The notes below the pieces were generated by a model. That model ran no database searches. It was not told the origin of the DNA and saw only the letters and a list, made by a program, of their open reading frames with translations. A stretch of DNA of 64,000 nucleotides from NCBI RefSeq assembly GCF_031834595.1, contig NZ_CP115541.1, positions 1,364,001 to 1,428,000 on the forward strand, written 5' to 3'. Both the position numbers and the translations under genes were made by a program. Each line of letters starts with the position of its first letter. The first letter of the stretch is position 1. This document shows positions 1 through 64,000 of the stretch, piece after piece. The DNA is from Stenotrophomonas oahuensis (GTDB lineage: Bacteria > Pseudomonadota > Gammaproteobacteria > Xanthomonadales > Xanthomonadaceae).

Positions 1-818
1 GGCTGGGCAAGACCCTGCTGGTGCGTGCCCTGGCGCAGGCCCTGGAGCTCGACTACGGCCGCGTGCAGTTCACCCCCGACCTGATGCCCAGCGACGTCAG
101 CGGGCATGCGGTGTACGACCCGAAGTCGGAGAGCTTCAAGATCCGTCGCGGCCCGGTGTTCACCAACCTGCTGCTGGCCGACGAAATCAACCGCGCACCT
201 GCCAAGACCCAGTCGGCGCTGCTGGAGGTGATGCAGGAAGGCCAGGTCACCATTGAAGGCAAGTCGTTCGCACTGACCCCGCCGTTCCTGGCGCTGGCCA
301 CGCAGAACCCGGTCGAGCAGGAAGGTACCTATCCGCTGCCGGAAGCCCAGCTGGATCGTTTCCTGTTGAAGGTGCTGATCGACTACCCGCAGCTGGAAGA
401 CGAAAAGCGCATGGTCGATGCGATCACCACCGGCCGCAGTGCGTCGGACTTCGACCTGTCGCAGGTGCCGCGCGTGCTCAACGCCGCCGAGGTGGTGGCG
501 CTGCAGCAGGCCACCGCCGCGATCACGGTGGACCCGGAGGTGATCGACTACGCCGTGCGCATCGTCGCGGCCACCCGCCGTTTCCCGGGTATCGCACTCG
601 GTGCCGGTCCGCGCGGCAGCATCGCGCTGGTGCGTGCAGCGCGCGCCCAGGCCGTGCTGTCCGGCCGCGACTTCGTTACCCCGGACGACGTGCGCGAAGT
701 GGCCCGCCCGGCCCTGCGCCACCGCATCGCGCTGGCCCCGGAGCTGCAGATTGAAGGCCAGTCGGCCGACGATGCCTTGGCCGCGCTGCTGGCCAAGGTG
801 GAAGCGCCGCGCAAGTGA
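1..818 (+). CDS. MoxR-family AAA+ ATPase (5' end cut by window)
   Basis: The reading frame is already open at base 3, and the first codons read [12 protein letters not shown], the end of a Walker A loop, so the start lies left of the window. A Walker B motif ([11 protein letters not shown]) and the MoxR signature [20 protein letters not shown] follow. MoxR ATPases act as chaperones, usually for a neighbouring DUF58/VWA protein. That is the context here: the stop overlaps the GTG start of a DUF58 gene (GTGA, 815-818), which implies translational coupling. The family call is secure; the client and physiological role are inferred. Confidence 0.95.
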
Positions 819-2113
819 GGCCCGCGCCGCTCCTGCTGGCGTTACTGACCCTCTGGGGGCTGTTCGGCCTGGCGGTGGCGTTCGGCTTTGCGCCGACCTG
901 GTCCTGGTGGGCCAGCGCGGGTGGCATCGCGCTGCTGGCACTGGTCGATGCGTTGCGCCTGCGTGCGCAGCCTTCGCCGACAGTGCAACGTGAGCTGCCA
1001 GAAGCGCTGGCGTTGAACGTCGAGCGCAAGGTCACTGTGCGCTTGGAATCCAGCCTGCGCCAGCGCGTGGAGCTGTTCGACCTGGTCCCGGGCGAATGGT
1101 CGCTGCAGGGCCTGCCGCGCACGCTGGCATTGAAGCCGCTGGTGGCCAGCAGCGTCGAGTATCGATTGACACCCACCGCGCGCGGCCGCTTCACTTTTGA
1201 AGGCGTGCATCTGCGCCTGCATGCGCCGTGGCGGCTGTGGCGGCAGCGCCGAATGCTGCCACCGGCACTGACGGTGCGGGTGTATCCCAACTTCGCGCCG
1301 CTGACTCGTTTCGCCTTGTTCAGTGCCGAACAGGCCTCGCGGCTGGTCGGCGCGCACCTTAAGCGCCGGCGTGGCGAAGGTACCGACTTCCACCAGATGC
1401 GCGAATACCGGCTGGGCGACAGCCTGCGCCAGATCGACTGGAAGGCGACCTCACGCGCGCGCAAGCTGATCTCGCGTGAGTACCAGGATGAGAAAAACCA
1501 GCAGCTGGTGCTGATGATCGACACCGGCCGGCGCATGATGGCCAGCGAAGGCGGTCTTTCGCACTTCGACCACGTGCTCAACGCCTCGCTGGTGGTGTCG
1601 TACCTGGCGCTGCGCCAGGGCGACGGCGTCGGCCTGTTCGCCACCGGCGGCGACAGCCGCTGGGTGGCTCCGCAGCGTGGCATGGGCGCGATTGATTCAC
1701 TGCTGCGCGCCAGCTATGACCTGCAGGCGCAGCCCGTGGCCACCGACTATCTGGCCGCCGCCACCGAACTGAGCCTGCGCCAGCGCCGGCGTTCGCTGGT
1801 GATGCTGGTCACCAACGTACGTGACGAGGACATCGAAGACCTGCTGGTGGCGGTGCGCCTGCTGCAGCGCCAGCACCTGGTGTGCGTGGCCAGCCTGCGC
1901 GAGCGCGAGCTGGACACCGCGCTGGAAGCCGAGGTGGAGACCCTGCAGGATGCCGCCCAGGCCGGTGCGATCGCGCGCTACCTGCAGCAGCGCAGCGATG
2001 CGCATGAGGCGCTGCGCAGCCACAAGGTGATGGTGCTGGATGTGACGGCTGATGCATTGCCGGGCGCGTTGGTGGAGCGGTATCTCGCGGTGAAGCGCGA
2101 CGGGTTGTTGTAA
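815..2113 (+). CDS. DUF58 domain protein, MoxR partner
   Basis: 432 residues starting with GTG and overlapping the moxR stop by 4 bases. The N-terminus has two hydrophobic segments (about residues 4-45), so the protein is probably anchored in the inner membrane. The DUF58 core follows around residue 185 with [18 protein letters not shown] and then [12 protein letters not shown]-like strand with D-x-G replacing the metal site is seen at [13 protein letters not shown]58 proteins are typically encoded next to MoxR ATPases and are thought to be matured by them. The gene ends at a SMAG palindrome and converges on ilvD. Confidence 0.93.
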
Positions 2114-2117
2114 CGGC

Positions 2118-2144
2118 GTACCGACCAACGGTCGGTACCTACCG
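2118..2144. repeat. SMAG-type palindrome
   Basis: GTACCGACCAACGGTCGGTAC followed by the CTACC end typical of the GTAG repeats. It lies in the convergent gap between the DUF58 gene and ilvD, where a hairpin could act as an mRNA 3' end. Confidence 0.85.
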
Positions 2145-2171
2145 GTTTCGCGGACCCAAACCGCCCGACGC

Positions 2172-4004
2172 TCACACCTTGCTCAAATCCCGCACCGCGC
2201 CCTTGTCGGCACTGGTCGCCAACAATGCATACGCCTTCAACGCGCCGGTCACTTTGCGCGGCCGCGCCTCGCGCGGCTTCCACCCCAACGCATCCTGTTC
2301 AACGCGCCGCGCATCCAAGGTCGCCGCGTCCACCAGCAGATCAATCCGTCGCGCCGGAATATCAATGCGGATGCGGTCACCATCGCGTACCAGCCCGATC
2401 GCACCGCCTGCCGCCGCCTCCGGTGAGGCATGCCCGATCGACAACCCTGACGTGCCGCCCGAGAAGCGCCCATCGGTCAGCAACGCACACTGCTTGCCCA
2501 GCCCCTTCGACTTCAGGTAACTGGTCGGGTACAGCATCTCCTGCATGCCCGGTCCACCGCGCGGCCCTTCGTAGCGGATCACCACCACATCGCCAGCGAC
2601 CACTTCGTCGGCCAGAATGCCCTGTACGGCGGCATCCTGGCTTTCAAACACGCGGGCGTTGCCTTCGAACACGTGAATGGATTCATCCACGCCGGCGGTC
2701 TTCACCACACAACCATCTTCGGCGAGATTGCCGCGCAGCACCGCCAGCCCGCCTTCGGCCGAGTAGGCATGCGCGACGTCGCGGATGCAGCCATCCACGC
2801 GATCCAGATCCAGCGAGGGCCAGCGTGTGGACTGGCTGAAAGCCACCTGGGTGGGAACGCCGGCCGGGCCGGCACTGAAGAATTCATGCACGCGCGCATC
2901 GTCGGTGGCGGTCACGTCCCAGCGCGCAATCGCGTCCGCCAAGGTGCGGCTGTGCACCGTAGGCACCTGGTCGTGCAGCAGCCCGCCGCGTGCCAGCGCG
3001 CCCAGAATGGCGAACACACCGCCGGCGCGGTGCACGTCTTCCATGTGGTACTTCGGCGTGTTCGGGGCCACCTTGCACAACTGTGGCACGCGGCGCGACA
3101 GCGCATCGATGGCATGCAGGTCGAAATTCACCTCGGCTTCCTGCGCCGCGGCCAGCAGGTGCAGGATGGTGTTGGTGGACCCGCCCATGGCGATATCCAG
3201 GGTCATCGCGTTCTCGAAGGCGGCATGGGTGGCGATGCCGCGTGGCAAGGCCGTCGGGTCTTCACCGCCGTACCAGCGGTGACACAGCTCCACCACCAGC
3301 CGTCCGGCGCGGCGGAACAACTGCTCGCGGTCGGCATGCGTGGCCAGGGTGGAACCGTTGCCCGGCAGCGACAGCCCCAGCGCTTCGGTCAGGCAGTTCA
3401 TCGAGTTGGCGGTGAACATGCCCGAGCACGAGCCACAGGTCGGGCAGGCGCTGCGTTCGTATTCGGCCACTTTTTCGTCCGGGGCGCTGGCGTCGGCGGC
3501 GATCACCATCGCATCCACCAGGTCCAGCTTGTGCTCGGCCAGCTTGGTTTTGCCGGCTTCCATCGGTCCGCCGGACACGAACACCACCGGGATGTTCAGG
3601 CGCAGCGCCGCCATCAGCATGCCCGGGGTGATCTTGTCGCAGTTGGAAATGCACACCAGCGCGTCGGCGCAGTGCGCGTTGACCATGTACTCCACAGAGT
3701 CGGCGATGATCTCGCGGCTGGGCAGCGAATACAGCATGCCGTCGTGGCCCATGGCGATGCCGTCATCCACCGCGATGGTGTTGAACTCCTTGGCCACACC
3801 GCCAACCTGTTCGATCTCGCGCGCCACCAACTGGCCCAGGTCCTTGAGGTGCACGTGGCCGGGCACGAACTGGGTGAACGAGTTGGCGATGGCGATGATC
3901 GGCTTGTGGAAGTCGGCGTCGGTCATGCCGGTGGCGCGCCACAGGGCGCGGGCCCCGGCCATGTTGCGGCCGGCGGTGGAGGTGCGGGAGCGGTATTCAG
4001 GCAT
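2172..4004 (-). CDS. ilvD: Dihydroxy-acid dehydratase
   Basis: Fe-S enzyme that dehydrates 2,3-dihydroxy-isovalerate and 2,3-dihydroxy-methylvalerate in valine, leucine and isoleucine synthesis. The first residues [17 protein letters not shown] match the usual IlvD N-terminus, so I chose ATG 4004 over an upstream in-frame start at 4082. Visible family motifs are [30 protein letters not shown] (cluster cysteines) and GLSLPGNGS, and the C-terminal GRFSGG. The length of 610 residues is close to the usual ~615. The gene is monocistronic as seen, convergent with the moxR/DUF58 pair and divergent from ygiB. Confidence 0.97.
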
Positions 4005-4196
4005 GGGGCTGGCAGCGATCTGGCGGGCCGTACGGCGGGGGTTTTTCCCGATTCTGCCCAAAAAAAAGGGTTGCGTTTGCAACTGCCGGCCCCGCGATTC
4101 CTGAAATGCCGTTCACTTTCCGCGCTTTGCTGATTTTGGTTGCAGCCCCTGATAAGGCATCATTGGGGGGTTAACCGAAAAGGGGGGCATGACGCC

Positions 4197-4760
4197 ATGA
4201 AACGTTCCAGGACCACCGCGCTGCTGCTGATGAGCGCCGCACCGCTGCTGTTCACCGCCTGCTCCAAGGATGAAGGCGTGCAGGTGCAGGAAGGGCTGTA
4301 CACCTCGGTGCAGGCCTGCTCCGACGCAACCGGCGACCCGTCGGCGTGCCGTACGGCCTTTGCTGAAGCGCAGAAGCAGTCGGCCGATGCGGCCCCCAAG
4401 TACGCCTCGCGTGCAGAATGCGAAGCCGAGTACAACGCAGAACAGTGCGTGGAACAGAAGACCAGCACCGGCCACTCGTTCATCGGGCCGATGATGATGG
4501 GCTTCTTCATGTCGCAGATGCTCAACAACCGCGGTGCCGGCCTGGCACAGGCCCCGGCGGCCAGCCCGGCCTACCAGGACAAGGCCAAGGGCTGGGCGCG
4601 TCCGGCTCCGGGCGGTACCGGCGGCCTGAACACCGCCAGCGGCATCGGCGCGGGCAAGGCCGGCCTGGCCCCGGTGACCAGCACCCCGAACCGCGCCGTG
4701 ACCGCCAGCCGTGGCGGCTTTGGCAGCACCAGCAGCAGCCGCAGCAGCTTCGGCGGCTGA
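4197..4760 (+). CDS. ygiB: DUF1190 lipoprotein, YgiB family
   Basis: 187 residues. The signal sequence ends in a lipobox (LLFTAC, Cys about residue 23), so this is a predicted lipoprotein. The body carries conserved cysteines (QACSDA, SACRTAF, AECEAEY, EQCVEQ), and the tail is rich in Gly and Ser (GGFGSTSSSRSSFGG), as in the DUF1190/YgiB family. The start ATG 4197 is supported by the signal peptide. It lies 3 bases upstream of ygiC, the standard partner in other proteobacteria. The function is unknown; envelope stress or biofilm roles have been proposed for relatives. Confidence 0.88.
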   Translation: MKRSRTTALLLMSAAPLLFTACSKDEGVQVQEGLYTSVQACSDATGDPSACRTAFAEAQKQSADAAPKYASRAECEAEYNAEQCVEQKTSTGHSFIGPMMMGFFMSQMLNNRGAGLAQAPAASPAYQDKAKGWARPAPGGTGGLNTASGIGAGKAGLAPVTSTPNRAVTASRGGFGSTSSSRSSFGG

Positions 4761-4763
4761 TCG

Positions 4764-5942
4764 ATGCAGCGCGTGCGTATTGCCGAGCGCAGCCAGTGGC
4801 GCGCTCGGGCCGAGGAATCCGGTTTTCGCTTCCACACCATTGATGGCCTGCCGTACTGGGATGAAACCGCGTACTACGCGTTCACCCTGCGCCAGATCGA
4901 ACAGGACATCGAAGACCCCAGCGCCGAGCTGCATGCGATGGCGCTGGACCTGGTCGATGAGGTGGTGCGCAGCGAACAGCTGATGGACCAGCTGGCCATT
5001 CCGCCGGCGTTCCGCGACTGGATCGCCGGCAGCTGGCAGCGTCGCGAGCCGCATCTGTATGGGCGGCTGGACTTCGCCTATGACGGTTCCGGCCCGGCCA
5101 AGCTCTATGAGCTCAATTACGACACGCCGACCTCGCTGTTCGAGGCGTCGTTCTTCCAGTGGCAATGGCTGGAAGACCAGCGCAACCAGGGCCGCCTGCC
5201 GGCTCATGCCGACCAGTTCAATGCCATCCATGAGGCGCTGGTGGAGCGCTTCGGCGAGCTGTCCGCGCAGCTGCCGCCGCCGCTGTATTTCAGCGCCGTA
5301 GGCAGTTCCGAGGAAGACCAGGGCACCGTTTCCTATCTGCGTGACTGCGCGGCGCAGGCCGGGCTGCGTGGCGAGGCGATTTCGATTGAAGACATCGGCC
5401 TGTCGGAAGATGGCCGTTTCACCGCGCTGGATGACACCGTCATCGGCAGTCTGTTCAAGCTGTACCCGCTGGAAGACCTGATGAACGAATCGTTCGGTCA
5501 GGCGCTGCCGGCATCGGGCGTGCAGCTGCTGGAACCGGCGTGGAAGGCGGTGCTGAGCAACAAGGGCGTGCTGCCGCTGTTGTGGCAGCGCCATCGCGGT
5601 CATCCGAACCTGCTGGAAGCGCACTTCGACGATGGCAGCGCGCTGCCGGCCGGCTGGGTGCGCAAGCCGCTGTTCTCGCGTGAGGGGGCCAATATCGCCC
5701 TGCACCTGTCCGATGGCAGCTGGCAGGAGAGCGAAGGTCCGTACACCGGCCCGGCGATCCGCCAGGCCGCGCACCCGCTGACTGCATTTGAGGGCGGCTA
5801 TCCGCTGATCGGCAGCTGGGTCGTGGGCGACCATGCCTGCGGCATGGGTATCCGCGAAGACAACAGCCGGATCACCCGCGACAGCGCCCGCTTCGTGCCG
5901 CACGCGATCATCGACGAAGCGCCCACCCGCATCTTCGTCTGA
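4764..5942 (+). CDS. ygiC: YgiC-like glutathionylspermidine synthase-family ATP-grasp protein
   Basis: 392 residues matching the synthetase half of glutathionylspermidine synthase: LYGRLDFAYDGSGPAKLYELNYDTPTSL near residues 95-125, then the SSEEDQGTV and LFKLYPLEDLMNE regions and the C-terminal IGSWVVGDHACGMGIREDNSRIT. These form the ATP-grasp fold that makes amide bonds. The amidase domain of bifunctional Gsp enzymes is absent. The real substrate of YgiC is not established. It follows ygiB by 3 bases and precedes the zinc-ribbon gene by 1 base, so the three are probably one operon. Confidence 0.92.
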   Translation: MQRVRIAERSQWRARAEESGFRFHTIDGLPYWDETAYYAFTLRQIEQDIEDPSAELHAMALDLVDEVVRSEQLMDQLAIPPAFRDWIAGSWQRREPHLYGRLDFAYDGSGPAKLYELNYDTPTSLFEASFFQWQWLEDQRNQGRLPAHADQFNAIHEALVERFGELSAQLPPPLYFSAVGSSEEDQGTVSYLRDCAAQAGLRGEAISIEDIGLSEDGRFTALDDTVIGSLFKLYPLEDLMNESFGQALPASGVQLLEPAWKAVLSNKGVLPLLWQRHRGHPNLLEAHFDDGSALPAGWVRKPLFSREGANIALHLSDGSWQESEGPYTGPAIRQAAHPLTAFEGGYPLIGSWVVGDHACGMGIREDNSRITRDSARFVPHAIIDEAPTRIFV

Positions 5943-5943
5943 G

Positions 5944-6603
5944 ATGGCGATACGCCGGAATCGCTCATTGCGTCCGGCCCCGGTGGCCGGGCGGCATCTG
6001 GACGACGGCCACCGGCTGACCCGCTATGCCGACCGCGTGGCGGTGCATTGCCACCGCTGCGATGCACCCGGCTGGGTGCTGGCGGACTGGCGTCCGTATC
6101 ACTGGACGGCGCGCTTTCGCTGCGGCAGCTGTGGTGCTGCTCTCGATAGCGCGGCCGGCGATTGGGTGGGGCCCGTGCATTACGGCGGACGTCGTCCATG
6201 TGGCTACTGTGGCCATCAGTGGGTGTGTGCGTGTGTGGCGGGCAAGCCGGGTCAGCCTGCCCCCACTGTTGTGTCAGGGCTGTGCCCCCACTGCGGGCGA
6301 AGCAGCGAGGTCAGCGTCAGTGGCCAGCGCGTGCGAGAAGGCGAGGCCAACGATCCGCATTTCGGCCTGCCGCTGCTGCTGGTGGAACCTACCCGTGCCG
6401 GGGTGCTGTGGGCGTACAACGCCGCGCATCTGCAGGCGCTGCACGAGTACGTGGTCTCGCCGCTGCGCGAGCGCGCCGGGGTCAGCAATGGCTCGATGTT
6501 TTCGCGCCTGCCCGGGTGGATGAAGCTGGGACGGAATCGGGCGATGATGCGCAAGGCGATTGAGCGCATGCTGGTGAAGGCCCGTCACGACCAACGGTCG
6601 TGA
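5944..6603 (+). CDS. Zinc-ribbon protein in ygiBC operon
   Basis: 219 residues with no family I can name. CxxC pairs are seen at about residues 36/39 (CHRC), 60/63 (CGSC), 86/89 (CGYC) and 114/117 (CPHC), with two more cysteines at 95 and 97. This is enough for two zinc ribbons. The C-terminal half has no metal motifs and ends in a basic helix. ATG 5944 lies one base after the ygiC stop. The last residues (RHDQRS) and the stop codon are encoded by a SMAG palindrome, so the original C-terminus may have been altered by repeat insertion. Confidence 0.75.
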   Translation: MAIRRNRSLRPAPVAGRHLDDGHRLTRYADRVAVHCHRCDAPGWVLADWRPYHWTARFRCGSCGAALDSAAGDWVGPVHYGGRRPCGYCGHQWVCACVAGKPGQPAPTVVSGLCPHCGRSSEVSVSGQRVREGEANDPHFGLPLLLVEPTRAGVLWAYNAAHLQALHEYVVSPLRERAGVSNGSMFSRLPGWMKLGRNRAMMRKAIERMLVKARHDQRS

Positions 6604-6648
6604 CCTACCGGCGACACGATCGTAGAGCCACGCCCTGCGTGGCTGCAC
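6584..6648. repeat. Two SMAG palindromes
   Basis: A GTCACGACCAACGGTCGTGAC element (6584-6611) runs into the 3' end of the zinc-ribbon gene. A second subfamily, GTAGAGCCACGCCCTGCGTGGC (6622-6648), follows. Both sit in the convergent gap before dinG. Confidence 0.88.
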
Positions 6649-6657
6649 CGTGCCGGA

Positions 6658-8760
6658 TTACCCGATCACGCGCTTGAACGGCGGCAACGCATCGATGATG
6701 CGTTTGCCGTAACGCCGGCTCAGCAACCGCGAATCCAGAATGATCACGCGGCCGGTATCGGTCGAGGTACGAATCAGGCGCCCGGCGAACTGGGTCAGCG
6801 TGCGCAGCGCGTGCGGAATGGCGATCAGGTTGAACGCATTCAACCCCCGGCTTTCCATCCACTCACTCAACGTGGAGGTCTGCGGATCGGTCGGCACCGC
6901 GAACGGCACCTGGGTGATCACCACCGTGGTACAGGCTTCACCCGGCAGATCCAGACCTTCACCAAACGAGTTCAACCCGAACAGCACCGAGCCCTCGCCC
7001 GCCGCCGTGCGGCGCAGATGCTCATCAATCATCTTCTGCTTGGCGGTCTCGCCCTGCACCAGCACCTGCTTGCGCTGCGCCGCCGGCATCAGTTCGGCGA
7101 CCTTCTCCATCTTCCAGCGCGACGTGAACAGCACGATGCTGCCCTTGCCCCAATCCAGCTCGCTGACCAGATATTTCGCCACTTCCTTGGGATGACGCTC
7201 GCGGTCATCCGGCGTCACCGGGAACGCGGGCACAATCAGCTCGGCCTGGTTGGGCAGGTCGAACGGCGAGGCCAGCGAGACCATTTCGGCCTCCTGCGGA
7301 ATGCCGTTATCGATCGCCAGGGTCTGGAAATCACCCCCGCCGGTCAGTGTGGCTGAAGTCATCACCACCGAATCCACTTCGTCCCACAGAAGCTTGCGCA
7401 GGACATTGGCGGCCGACACCGGCGAGCCGTGCAGGATCAGATCACCATCGCGTGACAGGGTGATCCAACGCGCGGTGGGCGGCTGGCCGTCCTTGTCCTC
7501 GCGCCGCCAGGTGGTCCACAGGTTGTGCTGCTGCTCCACCATTTCCAGCGCCATGCCCAGGTTGCGCTGCAGGCGCTCACGCGCGGCGTCTTCCGGCTTG
7601 CCCTTGGCCACCTGCGCAGTGGCGGCGTGCGCCCAGTTGAACAACGAGCGGGTGTCGTCGGCCAGCGCTTCGATGTCGGCCATCCAGATGTCCGGCAGGC
7701 GGCCATTGGGGGCGCGCCACATCGGCTCCTGGGCGGTTGGATCCGGCTGCCAGCTGCGGTTGATGACATCGTGGAAGGCACGCAGCTGCTTGCTGACCTT
7801 GGCCGCGACCTCGATGGCCTCGTTCGGCAGCAGGTTGCCCAGCTTGTCCTTGTCCACCGCGCGATAGGCGGCGGCAATCAGCACCTGCAGGCGACCGGTG
7901 CGCTTGGCCATCTCGTCCAGCGCGAGGCTGGCTGCACCCTGGTCGATGGCCACATTGCCGATGTGGTGGCCTTCGTCCAGCACCAGCAGCATGTCCGAGG
8001 GCGGCGCGATCAACGGCTGGCCGTTGTCGCTCTCGCCAATGGACAGCGCCGACAGCAGCAGCGCGTGGTTGGTGACCACGATCTGCGCGTCGCGCACGGT
8101 GTTGCGCGCACGCAGCACCGCGCATTGCGAGGAATACGCGCACTTGCGCCCGGCGCAGCCGGAGGCGGGAGTGGTGATGCGCGAGCGCAGCGAAGGCGTG
8201 ATGTTCTCGGGTGCGTTGTCGAGGTCGCCATTCCAGCGCCCTTCGACGAACTCCTTGCTCAGCTTCTGCGCCAGATCCATCTCGATGGGGGCCAGCGGGC
8301 GGTCAAACAGCGGCTGTTCGTCCTCGAACATGCCCTCCTGCGCGCCTTCACCGTGCGCTTCAGCCGCGTTACGGGTGCACAGGTAACGGGTGCGGCCTTT
8401 GGCCAGCGCCACGGTGGCATCCAGGCCGGTAGCCTTGAGGAAGTTGGGAATGTCCCGTTCCACCAGCTGCGACTGCAGCGCCACGGTGCCGGTGCTGATC
8501 ACCAGCTTCTTCTTCGTGGCCAGGGCAATCGGCACGCCGGCGGTGAGGTAGCCCAGGCTTTTGCCGACGCCGGTGGGCGCTTCAACCACGCCCACGCCAC
8601 CGCTTTGCGACAGTGCACGCGAGACCACGCCGATCATCTGGCTCTGCGAACGCCGGGTGCTGAAGCCGGGGGTATTGGCCTGCAGCTTGGCGTAAGCGTC
8701 ACGGATGACGGTCTTGAGCTCGTCGTTCAGCGCGCGCGGGGCTTCAACTTTTTCGGTCAC
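6658..8760 (-). CDS. dinG: ATP-dependent DNA helicase DinG
   Basis: 700-residue superfamily 2 XPD-like 5'-3' helicase that unwinds D-loops, R-loops and damaged forks. Motif I is EAPTGVGKS (about residue 62), and the DEAH-box equivalent is VLDEGHH. Four Fe-S cluster cysteines occur in the expected insertion (YLCTRN, GCAGRKC, SQC). The C-terminal motifs GLNSFGEGLDLPG and QFAGRLIRT are present. The start is GTG 8760, next to the MTEKV N-terminus. It converges on the ygiBC operon. Confidence 0.95.
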   Translation of the reverse strand: MTEKVEAPRALNDELKTVIRDAYAKLQANTPGFSTRRSQSQMIGVVSRALSQSGGVGVVEAPTGVGKSLGYLTAGVPIALATKKKLVISTGTVALQSQLVERDIPNFLKATGLDATVALAKGRTRYLCTRNAAEAHGEGAQEGMFEDEQPLFDRPLAPIEMDLAQKLSKEFVEGRWNGDLDNAPENITPSLRSRITTPASGCAGRKCAYSSQCAVLRARNTVRDAQIVVTNHALLLSALSIGESDNGQPLIAPPSDMLLVLDEGHHIGNVAIDQGAASLALDEMAKRTGRLQVLIAAAYRAVDKDKLGNLLPNEAIEVAAKVSKQLRAFHDVINRSWQPDPTAQEPMWRAPNGRLPDIWMADIEALADDTRSLFNWAHAATAQVAKGKPEDAARERLQRNLGMALEMVEQQHNLWTTWRREDKDGQPPTARWITLSRDGDLILHGSPVSAANVLRKLLWDEVDSVVMTSATLTGGGDFQTLAIDNGIPQEAEMVSLASPFDLPNQAELIVPAFPVTPDDRERHPKEVAKYLVSELDWGKGSIVLFTSRWKMEKVAELMPAAQRKQVLVQGETAKQKMIDEHLRRTAAGEGSVLFGLNSFGEGLDLPGEACTTVVITQVPFAVPTDPQTSTLSEWMESRGLNAFNLIAIPHALRTLTQFAGRLIRTSTDTGRVIILDSRLLSRRYGKRIIDALPPFKRVIG

Positions 8761-8843
8761 GCCGGCGGGGTCCTGCCATGATTCATGGCCGGTATTTTCT
8801 CACGACCCGACGGCCCGGGGCCGTCGGGATTTGCCGCGATGGT

Positions 8844-9218
8844 TCAGGTGCGTGACGGAGGCGCGGCCGGCGGCGTGCGGTCGCGCAGCGACCGGGTCAT
8901 GGCCCAGACCACCAGCACCACCGACAGCGCCATGAGCAGGTTGAGTCCGAAATGGACGAACCCCATCACCATGCCGATCCCGCGCATGGCATCGAAGTTG
9001 CCCTGGTAGATCAGCACCTGCGGCACCGCGTTGGCCAGCATGCCGAGCAGGCTGGTGAACGCCATCAGCCCCAGGCCCCACAGCGCCACGGTGCGGATCT
9101 GACTGCGCGGGCTGCCCAGCACCCAGACCACCGAGACCGCGACCGCGATCAGGATCGGCAGCCGCATGGCGGCCGAGCTCAGCACCGACAGGAACAGGTC
9201 GGCGATGGAGCCGTTCAC
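8844..9218 (-). CDS. Small inner-membrane protein coupled to aroE
   Basis: 124 residues with about four hydrophobic segments ([55 protein letters not shown]) and a basic, proline-rich tail. I do not recognise the family. Its GTG start overlaps the aroE stop (GTGA, 9215-9218), so it is probably translated by coupling to aroE. No link to aromatic synthesis is evident. Confidence 0.75.
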
Positions 9219-10057
9219 TCCTCACCCGCCAGCGCGTTCTTCGCCCGCAGCTCGGCGTACACCGGGTCGGTGTCCGGGCGCACTTCGTGCCACTGCTGGA
9301 AGCTGGAGGCAGCCTGCTCGACCAGCATGCCCAGGCCGTCAACCATGTTGCGGCAGCTGGCCGCGCGCGCCCAGGCCAGGAAGGCCACGGCGGCATCGCC
9401 GTAGTTCAGGTCCACGGCCGTGGTCATGGTGTTGACCAGCGACAACGGCAGTTCGAACTTCGCTTCGCGGTCGCGGCCGGCCGAGGTGGCATTGACGATC
9501 AGTTCGAAGTCGCCCAGATCGCGCAGGTCGTCCCAGTAGCGGCTGAGCGCGCGGCCCGGCTCGCCGATGGCGTCGACCAGCTCATCCGCGCGTTCCGGGG
9601 TGCGGTTGACCACCACCAGCTCACGGATGCCGGCATCCAGCAGGGCCGGGGCCACGCTGCGCGCCGAACCGCCTGCGCCCAGCAGCAGCACGCGGCGGCC
9701 GCGCAGATCCAGCTCGTGGCGGTCAGTCAGGTCGCGAACCAGGCCGACGCCGTCGGTGGTGTCGCCGTGCCAGTAGTCGCCCTTGCGCAGCAGCGTGTTG
9801 ACCGAGCCGGCCAGCTTGGCGCGCGAGGTGAAGGTCTTGCACAGCGCGAACGCGGTTTCCTTCAGCGGCGCGGTGACATTGGCCCCTGCTCCGCCGCTGG
9901 CGGCAAAGCTTTCCAGCGCGGCGGCAAAGCCTTCCGGCGAGGATTCAATGGCGGTGTAGTCCAGCTCGATGCCTTCCTGGCGCGCGAACGCGGCATGGAT
10001 GTGCGGCGACAGCGAATGGGCGATGGGCTGACCGAAGACGGCGTAACGGGGGCTCAT
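9215..10057 (-). CDS. aroE: Shikimate dehydrogenase
   Basis: 280 residues. It reduces 3-dehydroshikimate to shikimate with NADPH in the aromatic amino acid pathway. The N-terminal substrate domain has [14 protein letters not shown] and [13 protein letters not shown], with the catalytic Lys in APLK. The Asp partner lies in [11 protein letters not shown]. The NADP domain shows [16 protein letters not shown] and [15 protein letters not shown] 10057 gives the usual N-terminus [11 protein letters not shown]; longer in-frame starts add unrelated residues. It is divergent from the beta-propeller gene and coupled to a small membrane gene downstream. Confidence 0.96.
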
Positions 10058-10110
10058 GGGTGTTCTAGACTCCGGAACTGGATTGACTGCAAACCCGGAT
10101 GGAAGACCGC

Positions 10111-11028
10111 ATGCGACCTCCCACGACATGGCTCGCGCTGAGCCTGAGTTTACTCTTCACGCCCGCAGCGATGGCGCTTTCCGAGTTTGGCATCGAGGGC
10201 ATGGGCGTGGTGTCGACGAAGGCCAACGAGAGCCAGGCCACGATCAGCCCGGACGGCCAGCGCATCGTCTGGGCCAGCGACCGCCCCGGCGGCAGCGGTG
10301 GCTGGGACCTGTGGCAGGCACGACTGGTCGAGGGGCGCTGGCAGGATCCACAGCCGCTGGGCATCAACAGCGCGCGCGATGAGCGCGATCCGGCCTACAG
10401 CCCGGACGGGCGCTGGCTGTACTTCGCTTCCGACCGCAGTGGTGGACGTGGTGGGTTTGACCTGTACCGGTCGGCGGTGGCTGCTGACGGCAGCGTGGGC
10501 AAGCCTGAGCCACTGGCCGGGCTCAATACCCGTGATGACGAGCGCAGCCCGGCAGTGCGGCCGGATGGGTTGATGCTGCTGTTCGCACGCAATGGGAAGC
10601 AGGGCCAGGGTGGGTTTGATCTGTACCGGGCTGATGTGCAGGCGAACGGGTTCGGGGCCGCGCAGGCGTTGCCGAAGCCGTTGAATTCGGCCGCTGACGA
10701 ACTGGGGGCGACCTGGCTGGACAACCGGGGCGCGCTGGCATTTACCCGGGCGGCGGAGAGTACGTCGCAGGTGTGGGTGGTGGGGTGTGATTACGCGCAG
10801 GCCGCTGTGCCGTTGGGGCTGTCGTTCAATACGGCGGATGGGCAGACCGGTTCACCGGTGGTGGACTGGAACAAGCCGGGGGAGATGGTGGTCAGTGGGC
10901 AGGCGCGATCGCCGAGGGCGGGTGGGTTGGATCTGTACCGGTTGAAGAAGCCGGCACCCGCCTGCGGGGGTGAAATCACCGCCCGCGCAACAACTCCGCG
11001 CGCTGCTGCTCGTACTGTGCCTCGGTGA
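10111..11028 (+). CDS. Exported PD40/TolB-like beta-propeller protein
   Basis: About 305 residues: a signal peptide ([15 protein letters not shown]) followed by repeated propeller blades of the PD40/WD40-like type ([50 protein letters not shown]), each ending in a GGFDLYR- or GGWDLWQ-like strand. It resembles TolB-type or peptidoglycan-associated propellers, but no enzyme domain is seen. GGAAG upstream supports ATG 10111; ATG 10099 is an alternative. The last ~17 codons overlap the convergent SHOCT gene and look non-native, so the stop may have moved downstream. Confidence 0.8.
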
Positions 11029-11248
11029 TCTGGCCCTCATCCTTGCGGTGATTCAACGCCGCCAGCTCCGCCTGCACCTCCGGTGCCAGCTGCGCCTCAC
11101 GCGCCAGCGCCGCCGCGGCCGACGGCTGCTCCGGCGCCCGCCGGGCCGCACGCAGCACGCTGCGGATGATCAGGCCGATCACCACCGCGAACACCGTCAC
11201 ACCGGTGCCCCAGGTCAGCCACTGCACCCATCCCATAGTCTGCTGCAT
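10976..11248 (-). CDS. Small SHOCT-domain membrane protein
   Basis: 90 residues: one N-terminal transmembrane helix (WLTWGTGVTVFAVVIGLII), a charged linker and a C-terminal SHOCT motif ([23 protein letters not shown]). SHOCT motifs are short oligomerisation or interaction modules. ATG 11248 has a GGAA Shine-Dalgarno-like sequence upstream. It lies 32 bases downstream of hemB on the same strand and overlaps the convergent propeller gene by 53 bases. Confidence 0.82.
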   Translation of the reverse strand: MQQTMGWVQWLTWGTGVTVFAVVIGLIIRSVLRAARRAPEQPSAAAALAREAQLAPEVQAELAALNHRKDEGQITEAQYEQQRAELLRGR

Positions 11249-11280
11249 CGTCGTGTTCCTTTCTCAGTTGCCGCGTATTG

Positions 11281-12309
<1,029 letters not shown>

Positions 12310-13227
12310 TTACTGCAGCAGATAACGATGCGGCTGCAGCGGCGCGGGCAGCGGCTGCACGCCCAGGCTGCCGAGCAGGTCGATTTCAATGGTGCGGACC
12401 ATCGCGTCCAGCGGCAGGTCGTTCGGTTCCAGCCCGAACGGCTCCTCCATTTCCTCGCCCAGCTGGTCCAGCCCGAAGAAGGCATACGCAAGCACCGCCG
12501 ACACCACCGGGGTGGCCCAGCCCAGCGAACTGGCCAGGCCAAACGGCAGCAGCACGCAGAACATCCAGGCGCAGCGATGCAGCAGCAGGGTGTAGGCGAA
12601 CGGCAGCGGCGTGGACAGAATGCGCTCGCAGCCGGCCTGGATGCTGGACAGCGCATGCACGCGGGTTTCGAACTGGGCGAACAGGATCGAATCCAGATCC
12701 CCCGCACGGTGCGCGACGGCGGCCTCGGCGGTGATCATCGCCAGCAGCTGGTCCGGGGTGTTCTGGCGTTGTGCGAGGCGGGCGTGGCCGGCCTCGTCCA
12801 CCCACGGCAGCGCGGCCAGGGCGGCGTCGCGGCCACGCAGTTTGGCCGCCAGCGAATGCGCAAAGCCGATGCCCAGGCGCACCATGCGCGCGGCGCGGGC
12901 CGGGTCGGCTTCCAGCACGGTGCTGCAGAGGCGGGCCAGGCTGCGCGATTCGTACACCAGCTGACCCCACAGCTTGCGCCCTTCCCACCAGCGGTCGAAG
13001 CAGGCGCTGTTGCGGAAGCTGAGGAAGATCGACAGCACCAGGCCCAGCAGGGTGAACGGGGCGACCGAGACACGCTCGATCCCCGGCGGGTGCCAGAGTT
13101 CGGCGAAGGCGGCCACGGCGATGGCCAGCACCAGAATGGCCAGCACTTTGGGGGCCACGGCCGGAACAATGGAGCCGCGCAGGATGTACAGCAGCTGCCA
13201 GCCGTGGGGACGGGGGCGAATGATCAT
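12310..13227 (-). CDS. Bestrophin-like (UPF0187/YneE) membrane protein
   Basis: 305 residues. The family motifs are present: an N-terminal RPRPHGWQLLYILRGSIVP, helices VLAILVLAIAVAAFAELW and FTLLGLVLSIFLSFRNSACFDRWWEGRKLWG, and the C-terminal FFGLDQLGEEMEEPFGLEPNDLPL. Bacterial bestrophin homologues form pentameric ion channels in the inner membrane; some are cation-selective. ATG 13227 gives the conserved N-terminus. It is probably the first gene of a bestrophin-hemB-SHOCT transcript. Confidence 0.92.
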   Translation of the reverse strand: MIIRPRPHGWQLLYILRGSIVPAVAPKVLAILVLAIAVAAFAELWHPPGIERVSVAPFTLLGLVLSIFLSFRNSACFDRWWEGRKLWGQLVYESRSLARLCSTVLEADPARAARMVRLGIGFAHSLAAKLRGRDAALAALPWVDEAGHARLAQRQNTPDQLLAMITAEAAVAHRAGDLDSILFAQFETRVHALSSIQAGCERILSTPLPFAYTLLLHRCAWMFCVLLPFGLASSLGWATPVVSAVLAYAFFGLDQLGEEMEEPFGLEPNDLPLDAMVRTIEIDLLGSLGVQPLPAPLQPHRYLLQ

Positions 13228-13286
13228 GGGCGGCCATTCTACGCCTGTGGCTGCGGCGCTTTGACGCCTGCGACGCAGGGTCGCAT

Positions 13287-13373
13287 GTAGAGCCGGGCTT
13301 GCCCGGCTCCAGCGGGGCAAGCCCCGCTCTACGGGAGCGTCGCGACCGGTAGGTCACGACCGTTGGTCGTGAC
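13287..13373. repeat. Cluster of three SMAG palindromes
   Basis: GTAGAGCCGGGCTTGCCCGG (13287-13310), its mirror CGGGGCAAGCCCCGCTCTAC (13311-13332) and GGTAGGTCACGACCGTTGGTC (13348-13373) are packed between two minus-strand genes. Two subfamilies are mixed in one array. Confidence 0.88.
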
Positions 13374-13379
13374 GGGCTT

Positions 13380-13628
13380 TCAGATGACCCCGCCGCCCAA
13401 CGACAACCGCACGATGCCGACCACCACCACCACCACGTTGAGCAGCAGGCCGGTCCAGGCGCGGCCGCGCTTGCTCGGGTGGGTAAACAGGATGCCCAGC
13501 GCGCCGATTACCGCGCCCACCGCCGCGAACGGGATCAGGAACCAGTTGCCCCACCCCAGCAGCGGGATCAGCGCCAGGATCATCCACAACACCGCAAACA
13601 CACCCCACAGCAGACTGATCAGGCCCAT
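13380..13628 (-). CDS. Small two-helix membrane protein
   Basis: 82 residues made almost entirely of hydrophobic helices (ISLLWGVFAVLWMILALIPLLGWGNWFLIPF and LLLNVVVVVVGIVRLSL) separated by a short basic loop with HPSKRGRAW. No family is recognised. ATG 13628 is preferred over an upstream in-frame ATG at 13679 because it begins directly at the first membrane segment. Confidence 0.72.
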   Translation of the reverse strand: MGLISLLWGVFAVLWMILALIPLLGWGNWFLIPFAAVGAVIGALGILFTHPSKRGRAWTGLLLNVVVVVVGIVRLSLGGGVI

Positions 13629-13819
13629 GACACGTTCTCTCCAGAAATGCTGCGCGCACCTTAATGCTTCAGCCGCCACGTGCGCGTGAGGGGCGGGTCG
13701 TCCGCCCGGGTTTCACCCGGCCGGTGGTAGGTTGTTGCCAGGTCGTTGGCCGTGATTCAGTGGCCGGCGCGGATGATCCAAGCGCGGGCCGTACCCGGCC
13801 CACCAACGGGGGTGAGCCC

Positions 13820-14269
13820 ATGAACATTCGAACCTTGACCGTGCTGGGCGTGCTGCTGGCCGTGGCCGGCTGTGCCAGCACCTCGCGGGTGATGCTGGGC
13901 CAGACCCGGCCGCCGACCGACCCGGCACTGGTGCAGATCTATTCCACCCCGCCGCCGGGGTCGCAGGAAATCGCCCAGCTGGAGTCCTCCAGCGCCGTAG
14001 GCTTTGGCACCCAGGGCCAGACCGATGCGGCCGTGGCCCGGTTGAAGAAGGAAGCCGCCGCGTTGGGCGCGAACGGCGTGATCCTGATGGGCGTGGGTTC
14101 CAGCGGCTCGCCGGTGGGTATGTCGGTGGGTGCCGGCAGCTACGGCTCGCATGTGGGCGGTGGCGTGGGCATCGGTATTCCGACCACGCAGAAGCGCGCG
14201 GCCGGGGTGGCGATCTGGGTGCCGCCGGCAGAGCGGTTGCCGGTGCAGACCATTACCCCCGAACGGTGA
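13820..14269 (+). CDS. Putative lipoprotein, Gly-rich C-terminus
   Basis: 149 residues with a lipobox (LLAVAGC, Cys about residue 18). The middle, GTQGQTDAAVARLKKEAAALGANGVILMGVG, resembles the alternating helix and strand seen in small YbjQ- or RcsF-like folds, but I cannot assign it. A Gly/Ser-rich stretch (VGAGSYGSHVGGGVGIGIP) follows. A GGTGAG sequence precedes ATG 13820. The gene is flanked downstream by SMAG repeats. Confidence 0.75.
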   Translation: MNIRTLTVLGVLLAVAGCASTSRVMLGQTRPPTDPALVQIYSTPPPGSQEIAQLESSSAVGFGTQGQTDAAVARLKKEAAALGANGVILMGVGSSGSPVGMSVGAGSYGSHVGGGVGIGIPTTQKRAAGVAIWVPPAERLPVQTITPER

Positions 14270-14275
14270 TGGCAT

Positions 14276-14340
14276 GTCACGACCAACGGTCGTGACCCAC
14301 CACGATTGGCCGGTAGGTCACGACCGTTGGTCGTGACCCA
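14276..14340. repeat. SMAG dimer in convergent gap
   Basis: Two inverted copies of the GTCACGACCAACGGTCGTGAC type, 14276-14299 and 14312-14340, separated by 12 bases, so they could also fold into one long stem. They fill the gap between the lipoprotein and DUF885 genes. Confidence 0.88.
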
Positions 14341-14349
14341 CGCGCCCCG

Positions 14350-16158
14350 TCACCGCGCTTTGTGCTTCGGAATGAACACCTCATTCACCGCCTGCGCCAG
14401 CTGGTCCGGCGGCAGCAGGCCCTGATCCAGCAGGAAGTTGTTGAACGCCAGGCGGTCGAACTTCGGCCCCAACGCCAGCTCGGTCTGCATCCGCAGTTCC
14501 ATGATCCGGGTGTAGCCGTAGAAGTAGCTACCGGCCTGGCCGGGCATGCGCACCATGTAGCGATCCAGTTCCTGCGTGGCCATCGCCTTGGACAGGCCGA
14601 CTTCCTCGATCAGCATGCGCTCGGCATTGGCACGGTCGATCAAGCCCAGGTTGAGCATCGGGTCCAGCATCGCGCGGGCCGCACGCAGCAGGCGGAACTG
14701 CAGCGCGATCAGCTGCCCGTCCAGCGGTTCGTATGGCACCATTTCGGCTTCGGCATACAGCGCCCAGCCTTCCACGTTTACCGAATTGAACGCGAACATG
14801 GTGCGGGCCAGCGAGATGCCGCGCTCCACCATCGCAGTGAACTGCAGTTCGTGGCCCGGGCGGCCTTCATGCGCGCTCAGCGTCCACGCCGCCGAACCGA
14901 AGTTGAAGTCGTCGTATTGCGCGGAATCATCGCCAGCGGCCGGGTTGCCCAGCGGCAGCACGAAGGTGCCCTGCTGGCCGGTGTTGCCGACCAGCGGTGC
15001 CGGCAGGAAGTGCGGAGCCGGCGACGCCGCGCTTTCCGCTTCCGAACCCAGGCGCATCTGCATTGCACGCTGCGGCACATCCACGATCTTCTGTGCGCGG
15101 ATGATCGGGTCGATCTGGTCGATCACCCCACGGTAGTGGTGTTCCAGCTGGTCGTTGGCGATCTTGTCGCTCTTCAGCGCGCGGATCACCGCGACCACGT
15201 CGGTCGGGTCGGCCACCTTCAGGCCCTTGGCCTGCACCACCAGCGGAGCCAGCTGGCGCATCGCCGAGCGGGTTTCCATGAATTCCAGCTGGGCGCGCTG
15301 CATCAGCAGCTTCGGATCGATATCGATGCCCACGCGCTTGAGCTGGAATGCGTACAGCGGTTCCGGCAGCTGTGCGTCGGCGCGCGCCTTCGGCAGCACT
15401 TCGGCGCGGGTCCAGTCGCGGTACTCGCGCAGCTGGGTGGCGATGGTCTTCAGCGCTTCGTCGGCACCGGCGATCTTGTACTTGCCGAACAGCTTCTCGA
15501 TGCCGGTGATGTAGGTATCCACGTTCTCCAGCGACTGCTCGACTTCAATCTTCGTCGGCTGCAGCAGGCTCTTGTTGGCCAGCGCCTCTTCATAGCGCTG
15601 GCGCGACAGCGTGGTCACCGCGGTGCTGCCCGGAGCGAGCCCGGCGTAGGCCTTCAGACGGTCCAGCGCCTTGGCGCGGCGCGCTTCCGGCACCTGGTCG
15701 GAGAGCAGCAGGTTGATGCCGCTGAACACCAGCTGCGGGGTGTCGGTCCACGGCAGCAGGTACTTTTCATTGAGCTCGCTGCCTTCGATGTTCTGGGTGG
15801 CGGCGGCAATCATGATCGCCAGGTCCTGGCGCACGTTCGGGTCACGCTCGGTGGCCAGCTTGGCCTGCAGTTCGCTGCGCGCCTTGGCCATCGCGGCGCG
15901 GTAGCGCGCGGCGTTGTCCGGGCCGAAGTCAGCGACCTTGTCGTCGTAGCCCGGCACGCCGAAGAAGCCGGTTTCCTCCGGCTGGAACGGGCCCTGCGCG
16001 TCCAGCAGGATCTGCGCCAGCTGGTTGCTGCGGGTTACCCAGGCCGGGCTGGCCGGTGCCTTGCTGGCGGCCGGAGCAGCGGCCAGGGCAGCCGGCGGCG
16101 CGCTGAGCGCAGCAGGAACGGAAAGGACCAGCGCGACGGCAAGGGCGAGCGGCTTCAT
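14350..16158 (-). CDS. Exported DUF885 metallopeptidase-like protein
   Basis: 602 residues with a signal peptide (LALAVALVLSVPAALSAPPAALA). The DUF885 signature is present: HEGRPGHELQ near residue 430, a variant of the HExxH zinc motif, with the likely third ligand in NVEGWALYAEAE about 30 residues on. The C-terminal PGQAGSYFYGYTRIMELR is also typical. Members are predicted periplasmic zinc peptidases; the substrate is unknown. It is monocistronic as seen and convergent with the lipoprotein gene. Confidence 0.9.
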   Translation of the reverse strand: MKPLALAVALVLSVPAALSAPPAALAAAPAASKAPASPAWVTRSNQLAQILLDAQGPFQPEETGFFGVPGYDDKVADFGPDNAARYRAAMAKARSELQAKLATERDPNVRQDLAIMIAAATQNIEGSELNEKYLLPWTDTPQLVFSGINLLLSDQVPEARRAKALDRLKAYAGLAPGSTAVTTLSRQRYEEALANKSLLQPTKIEVEQSLENVDTYITGIEKLFGKYKIAGADEALKTIATQLREYRDWTRAEVLPKARADAQLPEPLYAFQLKRVGIDIDPKLLMQRAQLEFMETRSAMRQLAPLVVQAKGLKVADPTDVVAVIRALKSDKIANDQLEHHYRGVIDQIDPIIRAQKIVDVPQRAMQMRLGSEAESAASPAPHFLPAPLVGNTGQQGTFVLPLGNPAAGDDSAQYDDFNFGSAAWTLSAHEGRPGHELQFTAMVERGISLARTMFAFNSVNVEGWALYAEAEMVPYEPLDGQLIALQFRLLRAARAMLDPMLNLGLIDRANAERMLIEEVGLSKAMATQELDRYMVRMPGQAGSYFYGYTRIMELRMQTELALGPKFDRLAFNNFLLDQGLLPPDQLAQAVNEVFIPKHKAR

Positions 16159-16249
16159 GCGGAACTCCGGGGTGGTGGGTGATTGCGAACGTACCGGCTG
16201 GGCGGGGGTACGGCAATCGGCCGGAGGTCATGGGGCGGTTCGGCACCGC

Positions 16250-16373
16250 GATGACGCGCATGGCGCGTCACTACGGAGGCAAGGATGACGTCGTTGCGGA
16301 CCGGGTGCGCCGATCATGGCGTCGTTGCGGGACGCGCGCGGCGGTCATGTAGTGCCGGGCCATGCCCGGCAGC
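16250..16373. repeat. Two SMAG palindromes of different type
   Basis: GATGACGCGCATGGCGCGTCA (16250-16275) and GTAGTGCCGGGCCATGCCCGG (16349-16373), between the DUF885 gene start and the Coa1-family gene end. No gene is seen in this gap. Confidence 0.8.
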
Positions 16374-16395
16374 GCGCGGTCCCGCGCGCGCGCAA

Positions 16396-16914
16396 TCAAT
16401 CCAACGGCTGCGGCGGGGCCGGCAGGCAGTGATTCTGCTCGCGGCACTCCTGCAGCGCACACACCTTGGCCGCTTCGGCATCATCCAACGCAGTCAGATC
16501 AATCGCCTCGGATGTCTCGGTCAGCACATACATGCGCGGGTAATCCCAACGCCCCTCTTCCCGGCGCGCCTCCAGGAACAGCTGGCCCGTCCCCTTGGAC
16601 CCCTTCAGATCCACCACGAATTCGCTGTACCCCGTGCCGTCAGCGCTGCGCTGCATGTTGCCGCTGGGCAGGTAGCCGTCCTGGATGGGTTCGCCCAGCA
16701 CATGCCGCAGCTCGATGCTGCAGCGCGCGCGGCGCATCGCCTCCTGGTACGGCTCGCTGCTGCGGCTCCAATGCGACCACTGCGCCAGTGCCAGCCACAC
16801 CACCCCCACCAGCGCGGCAACGCAGGCCAGCACGCCCAGCGGCATGGCCCAGCGCCAGTGGCGGCTCCACCAGCCGTTGGATGGGGCCTGGGGCAGCGCA
16901 GGGGGTGGGGTCAT
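16396..16914 (-). CDS. Coa1-family (cytochrome c oxidase assembly factor-like) membrane protein
   Basis: 172 residues: a Pro-rich N-terminus, one membrane helix (AMPLGVLACVAALVGVVWLAL), then a soluble domain with YQEAMRRARCSIELRHVLGEPIQDGYLPSG and GTGQLFLEARREEGRWDY, the pattern of the Coa1/Tim21-like fold. The assignment is from motif memory and is moderate. The tail has CALQECREQNHC, which could form disulfides. GAGG lies before ATG 16914. It is 30 bases downstream of dpp4 on the same strand. Confidence 0.75.
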   Translation of the reverse strand: MTPPPALPQAPSNGWWSRHWRWAMPLGVLACVAALVGVVWLALAQWSHWSRSSEPYQEAMRRARCSIELRHVLGEPIQDGYLPSGNMQRSADGTGYSEFVVDLKGSKGTGQLFLEARREEGRWDYPRMYVLTETSEAIDLTALDDAEAAKVCALQECREQNHCLPAPPQPLD

Positions 16915-16944
16915 CGGCGTCCTCCTTGAGCCAGGTGAGTGGGC

Positions 16945-19925
<2,981 letters not shown>

Positions 19926-20180
19926 GACGGCACCTTCGGGTTGGGAAAGGGTGAGTGTATGTCGCAAGCGTCACGGTGCTGTCAGCAGGTTGGGAACAGT
20001 TAGTCCTATGGGGTCCTACTCGGGCCTCAGCCGCTAAGGGGACTAAAGGCCACGCGCGTTGGTTTCGTCGGATTCCGATGCCCTGCTTGCGTCGCCGCAC
20101 TATCTAATGTCGACCGCTGCAGTCTGCGACGCGCTCTCGCCCGAACGCGACACGGGCACCGGTTGAACAGGAGATGGGAT
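19926..20180. other. Divergent intergenic region, GST / MASE1 sensor
   Basis: 255 bases between two outward-facing genes. It has lower GC than its left flank and no SMAG element. No clear -35/-10 pair or operator could be identified by eye. Confidence 0.5.
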
Positions 20181-21719
20181 GTGCTGATGGACCTCTTTGT
20201 GCGGTGGTGGAGAACAGGAACTCGCATTGGCATTCGCATTCACCCGTGCGGACTGCTTCTTGCCGCAGCCTTTGCCGTGACATGTTGGGCCACGCGCCAG
20301 GTATCTGTTGACCAGTTCTATCTGGTCGCCGGGCTTCGAGTGGGTGCGCTGCTACTTGTCCCGTCAAGGTATTGGGTGTTCCTCATCCTGGGCGACTATG
20401 CACATCTTGCGTACGTCGTTTTTCCGCAGTCGAACGAGCTAGGCCTTGCGTGGTCAATCCTGACACCCGCGTGCATCATGCCCACCATCGCCGTCATCGT
20501 GAAGCTGCACCAACCCCTTCTTCAGAACGGGCCGCCCGCTTGGCTGATCTCGCTGGCAGCCATTGCCGCGCTGGCCATCAGCTCAATCAACATCGCAATG
20601 GCAGAGCTTCTGTGGCCGGTACCACCTGACATCAGCATCCTGCAGCGCCTTATCCGCTACAGCGTGGGCGACTTTCTCGGCATCCTGACGCTAGCACCCC
20701 TCGCATTTGCGTGGAGGCTACGGCACAAACATGCAGCCGAGGTTGGCAGAGTCACGCTGATCAGCGCCGGAGCCGCGGTAGCTATTCCCGCGCTCGGGGT
20801 GGCATCAGTGCTTGTCCGTGCCGAACAGCCGTGGCTTTCAAGCAGCCTGCTGTTCGCCATGGGCATGCCGGCAGTACTTCTCACCTGCCTTCACGGCTGG
20901 CGGGGCGCTGCTACTGCTGTTTCGCTGCTGAACCTTGTCATCGGCATCAGCATGCCGTCCACAGGGCAGCCATGGTCGTATGACTCAACCACATTCGTAA
21001 TCCAGCAGATCCTTGCGGTTGTTGGTATCACCCTGCTCTCACTTGGCTCCAGCATCAGCCATCACTTCAACCGGCTTCGCACAGAGGTGATCGCAAGCAG
21101 CGAGGTCATCTCGCAGACCAGGAAAGCACATACGGCATCCGAGTTGAGCCTGCGTGAACGAGCAGCAGACATGAACAGAATCGGGGAGGGAATTGATCTC
21201 CATCTCAGTGAGACCGCTGACTGGCTCATCCGTCAGGGGCATCCGCGCGTGGCCGAGAATCTGATCAGCACTTCCGCATTCTATTCAAGGAAGTTCCGAG
21301 CCCAAGCCAGTCTTGTCTACCCCACAGCATTGGAACATGTGGGCCTTTACCTTGCGCTACAGATCGGCGGCATAAGTGATATCTGGCAGAGTACAGAGCG
21401 AATCCTGCAGCCCAGGCTGTTCGGAGATCCGTGTCGTTTGCCTGTTTCGCTTCAGCTCGCCACATATCGTGCCCTGACCGAAGCGGTGTCACTGCTGCTT
21501 CAGTGTGAACAGGGTCAGATTCGTGTCAGCGCTCGGTGTGGGCGCACTCGTCTGGGTTCGGGCATTGTGGTTGTGGCTGCCGTCGTTGACCCGGGTCATC
21601 GTTTGAGCGACGCCACCATCAAAGCCGTTACGGATCGGCTCGCTGGCAGAGTTCTCAGTCATGGCGGCACCGTAGAGTGCCGCCAAAACCGTATTCGCTT
21701 GCTGCTGCGGGATACCTAG
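20181..21719 (+). CDS. MASE1-type membrane sensor with degenerate kinase-like C-terminus
   Basis: 512 residues. About eight membrane helices in the first ~300 residues fit a MASE1 sensory domain (FYLVAGLRVGALLLVPSRYW, LIRYSVGDFLGILTLAPLAF). A coiled linker (TASELSLRERAADMNRIGEGI) leads to a helical region with HLSETADWLIRQ, then YRALTEAVSLLL and SHGGTVECRQNRIRLLL. These resemble the N-box and end of a NarL-type kinase, but G1/G2 ATP motifs are missing, so kinase activity is doubtful. GTG 20181 is chosen because AGGAG lies 7 bases upstream; ATG 20187 is an alternative. It faces two paralogous exported genes. Confidence 0.8.
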   Translation: MLMDLFVRWWRTGTRIGIRIHPCGLLLAAAFAVTCWATRQVSVDQFYLVAGLRVGALLLVPSRYWVFLILGDYAHLAYVVFPQSNELGLAWSILTPACIMPTIAVIVKLHQPLLQNGPPAWLISLAAIAALAISSINIAMAELLWPVPPDISILQRLIRYSVGDFLGILTLAPLAFAWRLRHKHAAEVGRVTLISAGAAVAIPALGVASVLVRAEQPWLSSSLLFAMGMPAVLLTCLHGWRGAATAVSLLNLVIGISMPSTGQPWSYDSTTFVIQQILAVVGITLLSLGSSISHHFNRLRTEVIASSEVISQTRKAHTASELSLRERAADMNRIGEGIDLHLSETADWLIRQGHPRVAENLISTSAFYSRKFRAQASLVYPTALEHVGLYLALQIGGISDIWQSTERILQPRLFGDPCRLPVSLQLATYRALTEAVSLLLQCEQGQIRVSARCGRTRLGSGIVVVAAVVDPGHRLSDATIKAVTDRLAGRVLSHGGTVECRQNRIRLLLRDT

Positions 21720-21726
21720 GACCCCA

Positions 21727-22194
21727 TCACGGTGATGATGACGGTTCCACCGACCACAGGGAATCCTCTGCTCCCCGATGATGATTAAGCTTGAACTCCG
21801 GATTCTCGTAGACGAGGACCCGGCTTGCATCGGCTGGGGGCAGGATGACCCGGTGGGGCAGTGAGATGGGCACTTCGCTAGCGCCCGCTGGGAGTACCCA
21901 GAATTCGCCCGCCATTTTTCCGATGACCAGATGAACGCCTCCCGCCACATCGTTGATCTGGATGTACTCCGCTCCGTCACGCTCAAAGCCATAGACGTGC
22001 CATTCCGGACTCAAGCTCAGGTCAGGGGCGTCAGGGGAAGAGTTGCCAAGACCAATGCGAACAAACTGAGCCAAGTGATCTTTTCCTGGGCAACACGCAG
22101 TTGGAACAGGCATTGAATCTTGAGCAGTCGCGACTTCCGGAGAACTGAAGATCATCAGGACAGTCGCTGCGGACGAGAGAATCGCACCGCGCAT
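21727..22194 (-). CDS. Exported protein, paralog A of a tandem pair
   Basis: 155 residues with a signal peptide (MRGAILSSAATVLMIFSSPEVATA). The mature part shares a diagnostic block with the next gene: PEWHVYGFERDGAEYIQINDVAG, then IGKMAGEFWVLPAG, VILPPAD and VYENPEF. Two adjacent cysteines (TACCPG) sit near the mature N-terminus. No family is recognised. ATG 22194 has GGAGG five bases upstream. It converges on the MASE1 sensor gene with only 7 bases between stops. Confidence 0.8.
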   Translation of the reverse strand: MRGAILSSAATVLMIFSSPEVATAQDSMPVPTACCPGKDHLAQFVRIGLGNSSPDAPDLSLSPEWHVYGFERDGAEYIQINDVAGGVHLVIGKMAGEFWVLPAGASEVPISLPHRVILPPADASRVLVYENPEFKLNHHRGAEDSLWSVEPSSSP

Positions 22195-22350
22195 GGGCAC
22201 CTCCAATGAAGGGTTATGGGATATCCGTACAACTTTATGGAGACCCCATAAGAGTCGCTCTGAAGAATCTCTGAGAATCTGGCCAGCCCATACTGGTGAT
22301 TGTTTCGATAGCTCACCTCCACTTCCAACGGCGAGCGATGGCCCGTCGCA

Positions 22351-22824
22351 CTAATGGGTCGAGTCGACGCCCCAGATCTTCCCGTTCTCGGTCGCGTAGA
22401 GTCGCAAGTGGAAATCCGGATTCCGATATACCTCTGAGACTAGGACCGCATCCACTGGCAAAGCGGGGTCGCCGGGCAGAATGACGCGCGCATGCGGATC
22501 ACCCGCTGGCAGCAGCCAGAACACCCCATCCGCATGGCCGATGATCAGCTGAATCTTCCCGGCGCGGTCGTTTACCTGGAAGTACTCCATCCCGTCACGA
22601 CTGAAGCCATGCACGTCCCAGTCCGGATGTGCATTCAAAGGCGTAGCCTGCAGTCCGGGATCGCCCAGTCCATTCCGCTGCAGTTGAACGTTTCGATCAC
22701 CGTCGTCGCCGCAACTGCATCTGGTCTCCATGTCGACGCCCAGGCCATCATTTGCGGCCGCAGTGAATGGCGCTCCGATAAGGAAAGCGGCGAAAACCAC
22801 CGAAATTTGTCGCTTCAGGGACAT
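22351..22824 (-). CDS. Exported protein, paralog B of a tandem pair
   Basis: 157 residues with a signal peptide (ISVVFAAFLIGAPFTAAA). It is a diverged duplicate of the downstream gene: PDWDVHGFSRDGMEYFQVNDRAG, IGHADGVFWLLPAG, RVILPGD and VYRNPDF line up in order. Cysteines are also near the mature N-terminus (TRCSCGD). The function is unknown. ATG 22824 is chosen for the signal peptide. A 156-base gap with no hairpin separates the two paralogs. Confidence 0.8.
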   Translation of the reverse strand: MSLKRQISVVFAAFLIGAPFTAAANDGLGVDMETRCSCGDDGDRNVQLQRNGLGDPGLQATPLNAHPDWDVHGFSRDGMEYFQVNDRAGKIQLIIGHADGVFWLLPAGDPHARVILPGDPALPVDAVLVSEVYRNPDFHLRLYATENGKIWGVDSTH

Positions 22825-23043
22825 ATTTACCTCTTTTAGCGTGGTGTGACGGACGCGCATGGGGGAACCTCAGTCCCCCCATCGCGTGTGAAACTGTAGG
22901 TGCCGGCCAACACCGTTTCTTTCGTTCGCGTCTGAGATCGGGGGGATTTTGAATCGAGGTTCATGCTGTACCCCCTCCCCTGCCTTGGCACCGTCACCCG
23001 CTCCGGGTACCCTTCGGCAACCCCTGCAACCCTATTCAGCCCC

Positions 23044-23679
23044 ATGAGCTCGTCCCCTGCCCGTATCAGCCCGCTTTCGTCCCTGATCTTCGCCTCGCGC
23101 TGGCTGCAGCTGCCGCTGTACCTGGGCCTGATCCTGGCGCAGTGCGTCTACGTGTTCCTGTTCGGCAAGGAGCTGTGGCACCTGGTCCACAAGGCCAACA
23201 GCATGGGCGAGCAGGAAATCATGCTGCTGGTGCTGGGCCTGATCGACGTGGTGATGATCTCCAACCTGCTGGTGATGGTGATCGTGGGCGGCTACGAGAC
23301 CTTCGTCTCGCGCCTGCGCCTGGAAAACCACCCGGACCAGCCGGAATGGCTCAGCCACGTCAACGCCAGCGTGCTGAAGGTGAAGCTGGCCCTGTCGATC
23401 ATCGGCATCTCCTCGATCCACCTGCTGAAGACCTTCATCGGCGCGGGCGCGCTGGATGGCCTGCCGCTGTGCGGCACCCAGGAGTTCTATCAAGCCGTCA
23501 GCGCCGTGACCGCCATGGCCGGTCCGGAGGCCGCCAATAGTCTGAAGTGCGCCACCATGACCACCAGCGGCGTGATCTGGCAGACCGTGATCCACGGTGC
23601 CTTCATTCTGTCGGCCATCGGTATTGCCTATACCGACAAGCTGATGTCGCACGCGCCGAGCAAGTCGCTGTCGCATTAA
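23044..23679 (+). CDS. yqhA: UPF0114 membrane protein YqhA
   Basis: 211 residues with the UPF0114/YqhA pattern: four membrane helices ([93 protein letters not shown]). The second helix with GGYETFVSR is the strongest match. The molecular function is unknown. ATG 23044 is selected because the 27 residues upstream in frame are not membrane-like. It is followed by two SMAG palindromes. Confidence 0.92.
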
Positions 23680-23690
23680 GCCCGGTCCGG

Positions 23691-23752
23691 GTCACGACCA
23701 ACGGTCGTGACCTACCCGGCAGGTGGTAGGCGACGACCGTTGGTCGTGGCGC
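23691..23752. repeat. SMAG dimer
   Basis: GTCACGACCAACGGTCGTGAC (23691-23716) and GGTAGGCGACGACCGTTGGTC (23725-23752) in opposite orientation downstream of yqhA. Confidence 0.87.
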
Positions 23753-23929
23753 GCCGGAATTCCGGCGCAGGCACAGTCACCCACATCAACGCCATGTGAT
23801 GGTAGATTGAGGCTTCTGGCCGCTGGGCACCGCCCGGTGGCACGGCCCGGCGCGTCGGGAAACGCACCGGGGTCCGGCCGGCCTGCCGTCTCAGGCCTTA
23901 CGTATCGTCGTTCTTCAAAGGGGAGTTGG

Positions 23930-24949
23930 ATGTCGCACGTCAACACTTTCGCCAAGGCGCGCCTGTGGGTGCCGCTGACCCTGGCGGTGGCTCTGGCCGC
24001 CTGCTCGGGCAAGGATGAACCGGCGGCTCCGGCTGCTGGCACCGCGACCGCCCCGGCGGCCGCCCCTGCCGCGGCTCCCGCGCCGGCACCGGCCGTTTCG
24101 GCCCAGGTGCAGTCGATGGGCACCGACGACCTGCGCGACTCGGCCAGCAAGGCGCTGCGCGAGAACCGCATGTACGCCCCGGCCGGCGACAACGCCATCG
24201 AGTACTACCTTGCGCTGCGTGACAAGACCCCGGACGACGCCTCGGTGAAGAGCGCGCTGACCGACCTGCTGCCCTACACCGTCATCGCCGCCGAGCAGAA
24301 CCTGACCCGCGAGGACTTCACCGAAGCCCAGCGCCTGGTGGCCCTGGTGGAGAAGGTGGATCCGAACGCACCGGCGCTGGCCCGCCTGAAGCAGGGCGTC
24401 ACCGGCGGCATGCAGACCGCCCTGAAGCGCACCCAGGAAGAGACCGACAAGGTCAAGAAGGACGCCGAAGCCCGCGCCAAGCAGTTGGCCGACCAGCAGC
24501 GCCAGCAGCAGGCGGCCGAAGCCGAAGCGGCCCGTAACATCGCCGCCCAGCAGGACGCTGCCCGCCGTGAAGGCGAGCGCCAGGAAGCCGACCGTGCAGC
24601 CGCCGCCCGTCGTGAAGCCGAACAGCGCCAGCAGGCCGCTGCCGCCGCCGCTGCTGCAGCGGCGTCCCGCGCCGCCGCCCCTGCCGCCGCTGCCAACAAC
24701 CTGCGCCCGGTCAGCACCCCGGCCCCGCGTTACCCCCCGGAAGCCCTGCGCGCAGGTACCTCGGGTGACGTGCTGGTGGAAATCACCGTCGGCACTGACG
24801 GCTCGGTGACCAACGCCCGCGTGCTGCGCGCCACCCCGGCCCGCGTGTTCGACCGCGAAGCCCTGAACGCCGTGAAGCGCTGGAAGTTCGAGCCGGTGTC
24901 GGCCCCGGTCACCACCCGCCGCACCCTGGCGTTTGCTCCGGGCGGTTGA
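23930..24949 (+). CDS. Lipoprotein with coiled coil and TonB C-terminal domain
   Basis: 339 residues. A lipobox (VALAAC, Cys about residue 25) is followed by an Ala/Pro-rich linker, a globular region (to about residue 160), a long Glu/Ala/Gln/Arg coiled coil (about 165-245), and a TonB C-terminal domain with YPPEALRAGTSGDVLVEITVG and ALNAVKRWKFEP. Classical TonB proteins are anchored by a membrane helix; here the anchor is a lipid. It may be an envelope-linking protein rather than an iron transporter energiser. ATG 23930 follows GGGAG. A strong terminator lies downstream. Confidence 0.85.
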   Translation: MSHVNTFAKARLWVPLTLAVALAACSGKDEPAAPAAGTATAPAAAPAAAPAPAPAVSAQVQSMGTDDLRDSASKALRENRMYAPAGDNAIEYYLALRDKTPDDASVKSALTDLLPYTVIAAEQNLTREDFTEAQRLVALVEKVDPNAPALARLKQGVTGGMQTALKRTQEETDKVKKDAEARAKQLADQQRQQQAAEAEAARNIAAQQDAARREGERQEADRAAAARREAEQRQQAAAAAAAAAASRAAAPAAAANNLRPVSTPAPRYPPEALRAGTSGDVLVEITVGTDGSVTNARVLRATPARVFDREALNAVKRWKFEPVSAPVTTRRTLAFAPGG

Positions 24950-24982
24950 TGGATGGGTCCCGACGGATGATCGGTTGACCCC

Positions 24983-25009
24983 GGTAGGTACCGACCGTTG
25001 GTCGGTACC
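24983..25009. repeat. SMAG palindrome
   Basis: GGTAGGTACCGACCGTTGGTC element directly before the terminator of the TonB-C lipoprotein gene. Confidence 0.85.
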
Positions 25010-25017
25010 CTCCAATG

Positions 25018-25047
25018 AAAAGGCCCGGAGATATCCGGGCCTTTTTT
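25018..25047 (+). terminator. Rho-independent terminator
   Basis: Stem AAAAGGCCCGGA / TCCGGGCCTTTT with a GATA loop, followed by further Ts. It ends the TonB-C lipoprotein transcript. The A/T-flanked stem could also work on the other strand. Confidence 0.92.
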
Positions 25048-25080
25048 GTTGCGCATCTGGTTCTGATCGCGACACACTCG

Positions 25081-25140
25081 GTAGTGCCGGCCGCTGGCCG
25101 GAACAAGCAGTGCGTAGGCCGGCCAACGGCCGGCACTACC
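25081..25140. repeat. SMAG dimer
   Basis: Inverted pair of GTAGTGCCGGCCGCTGGCCGG and CCGGCCAACGGCCGGCACTAC, forming one 60-base inverted repeat upstream of the HigA/NadS regulator. Confidence 0.88.
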
Positions 25141-25217
25141 AAATGCAGCCACAGAATTCTGCCCTTATTTGGGCATATTCCACACCTCACTATGTGCCGC
25201 AGCACCGGAGGTGGAAA

Positions 25218-25520
25218 GTGAGCAGGATCATTGAATCACTACGAGAAGATCTGACGACGCTTCATCAAGCAGGTGCGATCAGCAAAGGCACCATGCACCA
25301 GTTTGAAACGCTGTTTCCGGCACCGGTCCGTGAGTTCAGTGCGGCTGATATCAAGCAGCTGCGTGAAGCGCTGAACTTCAGCCAGTCGGTGTTTGCGCAT
25401 CATCTGCATACGACGGCGTCGACGGTTCGCAAGTGGGAACAAGGTGAGACACGGCCTACCGGGCATGCGCTGAAGCTGCTTAATGTCATTGCTGACGAAG
25501 GGCTGCAGGCGATTCTTTGA
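25218..25520 (+). CDS. HigA/NadS-family HTH regulator without adjacent toxin
   Basis: 100 residues. The C-terminal helix-turn-helix FSAADIKQLREALNFSQSVFAHHLHTTASTVRKWEQG is typical of XRE antitoxins of the HigA/NadS type. GTG 25218 is chosen because GGAGG lies 6 bases upstream. Partners of this family are RelE/HigB-like toxins encoded directly upstream, but the 268 bases before this gene hold only a terminator and SMAG repeats. It is therefore an orphan, either a toxin-free relic or an independent repressor. Confidence 0.85.
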   Translation: MSRIIESLREDLTTLHQAGAISKGTMHQFETLFPAPVREFSAADIKQLREALNFSQSVFAHHLHTTASTVRKWEQGETRPTGHALKLLNVIADEGLQAIL

Positions 25521-25523
25521 ATC

Positions 25524-25619
25524 GGTAGCGCCGGCCGTTGGCCGGCGTTGCCAGATGCAGCCACGCAGGGCGTGGCTCTACGGGGCGGGTATCGACAGTA
25601 TCAACGGTCGATACCCACC
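25524..25619. repeat. Cluster of three SMAG palindromes
   Basis: CGGTAGCGCCGGCCGTTGGCC (25524-25552), GCAGCCACGCAGGGCGTGGC (25556-25582) and GGTATCGACAGTATCAACGG (25589-25619) belong to three subfamilies. They fill the convergent gap before natB. Confidence 0.85.
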
Positions 25620-25631
25620 GCATGGGGGCCG

Positions 25632-26816
25632 TCAGCCGGAGATCGCCAACCGCTCCTGGTGGTAGCGGCGTACGGCGGCGTACCAGAGGATGGCGGCGAG
25701 GCCGAGGCTGGCGGCGAGGTATACGCCCCACATCTGCGGGCTGATCGCTTCGTGGCGGATGATCTTCAGCAGCATCTGGTTCTGCGCCAGGAACGGCACG
25801 CCGAACTGCCACAGCTCGCTCTTCAGTGGGTACACCATCAGCGCGTAGCCGGGCAGCATCGGCAGCAGCATCAGCCAGGTCATGTGGCTCTGCGCCTCCT
25901 TCATGCTCTTGGACGCGGCTGACAGGAAGGTCAGCAGCGAGGTGCCGATCAGCAGCATCGGCAGCATGATGAACAGCATCTGCAGCATCGGCACGAAGCC
26001 CATGTTGAGCTGCCGCGCGGCCGCGCCTGTTCCCAGCTGCGCGCTCAACTTGAATGCCAACAAGGTCAGCAGCAATGACGCCAACCCGACCACACACGCC
26101 GCCGCGATCTTGCCGCTCACAATCGCACTGCGCGGGGCCGGCGTGGCCAGCAGCGGCTCCAGCGACTGGCGCTCACGCTCGCCGGCGGTGGTGTCCATCA
26201 CCAGATAGGCACCGCCCAGGAAGGAGGTGATGGTCAGCAGCACCGGCAGCAGGATGGACAACATCACCCCGCGCTTGGCCTCGGCGGTGGCCAGATCCTG
26301 CGTGGCCACATCCAGCGGTCGTGCGACCTGGGCATCCACGCCGCGAGCGAGCAGACGCAGCGCGCCTACCTGCTGGCCGTAGCCGGCCAGCGCGGCCTTC
26401 AGGCGTGCGGTCGGCACATCGGCGGCACGACGGGTGCTGTCCTGCACGATCTCCACCAGCGCCGGGCGGCCCTCTTCCCAGTTCTTGCGGAAGTCCGGGC
26501 TGATCCGCAGCGCCACATCGATATTCTGGTCGCGGATGGCCGCCGTGAGGTCCTTTGGTGCCTCCACTGCATTCAAACCCTGCGCGGCCAGGAACCGCAC
26601 CAGGTTCGGCGCGTGCTCGGCCCCGATGGTGGGAATTTCCAGCGGCTTGTCGATCTGGGTCTTGACCCGGGTTTCAGCCAGCTTGCCCATGCCCAGAATC
26701 AGAATCGGATACAGCAGCGGCCCCAGCAGCAGGGTCAGTGCCAGCGTGCGGCGGTCGCGGGAAAGGTCGCGCAGTTCCTTGCGCATCACGGTCAACAACG
26801 TGGCAAACGCGCTCAT
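25632..26816 (-). CDS. natB: ABC transporter permease, NatB-like
   Basis: 394 residues. An N-terminal helix (LTLLLGPLLYPILILGMG) is followed by a ~150-residue extracytoplasmic domain and a C-terminal bundle of five or six helices starting at SILLPVLLTITSFLGGAYLVMDTTAGERERQSLEPLLATP, the ABC-2 signature. It is similar to NatB sodium-efflux permeases, but the substrate cannot be read from sequence. ATG overlaps the natA stop (ATGA, 26813-26816). Confidence 0.9.
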   Translation of the reverse strand: MSAFATLLTVMRKELRDLSRDRRTLALTLLLGPLLYPILILGMGKLAETRVKTQIDKPLEIPTIGAEHAPNLVRFLAAQGLNAVEAPKDLTAAIRDQNIDVALRISPDFRKNWEEGRPALVEIVQDSTRRAADVPTARLKAALAGYGQQVGALRLLARGVDAQVARPLDVATQDLATAEAKRGVMLSILLPVLLTITSFLGGAYLVMDTTAGERERQSLEPLLATPAPRSAIVSGKIAAACVVGLASLLLTLLAFKLSAQLGTGAAARQLNMGFVPMLQMLFIMLPMLLIGTSLLTFLSAASKSMKEAQSHMTWLMLLPMLPGYALMVYPLKSELWQFGVPFLAQNQMLLKIIRHEAISPQMWGVYLAASLGLAAILWYAAVRRYHQERLAISG

Positions 26817-27559
26817 GCGTGCAGTCCTTCTTCGCTACCGATGGCCTTGACGAAGGCATCTTCCAGATTCGATTCGCCGGTCTGCGCGCGCAGCTCATCC
26901 GCTGTGCCGGCCGCCATCACCGTCCCCTTGGCAATGATCACGATGCGATCGCACAGCGCCGCCACCTCCTGCATGATGTGGCTGGAGAAAATCACGCAGC
27001 GGCCCTCGTCGCGCAGCCCGCGCAGGAAGCCACGCAGTGCACGCGTGGTCATCACGTCCAGGCCGTTGGTGGGCTCGTCCAGAATCACGTTGCGCGGGTC
27101 GTGCACCAAAGCGCGTGCAATCGCGGTCTTGGTGCGCTGGCCCTGCGAGAAGCCGTCGGTCTGGCGGTCCAGAATGTCTTCCATGTCCAAGGCCTTGGAC
27201 AGCACCTTGGTGCGCTCGCGGATATCGGCCGCACTCATGCCATGCAGCTGCCCGAAGTAGGCGATGTTCTCGCGCGCGGTGAGGCGCTTGTACACGCCAC
27301 GCGCGTCCGGCAGCACGCCCAGTCGGCGGCGCACCGCAACCGCGTCTTTGGTGGCGTCCAGGCCGTCCACCAGCACGCGGCCCTGGTCCGGGCTCATCAG
27401 CGTGTACAGCATGCGCATGGTGGTGGTCTTGCCCGCACCATTGGGACCGAGCAGGCCGGTGATCTGGCCGTCTTCGGCGTGGAAGCCCACGTTCTGGACC
27501 GCCTGGATCAGGCCGGTCTTGGTCTGGAAGGCTTTATGCAGGTTCTCGGCGACGATCAT
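26813..27559 (-). CDS. natA: ABC transporter ATP-binding protein, NatA-like
   Basis: 248 residues. Walker A is GPNGAGKTTT, the Q-loop region reads LGVLPDARGVYKRLTARENI, the signature is FSQGQRTKTAIARAL, and Walker B is NVILDEPTNGLD. These define an ABC-2 exporter ATPase like NatA. ATG 27559 overlaps the stop of the upstream S33 hydrolase (ATGA, 27556-27559), and its own stop overlaps natB, so three genes are translationally linked. An in-frame ATG three codons upstream is less likely. Confidence 0.93.
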   Translation of the reverse strand: MIVAENLHKAFQTKTGLIQAVQNVGFHAEDGQITGLLGPNGAGKTTTMRMLYTLMSPDQGRVLVDGLDATKDAVAVRRRLGVLPDARGVYKRLTARENIAYFGQLHGMSAADIRERTKVLSKALDMEDILDRQTDGFSQGQRTKTAIARALVHDPRNVILDEPTNGLDVMTTRALRGFLRGLRDEGRCVIFSSHIMQEVAALCDRIVIIAKGTVMAAGTADELRAQTGESNLEDAFVKAIGSEEGLHA

Positions 27560-29067
27560 GGTTCCCATCCATTGAACGAGGTGAAGGCCGGCACCGGACT
27601 CAGGGAATCCAGGCAGCTCACTTCCAGCGATTTGGCATCGGCGTTGTCCACGAACTGCGCCAGCACGCGCGGCATGCAGCCGGCGTTGAGGGTGCCGTGG
27701 CCCTGCCCCTTCGCCACCAGATGGCGGCCGTTGGGCAAGCCCTTCAGCACCTGCTCGGCGTAGCGCGGCGGCGTAACCGGGTCGAGTTCACCACTGAGCA
27801 GCAGCACCGGCAGTTCCGTGCGCAGCGGCTGGGTGAAGTCCTTCGGGCGGGTGCCCACGTTCCACGCCGGGCAGGCGGCGAAGAACATGCGCGCCACTTC
27901 CGGGCCAAGCAGGGTGTCGCCGGCCGGGGCCGGCTGGTAGCGGTCCGCATCTTCAGCGCAGATCACCGACCACTGCATGCCGCGATTCATCTGCCCGTCC
28001 ATCGAACGGCCGGCCATGCGGTTGAGCGACATCAGCGGCGCGTAGCGGCCGTGCGCCGCTTCATCGAGCACCACCGGCAGCAGCGAGGACAGTTCCGGCA
28101 TGTACGAGAACAGGAACGCCAGGCCGGTGACCGTATCGGCAGTGACCTTGTCGCGGTGGGCTTCGTTGGTGCCCGGGTCGCGGTAGTCCACTTCCACCGG
28201 CGCGGTGTTCAACGTGGTCATCACGTTGCGCAGCTGGGTGCGGGTGTCCACCGGGAAGCGCCTGGCGCAGGCGGCGTCCTTGCTGCACTGTGCGGATTGC
28301 AGCGCGATGGCGTTTTCGAAGGTGTTGGCGAAATCACCGCCCACCACCAGCTCGTTCGGCACCACGCCGTCGATCACCACCGTGCGGGTGTGCTGCGGGA
28401 AGCGCGCGGCGTACTGCTGTGCCACGCGGGTGCCGTAGGAACCGCCAATCAGGTTGATCTTGTCCACGCCCATCGCCGCACGCACCGCGTCCAGGTCACC
28501 AATCGCCTGGGTGGTGGTGTAGAAGCGGCTGTCAGCGCGCGAGGTCAGGGTGGCGGCGCAACGGCCGGCATACTCGGCCACCACTTCCGGGGTGGCGGAG
28601 GCGTTCTCGTCGAACGCCAGCTCCTTGCCGTCCGCATCCAGGCAGGTGAGCGGGTTGGATTTACCGGTACCGCGCTGGTCCACCAGGATGATGTCGCGCT
28701 TCTTGCGCACTTCGCGCAGCGCCTGGTTCACCACCGCGGCCACCTCGGTGGCGCTCTGGCCCGGGCCACCGGCCAGGAAGAACACCGGGTCCTGCTTGCC
28801 CTCGCCCTGGTTCTCGGTATCCAGCCAGGCGATGTTCAAGCCGATCTTGCGGCCGTTCGGCGCGTCCGGGTTCTCCGCCACCTGCAGGGTGGCGCATTCG
28901 GCTTCCACGTTGCTGCTGGCCTGGCTGCTAGTGAGCGTGCAGGGCTTGAAGGTGAGCTGGCCGTACTGGCGCTGGGCCGCCTCGGCGGCGGGCTCCGGCG
29001 TGGCCTGGCAGGCGGCCAGCAACAGCAGGGCTGCGCTGGCGGCCAGGGGTCGGGTGGCTGGGTGCAT
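27556..29067 (-). CDS. S33-family alpha/beta hydrolase lipoprotein (tripeptidyl aminopeptidase-like)
   Basis: 503 residues. The signal peptide ends at LLLLAAC, a lipobox. The catalytic features are an oxyanion loop FFLAGGPGQSA, a nucleophile Ser in LIGGSYGTRVAQ, an acid in LLLSGELDPVTPP and His in AKGQGHGTLN. It resembles secreted S33 tripeptidyl aminopeptidases and prolyl iminopeptidases that trim peptides outside the cytoplasm. It is the first gene of a coupled operon with natA and natB, an unusual partnership that hints at export or detoxification of peptides. Confidence 0.9.
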   Translation of the reverse strand: MHPATRPLAASAALLLLAACQATPEPAAEAAQRQYGQLTFKPCTLTSSQASSNVEAECATLQVAENPDAPNGRKIGLNIAWLDTENQGEGKQDPVFFLAGGPGQSATEVAAVVNQALREVRKKRDIILVDQRGTGKSNPLTCLDADGKELAFDENASATPEVVAEYAGRCAATLTSRADSRFYTTTQAIGDLDAVRAAMGVDKINLIGGSYGTRVAQQYAARFPQHTRTVVIDGVVPNELVVGGDFANTFENAIALQSAQCSKDAACARRFPVDTRTQLRNVMTTLNTAPVEVDYRDPGTNEAHRDKVTADTVTGLAFLFSYMPELSSLLPVVLDEAAHGRYAPLMSLNRMAGRSMDGQMNRGMQWSVICAEDADRYQPAPAGDTLLGPEVARMFFAACPAWNVGTRPKDFTQPLRTELPVLLLSGELDPVTPPRYAEQVLKGLPNGRHLVAKGQGHGTLNAGCMPRVLAQFVDNADAKSLEVSCLDSLSPVPAFTSFNGWEP

Positions 29068-29203
29068 GCGGGTTCACGTCCTTGAGTGAAGTGGTTCAGC
29101 ATGCCATGACGGAGGGGCGCGGCGGATGTGACAGAGGGCCTGCCCCACTGCTGCCCTGTGGGAAGGCGGCCCTCCCCCCAGAAGCGATTGACGGACGCGC
29201 CGC

Positions 29204-29249
29204 TTGACTTCACCTCACCATGCATCATAATTGCATCACCTACGCATCA
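29204..29249 (+). promoter_or_regulatory. Promoter with three direct repeats (Xre/RES operon)
   Basis: TTGACT (29204-29209) and CATAAT (29226-29231) are spaced by 16 bases, a good sigma-70-like promoter. GCATCA occurs three times at 29222, 29233 and 29244, exactly 11 bases apart, covering the -10 box and the transcription start area. This places three half-sites on one helix face, as expected for autorepression by the antitoxin complex. The repeat pattern is observed; the repressor role is inferred. Confidence 0.65.
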
Positions 29250-29259
29250 GGAGAGCGTC

Positions 29260-29637
29260 ATGGAAACCGCTCTGCGGGTCAATCCAGTCCAGTTCGCCGA
29301 GGGCTTTCGCGAGGATTCCATCATTTCGCCCAAGATCTACAGCGAGCGGCTCCATATCAGCGGTATACGCTTGGCGGAACTTGCAGGAGTGCACCGCACG
29401 ACGGTTCTCCGCGCTCCCGCTTCTGAGAAGCTGCAGGACTTTCTGCGCGACTCGATCAGCGTGCTGACGATGCTCGTAGAGGCCAACGGTGGCGATATGG
29501 AACGGGCTATCTACTGGTTCCGCAACGTACCCCTGACCGAGCTGGGCGGAGAGACAGCCGAACGTTATGTATCCGAGGGCAAGGCGCAGGCCATCCGCCG
29601 CTACGTCTCGAATCTCTCGGCGGGTGCAACCGGTTGA
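29260..29637 (+). CDS. Xre/MbcA/ParS-type antitoxin of RES system
   Basis: 125 residues. The N-terminal half has an HTH region (ISGIRLAELAGVHRTTVLR). The C-terminal antitoxin domain (GDMERAIYWFRNVPLTELGG, then EGKAQAIRRYVSNL) is the toxin-binding fold formerly called DUF2384. It should neutralise the RES toxin and repress the operon. ATG 29260 has AGGAGAG upstream. Its stop overlaps the toxin TTG start (TTGA). Confidence 0.92.
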   Translation: METALRVNPVQFAEGFREDSIISPKIYSERLHISGIRLAELAGVHRTTVLRAPASEKLQDFLRDSISVLTMLVEANGGDMERAIYWFRNVPLTELGGETAERYVSEGKAQAIRRYVSNLSAGATG

Positions 29638-30158
29638 TCTTCACCGCAGTCAAGCTCAACGCCTATCGCGTCCTGACCCCCAAGTGGGCGTATCAGCCGT
29701 GTAGCGGCGCGGGCGCGGCAACTGCCGGTGGTCGTTTCAATCGCATAGAACAGTCCGCAGTCTATTTGGCGCTGGAGCCGGAAACCGCCTTGGCCGAATA
29801 CAGCCAGTCGGAACCCCTGTTTGGACCGGGGACCATCGCATGCTTCCAGATTGAACTTGCACGAGTGGCTGACTTCAGTGCTGGGTATGATCCAGACTGG
29901 GACGCGCTGTGGATGGATTGGGATTGTGCCTGGAAGCGCTTGGCATTCATCGACGACATCGAGCCCCCAACGTGGGTCATGGCCGATGAAGTAGTTGCCG
30001 GTGAAGCGAGCGGTCTACTGTTCCCGTCAACTAAGCGCCCAGGCGGGACCAATCTGGTCATCTACCCCGATCAACTGCGCGAGGGGGACTCGTTGCAGGT
30101 GCACGATCCCGATGGCGCGCTTCCAAGGTCCCAGGACTCCTGGATCCCGGCTGAGTAA
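29634..30158 (+). CDS. RES-domain toxin
   Basis: 174 residues starting at TTG 29634, inside the antitoxin stop. The RES fold motifs are visible: YRVLTPKW (Arg), GGRFNRIEQSAVYLALEPETALAEY (Glu) and the later Ser/Thr region GLLFPSTKRPGGTNLVIY. RES toxins degrade NAD+ in the cytoplasm and stop growth when the antitoxin is lost. The coupled start and antitoxin-first order are standard for this system. Confidence 0.92.
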   Translation: MIFTAVKLNAYRVLTPKWAYQPCSGAGAATAGGRFNRIEQSAVYLALEPETALAEYSQSEPLFGPGTIACFQIELARVADFSAGYDPDWDALWMDWDCAWKRLAFIDDIEPPTWVMADEVVAGEASGLLFPSTKRPGGTNLVIYPDQLREGDSLQVHDPDGALPRSQDSWIPAE

Positions 30159-30233
30159 TATCGTTAGTGCTGCTCGAGTCCCGCTGCGCAACCGCAGCGG
30201 GAAGGGCCCTGAGAAACAGTCAGTCGCGAATGC

Positions 30234-30788
30234 TTAGGTACCAGCGGCCGCCGCGCTTGGCGGTTCTGGCATAGCCTCCAGCGCCTGCACGAACTTGGCG
30301 ATATTCTCCTGGGTCGCCTGATTCCACAGGTTGATCACCCGCACCTGGGCATTGAACGTCTTGCTTGCGGAGTTGGTCGCAGAAGTCACGATTTCCTTCT
30401 CGAACACGACGTCGCCCGACTTACGGTCCACAACGCTGTAAACAGCATCAACGTCGACGGTGTTTGAAAAGCCCGTCGGATTGAACTCAAAGCGCCTGAT
30501 CTTCGCGTACACGGTCACATTGCGCGAACCGTCATCGCTGAACAAACCGGCTTGGTCCAAAGACGTCTGGATCGCATCGCGCCAGACTGGAGGGAAGGTG
30601 GCGTCGAGCATGACCTTGCCAGTCTGAGTAGCGGGATCGGCGATGATCACTGACACCAGCTTCACCTGCATGTCCATCGGCGGCCGGACCGTCCGAGTGA
30701 TCCCGGTCGGAACCAGGTTGACCTGAGTGGGGGTAGAGACACAGCCCGCCAGAAGCAGACACAGCAAGGGTGCAACCAGATTCTTCAT
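30234..30788 (-). CDS. Putative lipoprotein
   Basis: 184 residues with a lipobox (LLLAGC, Cys about residue 16). The mature part contains VKLVSVIIADPATQTGKVMLDATFPPVWRDAIQTSLDQAGLF and a strand-rich region with NVTVYAKIRRFEFNPTGFSNTVDVDAVYSVVD. This is the layout of small outer-membrane assembly-type lipoproteins, but no named family is recognised. ATG 30788 is chosen because it begins the signal peptide. No obvious operon partner. Confidence 0.75.
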   Translation of the reverse strand: MKNLVAPLLCLLLAGCVSTPTQVNLVPTGITRTVRPPMDMQVKLVSVIIADPATQTGKVMLDATFPPVWRDAIQTSLDQAGLFSDDGSRNVTVYAKIRRFEFNPTGFSNTVDVDAVYSVVDRKSGDVVFEKEIVTSATNSASKTFNAQVRVINLWNQATQENIAKFVQALEAMPEPPSAAAAGT

Positions 30789-31050
30789 ATGTTTCTCAAG
30801 ATGAGTGATAGACACGGCGAAGCGCCAGCACACGAGGCCTGGAGCAGATTCTCAAGGCGCTGACCTGCCACCGACGCCAATCAACATCGGAGGAGCAGCG
30901 GTCCGGGAAACGTGAAACCTGGCGCGGAAAACACCGCTCGATCAGCCACTCCCCAGCGACTGAGTCCGCGCCCGCGACACCCCAGCGGAACGTTAGCCGA
31001 TGGCCAAGGGGCTGACAAGCGTTGGGCATTCACGCAGAAGGCCCAATCGT

Positions 31051-31443
31051 TCACGCTGAAAATGGCCACCGCAGATCCAGCCCCTTCTCGTCCCGCACCG
31101 CATAGACGCGCTCGTACTCGAACGACAGCACGAAACGGTGCGGGTGCTGCTCTGCAAACAGTTCGATGAACGGGTAGATCTCCGCCATGCTGCTCATCTT
31201 GTTGCTGGCGCGGAAGTGGAAGGTCATCGTCAGGCCCACGGTCCAGTTGACCTTCATCCCCTTGGCCAGAACGCGCATTGGGTAGCGGTGCAGGGTCAGG
31301 CCGTAGCCGCACTTCGAGCCGGGTAGCAGCCCGCCGGCGATGAGCGGGATGTCCTTTACGCATGCGCCCAGGTCAGTCAGCGTCTGCGTTATCTCTTCCA
31401 GCGCTGCGCCCGACTCAATTTCCAAAGCCATCATCAGGCCCAT
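31051..31443 (-). CDS. Hypothetical protein
   Basis: 130 residues without signal peptide or membrane helix. It has a mixed alpha/beta look with SKCGYGLTLHRYPMRVLAKGMKVNWTVGL and SMAEIYPFIELFAEQHPHRFVLSFEYERVYAV. The start ATG 31443 is set by a strong GGAGG seven bases upstream; an in-frame ATG at 31542 would add a low-complexity extension. It lies downstream of the RHH/HigA pair on the same strand. Its size and context would suit an immunity protein or accessory toxin, but nothing proves it. Confidence 0.6.
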   Translation of the reverse strand: MGLMMALEIESGAALEEITQTLTDLGACVKDIPLIAGGLLPGSKCGYGLTLHRYPMRVLAKGMKVNWTVGLTMTFHFRASNKMSSMAEIYPFIELFAEQHPHRFVLSFEYERVYAVRDEKGLDLRWPFSA

Positions 31444-31601
31444 GCCTGAACCTCCTGCTGCCTGTGTGGGTGCGGCCCTGACGGGCGCGGCGGTGCTTGC
31501 GCGGCCAGCGTGGGCCGCGCAACGGAATTCGCGATTGAGCATGTTTACGGCAAACCTGTTGGGATGCCGCGTCCTTGCGGGCGGTTGTGTTGGGCGTGCC
31601 G

Positions 31602-31919
31602 TTACCAGTACGCGCGCGGGCGGACCAGATCGACACTCGGGCCGTAGACGCGGTATGCCAGTTCTATGTCGTAGGCATTCTGCAGCTCAAACCAGTACAG
31701 CGGTGGGTGACGGAAATGGCGGCCCAACCGAAGCGACAGGTGTGGGTCGATGCCACTGCGGCCCCGCACCACGGCGTCCAGCCGACCCCGGCTTACGTTG
31801 AGGCAGCAGGCAAGGTGGCGCACCGAAAGCCGCAGCGGCTTCATATAGTTCGCAAGGAGCACCTTGCCCGGATGCTCGCGGGGCGTGGGGTAGATGATGG
31901 TCCTGGAGATGGAGCTCAT
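31602..31919 (-). CDS. HigA-family antitoxin-like HTH protein
   Basis: 105 residues. The start IIYPTPREHPGKVLLANYMKPLRLSVRHLACCLNVSRGRLDAVVRG fits the HigA addiction-module antitoxin, including the HPGKVL motif and HTH. The usual RelE-like HigB gene is not seen on either side. ATG overlaps the stop of an RHH gene (ATGA, 31916-31919), so two DNA-binding proteins are coupled. Confidence 0.85.
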   Translation of the reverse strand: MSSISRTIIYPTPREHPGKVLLANYMKPLRLSVRHLACCLNVSRGRLDAVVRGRSGIDPHLSLRLGRHFRHPPLYWFELQNAYDIELAYRVYGPSVDLVRPRAYW

Positions 31920-32185
31920 GGCTGCGCTCCTGCGTTCGAACGCACCCGCCGACCGCGCCGGCGTGGCCGGCTGAAGGCCATCCACGGGGGTGATGCGGCG
32001 GCCAGCTCCGCCGCTGGCGAGGGGCGGCCGTCTTCCTTCAGCGCACAGGTGCGCAGCAACAGGTATGACTCCAACAGTTGATTGACCAGTTTGCTGAGGG
32101 AACGCCCCTCGTGTTGGGCCGCCGCCTTCAAGGCGGCATGCATCGGCCTGGCAATGCGTATCTGCAACAGAACAAGCTCGCACAT
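31916..32185 (-). CDS. Arc-like ribbon-helix-helix protein
   Basis: 89 residues. The N-terminal half (LVLLQIRIARPMHAALKAAAQHEGRSLSKLVNQLLESYLLLRT) fits a ribbon-helix-helix DNA-binding domain: a beta strand, then two helices. The tail is basic and Pro/Arg-rich (RPRRRGRRVRS). ATG 32185 has GGGAGG seven bases upstream. It is the first gene of the pair with HigA, and its partner toxin, if any, is not recognisable. Confidence 0.72.
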   Translation of the reverse strand: MCELVLLQIRIARPMHAALKAAAQHEGRSLSKLVNQLLESYLLLRTCALKEDGRPSPAAELAAASPPWMAFSRPRRRGRRVRSNAGAQP

Positions 32186-32942
32186 GGAATCCTCCCACGA
32201 TTGGGTAACAAGTGAGTTCAACGAATGGGCAGCGCATAGCGCAGCAACGGCGCGTGGCGGTGCCGATCAGGTGGCCGGGGTTGTGCCCGGCGCTATAAGT
32301 CGTGGATGCGCGCGGAGAATGGCAGCGCTAAGTGGCTGAGGGCGCGCGGAAGACGTAATCGAAGGCCTCGAGTGGGCAGCTCGAAGCGATGGGTGAAGGC
32401 CCAGAACGCGTACATCACAGACTCCCGGGAAGAGGCCTTTCCCACCATGGGAAAGGCGTCGGGAGGTTAGAGACCGTGTAGCGTGAAACGGCGTGGCTTA
32501 TTTCCCCCAACATGGGGGGTGTTGTATTCGCCACCTTCCCGACAACGGGACAAACAAATTACACGCTACAGGAGTGCTCTAAGCTCCGGGGCCTACGGTG
32601 CCGGAAGTGGAATCGGATGGGAAGTAGGGGAATTCTGCTTTTTTGGCCGTGGCGCGGATGCGCGCCATTGGTGACGTAAGTGACACGAGAATTTGGCGAA
32701 ATGCGGTGGATTGCGTCGCGGCTGGCTGGGGAATGGCGAAATTCTGGCGCGGTTTCGCGCAACGGCGTTTGGTGACCGTTGTGACAGCGTGGCGCTTTTG
32801 ACTATCGGTGCGATGCCATGATGCTCAGACGCACGGCGGGCAAGGTCGTCGCGGACCGTGCGGCTGTTCCTTCGGAGTTGAAAGTACCCTCCGATGTGTA
32901 CGCAAGCTGTGGCTGATCAATGCGCTTGAGGATCAAAGCTGT
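32186..32942. other. Intergenic region with stem-loops
   Basis: About 750 bases without a convincing gene. A perfect 9-bp stem, GCCTTTCCC / GGGAAAGGC with a 5-base loop, is at 32436-32458. Inverted arms GTAGCGTG (32480-32487) and CACGCTAC (32562-32569) enclose two smaller hairpins (CCCCC-aacat-GGGGG and CCCG-acaa-CGGG). A structured RNA or a recombination site are possibilities; no consensus is recognised. Confidence 0.4.
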
Positions 32943-33854
32943 CTACGAGATCCTGGCCGTTGCATTCTGAGCTCCGCGCGTCTTTCGCCACTGGATCCAC
33001 GCGATCGCGGCGACGAAGAAGACGCTGCACAGGTAACTGCCTTCCGGCCCCTCCGCGCCACCGGTCAGGGTGTCGGGGCCTTGCGGGCGCAGCGCCACCA
33101 GCAGCGCCGGCAAGTGCGCATCGATGCCGGTGACGGGCAGTTCGAAGCCGGTCGCGAGCAACCAGTTCCACCCCGCGTGCCAGCCCATTACGCCCCAGAT
33201 GTTGCCGGTCCGCAGCGCCCAGGTGCAGGCGAACAGCGAGAAGAGGAACGTGCCGAGCATGACCAGGGGCGGCTGGTGCGGACTGAAATGCAGGAAGCAG
33301 AAGACGATCGACACCAGCAGCACTGCTACCGCGACATTGGTCTTGCGAGCCACCACCGACAGCATCCAGCCGCGGAAGATGACTTCCTCCACGCTCGCCT
33401 GGAACATGAAACTCAAAAGCAGCAGGCCGATGTGCAGCAGACTGACGGGCGATCGCCAGGCCTGCCCCAGGCCCGTCGCCTGCATGCCGCCAGCCATCCA
33501 GATCGCGACTGTGACCAGCGCGATCGTGCCGAATCCTACGGCCAGTCCGTGCAGGAAGGTTTTCAGCGGTGCCGGACCGGTCAGCCCGATACTTGCCAGT
33601 GAGCGCCTTTCGACGAAGCGTACCCAGGCAAGCACGGCCGCCAGCGTCGGCGCGAAGCCGATCCACAGCAGCGCATGCAAGCCAGCGAGGCCGATCGGAT
33701 CGCCGCGCGGCGTCGACCAATGCTGCGACTGCATCCACCCGTCCAGCGCGATCACCGGTACCGCATTGAACAGGATCATCAGGATCGGCGTCAGCCAGGC
33801 CCAAGGCAGCCAGCCGCGGGCCGGATCGGGCGAATACAGGGCAACGGGGGTCAT
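32943..33854 (-). CDS. CPBP-family intramembrane metalloprotease
   Basis: 303 residues with about eight membrane helices. The three CPBP motifs are present: EEVIFRG (EExxxR), FCFLHFSPHQP (FxxxH) and GWHAGWN (HxxxN). These residues bind the metal of this Rce1-like protease group. Bacterial members are often linked to bacteriocin self-immunity, which fits the surrounding toxin/antitoxin genes. ATG 33854 starts MTPVALYSPD; longer in-frame reading adds non-conserved residues. Confidence 0.9.
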   Translation of the reverse strand: MTPVALYSPDPARGWLPWAWLTPILMILFNAVPVIALDGWMQSQHWSTPRGDPIGLAGLHALLWIGFAPTLAAVLAWVRFVERRSLASIGLTGPAPLKTFLHGLAVGFGTIALVTVAIWMAGGMQATGLGQAWRSPVSLLHIGLLLLSFMFQASVEEVIFRGWMLSVVARKTNVAVAVLLVSIVFCFLHFSPHQPPLVMLGTFLFSLFACTWALRTGNIWGVMGWHAGWNWLLATGFELPVTGIDAHLPALLVALRPQGPDTLTGGAEGPEGSYLCSVFFVAAIAWIQWRKTRGAQNATARIS

Positions 33855-34225
33855 GCGGGGCTCGAGGTCGGCGTGATCGCCGCTGCACGTTGCCACCCGC
33901 GCGGGGATGTGGCAACCCGTTTGCGACCAAGCCACGGAAGCCGCCGATGAATCACCCGGCTCGCCGACCAAATGGCGCTGAATCGGCGCCGTGGTGTCCG
34001 CCAAGCCAAGCTCAACAGCGTGGCCAGGCAACTAAACGAGAGGCCACGCAAGAGCCTGGACTGCCAGACACCGATCGTTGCATTGACCAGTTGAAGCCGG
34101 CGTCGAAAGCGGCCATTACCAACGGTCGGCACCTCCGACCTCCCCGAACGTCCACTTTCGGCCAGGAGCGGACACTTGGCCCCAGCGCGCGGGACAGTTA
34201 AATAGCGCAGCAAGGCCGCTTGTGA
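33855..34225. other. Intergenic region with palindromic repeat
   Basis: 371 bases upstream of the CPBP gene. No gene is supported. It carries one copy (34146-34177) of a palindrome with the layout GTCC-n-GGCC-n-GGAC. Confidence 0.5.
34146..34177 (+). repeat. Palindromic repeat, GTCC-GGCC-GGAC type, copy 1
   Basis: GAACGTCCACTTTCGGCCAG followed by GAGCGGACACTT. Similar to the inverted copy at 34765-34796, with the same three conserved tetranucleotides. Confidence 0.6.
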
Positions 34226-34654
34226 CTAGAGGCAGGCCCCAGCGTAATTACAGCCATTGAATAGTAGGATAAGAAGTGCAGCGGGGATGGAGAGGACGCC
34301 ACCAGTCGCAGCAAGAGCTGCAGCGCGGCGGGCCCCACCAGGAACAACATAAGCAGCTGCCAAGGCTATGAGTACAGGTGTGGCGAGAACCAGCATCCCG
34401 CTTGGGTAAACAAGTCTCTCTCGTATCGTCCACGCAAAGGAGTCCGGCCAGTACTGCCCTGCCGGTCCTGGATAGGCAGACGATGCCGCCGCAGACGCGA
34501 CGATGATGACCAAGGCTACCGCGAGAAGCAAGACAAACGGCCATCGTAGTCGAGGCCAGCGTTGACGCAGATGGAATGCACCTACCACTCCGACGAAGAT
34601 ACTTATGACGATGAGTAACGACACGGCAACGACCAGTTTTTGCATGCCGCTCAT
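34226..34654 (-). CDS. Four-helix membrane protein of unknown function
   Basis: 142 residues with about four hydrophobic segments (LVVAVSLLIVISIFVGVVGAF, WPFVLLLAVALVIIVASAAA, MLVLATPVLIALAAAYVV, AALAATGGVLSIPAALLILLF). The tail ends NGCNYAGACL with two cysteines. No family is recognised. ATG 34654 is used because upstream in-frame sequence runs through a palindromic repeat. Codon use and GC are weaker than in the chromosome arms. Confidence 0.65.
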   Translation of the reverse strand: MSGMQKLVVAVSLLIVISIFVGVVGAFHLRQRWPRLRWPFVLLLAVALVIIVASAAASSAYPGPAGQYWPDSFAWTIRERLVYPSGMLVLATPVLIALAAAYVVPGGARRAAALAATGGVLSIPAALLILLFNGCNYAGACL

Positions 34655-34764
34655 AGTTGCACCAACTCCTGATTGGGCGGGGATGCCGACTGGAGCATAC
34701 CGTCGAATGGCTGCTCGGCGTCGATAGCGGTCTCTAGCACTCTTGGTCGCGTTGTCTGGCACTC

Positions 34765-34796
34765 GCATGTCTGCTTCCGGCCAGAAGGGGACATTC
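34765..34796 (-). repeat. Palindromic repeat, GTCC-GGCC-GGAC type, copy 2
   Basis: On the minus strand GAATGTCCCCTTCTGGCCGG then AAGCAGACATGC. A third partial copy (GCTTCCGGCCAGTAGCATGC) is at 35356-35375. Confidence 0.6.
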
Positions 34797-34848
34797 AAAC
34801 TCTTGGAACTAAACTGAGCCGCGAAGCGACTTTGGATTGAATGAATTG

Positions 34849-35136
34849 CTAGGCGGAATCTTTGCCCGTGCCTGCCCTTTTTGCAGCACGCTGCTCGCCC
34901 TTTAACCTTCCATCTTGAACCACACGGATCTGATCGGAAACGACCGCGAACCAGTAAGATCCGATCCGAATTTCGGGCAATAGGCCGCTTTTCGCTGCTC
35001 TGCACAAATATTCTCTTGCTTCCTTGAAGCTTCGTCGCTGCGCATCACTGGTAGCTAAAGCATCAAGTTTCATTAACTCTGATAGCATAGTCTCTGCGCG
35101 TTGACGGACATCTTCTTCTGTCATTGGCTCACTCAT
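34849..35136 (-). CDS. Hypothetical protein
   Basis: 95 residues, soluble. A helical N-terminus (MTEEDVRQRAETMLSELMKLDALATSDAQRRSFKEAREYLCRAAKS) is followed by two strands (IRIGSYWFAVVSDQIRVVQD) and a basic tail. ATG 35136 is chosen by the start of the helical region. No family is recognised and no partner gene is coupled to it. Confidence 0.55.
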   Translation of the reverse strand: MSEPMTEEDVRQRAETMLSELMKLDALATSDAQRRSFKEAREYLCRAAKSGLLPEIRIGSYWFAVVSDQIRVVQDGRLKGEQRAAKRAGTGKDSA

Positions 35137-35597
35137 TGCGTGATCTACCTGACTACCTAATAGACTGACCCGAGGGCGCGGCGATAAGACTCGCCCACAA
35201 AGTACCATTAAATTAGATTTCGCCTTGATGCAACTCGATCTAAGGGCGGCTGGGTCCGGCTAACAAGGCAGCGTACAAACGCCCCCAGTCGTAAGGATTG
35301 GTGGCGGCACCATTGGCCACTTTGGGTCGGGTGCTGCCATGCCGATCCCGCGATTGCTTCCGGCCAGTAGCATGCATCTAATCTCAGGAATGATCCTGGA
35401 TGAGATCCAAGTGTGAGCCCACCTCGACCCGCCCGCCTGCCAACGGGACTGTGACCATTGCCGGTGCTGAAATTGGGATTAACCATCGCAATGCTGGCTG
35501 CAATCTCGAAGCACCTAGGTTGAGATACGCGCACCGCAACAGCTGCACCACGCTTAGACGCGCATTGCTGAAGCAGCACTAGCAGCCAGATGATCAA
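35137..35597. other. Intergenic region
   Basis: About 460 bases with only a low-quality open frame on the minus strand (35208-35597). A partial copy of the GTCC-GGCC-GGAC palindrome lies at 35356-35375. I see no RNA gene or clear promoter. Confidence 0.45.
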
Positions 35598-35810
35598 CTA
35601 CGCCACGTCCGTGATCACCTTAACTCCGTGATCAAGCATCGACTGCTTCGCGGCTGCATAATCAGAGCTATTCGATATCAGCAGGGCCATCTTGGTTGCC
35701 TGGTTGAAAATCAGATACTGCGGCTCCTGATCCCTGTCCTGCAAGTTCGTGTGCAGTAGTGCCCAGCCCTGGGCACTTCCGTCCCAGAGATACCTGTACT
35801 CGTTACTCAT
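35598..35810 (-). CDS. Small hypothetical protein, second gene of coupled pair
   Basis: 70 residues: SNEYRYLWDGSAQGWALLHT, then YLIFNQATKMALLISNSSDY and AAAKQSMLDHGVKVI. The alternating strands and closing helix form a compact domain of unknown function. The start overlaps the stop of the upstream gene (ATGA, 35807-35810). Its size and coupling resemble immunity cassettes, but this is inference. Confidence 0.65.
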   Translation of the reverse strand: MSNEYRYLWDGSAQGWALLHTNLQDRDQEPQYLIFNQATKMALLISNSSDYAAAKQSMLDHGVKVITDVA

Positions 35811-36157
35811 CCGACGGGGTTCCTGGTTGAGGCGTGTCCAGATGACTCAATCCAGCCAGTGAGGATCTCCCCTGCAAGATCCAGCCCTGAAAGGAAGTCT
35901 GCTTCATCAGCGTCATCACATGAGACAACGATTACCACCCCACCAGCATCCCCCTGGACAACCTCGTCGACTGGAATAGTCATGTCCATGCCCGCCGAGA
36001 TCGGCAAACTGAGCACGCTACCTCTTTCAACACATGCACCATGAACCCTGCAGTACATGACGAACCGAGTCTCGCCCGCCTCCTGCAGGACCTGAGTCCC
36101 ATCAACGTGTATCTGTGTCACACCCAGGTCCTCGGCGCTACCAAATGGAAGCTTCAT
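35807..36157 (-). CDS. Hypothetical protein, first gene of coupled pair
   Basis: 116 residues, strand-rich and acidic (VTQIHVDGTQVLQEAGETRFVMYCRV, IPVDEVVQGDAGGVVIVVSCDDADEADF). No signal peptide. The region ERGSVLSLPISAGMDMTIPVDEV looks like a small beta-barrel. No family is recognised. ATG 36157 begins MKLPFGS, where a second upstream ATG at 36175 is also possible. It is coupled to a 70-residue gene by ATGA overlap. Confidence 0.62.
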   Translation of the reverse strand: MKLPFGSAEDLGVTQIHVDGTQVLQEAGETRFVMYCRVHGACVERGSVLSLPISAGMDMTIPVDEVVQGDAGGVVIVVSCDDADEADFLSGLDLAGEILTGWIESSGHASTRNPVG

Positions 36158-36258
36158 GAACGTCCCCAACTCCACACCTGATGACCCTCATGCTTGTCGG
36201 CCAGAGGACGGCCCATTGCCCTCATCCGGCAACGCAAGAAGTTTGGCTCAGCCGAACA

Positions 36259-36849
36259 TTACTTCCCCACGCTCTTCATGAATTCCTCCATGAATAGACG
36301 TTTCGGCCGCTTAGCACACGCATCCACTGTCTTCTGCGGCGCAGATGAGAGTTTGCCAATACTGGACATATCAACTCCGCCAACGGTCGTAATCACCGCC
36401 GTAGCCATGTTGAATATGTTCATTTCATCCGCAGGCTTGGCGGGAAAGTTGGTTGCGAAGTACGCGAGATCAGTATTGAACTGGGCGCAGGTCTTCAAAT
36501 GAAGATTGTTCACGCTGTCTTTGTAGAATAGAACCGGCAAGAGAACGGCCTTGGCCACCTTCTGGGGATTTGCCTTAAGGCCTGCCACTACTTTTATCGC
36601 AGCCGCATCGAGTTCGGCGGAGCCAGATGGCTCAACGAGGACTGAAGGAGCGAAAGTTCCATCGACACGAACCTCGGTTGAGAATACCGCTTGACCTTGG
36701 ACTCCCTTGTCTGCCAGCTCTAGTGGATAGTGAGCGGAGCCCGCGATAATCATTACGGGTCGCAAGCGCTCTGGTGCCTCGGCTGATTGCTGACCCGCGG
36801 CTACCAGAGGCACGGCCAGCAGAAAGGCAACTACATGCTTTACGTGCAT
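36259..36849 (-). CDS. Exported protein with TonB C-terminal-like domain
   Basis: 196 residues with a signal peptide (VVAFLLAVPLVAAG). The TonB_C-like stretch is YPLELADKGVQGQAVFSTEVRVDG and SAELDAAAIKVVAGLKANP. It lacks the membrane anchor and Pro-rich spacer of a true TonB, so it is probably a periplasmic protein using the fold for another purpose. GGGGAG lies upstream of ATG 36849. The C-terminal ~90 residues are unrelated to TonB. Confidence 0.75.
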   Translation of the reverse strand: MHVKHVVAFLLAVPLVAAGQQSAEAPERLRPVMIIAGSAHYPLELADKGVQGQAVFSTEVRVDGTFAPSVLVEPSGSAELDAAAIKVVAGLKANPQKVAKAVLLPVLFYKDSVNNLHLKTCAQFNTDLAYFATNFPAKPADEMNIFNMATAVITTVGGVDMSSIGKLSSAPQKTVDACAKRPKRLFMEEFMKSVGK

Positions 36850-37118
36850 CAACTCCCCCCGAGTTTAAATGCAGACAGGACGTGATCTGGACCTGACGAG
36901 GATATCGCGCCAAGGATGCGACCACAATCCATGAAGCCATTGGCCCCTAGTCCGTGCCGGGCCCGTTTCTGAGCTTCCTGTTTGGCAGGCGGTAGGTGAT
37001 AAGGACGGAGTGATTCTTGATAGGAGCTCGACTGCTCGCCAGCGCCCAGCCGCAGTCACTGACTGGCTTCCTGTCGCGGTTGTGGGCGCGGCACCTAGGT
37101 AGGCACACGAAGCGCGGG

Positions 37119-39152
37119 CTACTTCTTGCGAACAAAAATGTGTTCCCGGTGATACGCCATGTACGTATCAATGCGCTCGTCGCAGATCCGCAACGCCATT
37201 TCGGGCCGGATGCCAAGTGCCTGCATCGACTCCACGCTCATTACCGGGGAGATCATGATTGAACCGTCCTTCGCGAACGACACATAGCCCCGATCAAATG
37301 CCCTGTCGAGGTTGGGCGTCAGCGGTAATCCGTTGAAACCGTCCAACCGCTCATTGGGGTTCGCACTTTTCCACGGCTTGATGTGGGAAGCGACCAGGAG
37401 GCAAGTATCCGGCAACCCGCTTACTGCGCAACTCCCACCCCAGAACCGCAACGTCGCGTTCCGGAAACGCCCTTGGCCACGGCGGCTGAGCATCATCTGC
37501 CTGATCTGCGTGTCATCCAGTCCGTAGTCCCGCGCGAGTCGCTGATCGTCAGGCGTTGGCGATTCCATGACTTCGCTGTCGGTCCCATCTCGGGCCTCAA
37601 CCCATCTCATCTCAAGCATCGCCTGCGCAACTTCTTCCCGAAGCCGCCATTGGCTATTGTTCAGTGCGTCGCGTTCGGAGGTCTGCGCAAGCGCCTGCAG
37701 CCAGTCGACGTACTGTCCGTGCTCAAGATCATCCGGGGCGCGGGGCAGCTCGCCAGCAACTTCACGAGCCAACGCGCCATACGCGTCATCCGCAGCCCTG
37801 TGATCCGTGTAGCCCAAGGCGCTCGCCAGCTGCACTATCGAGGTCGTCGCGTCAGGCGAGTAGTAATGCGCAACGAGCCAGCGCCGATTGATGTCCGACA
37901 TCTCGATTCGATAGAACGCATGCCGGTAGTCGTCCGCGGTCAACGGCAAAATTTCGAGCGGCCTGGCACCAATAGGCTTGCCCGTACCATCCACGGCCGC
38001 GTCCATAGCGCCTGCCGTGCCGTACAGGCCATAACGCTTGAGTCGATGAACCGGGTCATCCGGTGGGAGCGGCGTTTCCGCATCTAACATGCTTAGGTTG
38101 TCGAGGCGGTAGCGCAGATTGAGGATGTGCGGAGCGGGGCCCGTTTCGTCCAACGCCTCTGGACGTCCGCCTGCGGCTGCGACCTCGGCGCGCATGGTGT
38201 TGAGCCAGCCAAGCTTTTCATACGCGGCAACCGCCGCCTCTGCAGCCCGGTCATCCAGGCATTCCACATCTCGAATCTCGGCTACCGCGCGCCGATCGCT
38301 GGGCGCGGGCATAGTGAACAGTCGAAGGTTGAAAAGCTTACCCTCCCGCAGCAGCTTGGCGCGGCTGTTGTTCACGCCCTGCACGAAGGCATAGCGCCAG
38401 CCGTCAAACTGCCATTCGTCTCGGAACAGCCAGTCTTCGTGGCCAAAGCCATTCTCGTTGCGGTATGTATCGCCGGCTTCCTGCACTTCCCCAGCGGTGG
38501 CCGGTTTGCGCCAGTGATGGCTGTTATAAGCAAGCCTGGTGACGTAGGTCGTAGCGGCGGACGAGGGCGCGTTATCTGGGTTTGTCGATGCCCGATCCGT
38601 ATCCTGTGATCCAGTCTTTCCCGTGAGGCCCCCTTCGTTCCGCATCAGCAGACAATCACCCGTTGACAAATCGTATTCCGCAACCGTCCACGCAGCGGGA
38701 TCAAGCCTCCTGCGCTCTACCTTCGACGACTGCGCGTTCTGTGCCACCAGATCGGCTTGCTCGCCGTCCACCACGATGACCCTGATCGGCGACTGCTTGC
38801 GGAACGCCGTCTGCAAGGCCAAATCCAGGGCCCTGGCACGCTTGGCGACAGCCGATCGCCCTGGCAATGATTCGTGCTTCTTGGCGACCTGCCAAAGGTT
38901 CAGGCGCTGCCGCACCGACCCATCTGGCTCCATTCGCATATTGTCAAACCACAGGCATGCGACTGACGGCATCCCTTCTTGGTTGAACACCCATTCGTAG
39001 CAGTACTTCGGGTTGGATGCCGGATGCTTGCCCGCGTAATTGGCCCAGTCGCTAACATCCAGTCCAGCCTCTGCTACAAGGTCCATCACCAGAGAGCGCT
39101 GGGTTGGCCTCAACTCTTCTAGTATCACGATTTCGGGTCCCCTTCGATTCAC
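37119..39152 (-). CDS. Large HNH endonuclease, probable restriction/defence nuclease
   Basis: 677 residues. The C-terminal domain (about 555-625) carries an HNH_2-type nuclease: GSCAVSGLPDTCLLVASHIKPW, then LDGFNGLPLTPNLDRAFDRGYVSF. The His of ASHIKPW and the Asn/Asp and His/Arg residues that follow form the metal site. The first ~500 residues hold no motif I can name, though EDWLFRDEWQFDGWRYAF recalls modified-DNA-binding modules of McrA-like nucleases. No methylase is nearby, so a type IV-like role is possible. The start is GTG 39152 with GGAG upstream. A 14-base palindrome lies 27 bases upstream. Confidence 0.8.
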   Translation of the reverse strand: MNRRGPEIVILEELRPTQRSLVMDLVAEAGLDVSDWANYAGKHPASNPKYCYEWVFNQEGMPSVACLWFDNMRMEPDGSVRQRLNLWQVAKKHESLPGRSAVAKRARALDLALQTAFRKQSPIRVIVVDGEQADLVAQNAQSSKVERRRLDPAAWTVAEYDLSTGDCLLMRNEGGLTGKTGSQDTDRASTNPDNAPSSAATTYVTRLAYNSHHWRKPATAGEVQEAGDTYRNENGFGHEDWLFRDEWQFDGWRYAFVQGVNNSRAKLLREGKLFNLRLFTMPAPSDRRAVAEIRDVECLDDRAAEAAVAAYEKLGWLNTMRAEVAAAGGRPEALDETGPAPHILNLRYRLDNLSMLDAETPLPPDDPVHRLKRYGLYGTAGAMDAAVDGTGKPIGARPLEILPLTADDYRHAFYRIEMSDINRRWLVAHYYSPDATTSIVQLASALGYTDHRAADDAYGALAREVAGELPRAPDDLEHGQYVDWLQALAQTSERDALNNSQWRLREEVAQAMLEMRWVEARDGTDSEVMESPTPDDQRLARDYGLDDTQIRQMMLSRRGQGRFRNATLRFWGGSCAVSGLPDTCLLVASHIKPWKSANPNERLDGFNGLPLTPNLDRAFDRGYVSFAKDGSIMISPVMSVESMQALGIRPEMALRICDERIDTYMAYHREHIFVRKK

Positions 39153-39178
39153 ATAGCTCCGTCCGGGAGATGGCGCGC

Positions 39179-39192
39179 CCGTCTGCAGACGG
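39179..39192. promoter_or_regulatory. Perfect 14-bp palindrome upstream of HNH gene
   Basis: CCGTCTGCAGACGG, 27 bases upstream of the GTG start of the HNH nuclease. It could be an operator, but no regulator is adjacent. Confidence 0.35.
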
Positions 39193-39362
39193 AAGCAGGG
39201 GGCTGAGGGAATTTCACGCTGATGTCTGGCAACCCGTCAACAAGACATTTCCAATTCAGCCCCTAAGTCATGTGCGGATTGGATGGTATCTCCCTGTAGG
39301 CCCAGTCATTGGCGGTAAATCCCCCCAAGTGTGAGCAGGGTCGTCCGTGCCCTTCCACAAGG

Positions 39363-39938
39363 TCAAAGAATAGAGTGGTAGTTCCCCAGTACCTTGGTGG
39401 TTTGAACCAAGCCTTGGCATAGCAGGGTGTCGAGGTAGCGGTCCACTTCCATCGGTGGATTCTTCAGCTGGGCTCGCTGACGCTGTGCCGCCGACACAAC
39501 TGCTGCCGCATCCAAGTCCAGGAGATTGCCTACGAACTCGTCGGGATGTTGCGATTCAATGCCGTATGGGGCCAGCGCATCTTCCGGAAAATCCTTCTGA
39601 TTGAACGTCACTATCACGCTTGCCCCGCAGCGAATCGCCGCTGCCAGCACATGCCTGTCGTCTGGGTCGGGCAAGGTTAGTCCGGCGATTAGCTCTGCAT
39701 AGCCCTCCACCAAACCGTCAGGAATAGCGCGATCCATCAGATCGGACGTCCGGTTGACCTGGTCCTTGGTGAGATCGGGGCGGTTGATCAGCAGATTGCG
39801 CTTCCATTCCTCATGGATGTCCTGGCTCCAGCGCGCCCGAAATCTCCCTGACAGGCCAAGCCACATCAGGAAGTCACGCAACGGTGCGGGATAAAGAACG
39901 CACGCATCGTAGACAACGGTGAAGGAGGAATGCCTCAC
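39363..39938 (-). CDS. PIN-domain toxin
   Basis: 191 residues. PIN nuclease acidic residues are in VVYDACVLYP (Asp1), SQDIHEEWKRN (Glu), LTLPDPDDRHVLAAAI (Asp pair) and VTFNQKDFPED (last Asp). PIN toxins cleave RNA. The start is GTG 39938, overlapping the antitoxin stop (GTGA, 39935-39938). The order antitoxin then toxin, and the excisionase-like partner, are those of VapBC-like modules. Confidence 0.9.
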   Translation of the reverse strand: MRHSSFTVVYDACVLYPAPLRDFLMWLGLSGRFRARWSQDIHEEWKRNLLINRPDLTKDQVNRTSDLMDRAIPDGLVEGYAELIAGLTLPDPDDRHVLAAAIRCGASVIVTFNQKDFPEDALAPYGIESQHPDEFVGNLLDLDAAAVVSAAQRQRAQLKNPPMEVDRYLDTLLCQGLVQTTKVLGNYHSIL

Positions 39939-40405
39939 TCGTACCCCATTCCCAACTCCTGTGACTGTTGCGCGAGTTCAGCCATCGCCTGCTCGCTGGC
40001 TCGCTCGCGTGCTTCCTTGTATTGCATCAGGTCGGAAAACCTCACCCGACGGTGTTTGCCGGTCCGGTGAAATGCCAGCTCTCCCTCTTCAAGCAATTTG
40101 ACGAAGTGGGGGCGGGATACGTTGAGCAGATCGGCCGCCTCTTGGGTGGTCAGTTCCGCGTGCACAGGCACAACCTTCACCGCGTTGCCATCGGCCAGTT
40201 CAGCCAGGATATCCACCAGTAAACGCAGCGCCGAGGTGGGAAGTTCCACTTGGTGCGGCCGCTTCTGGTCGTCAAAGATCTGGATGTGCTGCGTTTCGAC
40301 CTGGGTGGCCAAGTAGGCTGCCAAGGCACGCCGACCCTGCACGGCCGCCCTCACCTCTCCCTCGGCGGGCAGGCTCAACAGCTTGGATTGGACGGTGGTG
40401 GTCAT
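39935..40405 (-). CDS. Excisionase-type HTH antitoxin of PIN toxin
   Basis: 156 residues. The DNA-binding domain LTTQEAADLLNVSRPHFVKLLEEGELAFHRTGKHRRVRFSDL is a MerR/excisionase-like winged helix used by some antitoxins. The N-terminal ~75 residues form a separate helical part, and the C-terminal helix EARERASEQAMAELAQQSQELG probably wraps the toxin. ATG 40405 gives MTTTVQSKLL. It is coupled to the PIN gene. Confidence 0.88.
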   Translation of the reverse strand: MTTTVQSKLLSLPAEGEVRAAVQGRRALAAYLATQVETQHIQIFDDQKRPHQVELPTSALRLLVDILAELADGNAVKVVPVHAELTTQEAADLLNVSRPHFVKLLEEGELAFHRTGKHRRVRFSDLMQYKEARERASEQAMAELAQQSQELGMGYE

Positions 40406-40440
40406 GGTGGCTCCGAGGGTTCGTACACGGCACTACTCTA

Positions 40441-40473
40441 TTCGAAATATTCGCAATTCGCAATAATCGAAAT
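40441..40473 (-). promoter_or_regulatory. AT-rich repeat region upstream of PIN/antitoxin operon
   Basis: TTCGAAAT (40441-40448) and ATCGAAAT (40466-40473) flank a near-palindrome TATTCGCAATTCGCAATA (40448-40465). It lies 36 bases upstream of the antitoxin ATG, where an autoregulatory operator is expected. Confidence 0.45.
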
Positions 40474-40581
40474 GAGATTGCAGGGGCCGAGGCCAGATAT
40501 CAGGGGAGCCGCCCGCCCCCGTCGGATTGGGAAAAAGTGTCGTGAGTGGCCTTCACCGCTGCGGCGCAAGACTTCCGAGTG

Positions 40582-40906
40582 TTACCGCTTGAGGCCCGGG
40601 AACGGATCGAATCCAGGAGTGTGGAGGCCGTCTGGAAAGGCCCTCAGGCAGTCCATGATTTCGTGGAAGCGGTCAGGGTTCAACACCACTACGTCGCCTT
40701 GCTTGAACCATTGCAGGACCTCGAAGGGCTTCGAGGTCTCCACCCGGCCACCCGCGTGCAGAAGACTGTTCCTCAATTCGCCGTATGTCGGTGAAGAGGC
40801 CACAGGTGGCCTCAACGTGGTCATGCAGGACGTCTATGGCCTGCTTCATCTGAGACACCTGCTCGCCGCATCGCTGCATCTGCTGCGGGGTAGGCCGTCC
40901 GTGCAT
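40582..40906 (-). pseudogene. Small gene split over two frames
   Basis: One frame (40906 to about 40780) reads MHGRPTPQQMQRCGEQVSQM, then KQAIDVLHDHVEATCGLFTDIR, a sensible amphipathic stretch. A second frame (40824-40582) gives ELRNSLLHAGGRVETSKPFE, then VLQWFKQGDVVVLNPDRFHEIMD. A single shift near 40780 joins them into about 105 residues. Two fully overlapping genes are the alternative. The function is unknown. Confidence 0.4.
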
Positions 40907-41055
40907 TGGGCTTATCCGTAAGGGGGCTCAGGCGAACCCTACCCCCACTGCGGCACGAACTCAACGGAACTCAGGTGTCCTCGGTATCTTTTTCGGCTCT
41001 GGTTGAAGAAGTGTTGAAATCGACGCGTGGACGGCGAACGGATGGCCGCCCCATC

Positions 41056-42275
41056 TCAGCCCGATGTGAGTCCGAGTTCTTTGATTTTGCCCCAAGGCAT
41101 GATCGTGACGCCGTCGCATTCGCCCGGGAGTACGCCGCTGTAGTCGGCCTTGGCGACAATGCCATGGCCGTTGCTCCCGCGAATTACAGCAGCTCCGCTG
41201 TCTCCCGGAGAGCACGCCAGTGATGGACCTTCAACACGTATCCAGGTGCTCGCACAGGGAAGGACTTGGCCGGGTCCGCATGAAACCCCCGGATTCCACT
41301 TGAGATCAACCACCTTGCCGCAGCTCCACCCGGATCGAACTCCTCGAAAGCAGAGTTCTTGCCCCTCTTCCGCACTATCCCACATGAGCATAATGCTCCG
41401 AGTGTTGTAGTCCGACTGAGAGGTCGCATATACATCTCTGAGTGGCGTATGGGTGCCGGCCGTATGCCATTGCACGTCATGACTTGCATCATCAATGCCG
41501 TCAACGTACGTCAACGGCGTGGAGAACTTGCTCGGCTGACCGTAGTTCCCGTAGATCAATGCGTCGGGGCAGTGAGCGGCCGTGGTTATGCCCTTGCGGC
41601 CGGTCGCGGTATGCTTCACCGGGAACCCCGTAGTGCAGTAAGAGTTGTTGTTCTGAAGAACGGCACCGCCCATGATGTAGGCTAGGTTCTTCGACTTTGA
41701 CATGTTCGGCCTGAGAGTGACTGACATGCCCAACACCCGTTCAAGCTTCCTGACAGTCGGTCCCAGCGCCTCAACTTGCTCTTCGTTGCCCTCAATGTGG
41801 ACGATAAGCAGGTCTTCACCAGGGCGGCCCATGTAGCCCGTGACACCGGGTATCGCGCTGAAGATTAGATCCCTGTGCTTATCGACGATCTCATAGAACT
41901 CTTCCTGGGTGCGCCTGTGCCCTGTCTCAATCACGACGCGAGTTGTTCCGCTTTGCGTTCTCAGCGTCCTTCCTTGAACGGGCTCTGAGCCCTTCAGCTG
42001 GACCAGGATGTGCTGATCCGGCGATTCTTGAATGGATATGGCGGTCAGTCGCCCTTCGAACTCTCGCCTGAGGTCGGCCATCGGCTGAAGTTTTCTGTCT
42101 GAACCGCCAGCCGGTTGATCGCGTCGTCAATGGAGACGTCCGGGTGCTCGGTGACGTAGCTCTTCACGAGCACCTGCATCTCCTCGCCCAGCTCGGAGTA
42201 GGCATCAGGCACCTGTGCCCATGCGTTTGTCGAAAAGAGAATGAAGAGTGAACTGCCGAGAAGCTTCCGTTTCAT
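41056..42275 (-). pseudogene. Secreted trypsin-like (S1) serine protease, frameshifted
   Basis: The first frame (42275-) starts with a signal peptide (LLGSSLFILFSTNAWA) and continues to NRLAVQTENF. The second frame (from 42081) continues ADLRREFEGRLTAISIQ and contains the full protease with TAAHC (His), DDASHDVQW (Asp) and SPGDSGAAVI (Ser), plus an N-terminal pro-region. Adding one A to the A run at 42091-42094 (T run on the plus strand) restores a single frame of about 406 residues. As read, the export signal and the protease are separated, so the gene is inactive unless the base is a sequencing error or slippage site. Confidence 0.8.
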
Positions 42276-42435
42276 GAATGTATCCGCGTCCTTGTAGGTG
42301 GATTCCAGCGCGATTCAATGTCGCTGGAGGGACACGCTAGCAGCCATAGGCGGCCTATGCCGTGACCGCGCGCACAAACGAGGGGTTTTGGTTTTTGATC
42401 TTCGGATCCAGGCGCGGCAGCCCGAACCAAAGCAA

Positions 42436-42897
42436 TCAGCTGTGGAAGCTCTTCGCTGGAGGACGACCGTGCTTGCGCTCCACAATGGAGCAATAGCCGC
42501 CGCAGAGTGCTCCTGCCAGTACGCCGGCCCCGGGGATGATCCAGTTCCACTTGGGTGCACCGGGGTTGATCAATGCGATCACCACCACGGCCATCGCGCT
42601 GGTGAGGAAGCTCGCGCCGGCACCTATAAGAACGCTCTGCAGGAGGTTCAACGTACGTCGAGAAGCCACGAAGGCGAAGAGCAGTCCGGAAGCGACCGCT
42701 GGTAGTGCCCCCACAACGTAGCCGCCGATGATGAAGAGAAGGACCATCAGGATCATGCCGGAGCTGAAGATCTCGGACAGCGCTTGTGGATAGTCCAATT
42801 CCGCCAAGAGCAGAATGAACATGCAAAGGCCGCCGTTCACCGGACCCAATGCGAAGAAGATGAGTGTGTTGCGCCTCATGGCGTTGGTTTGTCTCAT
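42436..42897 (-). CDS. Small membrane protein
   Basis: 153 residues with four hydrophobic segments (LIFFALGPVNGGLCMFILLLAEL, SGMILMVLLFIIGGYVVGALPAVASGLLFAFV, LIGAGASFLTSAMAVVVIALI, WIIPGAGVLAGALCGGYCSIVE). No family is recognised. ATG 42897 overlaps the stop of the preceding gene (ATGA, 42894-42897), making it the third gene of a DUF4279-led operon. It may be the membrane-located member of an immunity set. Confidence 0.7.
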   Translation of the reverse strand: MRQTNAMRRNTLIFFALGPVNGGLCMFILLLAELDYPQALSEIFSSGMILMVLLFIIGGYVVGALPAVASGLLFAFVASRRTLNLLQSVLIGAGASFLTSAMAVVVIALINPGAPKWNWIIPGAGVLAGALCGGYCSIVERKHGRPPAKSFHS

Positions 42898-43172
42898 GAC
42901 CGCGGCTCGGGCTTCAGTTGTGCCGTAAGCCAAGCCCGGAACTCCTGCTCATTGACTGGATTGGAGTGATGCCCCCACTCGTTCCAGAATCGGTCAATCA
43001 TTGTGGTCCAATCTCGAGCGATCTGGGCGATCGCCGAGTGGCCGCCTACGAACTTGGCGGCTGTGGCGAGTTCAGCGGCACTTCCATATAGCTCCTGGAT
43101 GGAGCATGCACCATGAAGGTAGCGTTGCCCGCTTTCTAGCATTTCGCGGAACTCTCTGATTTCAGTGACCAA
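42894..43172 (-). CDS. Hypothetical protein, immunity-like
   Basis: 92 residues, helical, starting at TTG 43172 with GGAG six bases upstream. IREFREMLESGQRYLHGACS and FWNEWGHHSNPVNEQEFRAWL are its recognisable blocks. It is coupled to a downstream membrane protein and starts 12 bases after the DUF4279 stop. Immunity protein is a guess from context. Confidence 0.6.
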   Translation of the reverse strand: MVTEIREFREMLESGQRYLHGACSIQELYGSAAELATAAKFVGGHSAIAQIARDWTTMIDRFWNEWGHHSNPVNEQEFRAWLTAQLKPEPRS

Positions 43173-43184
43173 GCATGTCTCCTG

Positions 43185-43616
43185 CTATGGCTCAGCGCCG
43201 TGCTGATCATCATCGGCATCATAGGTGTCCAAGCCAAGGGTAATGCCGCGCTCACCAAGGGCAAGCAAAGCCTTCGCCGAAAGGTACATTCCGTCGTTGC
43301 TACTGCCCATGAAAAGGCCACAGAACAGATCAGGCTCGAAGCGTGACAACGAGGCCCATATGGAGAGATCCTGAGTGAGCTGCTCCAGAATTTCGAATAT
43401 CTGACCTTCCAGGTCCTCGGGCTTTCGTTCGGCCGCCCTGAGCCGCCAGCTTCCGGTCTTGGCAATGCGCTTGATTCCGGAATGCCTCCCTACAAGCTCT
43501 TGCCCCCTGTAGTGCGATTCCGTTGGCTTGGCTCCGAGCAAGGCGCTGATTTCATCGGGCACAAGCTCATCGCCGAAGAACCGCAGTGCTGCCATGGAAT
43601 GATCGAATGCTCCCAT
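43185..43616 (-). CDS. DUF4279 domain protein, probable immunity protein
   Basis: 143 residues. DUF4279 features are present: ALRFFGDELVPDEISALLGAKPTESHYRGQEL, then GSWRLRAAE and ILEQLTQDLSIWASLSRF. DUF4279 proteins commonly sit in immunity arrays of polymorphic toxin systems. It is the first gene of a three-gene operon, preceded by copy 1 of the ~103-bp repeat with a terminator. No cognate toxin is in the window. Confidence 0.82.
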   Translation of the reverse strand: MGAFDHSMAALRFFGDELVPDEISALLGAKPTESHYRGQELVGRHSGIKRIAKTGSWRLRAAERKPEDLEGQIFEILEQLTQDLSIWASLSRFEPDLFCGLFMGSSNDGMYLSAKALLALGERGITLGLDTYDADDDQHGAEP

Positions 43617-43668
43617 TGGACCCCTACCGCCTGTTTAAGGGGCTCCAAGCCCCCCTCCAGGCTAGGAC

Positions 43669-43771
43669 GGTAGCAGAAACAACAAACCCCCTTGCGGGGG
43701 GGCGCGGATGCCCTTAGGGATTGCTCCCGTCAAACGACAAAGGCCAGTAACCAATGGTGGCATCTGAACAC
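43669..43771. repeat. 103-bp intergenic repeat, copy 1
   Basis: Runs from GGTAGCAG to CATCTGAACAC and includes a hairpin CCCCC-TTGC-GGGGG (43687-43700) and the block GGATGCCCTTAGGGATTGCT. The same sequence recurs at 45221-45324 with about 85-90% identity by eye. On the minus strand the hairpin is followed by TTTGTTGTTT, a terminator for the upstream gene. Confidence 0.85.
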
Positions 43772-44016
43772 TTATCGCGCGGTGTCGGAAGCCGGGCAAG
43801 CCCGGCTCTACGAGCCATCGCACGGTCTTGGGAGGGTTCTGGGCCAGTTTTGCGGGCCGCTGCCACGTGCCGATTGGGTGCCGGCTCCCCTTACGCCATG
43901 ATCTTGGGTCACCTAGTCGGACAATGTCCGCCCGGGCGAGGTCAGCTCAAGCAGAGGGCCGCACAGCCGCGGCCCTCTGCTTCATAGCCTGAATGACGCG
44001 TGGTGCGTGCCCGCAG
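43772..44016. other. Intergenic region with SMAG element and strong hairpin
   Basis: Holds a SMAG-type palindrome GAAGCCGGGCAAGCCCGGCTC (43788-43813) and a 13-bp perfect stem AGCAGAGGGCCGC / GCGGCCCTCTGCT (43950-43981), which is probably the 3' end of the minus-strand lipoprotein transcript. No gene. Confidence 0.65.
43950..43981 (-). terminator. Terminator-like stem-loop
   Basis: 13-bp perfect stem with a 6-base loop, 36 bases beyond the stop of the broken lipoprotein gene. The T tract is short, so this may be a 3' stabiliser rather than an efficient intrinsic terminator. Confidence 0.6.
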
Positions 44017-44730
44017 TCATTCCAAGGGACGGCGCGACGTTTGCAGTCCGCCGGCGAAGGTGTTCAGCAGGCTGGCGGCGCGCTGGTCTGCAACCGCAAG
44101 CTCCGCTTGTGAGAGTTTCAGCGTGCCGATTTGGTCGCCCGCGCGCGAGTCTCCTAACAGGTAGGCCACGCGCAGGTAGGCCGCGCTGTCGACGAGATTG
44201 CGGTTGTCGTTGCTGTTCCAGTACGCCTCTGACAGGCCGTAGTAGGCATAGAGGTTGCCCGCAACGGCCTGGTCGTGCAGAAGTAGCGCGCCTGAATGGA
44301 ACTTACCCGGCTCGAGAGACAGCTTGCTGGCGTAGACCACCTTGGCGCTTGGACTGCCGGCATCAGCCTCAGCCTTGACCTGGCTAAGGGTCAATGCCTT
44401 CAGTCGCTGTTGCTCATCTTTGGTGGGGTAGCCGTGCTCAACCAGCCAACGCGCTTCCTCCACAGATCTGGCGCGCAGTGGGTCGGCTCAAGCGCGGCAG
44501 CTTGGGTCCGCCGCATTGCATACATAGGCGCGCAGCTTGGCGTCTGAAACATTGGCGGCGTTGGAAACCGAAGTAGTTGCATCTTTAGCCACTACTGGCG
44601 CAGTGGGCTCGGAGTTCGATGCCGTCGAGGCTTCACCGGCAGCGACCGCTGGCTTTTCCTCGGATTTTTCGCCGCATGCAGAAAGCAGAAGAACGGAAGC
44701 GAGTAACGAGGAAGGCAGGTGGAGCTTCAT
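44017..44730 (-). pseudogene. Lipoprotein gene with in-frame TGA stop
   Basis: The first part (44730-44488) has a lipobox (LLLSACG), an Ala/Thr/Glu-rich linker and AKLRAYVCNAADPSCRA, then a TGA stop at 44488-44490. The same frame continues without a gap as ADPLRARSVEEARWLVEHGYPTK, then SlR-repeat-like helices (AGSPSAKVVYASKLSLEPGKF, AVAGNLYAYYGLSEAYWNS). A single nonsense change has split a protein of about 237 residues. A downstream restart at GTG 44463 would give an unlipidated fragment. Confidence 0.75.
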
Positions 44731-44891
44731 AGGTCTGGATCCAAATTCTAGTGGGCGTCACACTGGTTCACTTCGTAAGCCTGCCACCAACGGGAGCACT
44801 TCGCATCCTCAGTGACGATCCGGATCTTGTTAGCTACTTTGATCCGGCGGGTCAGTCGGAGGTGCACAGCGTGCTCAGCTGGAGTTGCCTG

Positions 44892-45203
44892 TTAGGCTTT
44901 TACCATGTGCCAAAGTGCATGACACAGCTCCCATTGCTCACAAGCCGGATTGAGAATAGATCCGTCAGGCTGCAGTTCTGAGATATTGAATCCCTCTTCA
45001 ACGTCCTCGTAGTACAGGGCGATGTTGCCTGTTCTGGCCACCACGAAGACGGTCTCGACGGTGCCCAAGCGCTCAATCTTGGCGAGGTAGGGTACGACCT
45101 TGCACTGCTCAAAGAATCGTTGCTGCTCGGTTGAGCATTCAGAGAGCTGGCTGACTACGAGTGCTTCCAGTTCTTCTGCTGAAATGGGTTGCCAAGTGTC
45201 CAT
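44892..45203 (-). CDS. Hypothetical protein, immunity-like
   Basis: 103 residues, acidic and soluble: ISAEELEALVVSQLSECSTEQQRFFEQCKVVPYLAKIER, then VETVFVVARTGNIALYYEDVEEGFNIS. The C-terminus ends QWELCHALWHMVKA. It is preceded by copy 2 of the ~103-bp repeat, the same position DUF4279 holds relative to copy 1. Immunity function is inferred from that context only. Confidence 0.65.
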   Translation of the reverse strand: MDTWQPISAEELEALVVSQLSECSTEQQRFFEQCKVVPYLAKIERLGTVETVFVVARTGNIALYYEDVEEGFNISELQPDGSILNPACEQWELCHALWHMVKA

Positions 45204-45220
45204 ATGGTCCAGTCGACGAA

Positions 45221-45324
45221 GGTAGCAGAGAAAACAAACCCCCTTGCGGGGGTTTCGCGGATGCCCTTAGGGATTGCTCCCATCAACTGACTAAGGCCTA
45301 GAACCAGTGGCGGCATCTGAACAC
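45221..45324. repeat. 103-bp intergenic repeat, copy 2
   Basis: Includes AAACCCCC-TTGC-GGGGGTTT (45236-45255), followed on the minus strand by TGTTTTCT, a complete intrinsic terminator. Same block order as copy 1 at 43669-43771, about 1.45 kb away in direct orientation. Confidence 0.85.
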
Positions 45325-45600
45325 CTGAGGTTGGGCCTCAAGCTCCGTATACATCCAGACGGGTTGATGGTACTTCATTGGCGTTCGCGTGATGGTGGTT
45401 GATCCGATTTGGGGTGGAGCGGGCTTGGTGATGCTCGCCCTACCCCGGTGGTTTCAGGGCCGTCGCGCGGGGTGGGAAGCCGGGCAAGCCCGGCTCTACG
45501 ACGCACCGCGCGGTGTTGGAATACGCATCGCGCGGCGTTGGAAGACGCTTCGTGCGGTGTTGGGGCCGGGCTAGCCCGGCCTTACGAAAGACTGGTTTGC
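45325..45600. other. Intergenic region with two SMAG elements
   Basis: SMAG-type palindromes at 45476-45501 (GAAGCCGGGCAAGCCCGGCTC) and 45564-45587 (GGCCGGGCTAGCCCGGCC). No gene seen. Confidence 0.6.
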
Positions 45601-45768
45601 TCAATGTCGCGTTCGACGGGCCTCCGCTGCTTCAGCGATCTCAATGAAGTGCTCCATGAACTCGATGATGATTTCGTCGGGATGCACGTTCCACCTTCTC
45701 GCAAGCCGGCGCAGTGCGAACAGCTGCTCTTCTTCGATCAGGAAGTCCATATCCACCAGTTCGCTCAC
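45601..45768 (-). CDS. Small protein coupled to SymE-like gene
   Basis: 55 residues starting at GTG 45768, overlapping the stop of the SymE-like gene (GTGA). It is helical and acidic at the start (MDFLIEEEQLFALRRLARRW, then NVHPDEIIIEFMEHFIEIAEAAEARR). It could be a partner or antitoxin; nothing similar is recalled. Confidence 0.55.
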   Translation of the reverse strand: MSELVDMDFLIEEEQLFALRRLARRWNVHPDEIIIEFMEHFIEIAEAAEARRTRH

Positions 45769-46136
45769 GCGTCGGCCCTCCGCTGTCGCTTGGCCTTGGA
45801 TGGCAGCGTGTACGAGCCCACCTGGATGTACGGCACGCCGTCCTTGCTCATGCCGTCGGCATCGAGCTCGGGCACTTCGGATGCCTTCACTGGTACCAGC
45901 AGGAAGCTCTTCTCGCCCAGGTCCACACGCAGCCATGTGCCCGCGCCCATGCCGGCATCGGCAAGCCATTGGCCTTCCAGATGCATGCAGGGTTCGTCGT
46001 AACCCGGTGTGCCGGGGATGTCGGACACCCGCCCCATGGTGACGATGTAGCTGATCTCTCCGGTATCGGCATCGATCTTGATTTCCTGGCCGCCGCGGAT
46101 GCCGTGGTTGGGGGTGTCGTCCCAGTTGATTGTCAT
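45765..46136 (-). CDS. SymE-like toxin (AbrB/SpoVT-type fold)
   Basis: 123 residues. EPCMHLEGQWLADAGMGAGTWLRVDLGEKSFLLVPV fits the SymE toxin core, P-x-L-x-L-x-G-x-W-L-x-x-A-G-F-x-x-G. SymE proteins are type I toxins related to AbrB antitoxins; relatives are controlled by the antisense RNA SymR. ATG 46136 has GGGAG upstream. A 55-residue gene is coupled downstream. The call is by motif only, and other AbrB-fold roles are possible. Confidence 0.55.
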   Translation of the reverse strand: MTINWDDTPNHGIRGGQEIKIDADTGEISYIVTMGRVSDIPGTPGYDEPCMHLEGQWLADAGMGAGTWLRVDLGEKSFLLVPVKASEVPELDADGMSKDGVPYIQVGSYTLPSKAKRQRRADA

Positions 46137-46625
46137 GGTGATTCTCCCGTTGGATGTGTCTTCGCCCGGATGGCGAAGCGAGTGGGAGCGTTGGAGTTTT
46201 TGATACGAAGTTCCGACGCTCCGCCGGAACACCCTGCATCAATGCGACGACGTTGGGAATGCGATTTTTTTGCAGTGTGTGTACGGTGTTTCGGTACACC
46301 GAATGCGGGTTTGACGTTGTTGGCGCGTTATTTGTTGTATAGCGTGATGTGGGGCACGTTCTGGCGTGTCGTTGGCGTCAAAGTGGTGTCGTTTGCGACG
46401 GTTTTTTAATTTTGATGTTTGTTCGCGAATGGGCGAAATATTTTTTGTGCGGCCGGGATGAGTGGCCTATTGCGACAAAGGCTTTGGTGTTGAGCTGTGG
46501 TTGGCGGTTCGCCTGCTGGATTCCGAATCTGGGTTCATGAGGTTGCCGGGCATGGCCCGGCACTACAGGTCAGAGCTCGCGGGTGCGATACGTGCACGGC
46601 CGCGAGGGTCAGGCATGTCACCGCT
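46137..46625. other. AT-rich intergenic region upstream of SymE-like gene
   Basis: About 490 bases, clearly AT-richer between 46250 and 46500. A hairpin CGGTGT-TTCGGT-ACACCG lies near 46292. A SMAG palindrome is at 46541-46566. A SymR-type antisense RNA would overlap the 5' end here on the plus strand; I cannot confirm one. Confidence 0.4.
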
Positions 46626-46832
46626 TTAGCGGGTCAGCCATTTGCGCAGGCGTCCTCGCGCTTGGTCGGTGGTGTAGTGGCGGCCGGATTCGATGTCTGC
46701 GCGGCCGCGCTGGATCTTGGTCAGGACGTGGGCGCGGTAGGTGGCTTCGTTGGTTATCGCCACGCCGGCGTGTTGGTTGGGTGCTGCGGGTGCCGGCCAG
46801 CGGCCGGCACTACCGGGGTTGCTGTCGTTCAT
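46626..46832 (-). CDS. Small protein, antitoxin-like C-terminus
   Basis: 68 residues from ATG 46832. The C-terminal part (ITNEATYRAHVLTKIQRGRADIESGRHYTTDQARGRLRKWL) has the look of a short antitoxin tail that ends in a helix for toxin binding. Residues about 6-16 (PGSAGRWPAPAAP) are encoded by a SMAG palindrome (46789-46814), so the repeat has been inserted into, or taken over, the 5' end. A later GTG near 46765 could be the original start. No toxin gene is adjacent. Confidence 0.5.
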   Translation of the reverse strand: MNDSNPGSAGRWPAPAAPNQHAGVAITNEATYRAHVLTKIQRGRADIESGRHYTTDQARGRLRKWLTR

Positions 46833-46947
46833 TTGGGTCCACGGGCGATGTTGGGGTTCATGGGGACCAGGCGAAGCCCGGTGCCAATATCCATGTTGTT
46901 CGCCGTTGTGGCCCCCCGGGCGGGGATCGCGAGCGGATTGGGTCCGC

Positions 46948-46974
46948 GAAGCCACGCAGGGCGTGGCTCTACGG
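46948..46974. repeat. SMAG palindrome
   Basis: GAAGCCACGCAGGGCGTGGC next to the fpr stop; same subfamily as 6622-6648 and 25556-25582. Confidence 0.8.
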
Positions 46975-46986
46975 GGTCCCCCGGGG

Positions 46987-47736
46987 TCACTTGCTGCTGA
47001 CGTATTTCTCGCGGCGGACCTGGGGGTTGGGCAGGCCGGCTTCTTTCAGGGCCTCGAAGGTGGCGTCCACCATGTCGGGGTTGCCGCACAGGTACGCGAT
47101 GTCGGTGGCCGGGTTCGGGGCGAATTCGGCCAAGTGCTGCTGGACGTAGCCGTGGCGGACGTCGGGGTGCGAGTTTTCCGGCAGTTCGCGGGATAAGCAC
47201 GGCACATAGCGGAAATTGGCGTGCTGTTCGGCGAAATTATAGAAATCCTCGCTGTACAGCAGCTCACCGGGGGTGCGGGCGCCCTGCAGCAGCACCACTT
47301 CCACCCCGCGCTCGGCCATGGCTTTGGCCAGCAGCGGCAACATGGAGCGGTACGGGGTGACGCCGGTGCCGGTGGCAATCAGCAGGTAGCGGGCGTTGTG
47401 GTCGCCGGGCATGAGGCAGAACCGGCCGTACGGGCCGCTGGCCTGCACGTGGCCGCCGATGTCCAGGCCCTCGAACAGGGCCGTGGCGGCCCCGCCGGGT
47501 ACGAAGCTCACCGCGATATCCACTGCCTCCCCGGCCCCGATGGCGTGGTCGTGGATGGTGGCCAGCGAGTAGCTGCGCTTGGTTTCGGTGCCGTCAGCGT
47601 AGTGAAAATGGACCTGGATGAACTGGCCGGGCTGGAAATCCAGCGGCTGGCCGTCATCACGCAGGAACTGGTAGTGGCCGACGGTCGGGGCCAGCATGTG
47701 GCGGCCGACCAGCTTGAGGGGGAATTGAACAGGCAC
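46987..47736 (-). CDS. fpr: Ferredoxin--NADP+ reductase
   Basis: 249 residues starting at GTG 47736. FAD binding: RSYSLATIH. NADP binding: LIATGTGVTPYRSMLPLL and LCGNPDMVDATFEAL. C-terminus REKYVSSK is typical of bacterial Fpr. It transfers electrons between NADPH and ferredoxin or flavodoxin in the cytoplasm. Divergent from yadG. Confidence 0.93.
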   Translation of the reverse strand: MPVQFPLKLVGRHMLAPTVGHYQFLRDDGQPLDFQPGQFIQVHFHYADGTETKRSYSLATIHDHAIGAGEAVDIAVSFVPGGAATALFEGLDIGGHVQASGPYGRFCLMPGDHNARYLLIATGTGVTPYRSMLPLLAKAMAERGVEVVLLQGARTPGELLYSEDFYNFAEQHANFRYVPCLSRELPENSHPDVRHGYVQQHLAEFAPNPATDIAYLCGNPDMVDATFEALKEAGLPNPQVRREKYVSSK

Positions 47737-47782
47737 GAATTTGGGAAACAGTGTGTAGCCGGGGCAAGCCCTCGGGGGCTTC

Positions 47783-47788
47783 TATAAT
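47783..47788 (+). promoter_or_regulatory. -10 box candidate upstream of yadG
   Basis: TATAAT hexamer 53 bases upstream of the yadG start. No good -35 box is seen at 17 bases, so the promoter is incomplete or relies on other contacts. Confidence 0.4.
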
Positions 47789-47840
47789 AGCGGCTCACCC
47801 GCCCCACTCCAGCGCCGCCCTTGGGCGCGAAGGCAAGAGC

Positions 47841-48788
47841 TTGGCTTCCCAGACAAACAACGCCCCCGCCCTGCGGGTGCGCGACCTCCGCAAAACCTAT
47901 GACAACGGCACCCAGGCCCTGAAGGGGGTCTCGCTGGACGTGGCCCCGGGCGACTTCTTCGCCCTGCTGGGCCCGAACGGGGCCGGCAAGTCCACCCTGA
48001 TCGGCATCATCAGCTCGCTGGTGAACCTGAGCGAAGGCCAGGTGGAAGTGTTCGGCAGCGACCTGGTGCGCAACCGCAGCGCCACCATGCGCCTGATCGG
48101 GCTGGTGCCGCAGGAAATCAACTTCAACCTGTTCGAAAAGCCCTTCGACATCCTGGTGAACTACGCCGGCTTCTACGGCGTGCCGCGCGAGGAAGCCGAA
48201 AAGATGGCCGAGGTTGAACTCAAGCGCGCCCACCTGTGGGAAAAGGCCCAGGTGATGAGCCGCACGCTGTCGGGCGGCATGAAGCGCCGGTTGATGATCG
48301 CCCGCGCGATGATGACCCGCCCGCGCCTGCTGATTCTGGATGAGCCCACCGCAGGCGTGGACATCGAGATCCGCCGCGACATGTGGCGGGTGCTGAAGGA
48401 GATCAACGCCGCTGGCACGACGATCATCCTGACCACGCATTACCTGGAAGAAGCCGAGCACCTGTGCCGGCACCTGGCCATCATCAACCACGGCCAGATC
48501 GTCACCCAGGGCCCGATGCGGGCGCTGCTGGCCAAGCTGGACGTGGAAGGCTTCCTGTTTGACATCGATGGCGACCTGCCGGCGCAACTGCCGGTGATCG
48601 AGGGCACCACCATCACCGCCACCGACGCGCACACGCTGGACGTAGACATGCCGCGCGCGATGGATCTGAACCGGGTGTTCGAGGCGCTGAACGCGGCCGG
48701 CATCCGGGTGCGCTCGATGCGCACCAAGAGCAACCGTCTGGAGGAGCTGTTCGTGCGGCTTACCGGCAACCAGGAGAACGCGGCATGA
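47841..48788 (+). CDS. yadG: ABC transporter ATP-binding protein YadG
   Basis: 315 residues. Walker A GPNGAGKSTL, signature LSGGMKRRLMIARAM, Walker B LLILDEPTAGVD and H-loop TTHYLEEAE are intact. A C-terminal extension follows (about residues 240-315). Together with YadH it forms an ABC-2 exporter of unknown substrate. TTG 47841 is chosen because GAAGG lies 7 bases upstream and the family start MASQ follows; a longer frame exists. Its stop overlaps yadH (ATGA, 48785-48788). Confidence 0.92.
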   Translation: MASQTNNAPALRVRDLRKTYDNGTQALKGVSLDVAPGDFFALLGPNGAGKSTLIGIISSLVNLSEGQVEVFGSDLVRNRSATMRLIGLVPQEINFNLFEKPFDILVNYAGFYGVPREEAEKMAEVELKRAHLWEKAQVMSRTLSGGMKRRLMIARAMMTRPRLLILDEPTAGVDIEIRRDMWRVLKEINAAGTTIILTTHYLEEAEHLCRHLAIINHGQIVTQGPMRALLAKLDVEGFLFDIDGDLPAQLPVIEGTTITATDAHTLDVDMPRAMDLNRVFEALNAAGIRVRSMRTKSNRLEELFVRLTGNQENAA

Positions 48789-49585
48789 GCACCACCCCAA
48801 GCCCGGTGATGACCGACGGGCAGCGCAACCGGATCGCGCTGATGACCATCGTGCGCCGCGAAGTGGCGCGCATCCTGCGTATCTGGGGCCAGACCCTGGT
48901 GCCGCCGGCGATCACCATGACCCTGTACTTCCTGATCTTCGGCGGGCTGATCGGCTCGCGCGTGGGTGAGATGGGCGGTTACAGCTACATGCAGTTCATC
49001 GTGCCGGGCCTGGTGATGATGAGCGTGATCCAGAACAGCTACGGCAACATCAGCTCGTCGTTCTTCGGCGCTAAGTTCGGTCGCCATGTGGAAGAACTGC
49101 TGGTGAGCCCGATGCCGAACTGGGTGATCCTGTGGGGTTACGTGGCGGGCGCGGTGCTGCGCGGGCTGATGGTGGGCGTGATCGTGCTGATCATTGCGAT
49201 GTTCTTCACCCCGGTGCGCATCCCGCACCCGTTGGTGACGCTGACCACGGTGCTGCTGGGCGCAACGATCTTCTCGCTGGCGGGCTTCATCAACGCGGTG
49301 TACGCGAAGAAGTTCGACGACGTGGCGATTGTGCCGACCTTCATCCTGACCCCGCTGACCTACCTGGGCGGCGTGTTCTATTCGGTGAAGCTGCTGCCGA
49401 CCTGGGCGGAAGCGGCAACGCACGCGAACCCGATCTTCTACATGGTGAACGCATTCCGCTACGGCCTGCTGGGCTCGAGCGACGTGCCGCTGTGGGTGGC
49501 CTACGCGCTGATGATCGGCTTCGTGGTGGTGCTGAGCGCACTGGCGCTGTGGCTGCTGAAGCGTGGTGTGGGGATGCGGAGCTGA
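48785..49585 (+). CDS. yadH: ABC transporter permease YadH
   Basis: 266 residues with six membrane helices and the ABC-2 motif region MQFIVPGLVMMSVIQNSYGNISSSFFGAKFGRHVEELLVSPMP. LTYLGGVFYSVKLLP and ANPIFYMVNAFRYGLLG are typical of YadH. It is the membrane partner of YadG and is coupled to it by ATGA overlap. A strong terminator follows 28 bases downstream. Confidence 0.94.
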   Translation: MSTTPSPVMTDGQRNRIALMTIVRREVARILRIWGQTLVPPAITMTLYFLIFGGLIGSRVGEMGGYSYMQFIVPGLVMMSVIQNSYGNISSSFFGAKFGRHVEELLVSPMPNWVILWGYVAGAVLRGLMVGVIVLIIAMFFTPVRIPHPLVTLTTVLLGATIFSLAGFINAVYAKKFDDVAIVPTFILTPLTYLGGVFYSVKLLPTWAEAATHANPIFYMVNAFRYGLLGSSDVPLWVAYALMIGFVVVLSALALWLLKRGVGMRS

Positions 49586-49613
49586 TCTGCACCACCTGTT
49601 GATGCTGGACATG

Positions 49614-49640
49614 AAAAAACCGCCTTTCGGCGGTTTTTTC
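49614..49640 (+). terminator. Rho-independent terminator of yadGH
   Basis: AAAAAACCGCC-TTTC-GGCGGTTTTTT: a stem of 11 bp with a small loop and a T run at its 3' end. Confidence 0.95.
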
Positions 49641-49995
49641 GTCCTAAGCCGTTGGGCCAACTTAATGACGCGACAGAGGATGAGTCGTGGGGCCATGGTA
49701 CAGCCGCTCAGTTCGATGTCCACCGCCGCCTATCTCGCCGCATGCATTTAGCCATCGAGATGGGCACGGAAAGCCTTTGTTCCCAGTACTTCAGCGCTGT
49801 TGGAAGAGGACGCACGGGCGTTTCTTCGCTATGACGCTTTCGGCATACATGCTGTAAACAAAAGGCCCCGACGAATCCGCCGAGGCCAAATGCCGACCAG
49901 GAATCCCCGATCCAGTGCTCGTTATAGCAAAATCGGAAGGCGGGGCTCAGCCCTAACGGTTTCGAACAGATTGGTTGACGAAGGAGCTTGCTCAC
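49641..49995. other. Intergenic region
   Basis: 355 bases between the yadGH terminator and the panE-like gene. One stem-loop (GGCCCCGACG-AATC-CGCCGAGGCC, 49865-49888) with wobble pairs is followed on the minus strand by a T tract, but no minus-strand gene precedes it. No other feature seen. Confidence 0.5.
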
Positions 49996-50934
49996 ATGCG
50001 CATTCTGGTTCTTGGTGCCGGCGGTACCGGCGGTTACTTCGGCGGGCGTTTGGCCCAGGCCGGGGTGGATGTCACCTTCCTGGTGCGGCCCGCCCGCGCG
50101 GCGCAGTTGGCCCAGGATGGGCTGGTGATCCGCAGTCCGCTGGGCGATGCGGCCTTTCCGGTGCAGCATGTGACTGCTGATGGATTGGCCGCGCTGGCGG
50201 CTGAGAAGCCGTTCGATCTGGTGATGCTGAGCTGCAAGGCATATGACCTGGAAAGCTCGATTGGAGCGATTGCGCCGGCGGTGTCCTCGCGCACCAATGT
50301 GCTGCCGATCCTCAACGGGCTGCGTCACTACACCGCGCTGGATGAACGCTTCGGCCGCAATGCGGTGCTGGGTGGGTTGTGCTTCATCAGTGCGACCAAG
50401 GCACCGGATGGCGCGGTGCTGCATCTGGCCCCTGCGGCCAAGCTGACGTTTGGCGAGCGCGACAACACCGGGGCGAGTGCGCGGGTGTTGGCGCTGGCGG
50501 CGGCCTGTGTGCAGGCCAATGTCGATCATCTGGCCAGCGATGCGATTGGGCAGGAGCAGTGGGTGAAATACAGCTTCCTGACCGCGCTGGCGGCGGGCAC
50601 CTGTTTGATGCGCGCGGATGTGGGGAGGATTGTGGGCACCGATGAGGGTGAGGCGATCATGCGTGGGCTGTATGCGGAGTGCCTGGCGGTGGCCGAGGCG
50701 GCCGGAGAGCCGGTGCCGGAGAAGGCACAGGGGATTGCGCTGGGGGCGCTTACGCAGGCCGGGTCGGCGTTGAAGGCGTCGATGCTGCGCGATCTGGAGG
50801 CCGGGCAGCAGGTGGAGGCGATGCAGATTGTGGGGGATATGCGGCTGCGGGCGCGGGAGGCCGGGGTGCTGGCACCGTTGTTGGCGGTGGCGTATGCGCA
50901 TTTGCAGGCGTATGAGGCGTCGCGCGCGGGGTGA
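49996..50934 (+). CDS. panE: 2-dehydropantoate 2-reductase family protein
   Basis: 312 residues. N-terminal Rossmann motif ILVLGAGGTGGYFGGRLAQAG; AVSSRTNVLPILNGL and KYSFLTALAAGTCL are family blocks. PanE reduces ketopantoate to pantoate with NADPH in pantothenate synthesis. Several bacteria carry multiple paralogs, so the substrate of this copy is less certain. ATG 49996 is taken because MRILVLGAGG is the standard start. Confidence 0.85.
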   Translation: MRILVLGAGGTGGYFGGRLAQAGVDVTFLVRPARAAQLAQDGLVIRSPLGDAAFPVQHVTADGLAALAAEKPFDLVMLSCKAYDLESSIGAIAPAVSSRTNVLPILNGLRHYTALDERFGRNAVLGGLCFISATKAPDGAVLHLAPAAKLTFGERDNTGASARVLALAAACVQANVDHLASDAIGQEQWVKYSFLTALAAGTCLMRADVGRIVGTDEGEAIMRGLYAECLAVAEAAGEPVPEKAQGIALGALTQAGSALKASMLRDLEAGQQVEAMQIVGDMRLRAREAGVLAPLLAVAYAHLQAYEASRAG

Positions 50935-50972
50935 TGGGGTTCCCGGTCGAAAAGCGCGGCGCGGTGCGCCGT

Positions 50973-51041
50973 GTATCGACCAACGGTCGATACCTACCAG
51001 ATCCCCGTCATGCCGGTAGGTCACGACCGTTGGTCGTGACC
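50973..51041. repeat. SMAG dimer
   Basis: GTATCGACCAACGGTCGATAC (50973-50998) and GGTAGGTCACGACCGTTGGTC (51015-51041), two subfamilies facing each other between panE and tatD. Confidence 0.87.
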
Positions 51042-51064
51042 GCGTCGGACTAACCGACGTCGAA

Positions 51065-51862
51065 TCAACCGGCGTCGGGCAGCCGGAAGAACGCACGCGT
51101 AGCGGCCGTAGCATTCGCCGCCGTCACCACCACATCCTCGCCACGATCGCGCGCCAGCTCTTCCACGATGTGCGACAGGAACATCGGCTCATTCCGCCGA
51201 TCCTTCGGCATCGGCTTCAACGTACGCGGCAGCAGATACGGCGCGTCGGTTTCAATCATCAATCGATTGGCCGGCACGTGCTTCACCAGCTCGCGCAGGT
51301 GCGCGCCGCGGCGCTCGTCGCACAGCCAGCCGGTGATGCCGACGTACCAGTCCTGGTCCAGGTAATCGAACAGATCCTGGCGCTCGCCGGTGAAGCAATG
51401 CACCACCGCCGGGCCGAGGCGGCCTTCGAAGTTCTTCATCTGCGCCATGAAATCGGCATGCGCGTCGCGCTGGTGCAGGAACAGCGGTTTGCCGGTCTCG
51501 GCAGCCAGCTGCAACTGGCGCTCGAAGGCGCGGTGCTGCGCGGGGCGCGGCGAAAAATCGCGGAAATAGTCCAGCCCGCACTCGCCAACCGCCACTACTT
51601 CCGCATGTGCATGCAGCGCGCGCATCTCGGCGTCGCATTCGTCGGTGTATTCCACCGCGTGGTGCGGGTGCACGCCGGCGGTGGCGTACAGGAAACCCGG
51701 GTGCTGGCGGGCCAGTTCCAGCGCCATCGGCGAATGCTCGCGGCTGGCCCCGGTGATCACCATCTGCACCACACCGGCCGCGCGTGCGCGCTCCAGCACC
51801 GCGTCGCGGTCACGGTCGAAGGAGTCGTGGGTGAGGTTGGCACCGATATCGATCAGCTGCAT
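51065..51862 (-). CDS. tatD: TatD-family metal-dependent DNase
   Basis: 265 residues. TatD features: MQLIDIGANLTHDSF (DIGVNLT type), GVHPHH, GECGLDYF with metal Glu, HCFTG, and IETDAPYLLPR with metal Asp. The enzyme is a cytoplasmic 3'-5' exonuclease/deoxyribonuclease in E. coli. ATG 51862 has the canonical N-terminus. It is divergent from hrpB across 66 bases. Confidence 0.94.
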   Translation of the reverse strand: MQLIDIGANLTHDSFDRDRDAVLERARAAGVVQMVITGASREHSPMALELARQHPGFLYATAGVHPHHAVEYTDECDAEMRALHAHAEVVAVGECGLDYFRDFSPRPAQHRAFERQLQLAAETGKPLFLHQRDAHADFMAQMKNFEGRLGPAVVHCFTGERQDLFDYLDQDWYVGITGWLCDERRGAHLRELVKHVPANRLMIETDAPYLLPRTLKPMPKDRRNEPMFLSHIVEELARDRGEDVVVTAANATAATRAFFRLPDAG

Positions 51863-51928
51863 GGGGCAATTCGCACACTCAGGTAAGCGGCGCATTGTAA
51901 AGCACCGCCCTGCCCGTATCCTTGCCGC

Positions 51929-54433
51929 ATGCGTACGCCTGTTTTCCCCATTGCCGAGCAGCTGCCGGCCATTCTGAACGCCCTCGGCAGCCACACCCGC
52001 CTGGTGCTGGAAGCCCCGCCCGGCGCGGGCAAGACCACCCAGGTGCCGCTGGCGCTGCTGGACGCGTCGTGGCTGCAGGGGAAGAAGATCATCATGCTGG
52101 AGCCGCGCCGGGTGGCGGCGCGCAGTGCGGCGCAGTTCATGGCCCGCCAGCTGGGTGAGGACGTGGGCGAGACGGTGGGCTACCGCATCCGCTTCGAGAA
52201 CAAGGTATCCGCACGCACCCGGGTGGAAGTGGTTACCGAAGGCATCCTGACCCGCATGCTGCAGGACGACCCACTGCTGGAAGGCGTGGGCGCGCTGCTG
52301 TTCGATGAATTCCATGAGCGCCATCTGGCAGCGGACCTTGGGTTGGCACTGTCATTGGACGTGCAGGCGCAGCTGCGGGACGACCTGCGCATTGTGGTGA
52401 TGTCGGCCACGCTGGATGGCGAGCGGCTGGCGCAGTTTCTGGATGCGCCGCGCATCAGCAGTGCGGGCCGCAGCTATCCGGTGTCGATCAGCCATTTCCC
52501 GGCACGGCGCGAGGAGGCGCTGGAGGCGCAGGTGCGGCGCGCGGTGGAACAGGCGCTGCGCGAGCATCCGGGCGATGTGCTGGTGTTCCTGCCCGGGCAG
52601 CGTGAGATCAACCGCGCACTGGCGGCGCTGGATTCGGTGCTTCCGGCTGAGGTGCAGCTGCTGCCGCTGCACGGCGAACTGCCGGTAGACCAGCAGAGCC
52701 GCGTGCTGCAGCCCGACCCGATCGGGCAGCGCCGGGTGGTGCTGGCCACCAACGTGGCCGAGTCCTCGGTCACCCTGCCGGGGGTGCGGGTGGTGATTGA
52801 TGCGGGGCTGGCGCGCGAGCCGCGCTATGACCCCAACAGCGGCTTCGCGCGGCTGGACGTGGTGCCGATCGCACAGGCTTCGGCCGACCAGCGCGCCGGC
52901 CGTGCCGGGCGCGTGGCCGAGGGCTGGGCGTGGCGGCTGTGGCCGCAGTCGCAGCGGCTGGAGGCACAGCGCCGGCCGGAGATGGCCCAGGTGGAACTGG
53001 CCTCGCTGGCGCTGGAGCTGGCCGCCTGGGGCAGCGATGACCTGCGCTTCGTCGACACGCCGCCGGTGGGCGCGCTGGCGGCGGCGCGGGAACTGCTGCA
53101 GCGGCTGGGCGCGCTGAGCGATGGCGGCGGCCTCACCGCACTGGGCCGGCGCATGCTGGCGCTGGGCACGCACCCGCGACTGGCGGCGATGCTGCTGTCG
53201 GCGGGGGCCGGCACTGAGCAGGCGCTCGCCTGCGACCTCGCTGCGCTGGTGGAAGCGCGCGACCCGCTGCGCCAGGGCGGTGATGCCTTGGCAGCGCGCT
53301 GGCGGGCGCTGGCAGCGTTCCGTCAGGGCCGGGCACCGCACGATGCCAATCGCGGTGCGCTGGCCGCCATTGATGCCGCCAGCAAGCAGTGGCGACGCCG
53401 GCTGCGCTGCGACACCGCCCCGCCCGGCTCGGTGGAGGCACACCAGCTCGGCGACCTGCTGGCGCATGCCTTCCCGGACCGGATTGCCGCCCGCCATCCC
53501 ACCGATCCGCTGCGCTACCTGCTGGCCAACGGCCGCAGCGCGCGCCTGTTCGACCCCAGCGACCTGCGCGGCGAGCCGTGGCTGGTGGCGGTGGAACTGC
53601 GCTTCGAGGCACGCGATGCACTGCTGCTGCGCGCCGCCCCGGTGGACGAAACCCGCCTGCGCCGCGACTTCCCGCAGCGCTTCGTGCAGGAAGATGTGGT
53701 GCGCTGGGACGGCGACAAGCGGGCGCTGGTGGCGCTGCGCGAGACCCGCTTCGACCGCATCGTGCTGGACAGCCGTTCCGCCGGGCGGGTGGATCCGGCA
53801 CAGGCCGCACAGGCGCTGACCGACGCGGTGCGCGAACTCGGCCTGCAGGCACTGCCGTGGACCGACGGGCTGCGCCAATGGCAAGCGCGAACCGTGGGGC
53901 TGCGCCACTGGATGCCGGAACTGGAGCTGCCCGATGTGTCCGACGCGGCGTTGCTGGCGGCGCTGTCCGAGTGGCTGACCCCGGCCTTCAACGGCAAAAC
54001 CCGGCTGGATGCGCTGGATGAGAGCACGCTGGGCGAAGCGCTGAAGTCGCCGCTGCCGTGGGCACTGCGGCAACGCGTGGACCAGCTGGCTCCGGTACGG
54101 ATGGCAGTGCCCTCGGGCATGGAGCGGGCCCTTCATTACGCACTGGAGGCAGATGGCGTCACCCCGCAGCCGCCGGTGCTGGCGGTGAAGCTGCAGGAGC
54201 TGTTCGGGCTGGCCGACACCCCGCGCATTGCCGACGGCCGCGTGCCGCTGACCCTGCACCTGCTGTCACCCGGCGGGCGGCCGCTGCAGGTGACCCAGGA
54301 CCTGCGCAACTTCTGGGCCAACACTTATGCGGAAGTCAAAAAGGAAATGAAGGGGCGGTATCCCAAGCATCCGTGGCCGGATGACCCGTGGACCGCCACC
54401 GCCACGCATCGCGCCAAGCCGCGCGGGACGTAG
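51929..54433 (+). CDS. hrpB: ATP-dependent helicase HrpB
   Basis: 834 residues, DEAH-box. Motifs: I APPGAGKTTQVP, Ia LEPRRVAAR, II FDEFHERH, III SATLD, V TNVAESSVTLPGV, VI QRAGRAGR. The C-terminal HrpB domain ends NFWANTYAEVKKEMKGRYPKHPWPDDP, which is diagnostic. The biological role is poorly known; HrpB is a bacterial DExH RNA helicase family. Length matches the family. Confidence 0.96.
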   Translation: MRTPVFPIAEQLPAILNALGSHTRLVLEAPPGAGKTTQVPLALLDASWLQGKKIIMLEPRRVAARSAAQFMARQLGEDVGETVGYRIRFENKVSARTRVEVVTEGILTRMLQDDPLLEGVGALLFDEFHERHLAADLGLALSLDVQAQLRDDLRIVVMSATLDGERLAQFLDAPRISSAGRSYPVSISHFPARREEALEAQVRRAVEQALREHPGDVLVFLPGQREINRALAALDSVLPAEVQLLPLHGELPVDQQSRVLQPDPIGQRRVVLATNVAESSVTLPGVRVVIDAGLAREPRYDPNSGFARLDVVPIAQASADQRAGRAGRVAEGWAWRLWPQSQRLEAQRRPEMAQVELASLALELAAWGSDDLRFVDTPPVGALAAARELLQRLGALSDGGGLTALGRRMLALGTHPRLAAMLLSAGAGTEQALACDLAALVEARDPLRQGGDALAARWRALAAFRQGRAPHDANRGALAAIDAASKQWRRRLRCDTAPPGSVEAHQLGDLLAHAFPDRIAARHPTDPLRYLLANGRSARLFDPSDLRGEPWLVAVELRFEARDALLLRAAPVDETRLRRDFPQRFVQEDVVRWDGDKRALVALRETRFDRIVLDSRSAGRVDPAQAAQALTDAVRELGLQALPWTDGLRQWQARTVGLRHWMPELELPDVSDAALLAALSEWLTPAFNGKTRLDALDESTLGEALKSPLPWALRQRVDQLAPVRMAVPSGMERALHYALEADGVTPQPPVLAVKLQELFGLADTPRIADGRVPLTLHLLSPGGRPLQVTQDLRNFWANTYAEVKKEMKGRYPKHPWPDDPWTATATHRAKPRGT

Positions 54434-54440
54434 ATGGCGA

Positions 54441-54465
54441 TTGCCGGGCATGGCCCGGCACTACA
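54441..54465. repeat. SMAG palindrome
   Basis: TTGCCGGGCATGGCCCGGCAC, just after the hrpB stop and the same subfamily as 46541-46566. Confidence 0.8.
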
Positions 54466-54550
54466 GTCAGCATTCAGTCACGATGCGGATAACACGCTCT
54501 ACACGGCCATCGCGCCACACTGGATTTCGACCCGAGGCAAAGGACCCCAC

Positions 54551-54952
54551 ATGAGCAGACTGACCGTGATTACCGACCGCGCCCTGGAGCGCGCCCTGGA
54601 TTTGGCCAGCAGCGCCGGCGACGGCCTGAAGCATGCAGGCAGCAGCCTGGGCAGCAACCTGCGTCACTTTGGCCCGCAGGCCACCGACTGGATCAAGACC
54701 GGTGCCGCGCTGGGTGCAGTGAAGACCGGCGGCAAGGCGGCAGCCAAGGTGGTGCGCCGTAACCCGGCCGCGACCATTGCTGTTGCAGCCGTGGGCGTGG
54801 GCCTGCTGGGCTACGCGCTGTACCGCAAGCAGCAGAAGAAGAAGGCTGCGCAGGGCGGTGTGGTCGATGGGCAGGCGCAGCGCATTGCCGCGCGCAATCG
54901 TCGCACCAGCACCGTGATTGACGAGCACAGCGATATTGGTAGCGATGCGTGA
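54551..54952 (+). CDS. Single-helix membrane protein
   Basis: 133 residues. Cytoplasmic-looking N-terminal helix, then a Lys-rich segment (GGKAAAKVVRRNPAATIAVA) and one membrane helix (AATIAVAAVGVGLLGYALYR) with a Lys-rich stop-transfer (KQQKKK). Similar to ElaB/YgaM- or DUF883-like layout but no clear match. ATG 54551 gives MSRLTVITDR. A terminator follows. Confidence 0.7.
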   Translation: MSRLTVITDRALERALDLASSAGDGLKHAGSSLGSNLRHFGPQATDWIKTGAALGAVKTGGKAAAKVVRRNPAATIAVAAVGVGLLGYALYRKQQKKKAAQGGVVDGQAQRIAARNRRTSTVIDEHSDIGSDA

Positions 54953-54962
54953 TTGACTGAGC

Positions 54963-54988
54963 GCGACGACCAACGGTCGTCGCCCACC
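54963..54988. repeat. SMAG palindrome
   Basis: GCGACGACCAACGGTCGTCGC immediately before the terminator at 54990. Confidence 0.85.
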
Positions 54989-54989
54989 A

Positions 54990-55018
54990 CGCCGCCGGCA
55001 TTGCCCGGCGGCGTTTTT
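54990..55018 (+). terminator. Rho-independent terminator
   Basis: CGCCGCCGG-CATTGC-CCGGCGGCG followed by TTTTTGTTT. It ends the transcript of the single-helix membrane protein gene and lies in the convergent gap to rluE. Confidence 0.93.
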
Positions 55019-55021
55019 GTT

Positions 55022-55558
55022 TCAGTCGATCTGCCGCCATTGGCCGGGCTGCAGGTCATCCAGACGATGCGGGCCCATGGAAACGCGCACCAGGCGCAGG
55101 GTGGGCAGCCCGACGGCGGCGGTCATGCGCCGTACCTGGCGATTGCGCCCCTCGCGCAGGGTGATCGCCAGCCACGCATCGGGCACAGTCTTGCGGAAGC
55201 GAACCGGCGGGACGCGCTCCCACAGTGACGGGGCTTCCAGGATCTCCACGCCGGCCGGCAGGGTCGGGCCGTCGTTGAGCTGCACACCGCGGCGCAGGCT
55301 CTGCAGGGCCTCATCGGTCACCGTGCCTTCCACCTGCACCCAGTAGGTCTTGGCTTCCTTGTGCTTCGGGTCGGTCAGGCGGTTGGCCAGGCGGCCATCG
55401 TCGGTGAGCAGCAGCAGGCCTTCGCTGTCGTAGTCCAGCCGCCCTGCCGCATAGACGTCAGGCGGCAGGCCGAACCCGGCCAGGGTCGCGCGCGGCGGTT
55501 GGCTGCGGTCGGTGAACTGGCACAGCACGTTGAAGGGTTTGTTGAAGGCGATGAGCAT
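55022..55558 (-). CDS. rluE: 23S rRNA pseudouridine(2457) synthase RluE-like
   Basis: 178 residues, lacking an S4 domain as RluE does. Start [17 protein letters not shown]; catalytic Asp in [17 protein letters not shown]; then KTYWVQVEG and [12 protein letters not shown]. The enzyme isomerises one uridine of 23S rRNA. RluE-like enzymes vary in target base, so the position is inferred from family. Confidence 0.92.
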
Positions 55559-55582
55559 GCGGCCATTGTCCCATCCCCGCGA

Positions 55583-55658
55583 GCGACGACCAACGGTCGT
55601 CGCCTACCGATGGTCGCCGCACCCGGTAGCGCCCGACCGTTGGTCGGGCGGCTCTACC
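55583..55658. repeat. SMAG dimer
   Basis: GCGACGACCAACGGTCGTCGC (55583-55608) and GGTAGCGCCCGACCGTTGGTC (55625-55658) between two minus-strand genes. The second element touches the stop of the methyltransferase gene. Confidence 0.85.
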
Positions 55659-56512
55659 TAACGCTTCACAAAGCGCAGGGTCATGCGGTCGCTCTCACCA
55701 ATCGCCTTGTACTTGGCGGCATCGGCGGCGTCATGGTTGTTCGACGGCGGCAGGGTCCACACGCCGTTCGGGTAATCCTTGGTGTCGCGCGGATTGGTGT
55801 TGATCTCACTGCTGCCGGCCAGCTCGAAACCGGCGGCCTTGGCCAACGCGATCACCTGCGCCTGACCCACATAGCCACTCTTGTCATCGGCCGGCACATC
55901 GGCCTTGGCGCGGTGCTCCACCACGCCCAGCACGCCACCCGGCTTGAGCACGTTGTAGAAGCCCTTGAACATGCCCTCGGCCTGACCCGCGCTGCGCCAG
56001 TTGTGCACGTTGCGGAAGGTCAGCACCACATCGGCCGAGCCGGGTGCGCCGAACACCGGGGCCTTCGGGTCGTACTTCACCACCTGGGTCTTGTCGAACA
56101 GCGCCGGGGTGTCGGCAAACTTCTTGCTCAGGCTGTCCAGACCACGCTGCTGGTAGTCGCGGCCGCGGCCTTCGGCCACCGCCATCGGGTCGACCACGGC
56201 GGCCACGTAAGTGCCCTTGTCGCGCAGCAGCGGGGCCAGGATCTCGGAGTACCAGCCGCCGCCCGGGGTGATTTCGACCACGGTCTTGCCCGGCTCCACG
56301 CCGAAGAACGACAGCGTCTGCGCCGGGTGGCGATAGGCATCGCGCTGCACATTGGCCGGGGTGCGGCCCTTGCCGTCAACGGCGGCCTGCACGGCGGGGG
56401 TGATGGCCGGCTGCGCGTTGGCACCGGCCGGCTTGATTGCCATGGCAGGGGCGGCCAGCAGCAGCGTGGACACGGTGAACAGGCAGGCACAGCTGAGCGA
56501 ACGGGCTTTCAT
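55658..56512 (-). CDS. Exported SAM-dependent methyltransferase-like protein
   Basis: 284 residues with a signal peptide (LSCACLFTVSTLLLAAPAMA). The class I methyltransferase core follows: motif I VVEITPGGGWYSEIL, VDPMAVAEGRGRDYQQRG, VVLTFRNVHNW (motif IV region) and a later GFYNVLKPGGVLGVVEHR. An exported methyltransferase is odd because SAM is a cytoplasmic cofactor; the protein may bind another ligand. ATG 56512 gives the best signal sequence. Confidence 0.85.
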   Translation of the reverse strand: MKARSLSCACLFTVSTLLLAAPAMAIKPAGANAQPAITPAVQAAVDGKGRTPANVQRDAYRHPAQTLSFFGVEPGKTVVEITPGGGWYSEILAPLLRDKGTYVAAVVDPMAVAEGRGRDYQQRGLDSLSKKFADTPALFDKTQVVKYDPKAPVFGAPGSADVVLTFRNVHNWRSAGQAEGMFKGFYNVLKPGGVLGVVEHRAKADVPADDKSGYVGQAQVIALAKAAGFELAGSSEINTNPRDTKDYPNGVWTLPPSNNHDAADAAKYKAIGESDRMTLRFVKR

Positions 56513-56684
56513 CGGCACAACTCCAGTGACGGGATGCGGCGAGACTAGCAGCCCATTGCGTCAAGGTGTTCACAAATCGTTAGTACGGTGGCGTATTGCG
56601 GAACACTGTTTTGTGCGGCGTGCCTCGGCGATGTCATCACCTCGCCCGTATGCTGTTCCATTGATTCTCAATGGAGACCTGCCC

Positions 56685-57635
56685 ATGACTGCAGCGCGCG
56701 AACTCGGCCGTTCCGGCCTGAAAGTGGCCCCCATCGCGTTCGGCGGCAACGTGTTTGGCTGGGGTGCGGACGAGAAGACCTCGTTCGATCTGCTGGATGC
56801 ATTCGTTGACGCCGGCTTCAATCTGGTCGACACCGCTGATGCCTACTCGGCCTGGGTTCCGGGCAATCAGGGTGGTGAGTCGGAGACGATTCTAGGCCGC
56901 TGGTTCCAGCGCAGCGGCAAGCGCGACAAGGTGGTCCTGGCCACCAAGGTGGCCAAGTGGGCCGAACGCCCCGGGCTTTCCGCCGACAACATCGCGGCTG
57001 CGGTGGAGGATTCACTGCGCCGCCTGCAGACCGATGTGATCGACCTGTACCAGGCACACGAAGATGATGAGTCGGTTCCGCTGGAAACCACGTTGGCCGC
57101 GTTCGGCCGGTTGATCGAACAGGGCAAGGTGCGTGCGATTGGGGCTTCGAACTACAGTGCCACGCGCCTGCGTGATGCGCTGAAGGTATCAGCGGACTAC
57201 AAGCTGCCGCGCTATGAAACCCTGCAGCCGGAGTACAACCTGTATGACCGCGCTGGCTATGAGGATGGCCTGGAAGCGGTCGCAAGCGAGCATGGACTCG
57301 GCGTGATCAGCTACTACTCGCTGGCCAGCGGCTTCCTTACCGGCAAGTACCGCAGCGCGGATGATGCCGGCAAGAGCGCGTCGCGCGGCAGCAGCGTGGT
57401 CGGCAAGTATGTGAACCCGCGCGGGCTGCGCATTCTGGAGGCGCTGGATGATGTGGCCGCTTCGCACAAGGCGACGGCGGCGCAGGTGGCGCTGGCGTGG
57501 TTGATTGCGCAACCGACCATCACCGCACCGATTGTGAGTGCTACCAGCGTGGGCCAGCTGCAGGATGTGCTGGCGGCGGCGAAGCTGACGCTGAGTGCGA
57601 ATGAGTTGGCGCAGTTGGATGCTGCTTCGGCTTGA
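56685..57635 (+). CDS. Aldo/keto reductase
   Basis: 316 residues, (beta/alpha)8 NADPH-dependent oxidoreductase. Catalytic residues appear as Asp and Tyr in VDTADAYSAW, Lys in VLATKVAKW and His in LYQAHEDD. EYNLYDRAGYEDGL and YYSLASGFLTGKYR fit the YajO/YccK-like subgroup. ATG 56685 follows GGAGAC. The physiological substrate is not known. It ends next to a SMAG dimer. Confidence 0.94.
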   Translation: MTAARELGRSGLKVAPIAFGGNVFGWGADEKTSFDLLDAFVDAGFNLVDTADAYSAWVPGNQGGESETILGRWFQRSGKRDKVVLATKVAKWAERPGLSADNIAAAVEDSLRRLQTDVIDLYQAHEDDESVPLETTLAAFGRLIEQGKVRAIGASNYSATRLRDALKVSADYKLPRYETLQPEYNLYDRAGYEDGLEAVASEHGLGVISYYSLASGFLTGKYRSADDAGKSASRGSSVVGKYVNPRGLRILEALDDVAASHKATAAQVALAWLIAQPTITAPIVSATSVGQLQDVLAAAKLTLSANELAQLDAASA

Positions 57636-57639
57636 CGTT

Positions 57640-57705
57640 GTAGGGACGCGCCATGCGCGTCCGCACGGATTCCGAACGATTCGGACGCGCATGGCGCGTC
57701 CCTAC
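57640..57705. repeat. Long SMAG-like inverted pair
   Basis: GTAGGGACGCGCCATGCGCG (57640-57662) and its inverted partner at 57683-57705 (GGACGCGCATGGCGCGTCCC plus TAC) can fold on each other. It forms the border between the aldo/keto reductase and the rtcB leader. Confidence 0.88.
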
Positions 57706-57812
57706 GGCATCCCCACGCATGAGTGGCACCCCGTGGCAATCGTCATCGGTTGCGTGTAAGGTACGCGCCCATCGCCGCCCTGTGCGGTTCCACCCTTCAA
57801 CCTGAGGCCCCG

Positions 57813-57914
57813 ATGCACCGCACTTCCTTCGCCATCGCATACCGACTGCCGCGCACGCTGGACGTGCTGCGTGCGCGCGATGCCGCAGGTGCGATGCACC
57901 CGGCCACATCCTGA
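57813..57914 (+). CDS. Putative 33-residue leader peptide upstream of rtcB
   Basis: ATG 57813 has GAGG five bases upstream (57804-57807). The peptide reads MHRTSFAIAYRLPRTLDVLR then ARDAAGAMHPATS, with 5 Arg. It ends at TGA 57912-57914, 10 bases before the first stem of a tandem hairpin array that leads to a terminator. Placement, Shine-Dalgarno and size match attenuator leader peptides; expression is inferred. Confidence 0.5.
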   Translation: MHRTSFAIAYRLPRTLDVLRARDAAGAMHPATS

Positions 57915-57924
57915 TCTTCCTGCG

Positions 57925-58020
57925 CGGAGATCGGGCTTCCGATCTCCGAGGCACGCCAACGCCCTCGGATGCTGTATCCGGGGGCGTTTTTGTTTGCGTT
58001 GGCGTCAAAGGAATGAATCC
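57925..58020 (+). promoter_or_regulatory. Candidate transcription attenuator of rtcB
   Basis: Stem 1:2 is CGGAGATCGG / CCGATCTCCG (57925-57948, perfect 10 bp). The terminator 3:4 follows at 57960-57986. CCGAGG (57946-57951) can instead pair with CCTCGG (57963-57968), which would break both stems. Outer arms ACGCCAACGC (57953-57962) and GCGTTGGCGT (57996-58005) are also complementary. This is the 1:2 / 2:3 / 3:4 layout of classical attenuation. Confidence 0.55.
57960..57991 (+). terminator. Intrinsic terminator inside the rtcB leader
   Basis: CGCCCTCGGAT-GCTGT-ATCCGGGGGCG with one T:G wobble, followed by TTTTTGTTT. It ends 30 bases before the rtcB ATG, so it would act on transcripts reading into rtcB. 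Confidence 0.9.
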
Positions 58021-59241
58021 ATGAACACGCAACACACATTTGAACTGCTGCACGCCGAAGGCCCCACGCCCATCAAGGGCTGGGTGCGTGGCGTGCCCGT
58101 TGACGAACTTGCCCAGCAGCAGCTGCGCAACATTGCCAACATGCCCTTTGTGGGCCCATGGGTCGCGGTCATGCCTGACGTCCACGTCGGCAAGGGCGCA
58201 ACTGTGGGCTCGGTGATTCCCACCCGTGGCGCGATCATCCCGGCCGCGGTCGGGGTGGATATCGGCTGCGGCATGGCCGCGGTGCGCACCACGCTGCGCG
58301 CCGAAGACCTGCCCGACAATCTGGCCCAGCTGCGCAGCAGCATCGAACGCGCGGTGCCGGTCGGCAACGGCAAGGGTGGCGAGCACCGGCTGTTGCCGGA
58401 CAGCATCCGCAGCCGGATCGAACGCTCCGTGCTGGTGCAGGGGCTGGATGCGATCAAGCAGCGGCACCGCAAGATCCGCACCGACAAGCTGGCCTGCCAG
58501 ATCGGTACGCTGGGCGGCGGCAACCACTTCATCGAGATCTGCCTGGACGAAACCGGCGCGGTGTGGGTGATGCTGCACAGCGGTTCACGCGGCACCGGCA
58601 ACCTGATCGGCACCTACTTCATCGAGCAGGCGCGCGAGCAGCTGGCACGGCGGGTGCTGGGTTTCCATCTGCCGGACAAGGACCTGGCGTTCTTCCTGCA
58701 GGGCGAGCCGCTGTTCGACGACTACGTGCAGGCGGTGGGCTGGGCGCAGGACTACGCGCGCGAGAACCGCGAGGCGATGATGGCGCGGGTGCTGGCCGAG
58801 ATGCGGGTGCGGCTGCCGAAGTTCCAGCTGGAGAAGCTGGCCGTGAACTGCCACCACAACTACGTGCAGAGCGAGACCCACGGCGGCGAGGAACTGCTGG
58901 TGACCCGCAAAGGCGCGGTGAGTGCACGTGCCGGCGAGCTGGGGATCATTCCCGGCAGCATGGGCACGCGCAGCTACATCGTGCGGGGCAAGGGCAATGC
59001 CGAAAGCTTCCACAGCTGCAGCCACGGTGCCGGCCGGGTGCTCAGCCGCAGCGCGGCGCGGCAGCAGATCACCCTGGCCCAGCACCGCGAGGCCACCGCG
59101 CATGTGGAATGCCGAAAGGACGCGGCCGTGATCGACGAGTCGCCAGCGGCGTACAAGTCGATTGATGCGGTGATGGCGGCGCAGAGCGATCTGGTCGAGG
59201 TGGTGCACACCTTGCGGCAGGTGGTGTGCATCAAGGGGTGA
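58021..59241 (+). CDS. rtcB: RtcB-family RNA ligase
   Basis: 406 residues. RtcB joins RNA 2',3'-cyclic phosphate or 3'-phosphate ends to 5'-OH ends with GTP and Mn. Visible motifs: MPDVHVGKGATVGSVIP, GVDIGCGMAAVRT (metal Cys), GGGNHFIEI, HSGSRGTGN, NCHHNYV, GSMGTRSYIVRG and SCSHGAGRVLSR (guanylylated His region). ATG 58021 has AAAGGA upstream. No RtcA or RtcR gene is adjacent, so control may depend on the leader. Confidence 0.95.
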   Translation: MNTQHTFELLHAEGPTPIKGWVRGVPVDELAQQQLRNIANMPFVGPWVAVMPDVHVGKGATVGSVIPTRGAIIPAAVGVDIGCGMAAVRTTLRAEDLPDNLAQLRSSIERAVPVGNGKGGEHRLLPDSIRSRIERSVLVQGLDAIKQRHRKIRTDKLACQIGTLGGGNHFIEICLDETGAVWVMLHSGSRGTGNLIGTYFIEQAREQLARRVLGFHLPDKDLAFFLQGEPLFDDYVQAVGWAQDYARENREAMMARVLAEMRVRLPKFQLEKLAVNCHHNYVQSETHGGEELLVTRKGAVSARAGELGIIPGSMGTRSYIVRGKGNAESFHSCSHGAGRVLSRSAARQQITLAQHREATAHVECRKDAAVIDESPAAYKSIDAVMAAQSDLVEVVHTLRQVVCIKG

Positions 59242-59248
59242 AGCACCT

Positions 59249-62200
59249 TCACCCCATCCTGGGGCCACGGTCCTGCTGGTGTTGTTGCTCCAGGGCAACC
59301 TGCTGCTCACGCTGCTGGTTGCCCTCCTGCACCCGCGCCACCGTTTCCTGCAATGGTGGCGCTTCCTGCGCCACATCGGTCACCGAACGGAACCCCGGGA
59401 CTGTCCCGGCAATAAAGATCCGGTCCCCAGCCATCATCACCTTGTCGATCCTGTCGACATCGGCAATCCTGGCCTGCTTGGCATCCAACAACGCCCGCAT
59501 CACCTGATCGTCGCCGATATGTCCCGGCACATCCTGGCGGATACGCCTGAACATTCCTTGGTCGGCGACTGACAACCCGCTGATTCCGGGTTGCTGTTCC
59601 GCCGTGCGCTCCGCAACCGGACTCGATTGGGCCAGATGTGGCGACCGTGCGTCCGTCCATTCCCTGGAATGGGCTTCCAGCGTCATCTTCAATGCCGCTG
59701 TGGAATCCACACGCACTGCAGCGGCGTCGGAATATGGATTGGACGCCGCCATCCCCTCAATCTGCCCTCGATCCCCGATTCGTACACGGCTGATCTCCAC
59801 GCCTTGGCGCTCGCCTTCGGCGAGAAGCGCCGCGGCAATCTTCTCGCTATGCGGACCGGACTTGATCCCTTGCCCCGCTTCTGCGTGATGGACCTGCTGC
59901 AGCACCCGCTGGAACTCAGCATTACCGGGATGCCGGGTGTCACTCAGGCCTTCTGGTTGCTTGGCCTCTTGAGGTTCAACAGCCGGACCATCCGCCTGGA
60001 CTGAGGCCGCCTGCTCCGCCAGCTGCTCAGGCGAGGGCACCACCCGCACCGTCTCAAGCGTGGTCGGCTCGCGCAGCGGATTCCACCGCTCGTCCAGCAC
60101 CTTCTGCACATGGTCGCGCTGCGCGTCAAAGGCAAGGTCGAGCTCGGCGCGCAGATCGCCCTTGGCATGCTTGTTCCTGAACCAGCTCTCGGATATCCAC
60201 TCACCGCTTTCCTGCCGAGCGTATCTGCGGCCATCCGAGCCCACCACGCGCTCCGGGTGCCTGAGCGCATCGGCGACAGCTTCTGGCAGCTTGCCCTTGC
60301 TGTGTCGCTGCCAATCGTTCTGTTCGTACAGCACTTTGTAATTGGCTGCCAAGGCAGCAGGGCTACGGGCGGCGTTGTCAGCGGTAATCTCGCGCGACTG
60401 GGCGTCCAGCTCAATCGCCCGTTCCGGAGAGGCGAAGTCGATTCGTCCACGAAAGCTGCCGTCCGCGCTGATCTCCCGCCGCCAACGACCGGTCTCGGAG
60501 TCAGGCACCCAGTCGCCTCGGTACATGCCCCGCTTCTCGTCCGGTTGCGGCTCCACTTTGAAAGGGCTACGCGCATTAGCCACGCCCATAGCCAACTCGG
60601 TGACCTTGGTGACCGCCTTGTAGTTCAACTCATCGGCGAGAACCGGACTGGCCTTCATCGGCTCAATCCCTGGCAAGGGCGGCAGATCGCGGGTCCAGCC
60701 TTTCTCCGGGTGCTTAGGGTCGGCCGTCCAGTCATTTCCGTCGCTGCCCCGGTGGCTGTAGATGCGATTGCGCTCTATTTCATCGGCAATTTTGTCGCCG
60801 CCCACGCCGCCGATAGCTGCCCCCAACGCGCCCCCGCCCAATGCGCCCCAAGGACCGAGGGTGCCGCCAACCCGCGCACCCACCTGAAAGCCCGTCCAGG
60901 CCATGCCAGCCGTGGTGGTGGTACGGGTAATCGACGCCTGGGCTGCGGCCAGATTGCTTTCATTGCGCAACTGCGTGTAATCGCGGGCGGCGTCGGCCAC
61001 CTCCAGGGTGGTCACCACAGCGGCGGCGGTGTTGCCGAGGACGCGAACGCGGCTGGTCTGCTCTGCCGTGGCAGCCCGAGCTTGTTCTGCTGCTTCGATA
61101 CCGCGAAGTGTTGCCGCGCTCTCCTCCACCTTGAGGTTGGGATCGCCAATTAGGACGCCCGCGACGCGTGCGCTGACGTGCTCCGGACCCAGGGGCTTGG
61201 CTGCGTGCGGCAAGCCATCCGCCTGGACCAGATGGTCCGGCGCAAGCCGGGCATTCACGCCCCCCGGCGTAGAACGATCCACTTTTCTGTCCAACTTGTA
61301 CAGCAGCAGCCCTTCTTCAGAACGGTGCACCACGTTGAGGCGTGGATCGGAAGGTTCGTATACCTTCTCCAGCAACGGCGCATCGGGACGCAAGGCGTTG
61401 CAGTAGTCCACCATAAGGTTGCAACTACGCCGGGCCAGCCCGTCGCGAATGTAGCTACCTCCGATGTCCGAATGGGCACCGGCGACCTGCACATTGAGGA
61501 AGCGCCCGTCCTCGGACAGGCCCGGCGCAATGATCTGATCACTGGGAAATTTTGCGCGGACTTCGTCCAGCGCGGTGATCTGGAAGCCCGACACCACCGA
61601 GGGAGCGAGACGGCGGTCGAATCGCTCAGGTACGCCCGTTGCCACGGGGTCGAAGAGACCGACTGCTTGAGGGGTGAGACCCGGCGGAACAAGGTGACGC
61701 GTATAGATCGACCGCCCGTCGGGCCCAATCGCTTCGCTGCTTGGATCAACTATTCCACGTTCGTGCAGAAGATTGGTGAATCCAGCGGCTTGGCTTGCCC
61801 CTCGACTGAATCCAATTCCAACTACCCGGATGCTTACCTCCGGATCTGCCTTCTGCCACTTTGCAGCTTTGTTCACCAGGTCGGTGTACATTTCCTCCAG
61901 CCGCTGCTGGTAGGTTTAGCCCAATGCGCCATCCGCAACACGCGACAGTGGATTGCTTTGCGTACCGGGACCGGCAAGATATCGAACATGTATCTGCCCA
62001 TCGCGCTCCGACAGAGCCTTTAGCTGATCGTCGATCCTGGCAACATTGGTCGCATGAAGTGGGTCAAGATGCTTGTCGTTTCCAGTCCCGTCAAACGCCG
62101 CGATATAGATTCTCTCGTGCGGATTTGTGGGGTCCCCGAGCTGCGGCACCCTAAATTCTGCGAGCGCTTCTTGGGCCTTGTGATAGCTACGAAGGTGGGC

Positions 62201-62269
62201 ATCATCGGCGGGATAGAACGATACATTGTCGTCTATGGCCGTAACACCCTGCAGGCTTTTGTCGTTCAT
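59249..62269 (-). pseudogene. T4SS effector: DUF2235 phospholipase-like with XVIPCD-type C-terminus, in-frame stop
   Basis: The frame starts at ATG 62269 and reads IYIAAFDGTGNDKHLDPLHATN, the first DUF2235 strand, then meets TAA at 61916-61918. The same frame continues as TYQQRLEEMYTDLVNK, IRVVGIGFSRGASQ (nucleophile Ser), AHSDIGGSY and a long linker. The last ~200 residues hold two XVIPCD-like blocks (HPGNAEFQRVLQQVHHAEAG, ADVDRIDKVMMAGDRIFIAG) and a Gln-rich tail, the export signal of Xanthomonadaceae T4SS effectors. The stop probably replaced a Tyr codon. GGAGG before ATG 61891 could allow reinitiation 24 bases later, giving an 880-residue product without the first strand. Confidence 0.82.
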
Positions 62270-62291
62270 TGTCGCGATCCTTGCGCTGGAT

Positions 62292-62816
62292 TCAGTAGGT
62301 GTGCGTCCAGACCAGAATCAAGTCGTCCCGACTTCCGCTTGACGGGCATCCCGGAGCCTGCGGCTCGTCCGTAAATACCAACGCTCGCGTGTAAACGCTT
62401 ATTGTTCTGTCATTTACTTCCATCAGCACATCTACGGATAGTGGATTGACAGCTTTGGCTGCAAGCCAGCTCTCCAGGACGGCGTTTCTTGGAACGTTAT
62501 GGCGAACGAGGCGGTCTTTGAACAGTTCGCCAATGTCCACACTTGCCTGATGCTCGAATCCGTCCAGCGAAGTCCACTCGACCTCAGCCGGAGATGCGAA
62601 CTCATATCCACCGTCGTGGCCGGCAGACCACGAATCTCTCCAGTCGTCACTTGGGGGAGCGCCAGATGGTGTCTCCAGATGCAAGCGGGTAAAGCAGTAG
62701 TTGTTGTAGATGACCTTGCATCGCAGCGTGTTGTAGCAACGCACGCCAAAGTCGTAGTGGCGGAACTTCAACGGCCACGGATCGGAAGGAGGCTTCGGCG
62801 AAGTCAGGCCAAACAT
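62292..62816 (-). CDS. Putative immunity protein of the adjacent T4SS effector
   Basis: 174 residues from ATG 62816 (ATG 62855 also in frame). The protein has NNYCFTRLHLETPSG, DDWRDSWSAGHDGGYEFAS, AEVEWTSLDGFEHQASVDIGEL and VLMEVNDRTISVYTRALVFT, a strand-rich fold I cannot name. It sits 22 bases upstream of the effector on the same strand, the usual position of immunity genes in T4SS effector pairs. No signal peptide is seen, which is unusual for immunity to a phospholipase acting in the periplasm. Confidence 0.65.
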   Translation of the reverse strand: MFGLTSPKPPSDPWPLKFRHYDFGVRCYNTLRCKVIYNNYCFTRLHLETPSGAPPSDDWRDSWSAGHDGGYEFASPAEVEWTSLDGFEHQASVDIGELFKDRLVRHNVPRNAVLESWLAAKAVNPLSVDVLMEVNDRTISVYTRALVFTDEPQAPGCPSSGSRDDLILVWTHTY

Positions 62817-62920
62817 GAGCAGATTTCCTCTTTCCTTGATGAGCGCGCTCGTCATCCTACTGGCGGGCCGGCCGCCTCGCTATCAGAAAAGTCCCAGATG
62901 CGGCCTTTGATCCGACCCAA

Positions 62921-62943
62921 TAGGGACGCGCCATGCGCGTCCC
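62921..62943. repeat. SMAG-like palindrome
   Basis: TAGGGACGCGCCATGCGCGTC, same subfamily as 57640-57662. Confidence 0.8.
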
Positions 62944-62954
62944 AGCGCGGTGAT

Positions 62955-63857
62955 TCACCCCGCCCTATCCTCGGAAATCAGGGCGTGGTGCAGGCCTACG
63001 CCGGCTCTGACACCCTCCGCCATCGCAAGCGTGATGTTGCCCATCGTGGTCGCATCACCGGCCGCATAGACCCCGGGCACGCTGGTCTGCTTCTGCGCGT
63101 CCACGGTCAGCAGCACGCCTACCGGGCTGTCTTCCAACGCACACCCCAACTGCTCGGCCAGCGGCGACGCCATGTGCTGGCGCGCAGTCAAGAACAGCGC
63201 GCGGATGTCGATGCGACGACCATCGGCCAGCACGGCGGCACTCAGTTGCGGGGCCTCACCCTCCAATGATGCGACGGGCGTGGTTTCCAGAGTGACACCG
63301 CGTCGCTGCAGGATCGCGAGCTCATCCACGTCGATCTCCGCCCCCTGGGTAAAGAACGTCACCTGCCCCCAATCGGCCAGCACGCTGGCCATCTTCGGCG
63401 ACATCGCATGTCCACCCAGCAACCCGATGGAACCGCCACCAATCTCATAGCCATGGCAGTACGGGCAATGCACCACACTGCTACCCCAGCGCTCGGCCAA
63501 GCCGGGCAACTCGGGCAGCTCATCACGCACACCAGTCGCCAGCAGCACCTTGCGCGTCGCCCAGGTCTCACCACCTTCAGTACGTAGGGCAAAGCCATCC
63601 GGCGTGGCGTGCCCGTCCACGACGGTGTCGTTGCTCCAGCGCACAGTGGGGTAATCCAGCAGCTGCGCCTTGGCCTGCTTCAGCAGTTCGCTGCCGGCAA
63701 TGCCGTCCAACCCGAGCACGCCGTGCGAATGCGCGGCGAAGCGGTTGCGCGGTAATCCGGCATCCACCACCAGCACATTGCGGCGGGCGCGGGCGAGGAT
63801 CAGGCCGGCAGAAAGACCGGCAAAACTGCCGCCGACGATGATGGCATCAAAGGTCAT
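62955..63857 (-). CDS. NAD(P)/FAD-dependent oxidoreductase, thioredoxin reductase-like
   Basis: 300 residues. FAD Rossmann motif IIVGGSFAGLSAGLILARAR, redox pair HCPYCHGYE (CxxC about residue 135), and the C-terminal FAD motif GVYAAGDATTMGN. It resembles thioredoxin reductase-like proteins but lacks a clear NADPH GxGxxA loop (IGLLGGHAMSPKMA instead). The start has AGGAGG upstream. It overlaps the upstream regulator gene by 11 bases. Confidence 0.9.
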   Translation of the reverse strand: MTFDAIIVGGSFAGLSAGLILARARRNVLVVDAGLPRNRFAAHSHGVLGLDGIAGSELLKQAKAQLLDYPTVRWSNDTVVDGHATPDGFALRTEGGETWATRKVLLATGVRDELPELPGLAERWGSSVVHCPYCHGYEIGGGSIGLLGGHAMSPKMASVLADWGQVTFFTQGAEIDVDELAILQRRGVTLETTPVASLEGEAPQLSAAVLADGRRIDIRALFLTARQHMASPLAEQLGCALEDSPVGVLLTVDAQKQTSVPGVYAAGDATTMGNITLAMAEGVRAGVGLHHALISEDRAG

Positions 63858-64000
63858 GGGAACCTCCTGAGGTGTGTTTGGCGAGATGCACGGCGAAGTC
63901 CGCGCCGAGGGTGGCGAGCGTGGTCGCCTGCAGACGGGTTTCCAGCAGCGCCTGCGCCTGCCGGTAGCTGTCGTCGAGGGCGTCGTTGACCACCTGCATC
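63847..64000 (-). CDS. 3' end of probable Rrf2-family regulator (cut by window)
   Basis: Only the last ~50 codons are visible: MQVVNDALDDSYRQAQALLE, then TRLQATTLATLGADFAVHLAKH, ending at TGA 63847-63849. The end of Rrf2 regulators typically reads this way (alternating helix, TTLADL-like). It overlaps the oxidoreductase start, so the two are one operon. Family call is tentative because the HTH lies outside the window. Confidence 0.5.
   Translation of the reverse strand, partial: MQVVNDALDDSYRQAQALLETRLQATTLATLGADFAVHLAKHTSGGSHDL

Follow-up and report, generated by a model that had tools for sequence, protein, structure and literature searches.

What switches bacterial RtcB on is, to our knowledge, only partly known, and the locus described here raises the question of whether, and in which direction, the translation of a short leader ORF could decide on the transcription of rtcB. 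The window, by which we mean the whole stretch of 64,000 nucleotides that was analyzed (Stenotrophomonas oahuensis, contig NZ_CP115541.1, positions 1,364,001 to 1,428,000; positions below are those of the window unless a contig is given), had been annotated in a first pass with a 33-codon ORF with a Shine-Dalgarno site, followed after 10 bases by a 10-bp hairpin, a terminator and then rtcB, together with a rival pairing of CCGAGG (57946-57951) with CCTCGG (57963-57968). In a letter-by-letter check, the coordinates of the leader, hairpins and ORF matched the sequence, and the rival pairing proved to be real, extending to 7 bp (57945-57951 with 57963-57969). Based on the analysis below, we consider it probable that the leader acts as a ribosome-mediated attenuator, controlling the transcription of an RNA-repair operon that is ON when translation falters. 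The features of the locus are as follows:

57734..57762, +, weak candidate promoter TGGCAA-17 nt-TAAGGT, read from the sequence; the nearest relatives align TAAGGT/TAATGT at the -10
57804..57807, +, Shine-Dalgarno-like GAGG of the leader ORF, 5 nt before the ATG, read from the sequence
57813..57914, +, leader ORF, 33 codons plus TGA (ATG at 57813, TGA at 57912-57914)
57910..57919, +, segment 0, the stop-codon region, which pairs with arm 1 (57926-57935) in a constrained fold of the window locus and by complementarity
57925..57934, +, segment 1, that is, arm 1 of hairpin P1 (covariation, 69 sequences)
57939..57948, +, arm 2 of hairpin P1, overlapping segment 2 (covariation, 69 sequences)
57945..57951, +, segment 2, the antiterminator 5' strand TCCGAGG (7-bp pairing with 57963-57969)
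57954..57962, +, segment 3', CGCCAACGC, partner of segment 5 (pairing counts, two-sided changes)
57958..57988, +, intrinsic terminator hairpin 3:4, stem 57958-57969 with 57977-57988 (scan, sequence)
57963..57969, +, segment 3, the antiterminator 3' strand CCTCGGA, also within the terminator 5' arm (pairing, covariation, tree test)
57996..58004, +, segment 5, GCGTTGGCG, beyond the U-tract, pairing with 3' (pairing counts, sequence)
58007..58012, +, AAAGGA, the rtcB Shine-Dalgarno site, 2 nt past segment 5 (sequence)
58021..59241, +, rtcB, an RNA ligase of 406 aa with its ATG at 58021 (Pfam PF01139 RtcB, E 6.7e-125)

Hairpin P1 comprises 10 bp (57925-57934 with 57939-57948) with the loop GCTT, and 10 nt separate it from the stop of the leader ORF. 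The U-rich tract TTTTTGTTT occupies 57987-57995, its first two bases lying inside the terminator stem. The Shine-Dalgarno site of the leader ORF is clear here but, as judged by eye, not in most relatives, and a strict promoter scan called no sigma-70 promoter. From the end of the terminator stem to the ATG of rtcB there are 32 nt, which leaves little space for a second promoter. A 96-nt stretch of the leader folds with a z of -5.1, and none of 200 shuffles was equally stable. The simple terminator scan, which called one site in 1 kb here, should be considered little proof, as shuffles already yield 0.7 sites on average. The covariance models of Rfam 15 gave no match to the leader when positions 50000-64000 of the window were scanned with E up to 5, and none at the leader of five relatives with E up to 1.

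Two neighboring features should be mentioned. Between the aldo/keto reductase gene and the leader lies an inverted repeat (GTAGGGACGCGCCATGCGCGTCC and its near reverse complement, 57641-57707), which could be either a REP-like element or the terminator of the upstream gene; near relatives carry different GC-rich repeats at this place. The convergent neighbor of rtcB (59249-61891, -) encodes a large protein in which a Tle1-like phospholipase domain is combined with an XVIPCD (X-Tfes) domain; from these domains, it looks like an antibacterial secretion effector.

Distribution of the leader and the genes behind it

The 242-bp leader was matched in 53 of the 91 genomes of the genus, and the weakest of these matches, pieces of 24-43 bases, are probably chance. 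A covariance model of the hairpin-terminator part (R1), built from 20 sequences and used at E <= 0.001, found matches in 177 of 395 Xanthomonadaceae genomes, covering 31 of 54 genera, and in 106 of 398 genomes of an order-wide sample that overlaps the family set; here too, the weakest matches are probably chance. With the covariance model, the leader was also found in a second family, the Rhodanobacteraceae. A degenerate pattern gave 89 matching stretches in the GTDB genome collection, and of the 80 listed, 77 belong to the order by their titles. The listed genera include Xanthomonas, Pseudoxanthomonas, Lysobacter, Luteimonas, Arenimonas, Dyella, Rhodanobacter, Frateuria and kin, a few of which we take to belong to the order. 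The other three listed stretches come from metagenome bins, of which two carry the label Planctomycetota and one that of Proteobacteria.

For the comparisons below, 60 family and 20 second-family loci were picked from the listed matches for spread of genus and score, a choice that is thus not random, and 13 genus loci were added to the chosen set. On the leader's strand, slipin was found in 51 and rtcB in 53 of the 60 family loci, and either or both in 57; the three exceptions are a locus at which the contig ends (L100) and two weak matches (L112 and L124). Behind the leader of the 20 second-family loci, slipin and rtcB were both present in 16 and slipin only in 2, and neither in 2, which are weak matches. 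In relatives within the genus, the leader precedes slipin-rtcB or rtcB alone. A leader match was present in 133 of the 137 genomes with a related slipin, adjacency having been checked in the fetched loci only. As for the four slipin genomes that had no match, slipin lies less than 1 kb from a contig start in two (G180 and G206), and only distant slipins are present in the others (G091 and G199). In one locus (L131, genome G311), the rtcB behind the leader looks decayed, its match being split into two separate pieces, and the antiterminator pairing contains several mismatches.

An element tied to rtcB alone was considered and rejected, as slipin and tRNA-like RNAs lie between the leader and rtcB in most fetched relatives, where they presumably form one operon. 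Of the 51 slipin-bearing family loci, 40 have one or two tRNA-like elements, as called by ARAGORN, in the interval from leader to slipin; tRNA-like elements were also called in all 16 second-family loci scanned. In ten loci that were inspected closely (L082, L083, L099, L104, L108, L142, L145, L151, L153 and L085), two tRNA-like RNAs stand in tandem, adjacent or nearly so, with varied anticodons, several of them irregular. It is possible that these tandem RNAs are decoys for anticodon nucleases or RtcB, or substrates of these enzymes. We also considered the middle gene as the Rsr of an Rsr/Y-RNA operon and rejected this, as the two proteins tested carry a Pfam Band_7/SPFH domain and not TROVE. 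In three genomes, that of the window (G000), G030 and G077, the leader is followed directly by rtcB, no tRNA-like element was called at the leader-rtcB locus, and in G000 no close slipin was found. From their place among relatives that have the middle part, we infer that these three lost it.

The first-pass annotation had presented attenuation as a mode different from control by RtcR. This contrast should be qualified, as the genome has a full RtcR locus elsewhere. By Pfam, none of the six ORFs neighboring the window's rtcB has an rtcA (RTC) or RtcR domain, and the window locus shows neither the adjacent rtcR nor the downstream rtcA of an RtcR-controlled rtcBA operon. Of the 149 family genomes sampled, 20 have RtcR, among them that of the window, where the only match (C1:1486799) is located about 60-65 kb from the window's rtcB. 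It belongs to a separate RNA-repair locus of canonical appearance (G000:C1:1482374-1488388; L140 4375-10389), in which the + strand carries rtcR and the - strand a Ro60/TROVE-like gene, rtcB and rtcA, and control of the window's rtcB by RtcR was rejected for this reason. The second rtcB is 60% identical to that of the window. The genome thus holds two rtcB genes under apparently different control, and with a full RtcR locus at this distance, both control modes may coexist; the two copies would offer a natural comparison of the two modes in one cell.

Conservation of the leader ORF and of the helices

As judged by sequence comparison, the ORF, the length of the gap behind it, the helices and the association with the genes described above are shared by the relatives. 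For each locus, the best candidate ORF was chosen, with 28-48 codons allowed and an end at most 28 nt from P1. One locus (L094) was left out of the ORF, segment 0 and folding tests, as it has no perfect 7-bp helix by the rule used. An ORF of 30-46 codons lies just before P1 in all 70 loci with a located P1, ending 6-19 nt before it and mostly starting with ATG (64/70) and stopping with TGA (62/70). From stop to P1, 51 of these loci have a gap of 10-13 nt, and 65 have one of 10 nt or more. In shuffled upstream DNA, an ATG ORF of 28-48 codons is found at the same place in 4%. The second family has an ATG ORF of up to 50 codons in 17 of 18 loci.

The encoded peptide is under little purifying selection. 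In 16 close pairs, dN was lower than dS in 10, higher in 5 and equal in 1, and substitutions in the ORF were spread as 83, 85 and 92 over the three codon positions. A conserved functional leader peptide was therefore rejected. The peptide is nonetheless not random in its N-terminal part, as an Ile-Ala dipeptide at codons 5-9 occurs in 30 of 58 non-redundant leader peptides when 2.3 are expected, and its composition is enriched for F, K, I and A. Inspection of the leader peptides by eye found no single-codon run of the kind formed by trp/his-type regulatory codons, and the analysis of codon enrichment in the leader ORFs found no sensing codon. As place, length and stop of the ORF are kept while its amino acids are weakly constrained, we read selection as acting mainly on the act of translation and on the stop position, more than on the peptide.

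Covariation was uninformative within the genus, where the hairpin arms are invariant, and was therefore sought across the wider set. The weak matches L112 (43.5 bits) and L124 (36.5 bits), which have no slipin or rtcB nearby, were left out before pairs were counted, and a 69-row alignment omits two further loci (L013 and L042). In these 69 sequences, 99.7% of the P1 cells are paired and four pairs show two-sided changes, which none of 500 shuffles reached. For the terminator, 97.8% of cells are paired and two pairs show two-sided changes; its covariation is weak, as 13 of 500 shuffles reach this number of two-sided pairs and 312 of 500 its number of pair types.

The seven pairs of the antiterminator 2:3 are paired in 97.4% of cells over 71 loci, with 28 two-sided cells compared with 10.3 after shuffling, a value reached by none of 2000 shuffles; the number of standard pair types does not exceed that of shuffles. 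The variation is almost entirely at the outer pair, which is T:A in 41 of the 71 loci, C:G in 25 and unpaired in 5. On a tree of RtcB and slipin, segment 3 follows segment 2 at this pair in about 6 of 7 (mean 5.9) independent comparisons, with no opposite changes (sign test, median p 0.03 on supported branches). The tree has 68 rows, omitting three loci that have no protein rows, and 65 are usable; of the three rows set aside for other letters at this pair, two belong to the five mismatches and have T in segment 3, and the third is the G:G mismatch. By best-helix search, a divergent locus (L157) retains a 7-bp 2:3 helix with a wholly different sequence, and another (L158) retains only 5 bp. 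Covariation of the alternative stem and conservation of the ORF had been proposed by the first-pass annotation as checks on its idea, and both are borne out by these comparisons, the ORF being conserved in place, length and stop position.

Two further helices were absent from that annotation. The first, 3':5, joins the 5' side of the terminator with an arm beyond the U-tract, which is an unusual feature. Of the 71 loci, 51 have all 8 counted pairs and another 17 have 7 of them, and these counts should be read with the note that the helix was placed by best match, which gives a shuffled arm 8 pairs in 1.9% of trials. Two-sided cells number 31, compared with 5.8 after shuffling; in tree-aware tests, the independent changes are too few for significance. 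The second, 0:1, pairs the stop-codon region with arm 1, and its support is a comparison of duplex energies. The mean duplex energy is -15.6 kcal/mol, compared with -9.1 kcal/mol for a shuffled segment 0 (own better in 65/70) and -14.0 kcal/mol for segment 0 of another species (own better in 52/70). Taken together, P1, the antiterminator and 3':5 covary clearly, and the terminator weakly.

These results bear on two other explanations of the leader. The ORF could be a free-standing small-protein gene with its own terminator, with rtcB separately promoted and merely downstream. The ORF does have a start, a stop and a terminator, and its peptide is partly non-random; we nonetheless give this explanation hardly any credence, as the peptide is under little purifying selection, 2:3 and 3':5 would have no reason to covary, slipin and/or rtcB follow the leader in 57 of 60 loci and the terminator stem is so close to rtcB here. 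Alternatively, the RNA could sense a ligand or a protein in the manner of a riboswitch, with a non-regulatory ORF and a 3':5 pseudoknot that binds the ligand. Strong covariation of 3':5 in 71 loci would fit such an RNA, as would the loop of 2:3, whose length of 10-13 nt in every one of the 71 loci, with 3' directly next to segment 3, suits an H-type pseudoknot. However, the invariant columns of the 69-row alignment are mostly within helices and leave little for a ligand pocket, and all 70 loci retain the ORF, so that we regard riboswitch-like sensing as very unlikely. The short ORF upstream of a terminator, conserved in its place, and the mutually exclusive, covarying terminator and antiterminator are what is found in attenuators, and an attenuator coupled to the leader ORF and controlling rtcB is well supported.

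Predicted effect of ribosome position

That the position of the ribosome would choose the helix is a prediction of prefix folding, in which the free RNA begins at the moving edge of the ribosome and positions are given relative to P1; the folds are equilibrium and non-kinetic, which should be considered when referring to the probabilities below. With segment 0 free, the states {0:1 + 2:3} and {1:2} differ by -0.02 kcal/mol on average (range -6.8 to 8.0), and with segment 0 masked, {1:2} is favored by about 2 kcal/mol. As the rival states are nearly equal in energy, the predicted switching is modest. When helix 2:3 forms, P1 loses no more than its outer 4 pairs.

In the 70 loci, the median probability of 2:3, P(2:3), is 0.94 with the edge at -20, 0.05 at -6, 0.09 at 0 and 1.0 at +3. 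The 16 second-family loci (L157-L160 being omitted) give 0.94, 0.07, 0.61 and 1.0 at the same positions, the OFF state at edge 0 thus being weak in this family. P(-20) exceeds P(-6) in 65 of 70 family loci and in all 16 second-family loci, and in 64-66 of the 70 across 28 and 37 C and four prefix lengths, the shortest prefix lowering the median at -20 to about 0.5. When segment 0 was shuffled once per locus, the median at -20 fell to 0.05, and the ON state was thus removed. The window itself gives 0.89 at -20, 0.04 at -6, 0.08 at 0 and 1.0 at +3. Its values stay at 0.89-0.99 between -40 and -15 and are 0.18 at -50 and 0.13 at -60, so that no ON state is predicted for a ribosome that stalls early in the ORF. 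When no ribosome is present (-110), the median P(2:3) is 0.73 in the family and 0.23 in the second family, and the window gives 0.98.

Referred to the stop codon, an edge 7-10 nt past the stop leaves 58-64 of 70 loci predicted OFF (P < 0.3), and a ribosome 5-8 codons before the stop position gives median values of 0.79-0.96; with the edge at 12 nt past the stop, the contrast is weaker, with 41 of 70 loci predicted OFF. The folding thus predicts ON for a stall shortly before the stop, OFF at the stop and ON well into arm 1. This predicted order follows the logic of classical attenuation and is opposite to the direction of the first-pass annotation, which had supposed that a ribosome held near the stop codon covers arm 1 and lets the antiterminator form. 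We found no support for this supposition. A standard ribosome footprint extends about 10 nt past the A-site codon; in the 51 of 70 loci where the gap measures 10-13 nt, arm 1 would lie beyond this reach or just at its limit. What a ribosome at the stop would cover is segment 0, the partner of arm 1, for which OFF is predicted. Thus, of the translation-coupled attenuation proposed in that annotation, the attenuator with its leader ORF stands, and the direction of control does not.

A form of the original direction should still be weighed, in which a ribosome that the peptide, a drug or slow release holds at the leader stop, or close to it, covers arm 1 and so allows 2:3 to form and rtcB to be ON. 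Shielding at least 3 nt of arm 1 does flip the prediction to ON, with a median P(2:3) of 1.0 in both families, and the excess of Ile-Ala at codons 5-9 (30/58 vs 2.3 expected) would allow peptide-dependent arrest. However, the gap measures 10 nt or more in 65 of 70 loci, so that the standard footprint stops at arm 1, and arrest at the stop gives no role to the complementarity of segment 0 with arm 1. We therefore think it unlikely.

In the mechanism that we propose, five RNA segments would form the mutually exclusive helices 0:1, 1:2, 2:3 (the antiterminator) and 3:4 (the terminator). During normal translation, the terminating ribosome would sit over segment 0, hairpin 1:2 would form just ahead of it, and segment 3 would be left free for the terminator, keeping rtcB OFF. 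A ribosome stalled about 5-12 codons before the stop would leave segment 0 free to pair with arm 1; segment 2 could then capture segment 3, the terminator would be pre-empted and rtcB would be transcribed. The switching itself, its direction and translation failure as its signal are what we infer.

As arm 5 is made after the U-tract, helix 3':5 would be possible only after read-through and would have no influence on the first termination decision. Together with 2:3, it may form a pseudoknot, and it could equally be nested, as it is in the window's minimum-energy fold. Once formed, it might keep the RNA in the read-through state, or it might act on the structure of the region ahead of the next gene.

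Joining these observations leads to a broader reading, which we put forward tentatively, as plausible and somewhat short of probable. In Xanthomonadaceae and Rhodanobacteraceae, the element would make the ribosome a damage sensor for RNA repair: a throw-away ORF left unfinished, for example through cleaved tRNA or damaged ribosomes, would expose the stop-codon segment, the five-segment chain would flip to the antiterminator, later locked as a pseudoknot by the arm beyond the U-tract, and an operon of tandem tRNA mimics, slipin and RtcB would be released. The lineage of the window would have kept the switch, lost everything between the switch and rtcB, and would work it beside a separate, full RtcR-controlled rtcBA operon. 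If rtcB is indeed under a ribosome-read attenuator, RNA repair would answer translation failure directly, with no protein sensor, and the control of the slipin-rtcB operon in both families would be accounted for.

Comparison with known attenuators and rtcB regulators

A search of open-licence PubMed Central articles, which is a weak negative, gave no description of an rtcB attenuator or leader element. As far as the literature searched goes, the leader represents a real, undescribed family of cis-regulatory RNA, probably of the ribosome-mediated attenuator kind and with an unexpected target.

The trp/his attenuators use a short leader ORF, mutually exclusive helices and a terminator before the first gene, with ribosome position as the input. 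The element described here shares the leader ORF, the helix chain and the terminator and, by prediction, the ribosome input and the OFF state at the stop. It differs from these attenuators in having no run of codons for a single amino acid, in targeting RNA repair rather than biosynthesis, in a segment 0 that includes the stop codon and in a fifth arm, beyond the U-tract, that covaries with the 5' side of the terminator. In antibiotic-responsive leader-peptide attenuators, inhibition of translation is read by a leader ORF and a terminator/antiterminator pair, as is proposed for our element; their targets are drug efflux and rRNA methylation, whereas that of the element is RNA repair.

Among the known regulators of rtcB, RtcR with sigma54 controls rsr-yrlBA-rtcBA, and this operon or its vicinity also encodes RNAs with tRNA-like features, according to the parts of the source available to us (PMC7790460). 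As far as these parts go, both systems share rtcB as the target and tRNA-like RNAs in or near the operon, while the rtcB behind our element has no adjoining rtcA or rtcR, the partner gene in its relatives is slipin and not Rsr, and the element would act by termination rather than initiation. In Anabaena, as portions of another study describe, rtcB has a protein repressor, TrcR, rtcB expression is tied to translational stress, and a slipin gene appears in the same table of fold changes (PMC10272220). To the extent of these portions, the link of rtcB with translational stress, which is proposed for our element, and the occurrence of a slipin gene are common to both systems, and the difference lies in the regulator, which is a protein repressor in Anabaena and would be an RNA switch in the element described here.
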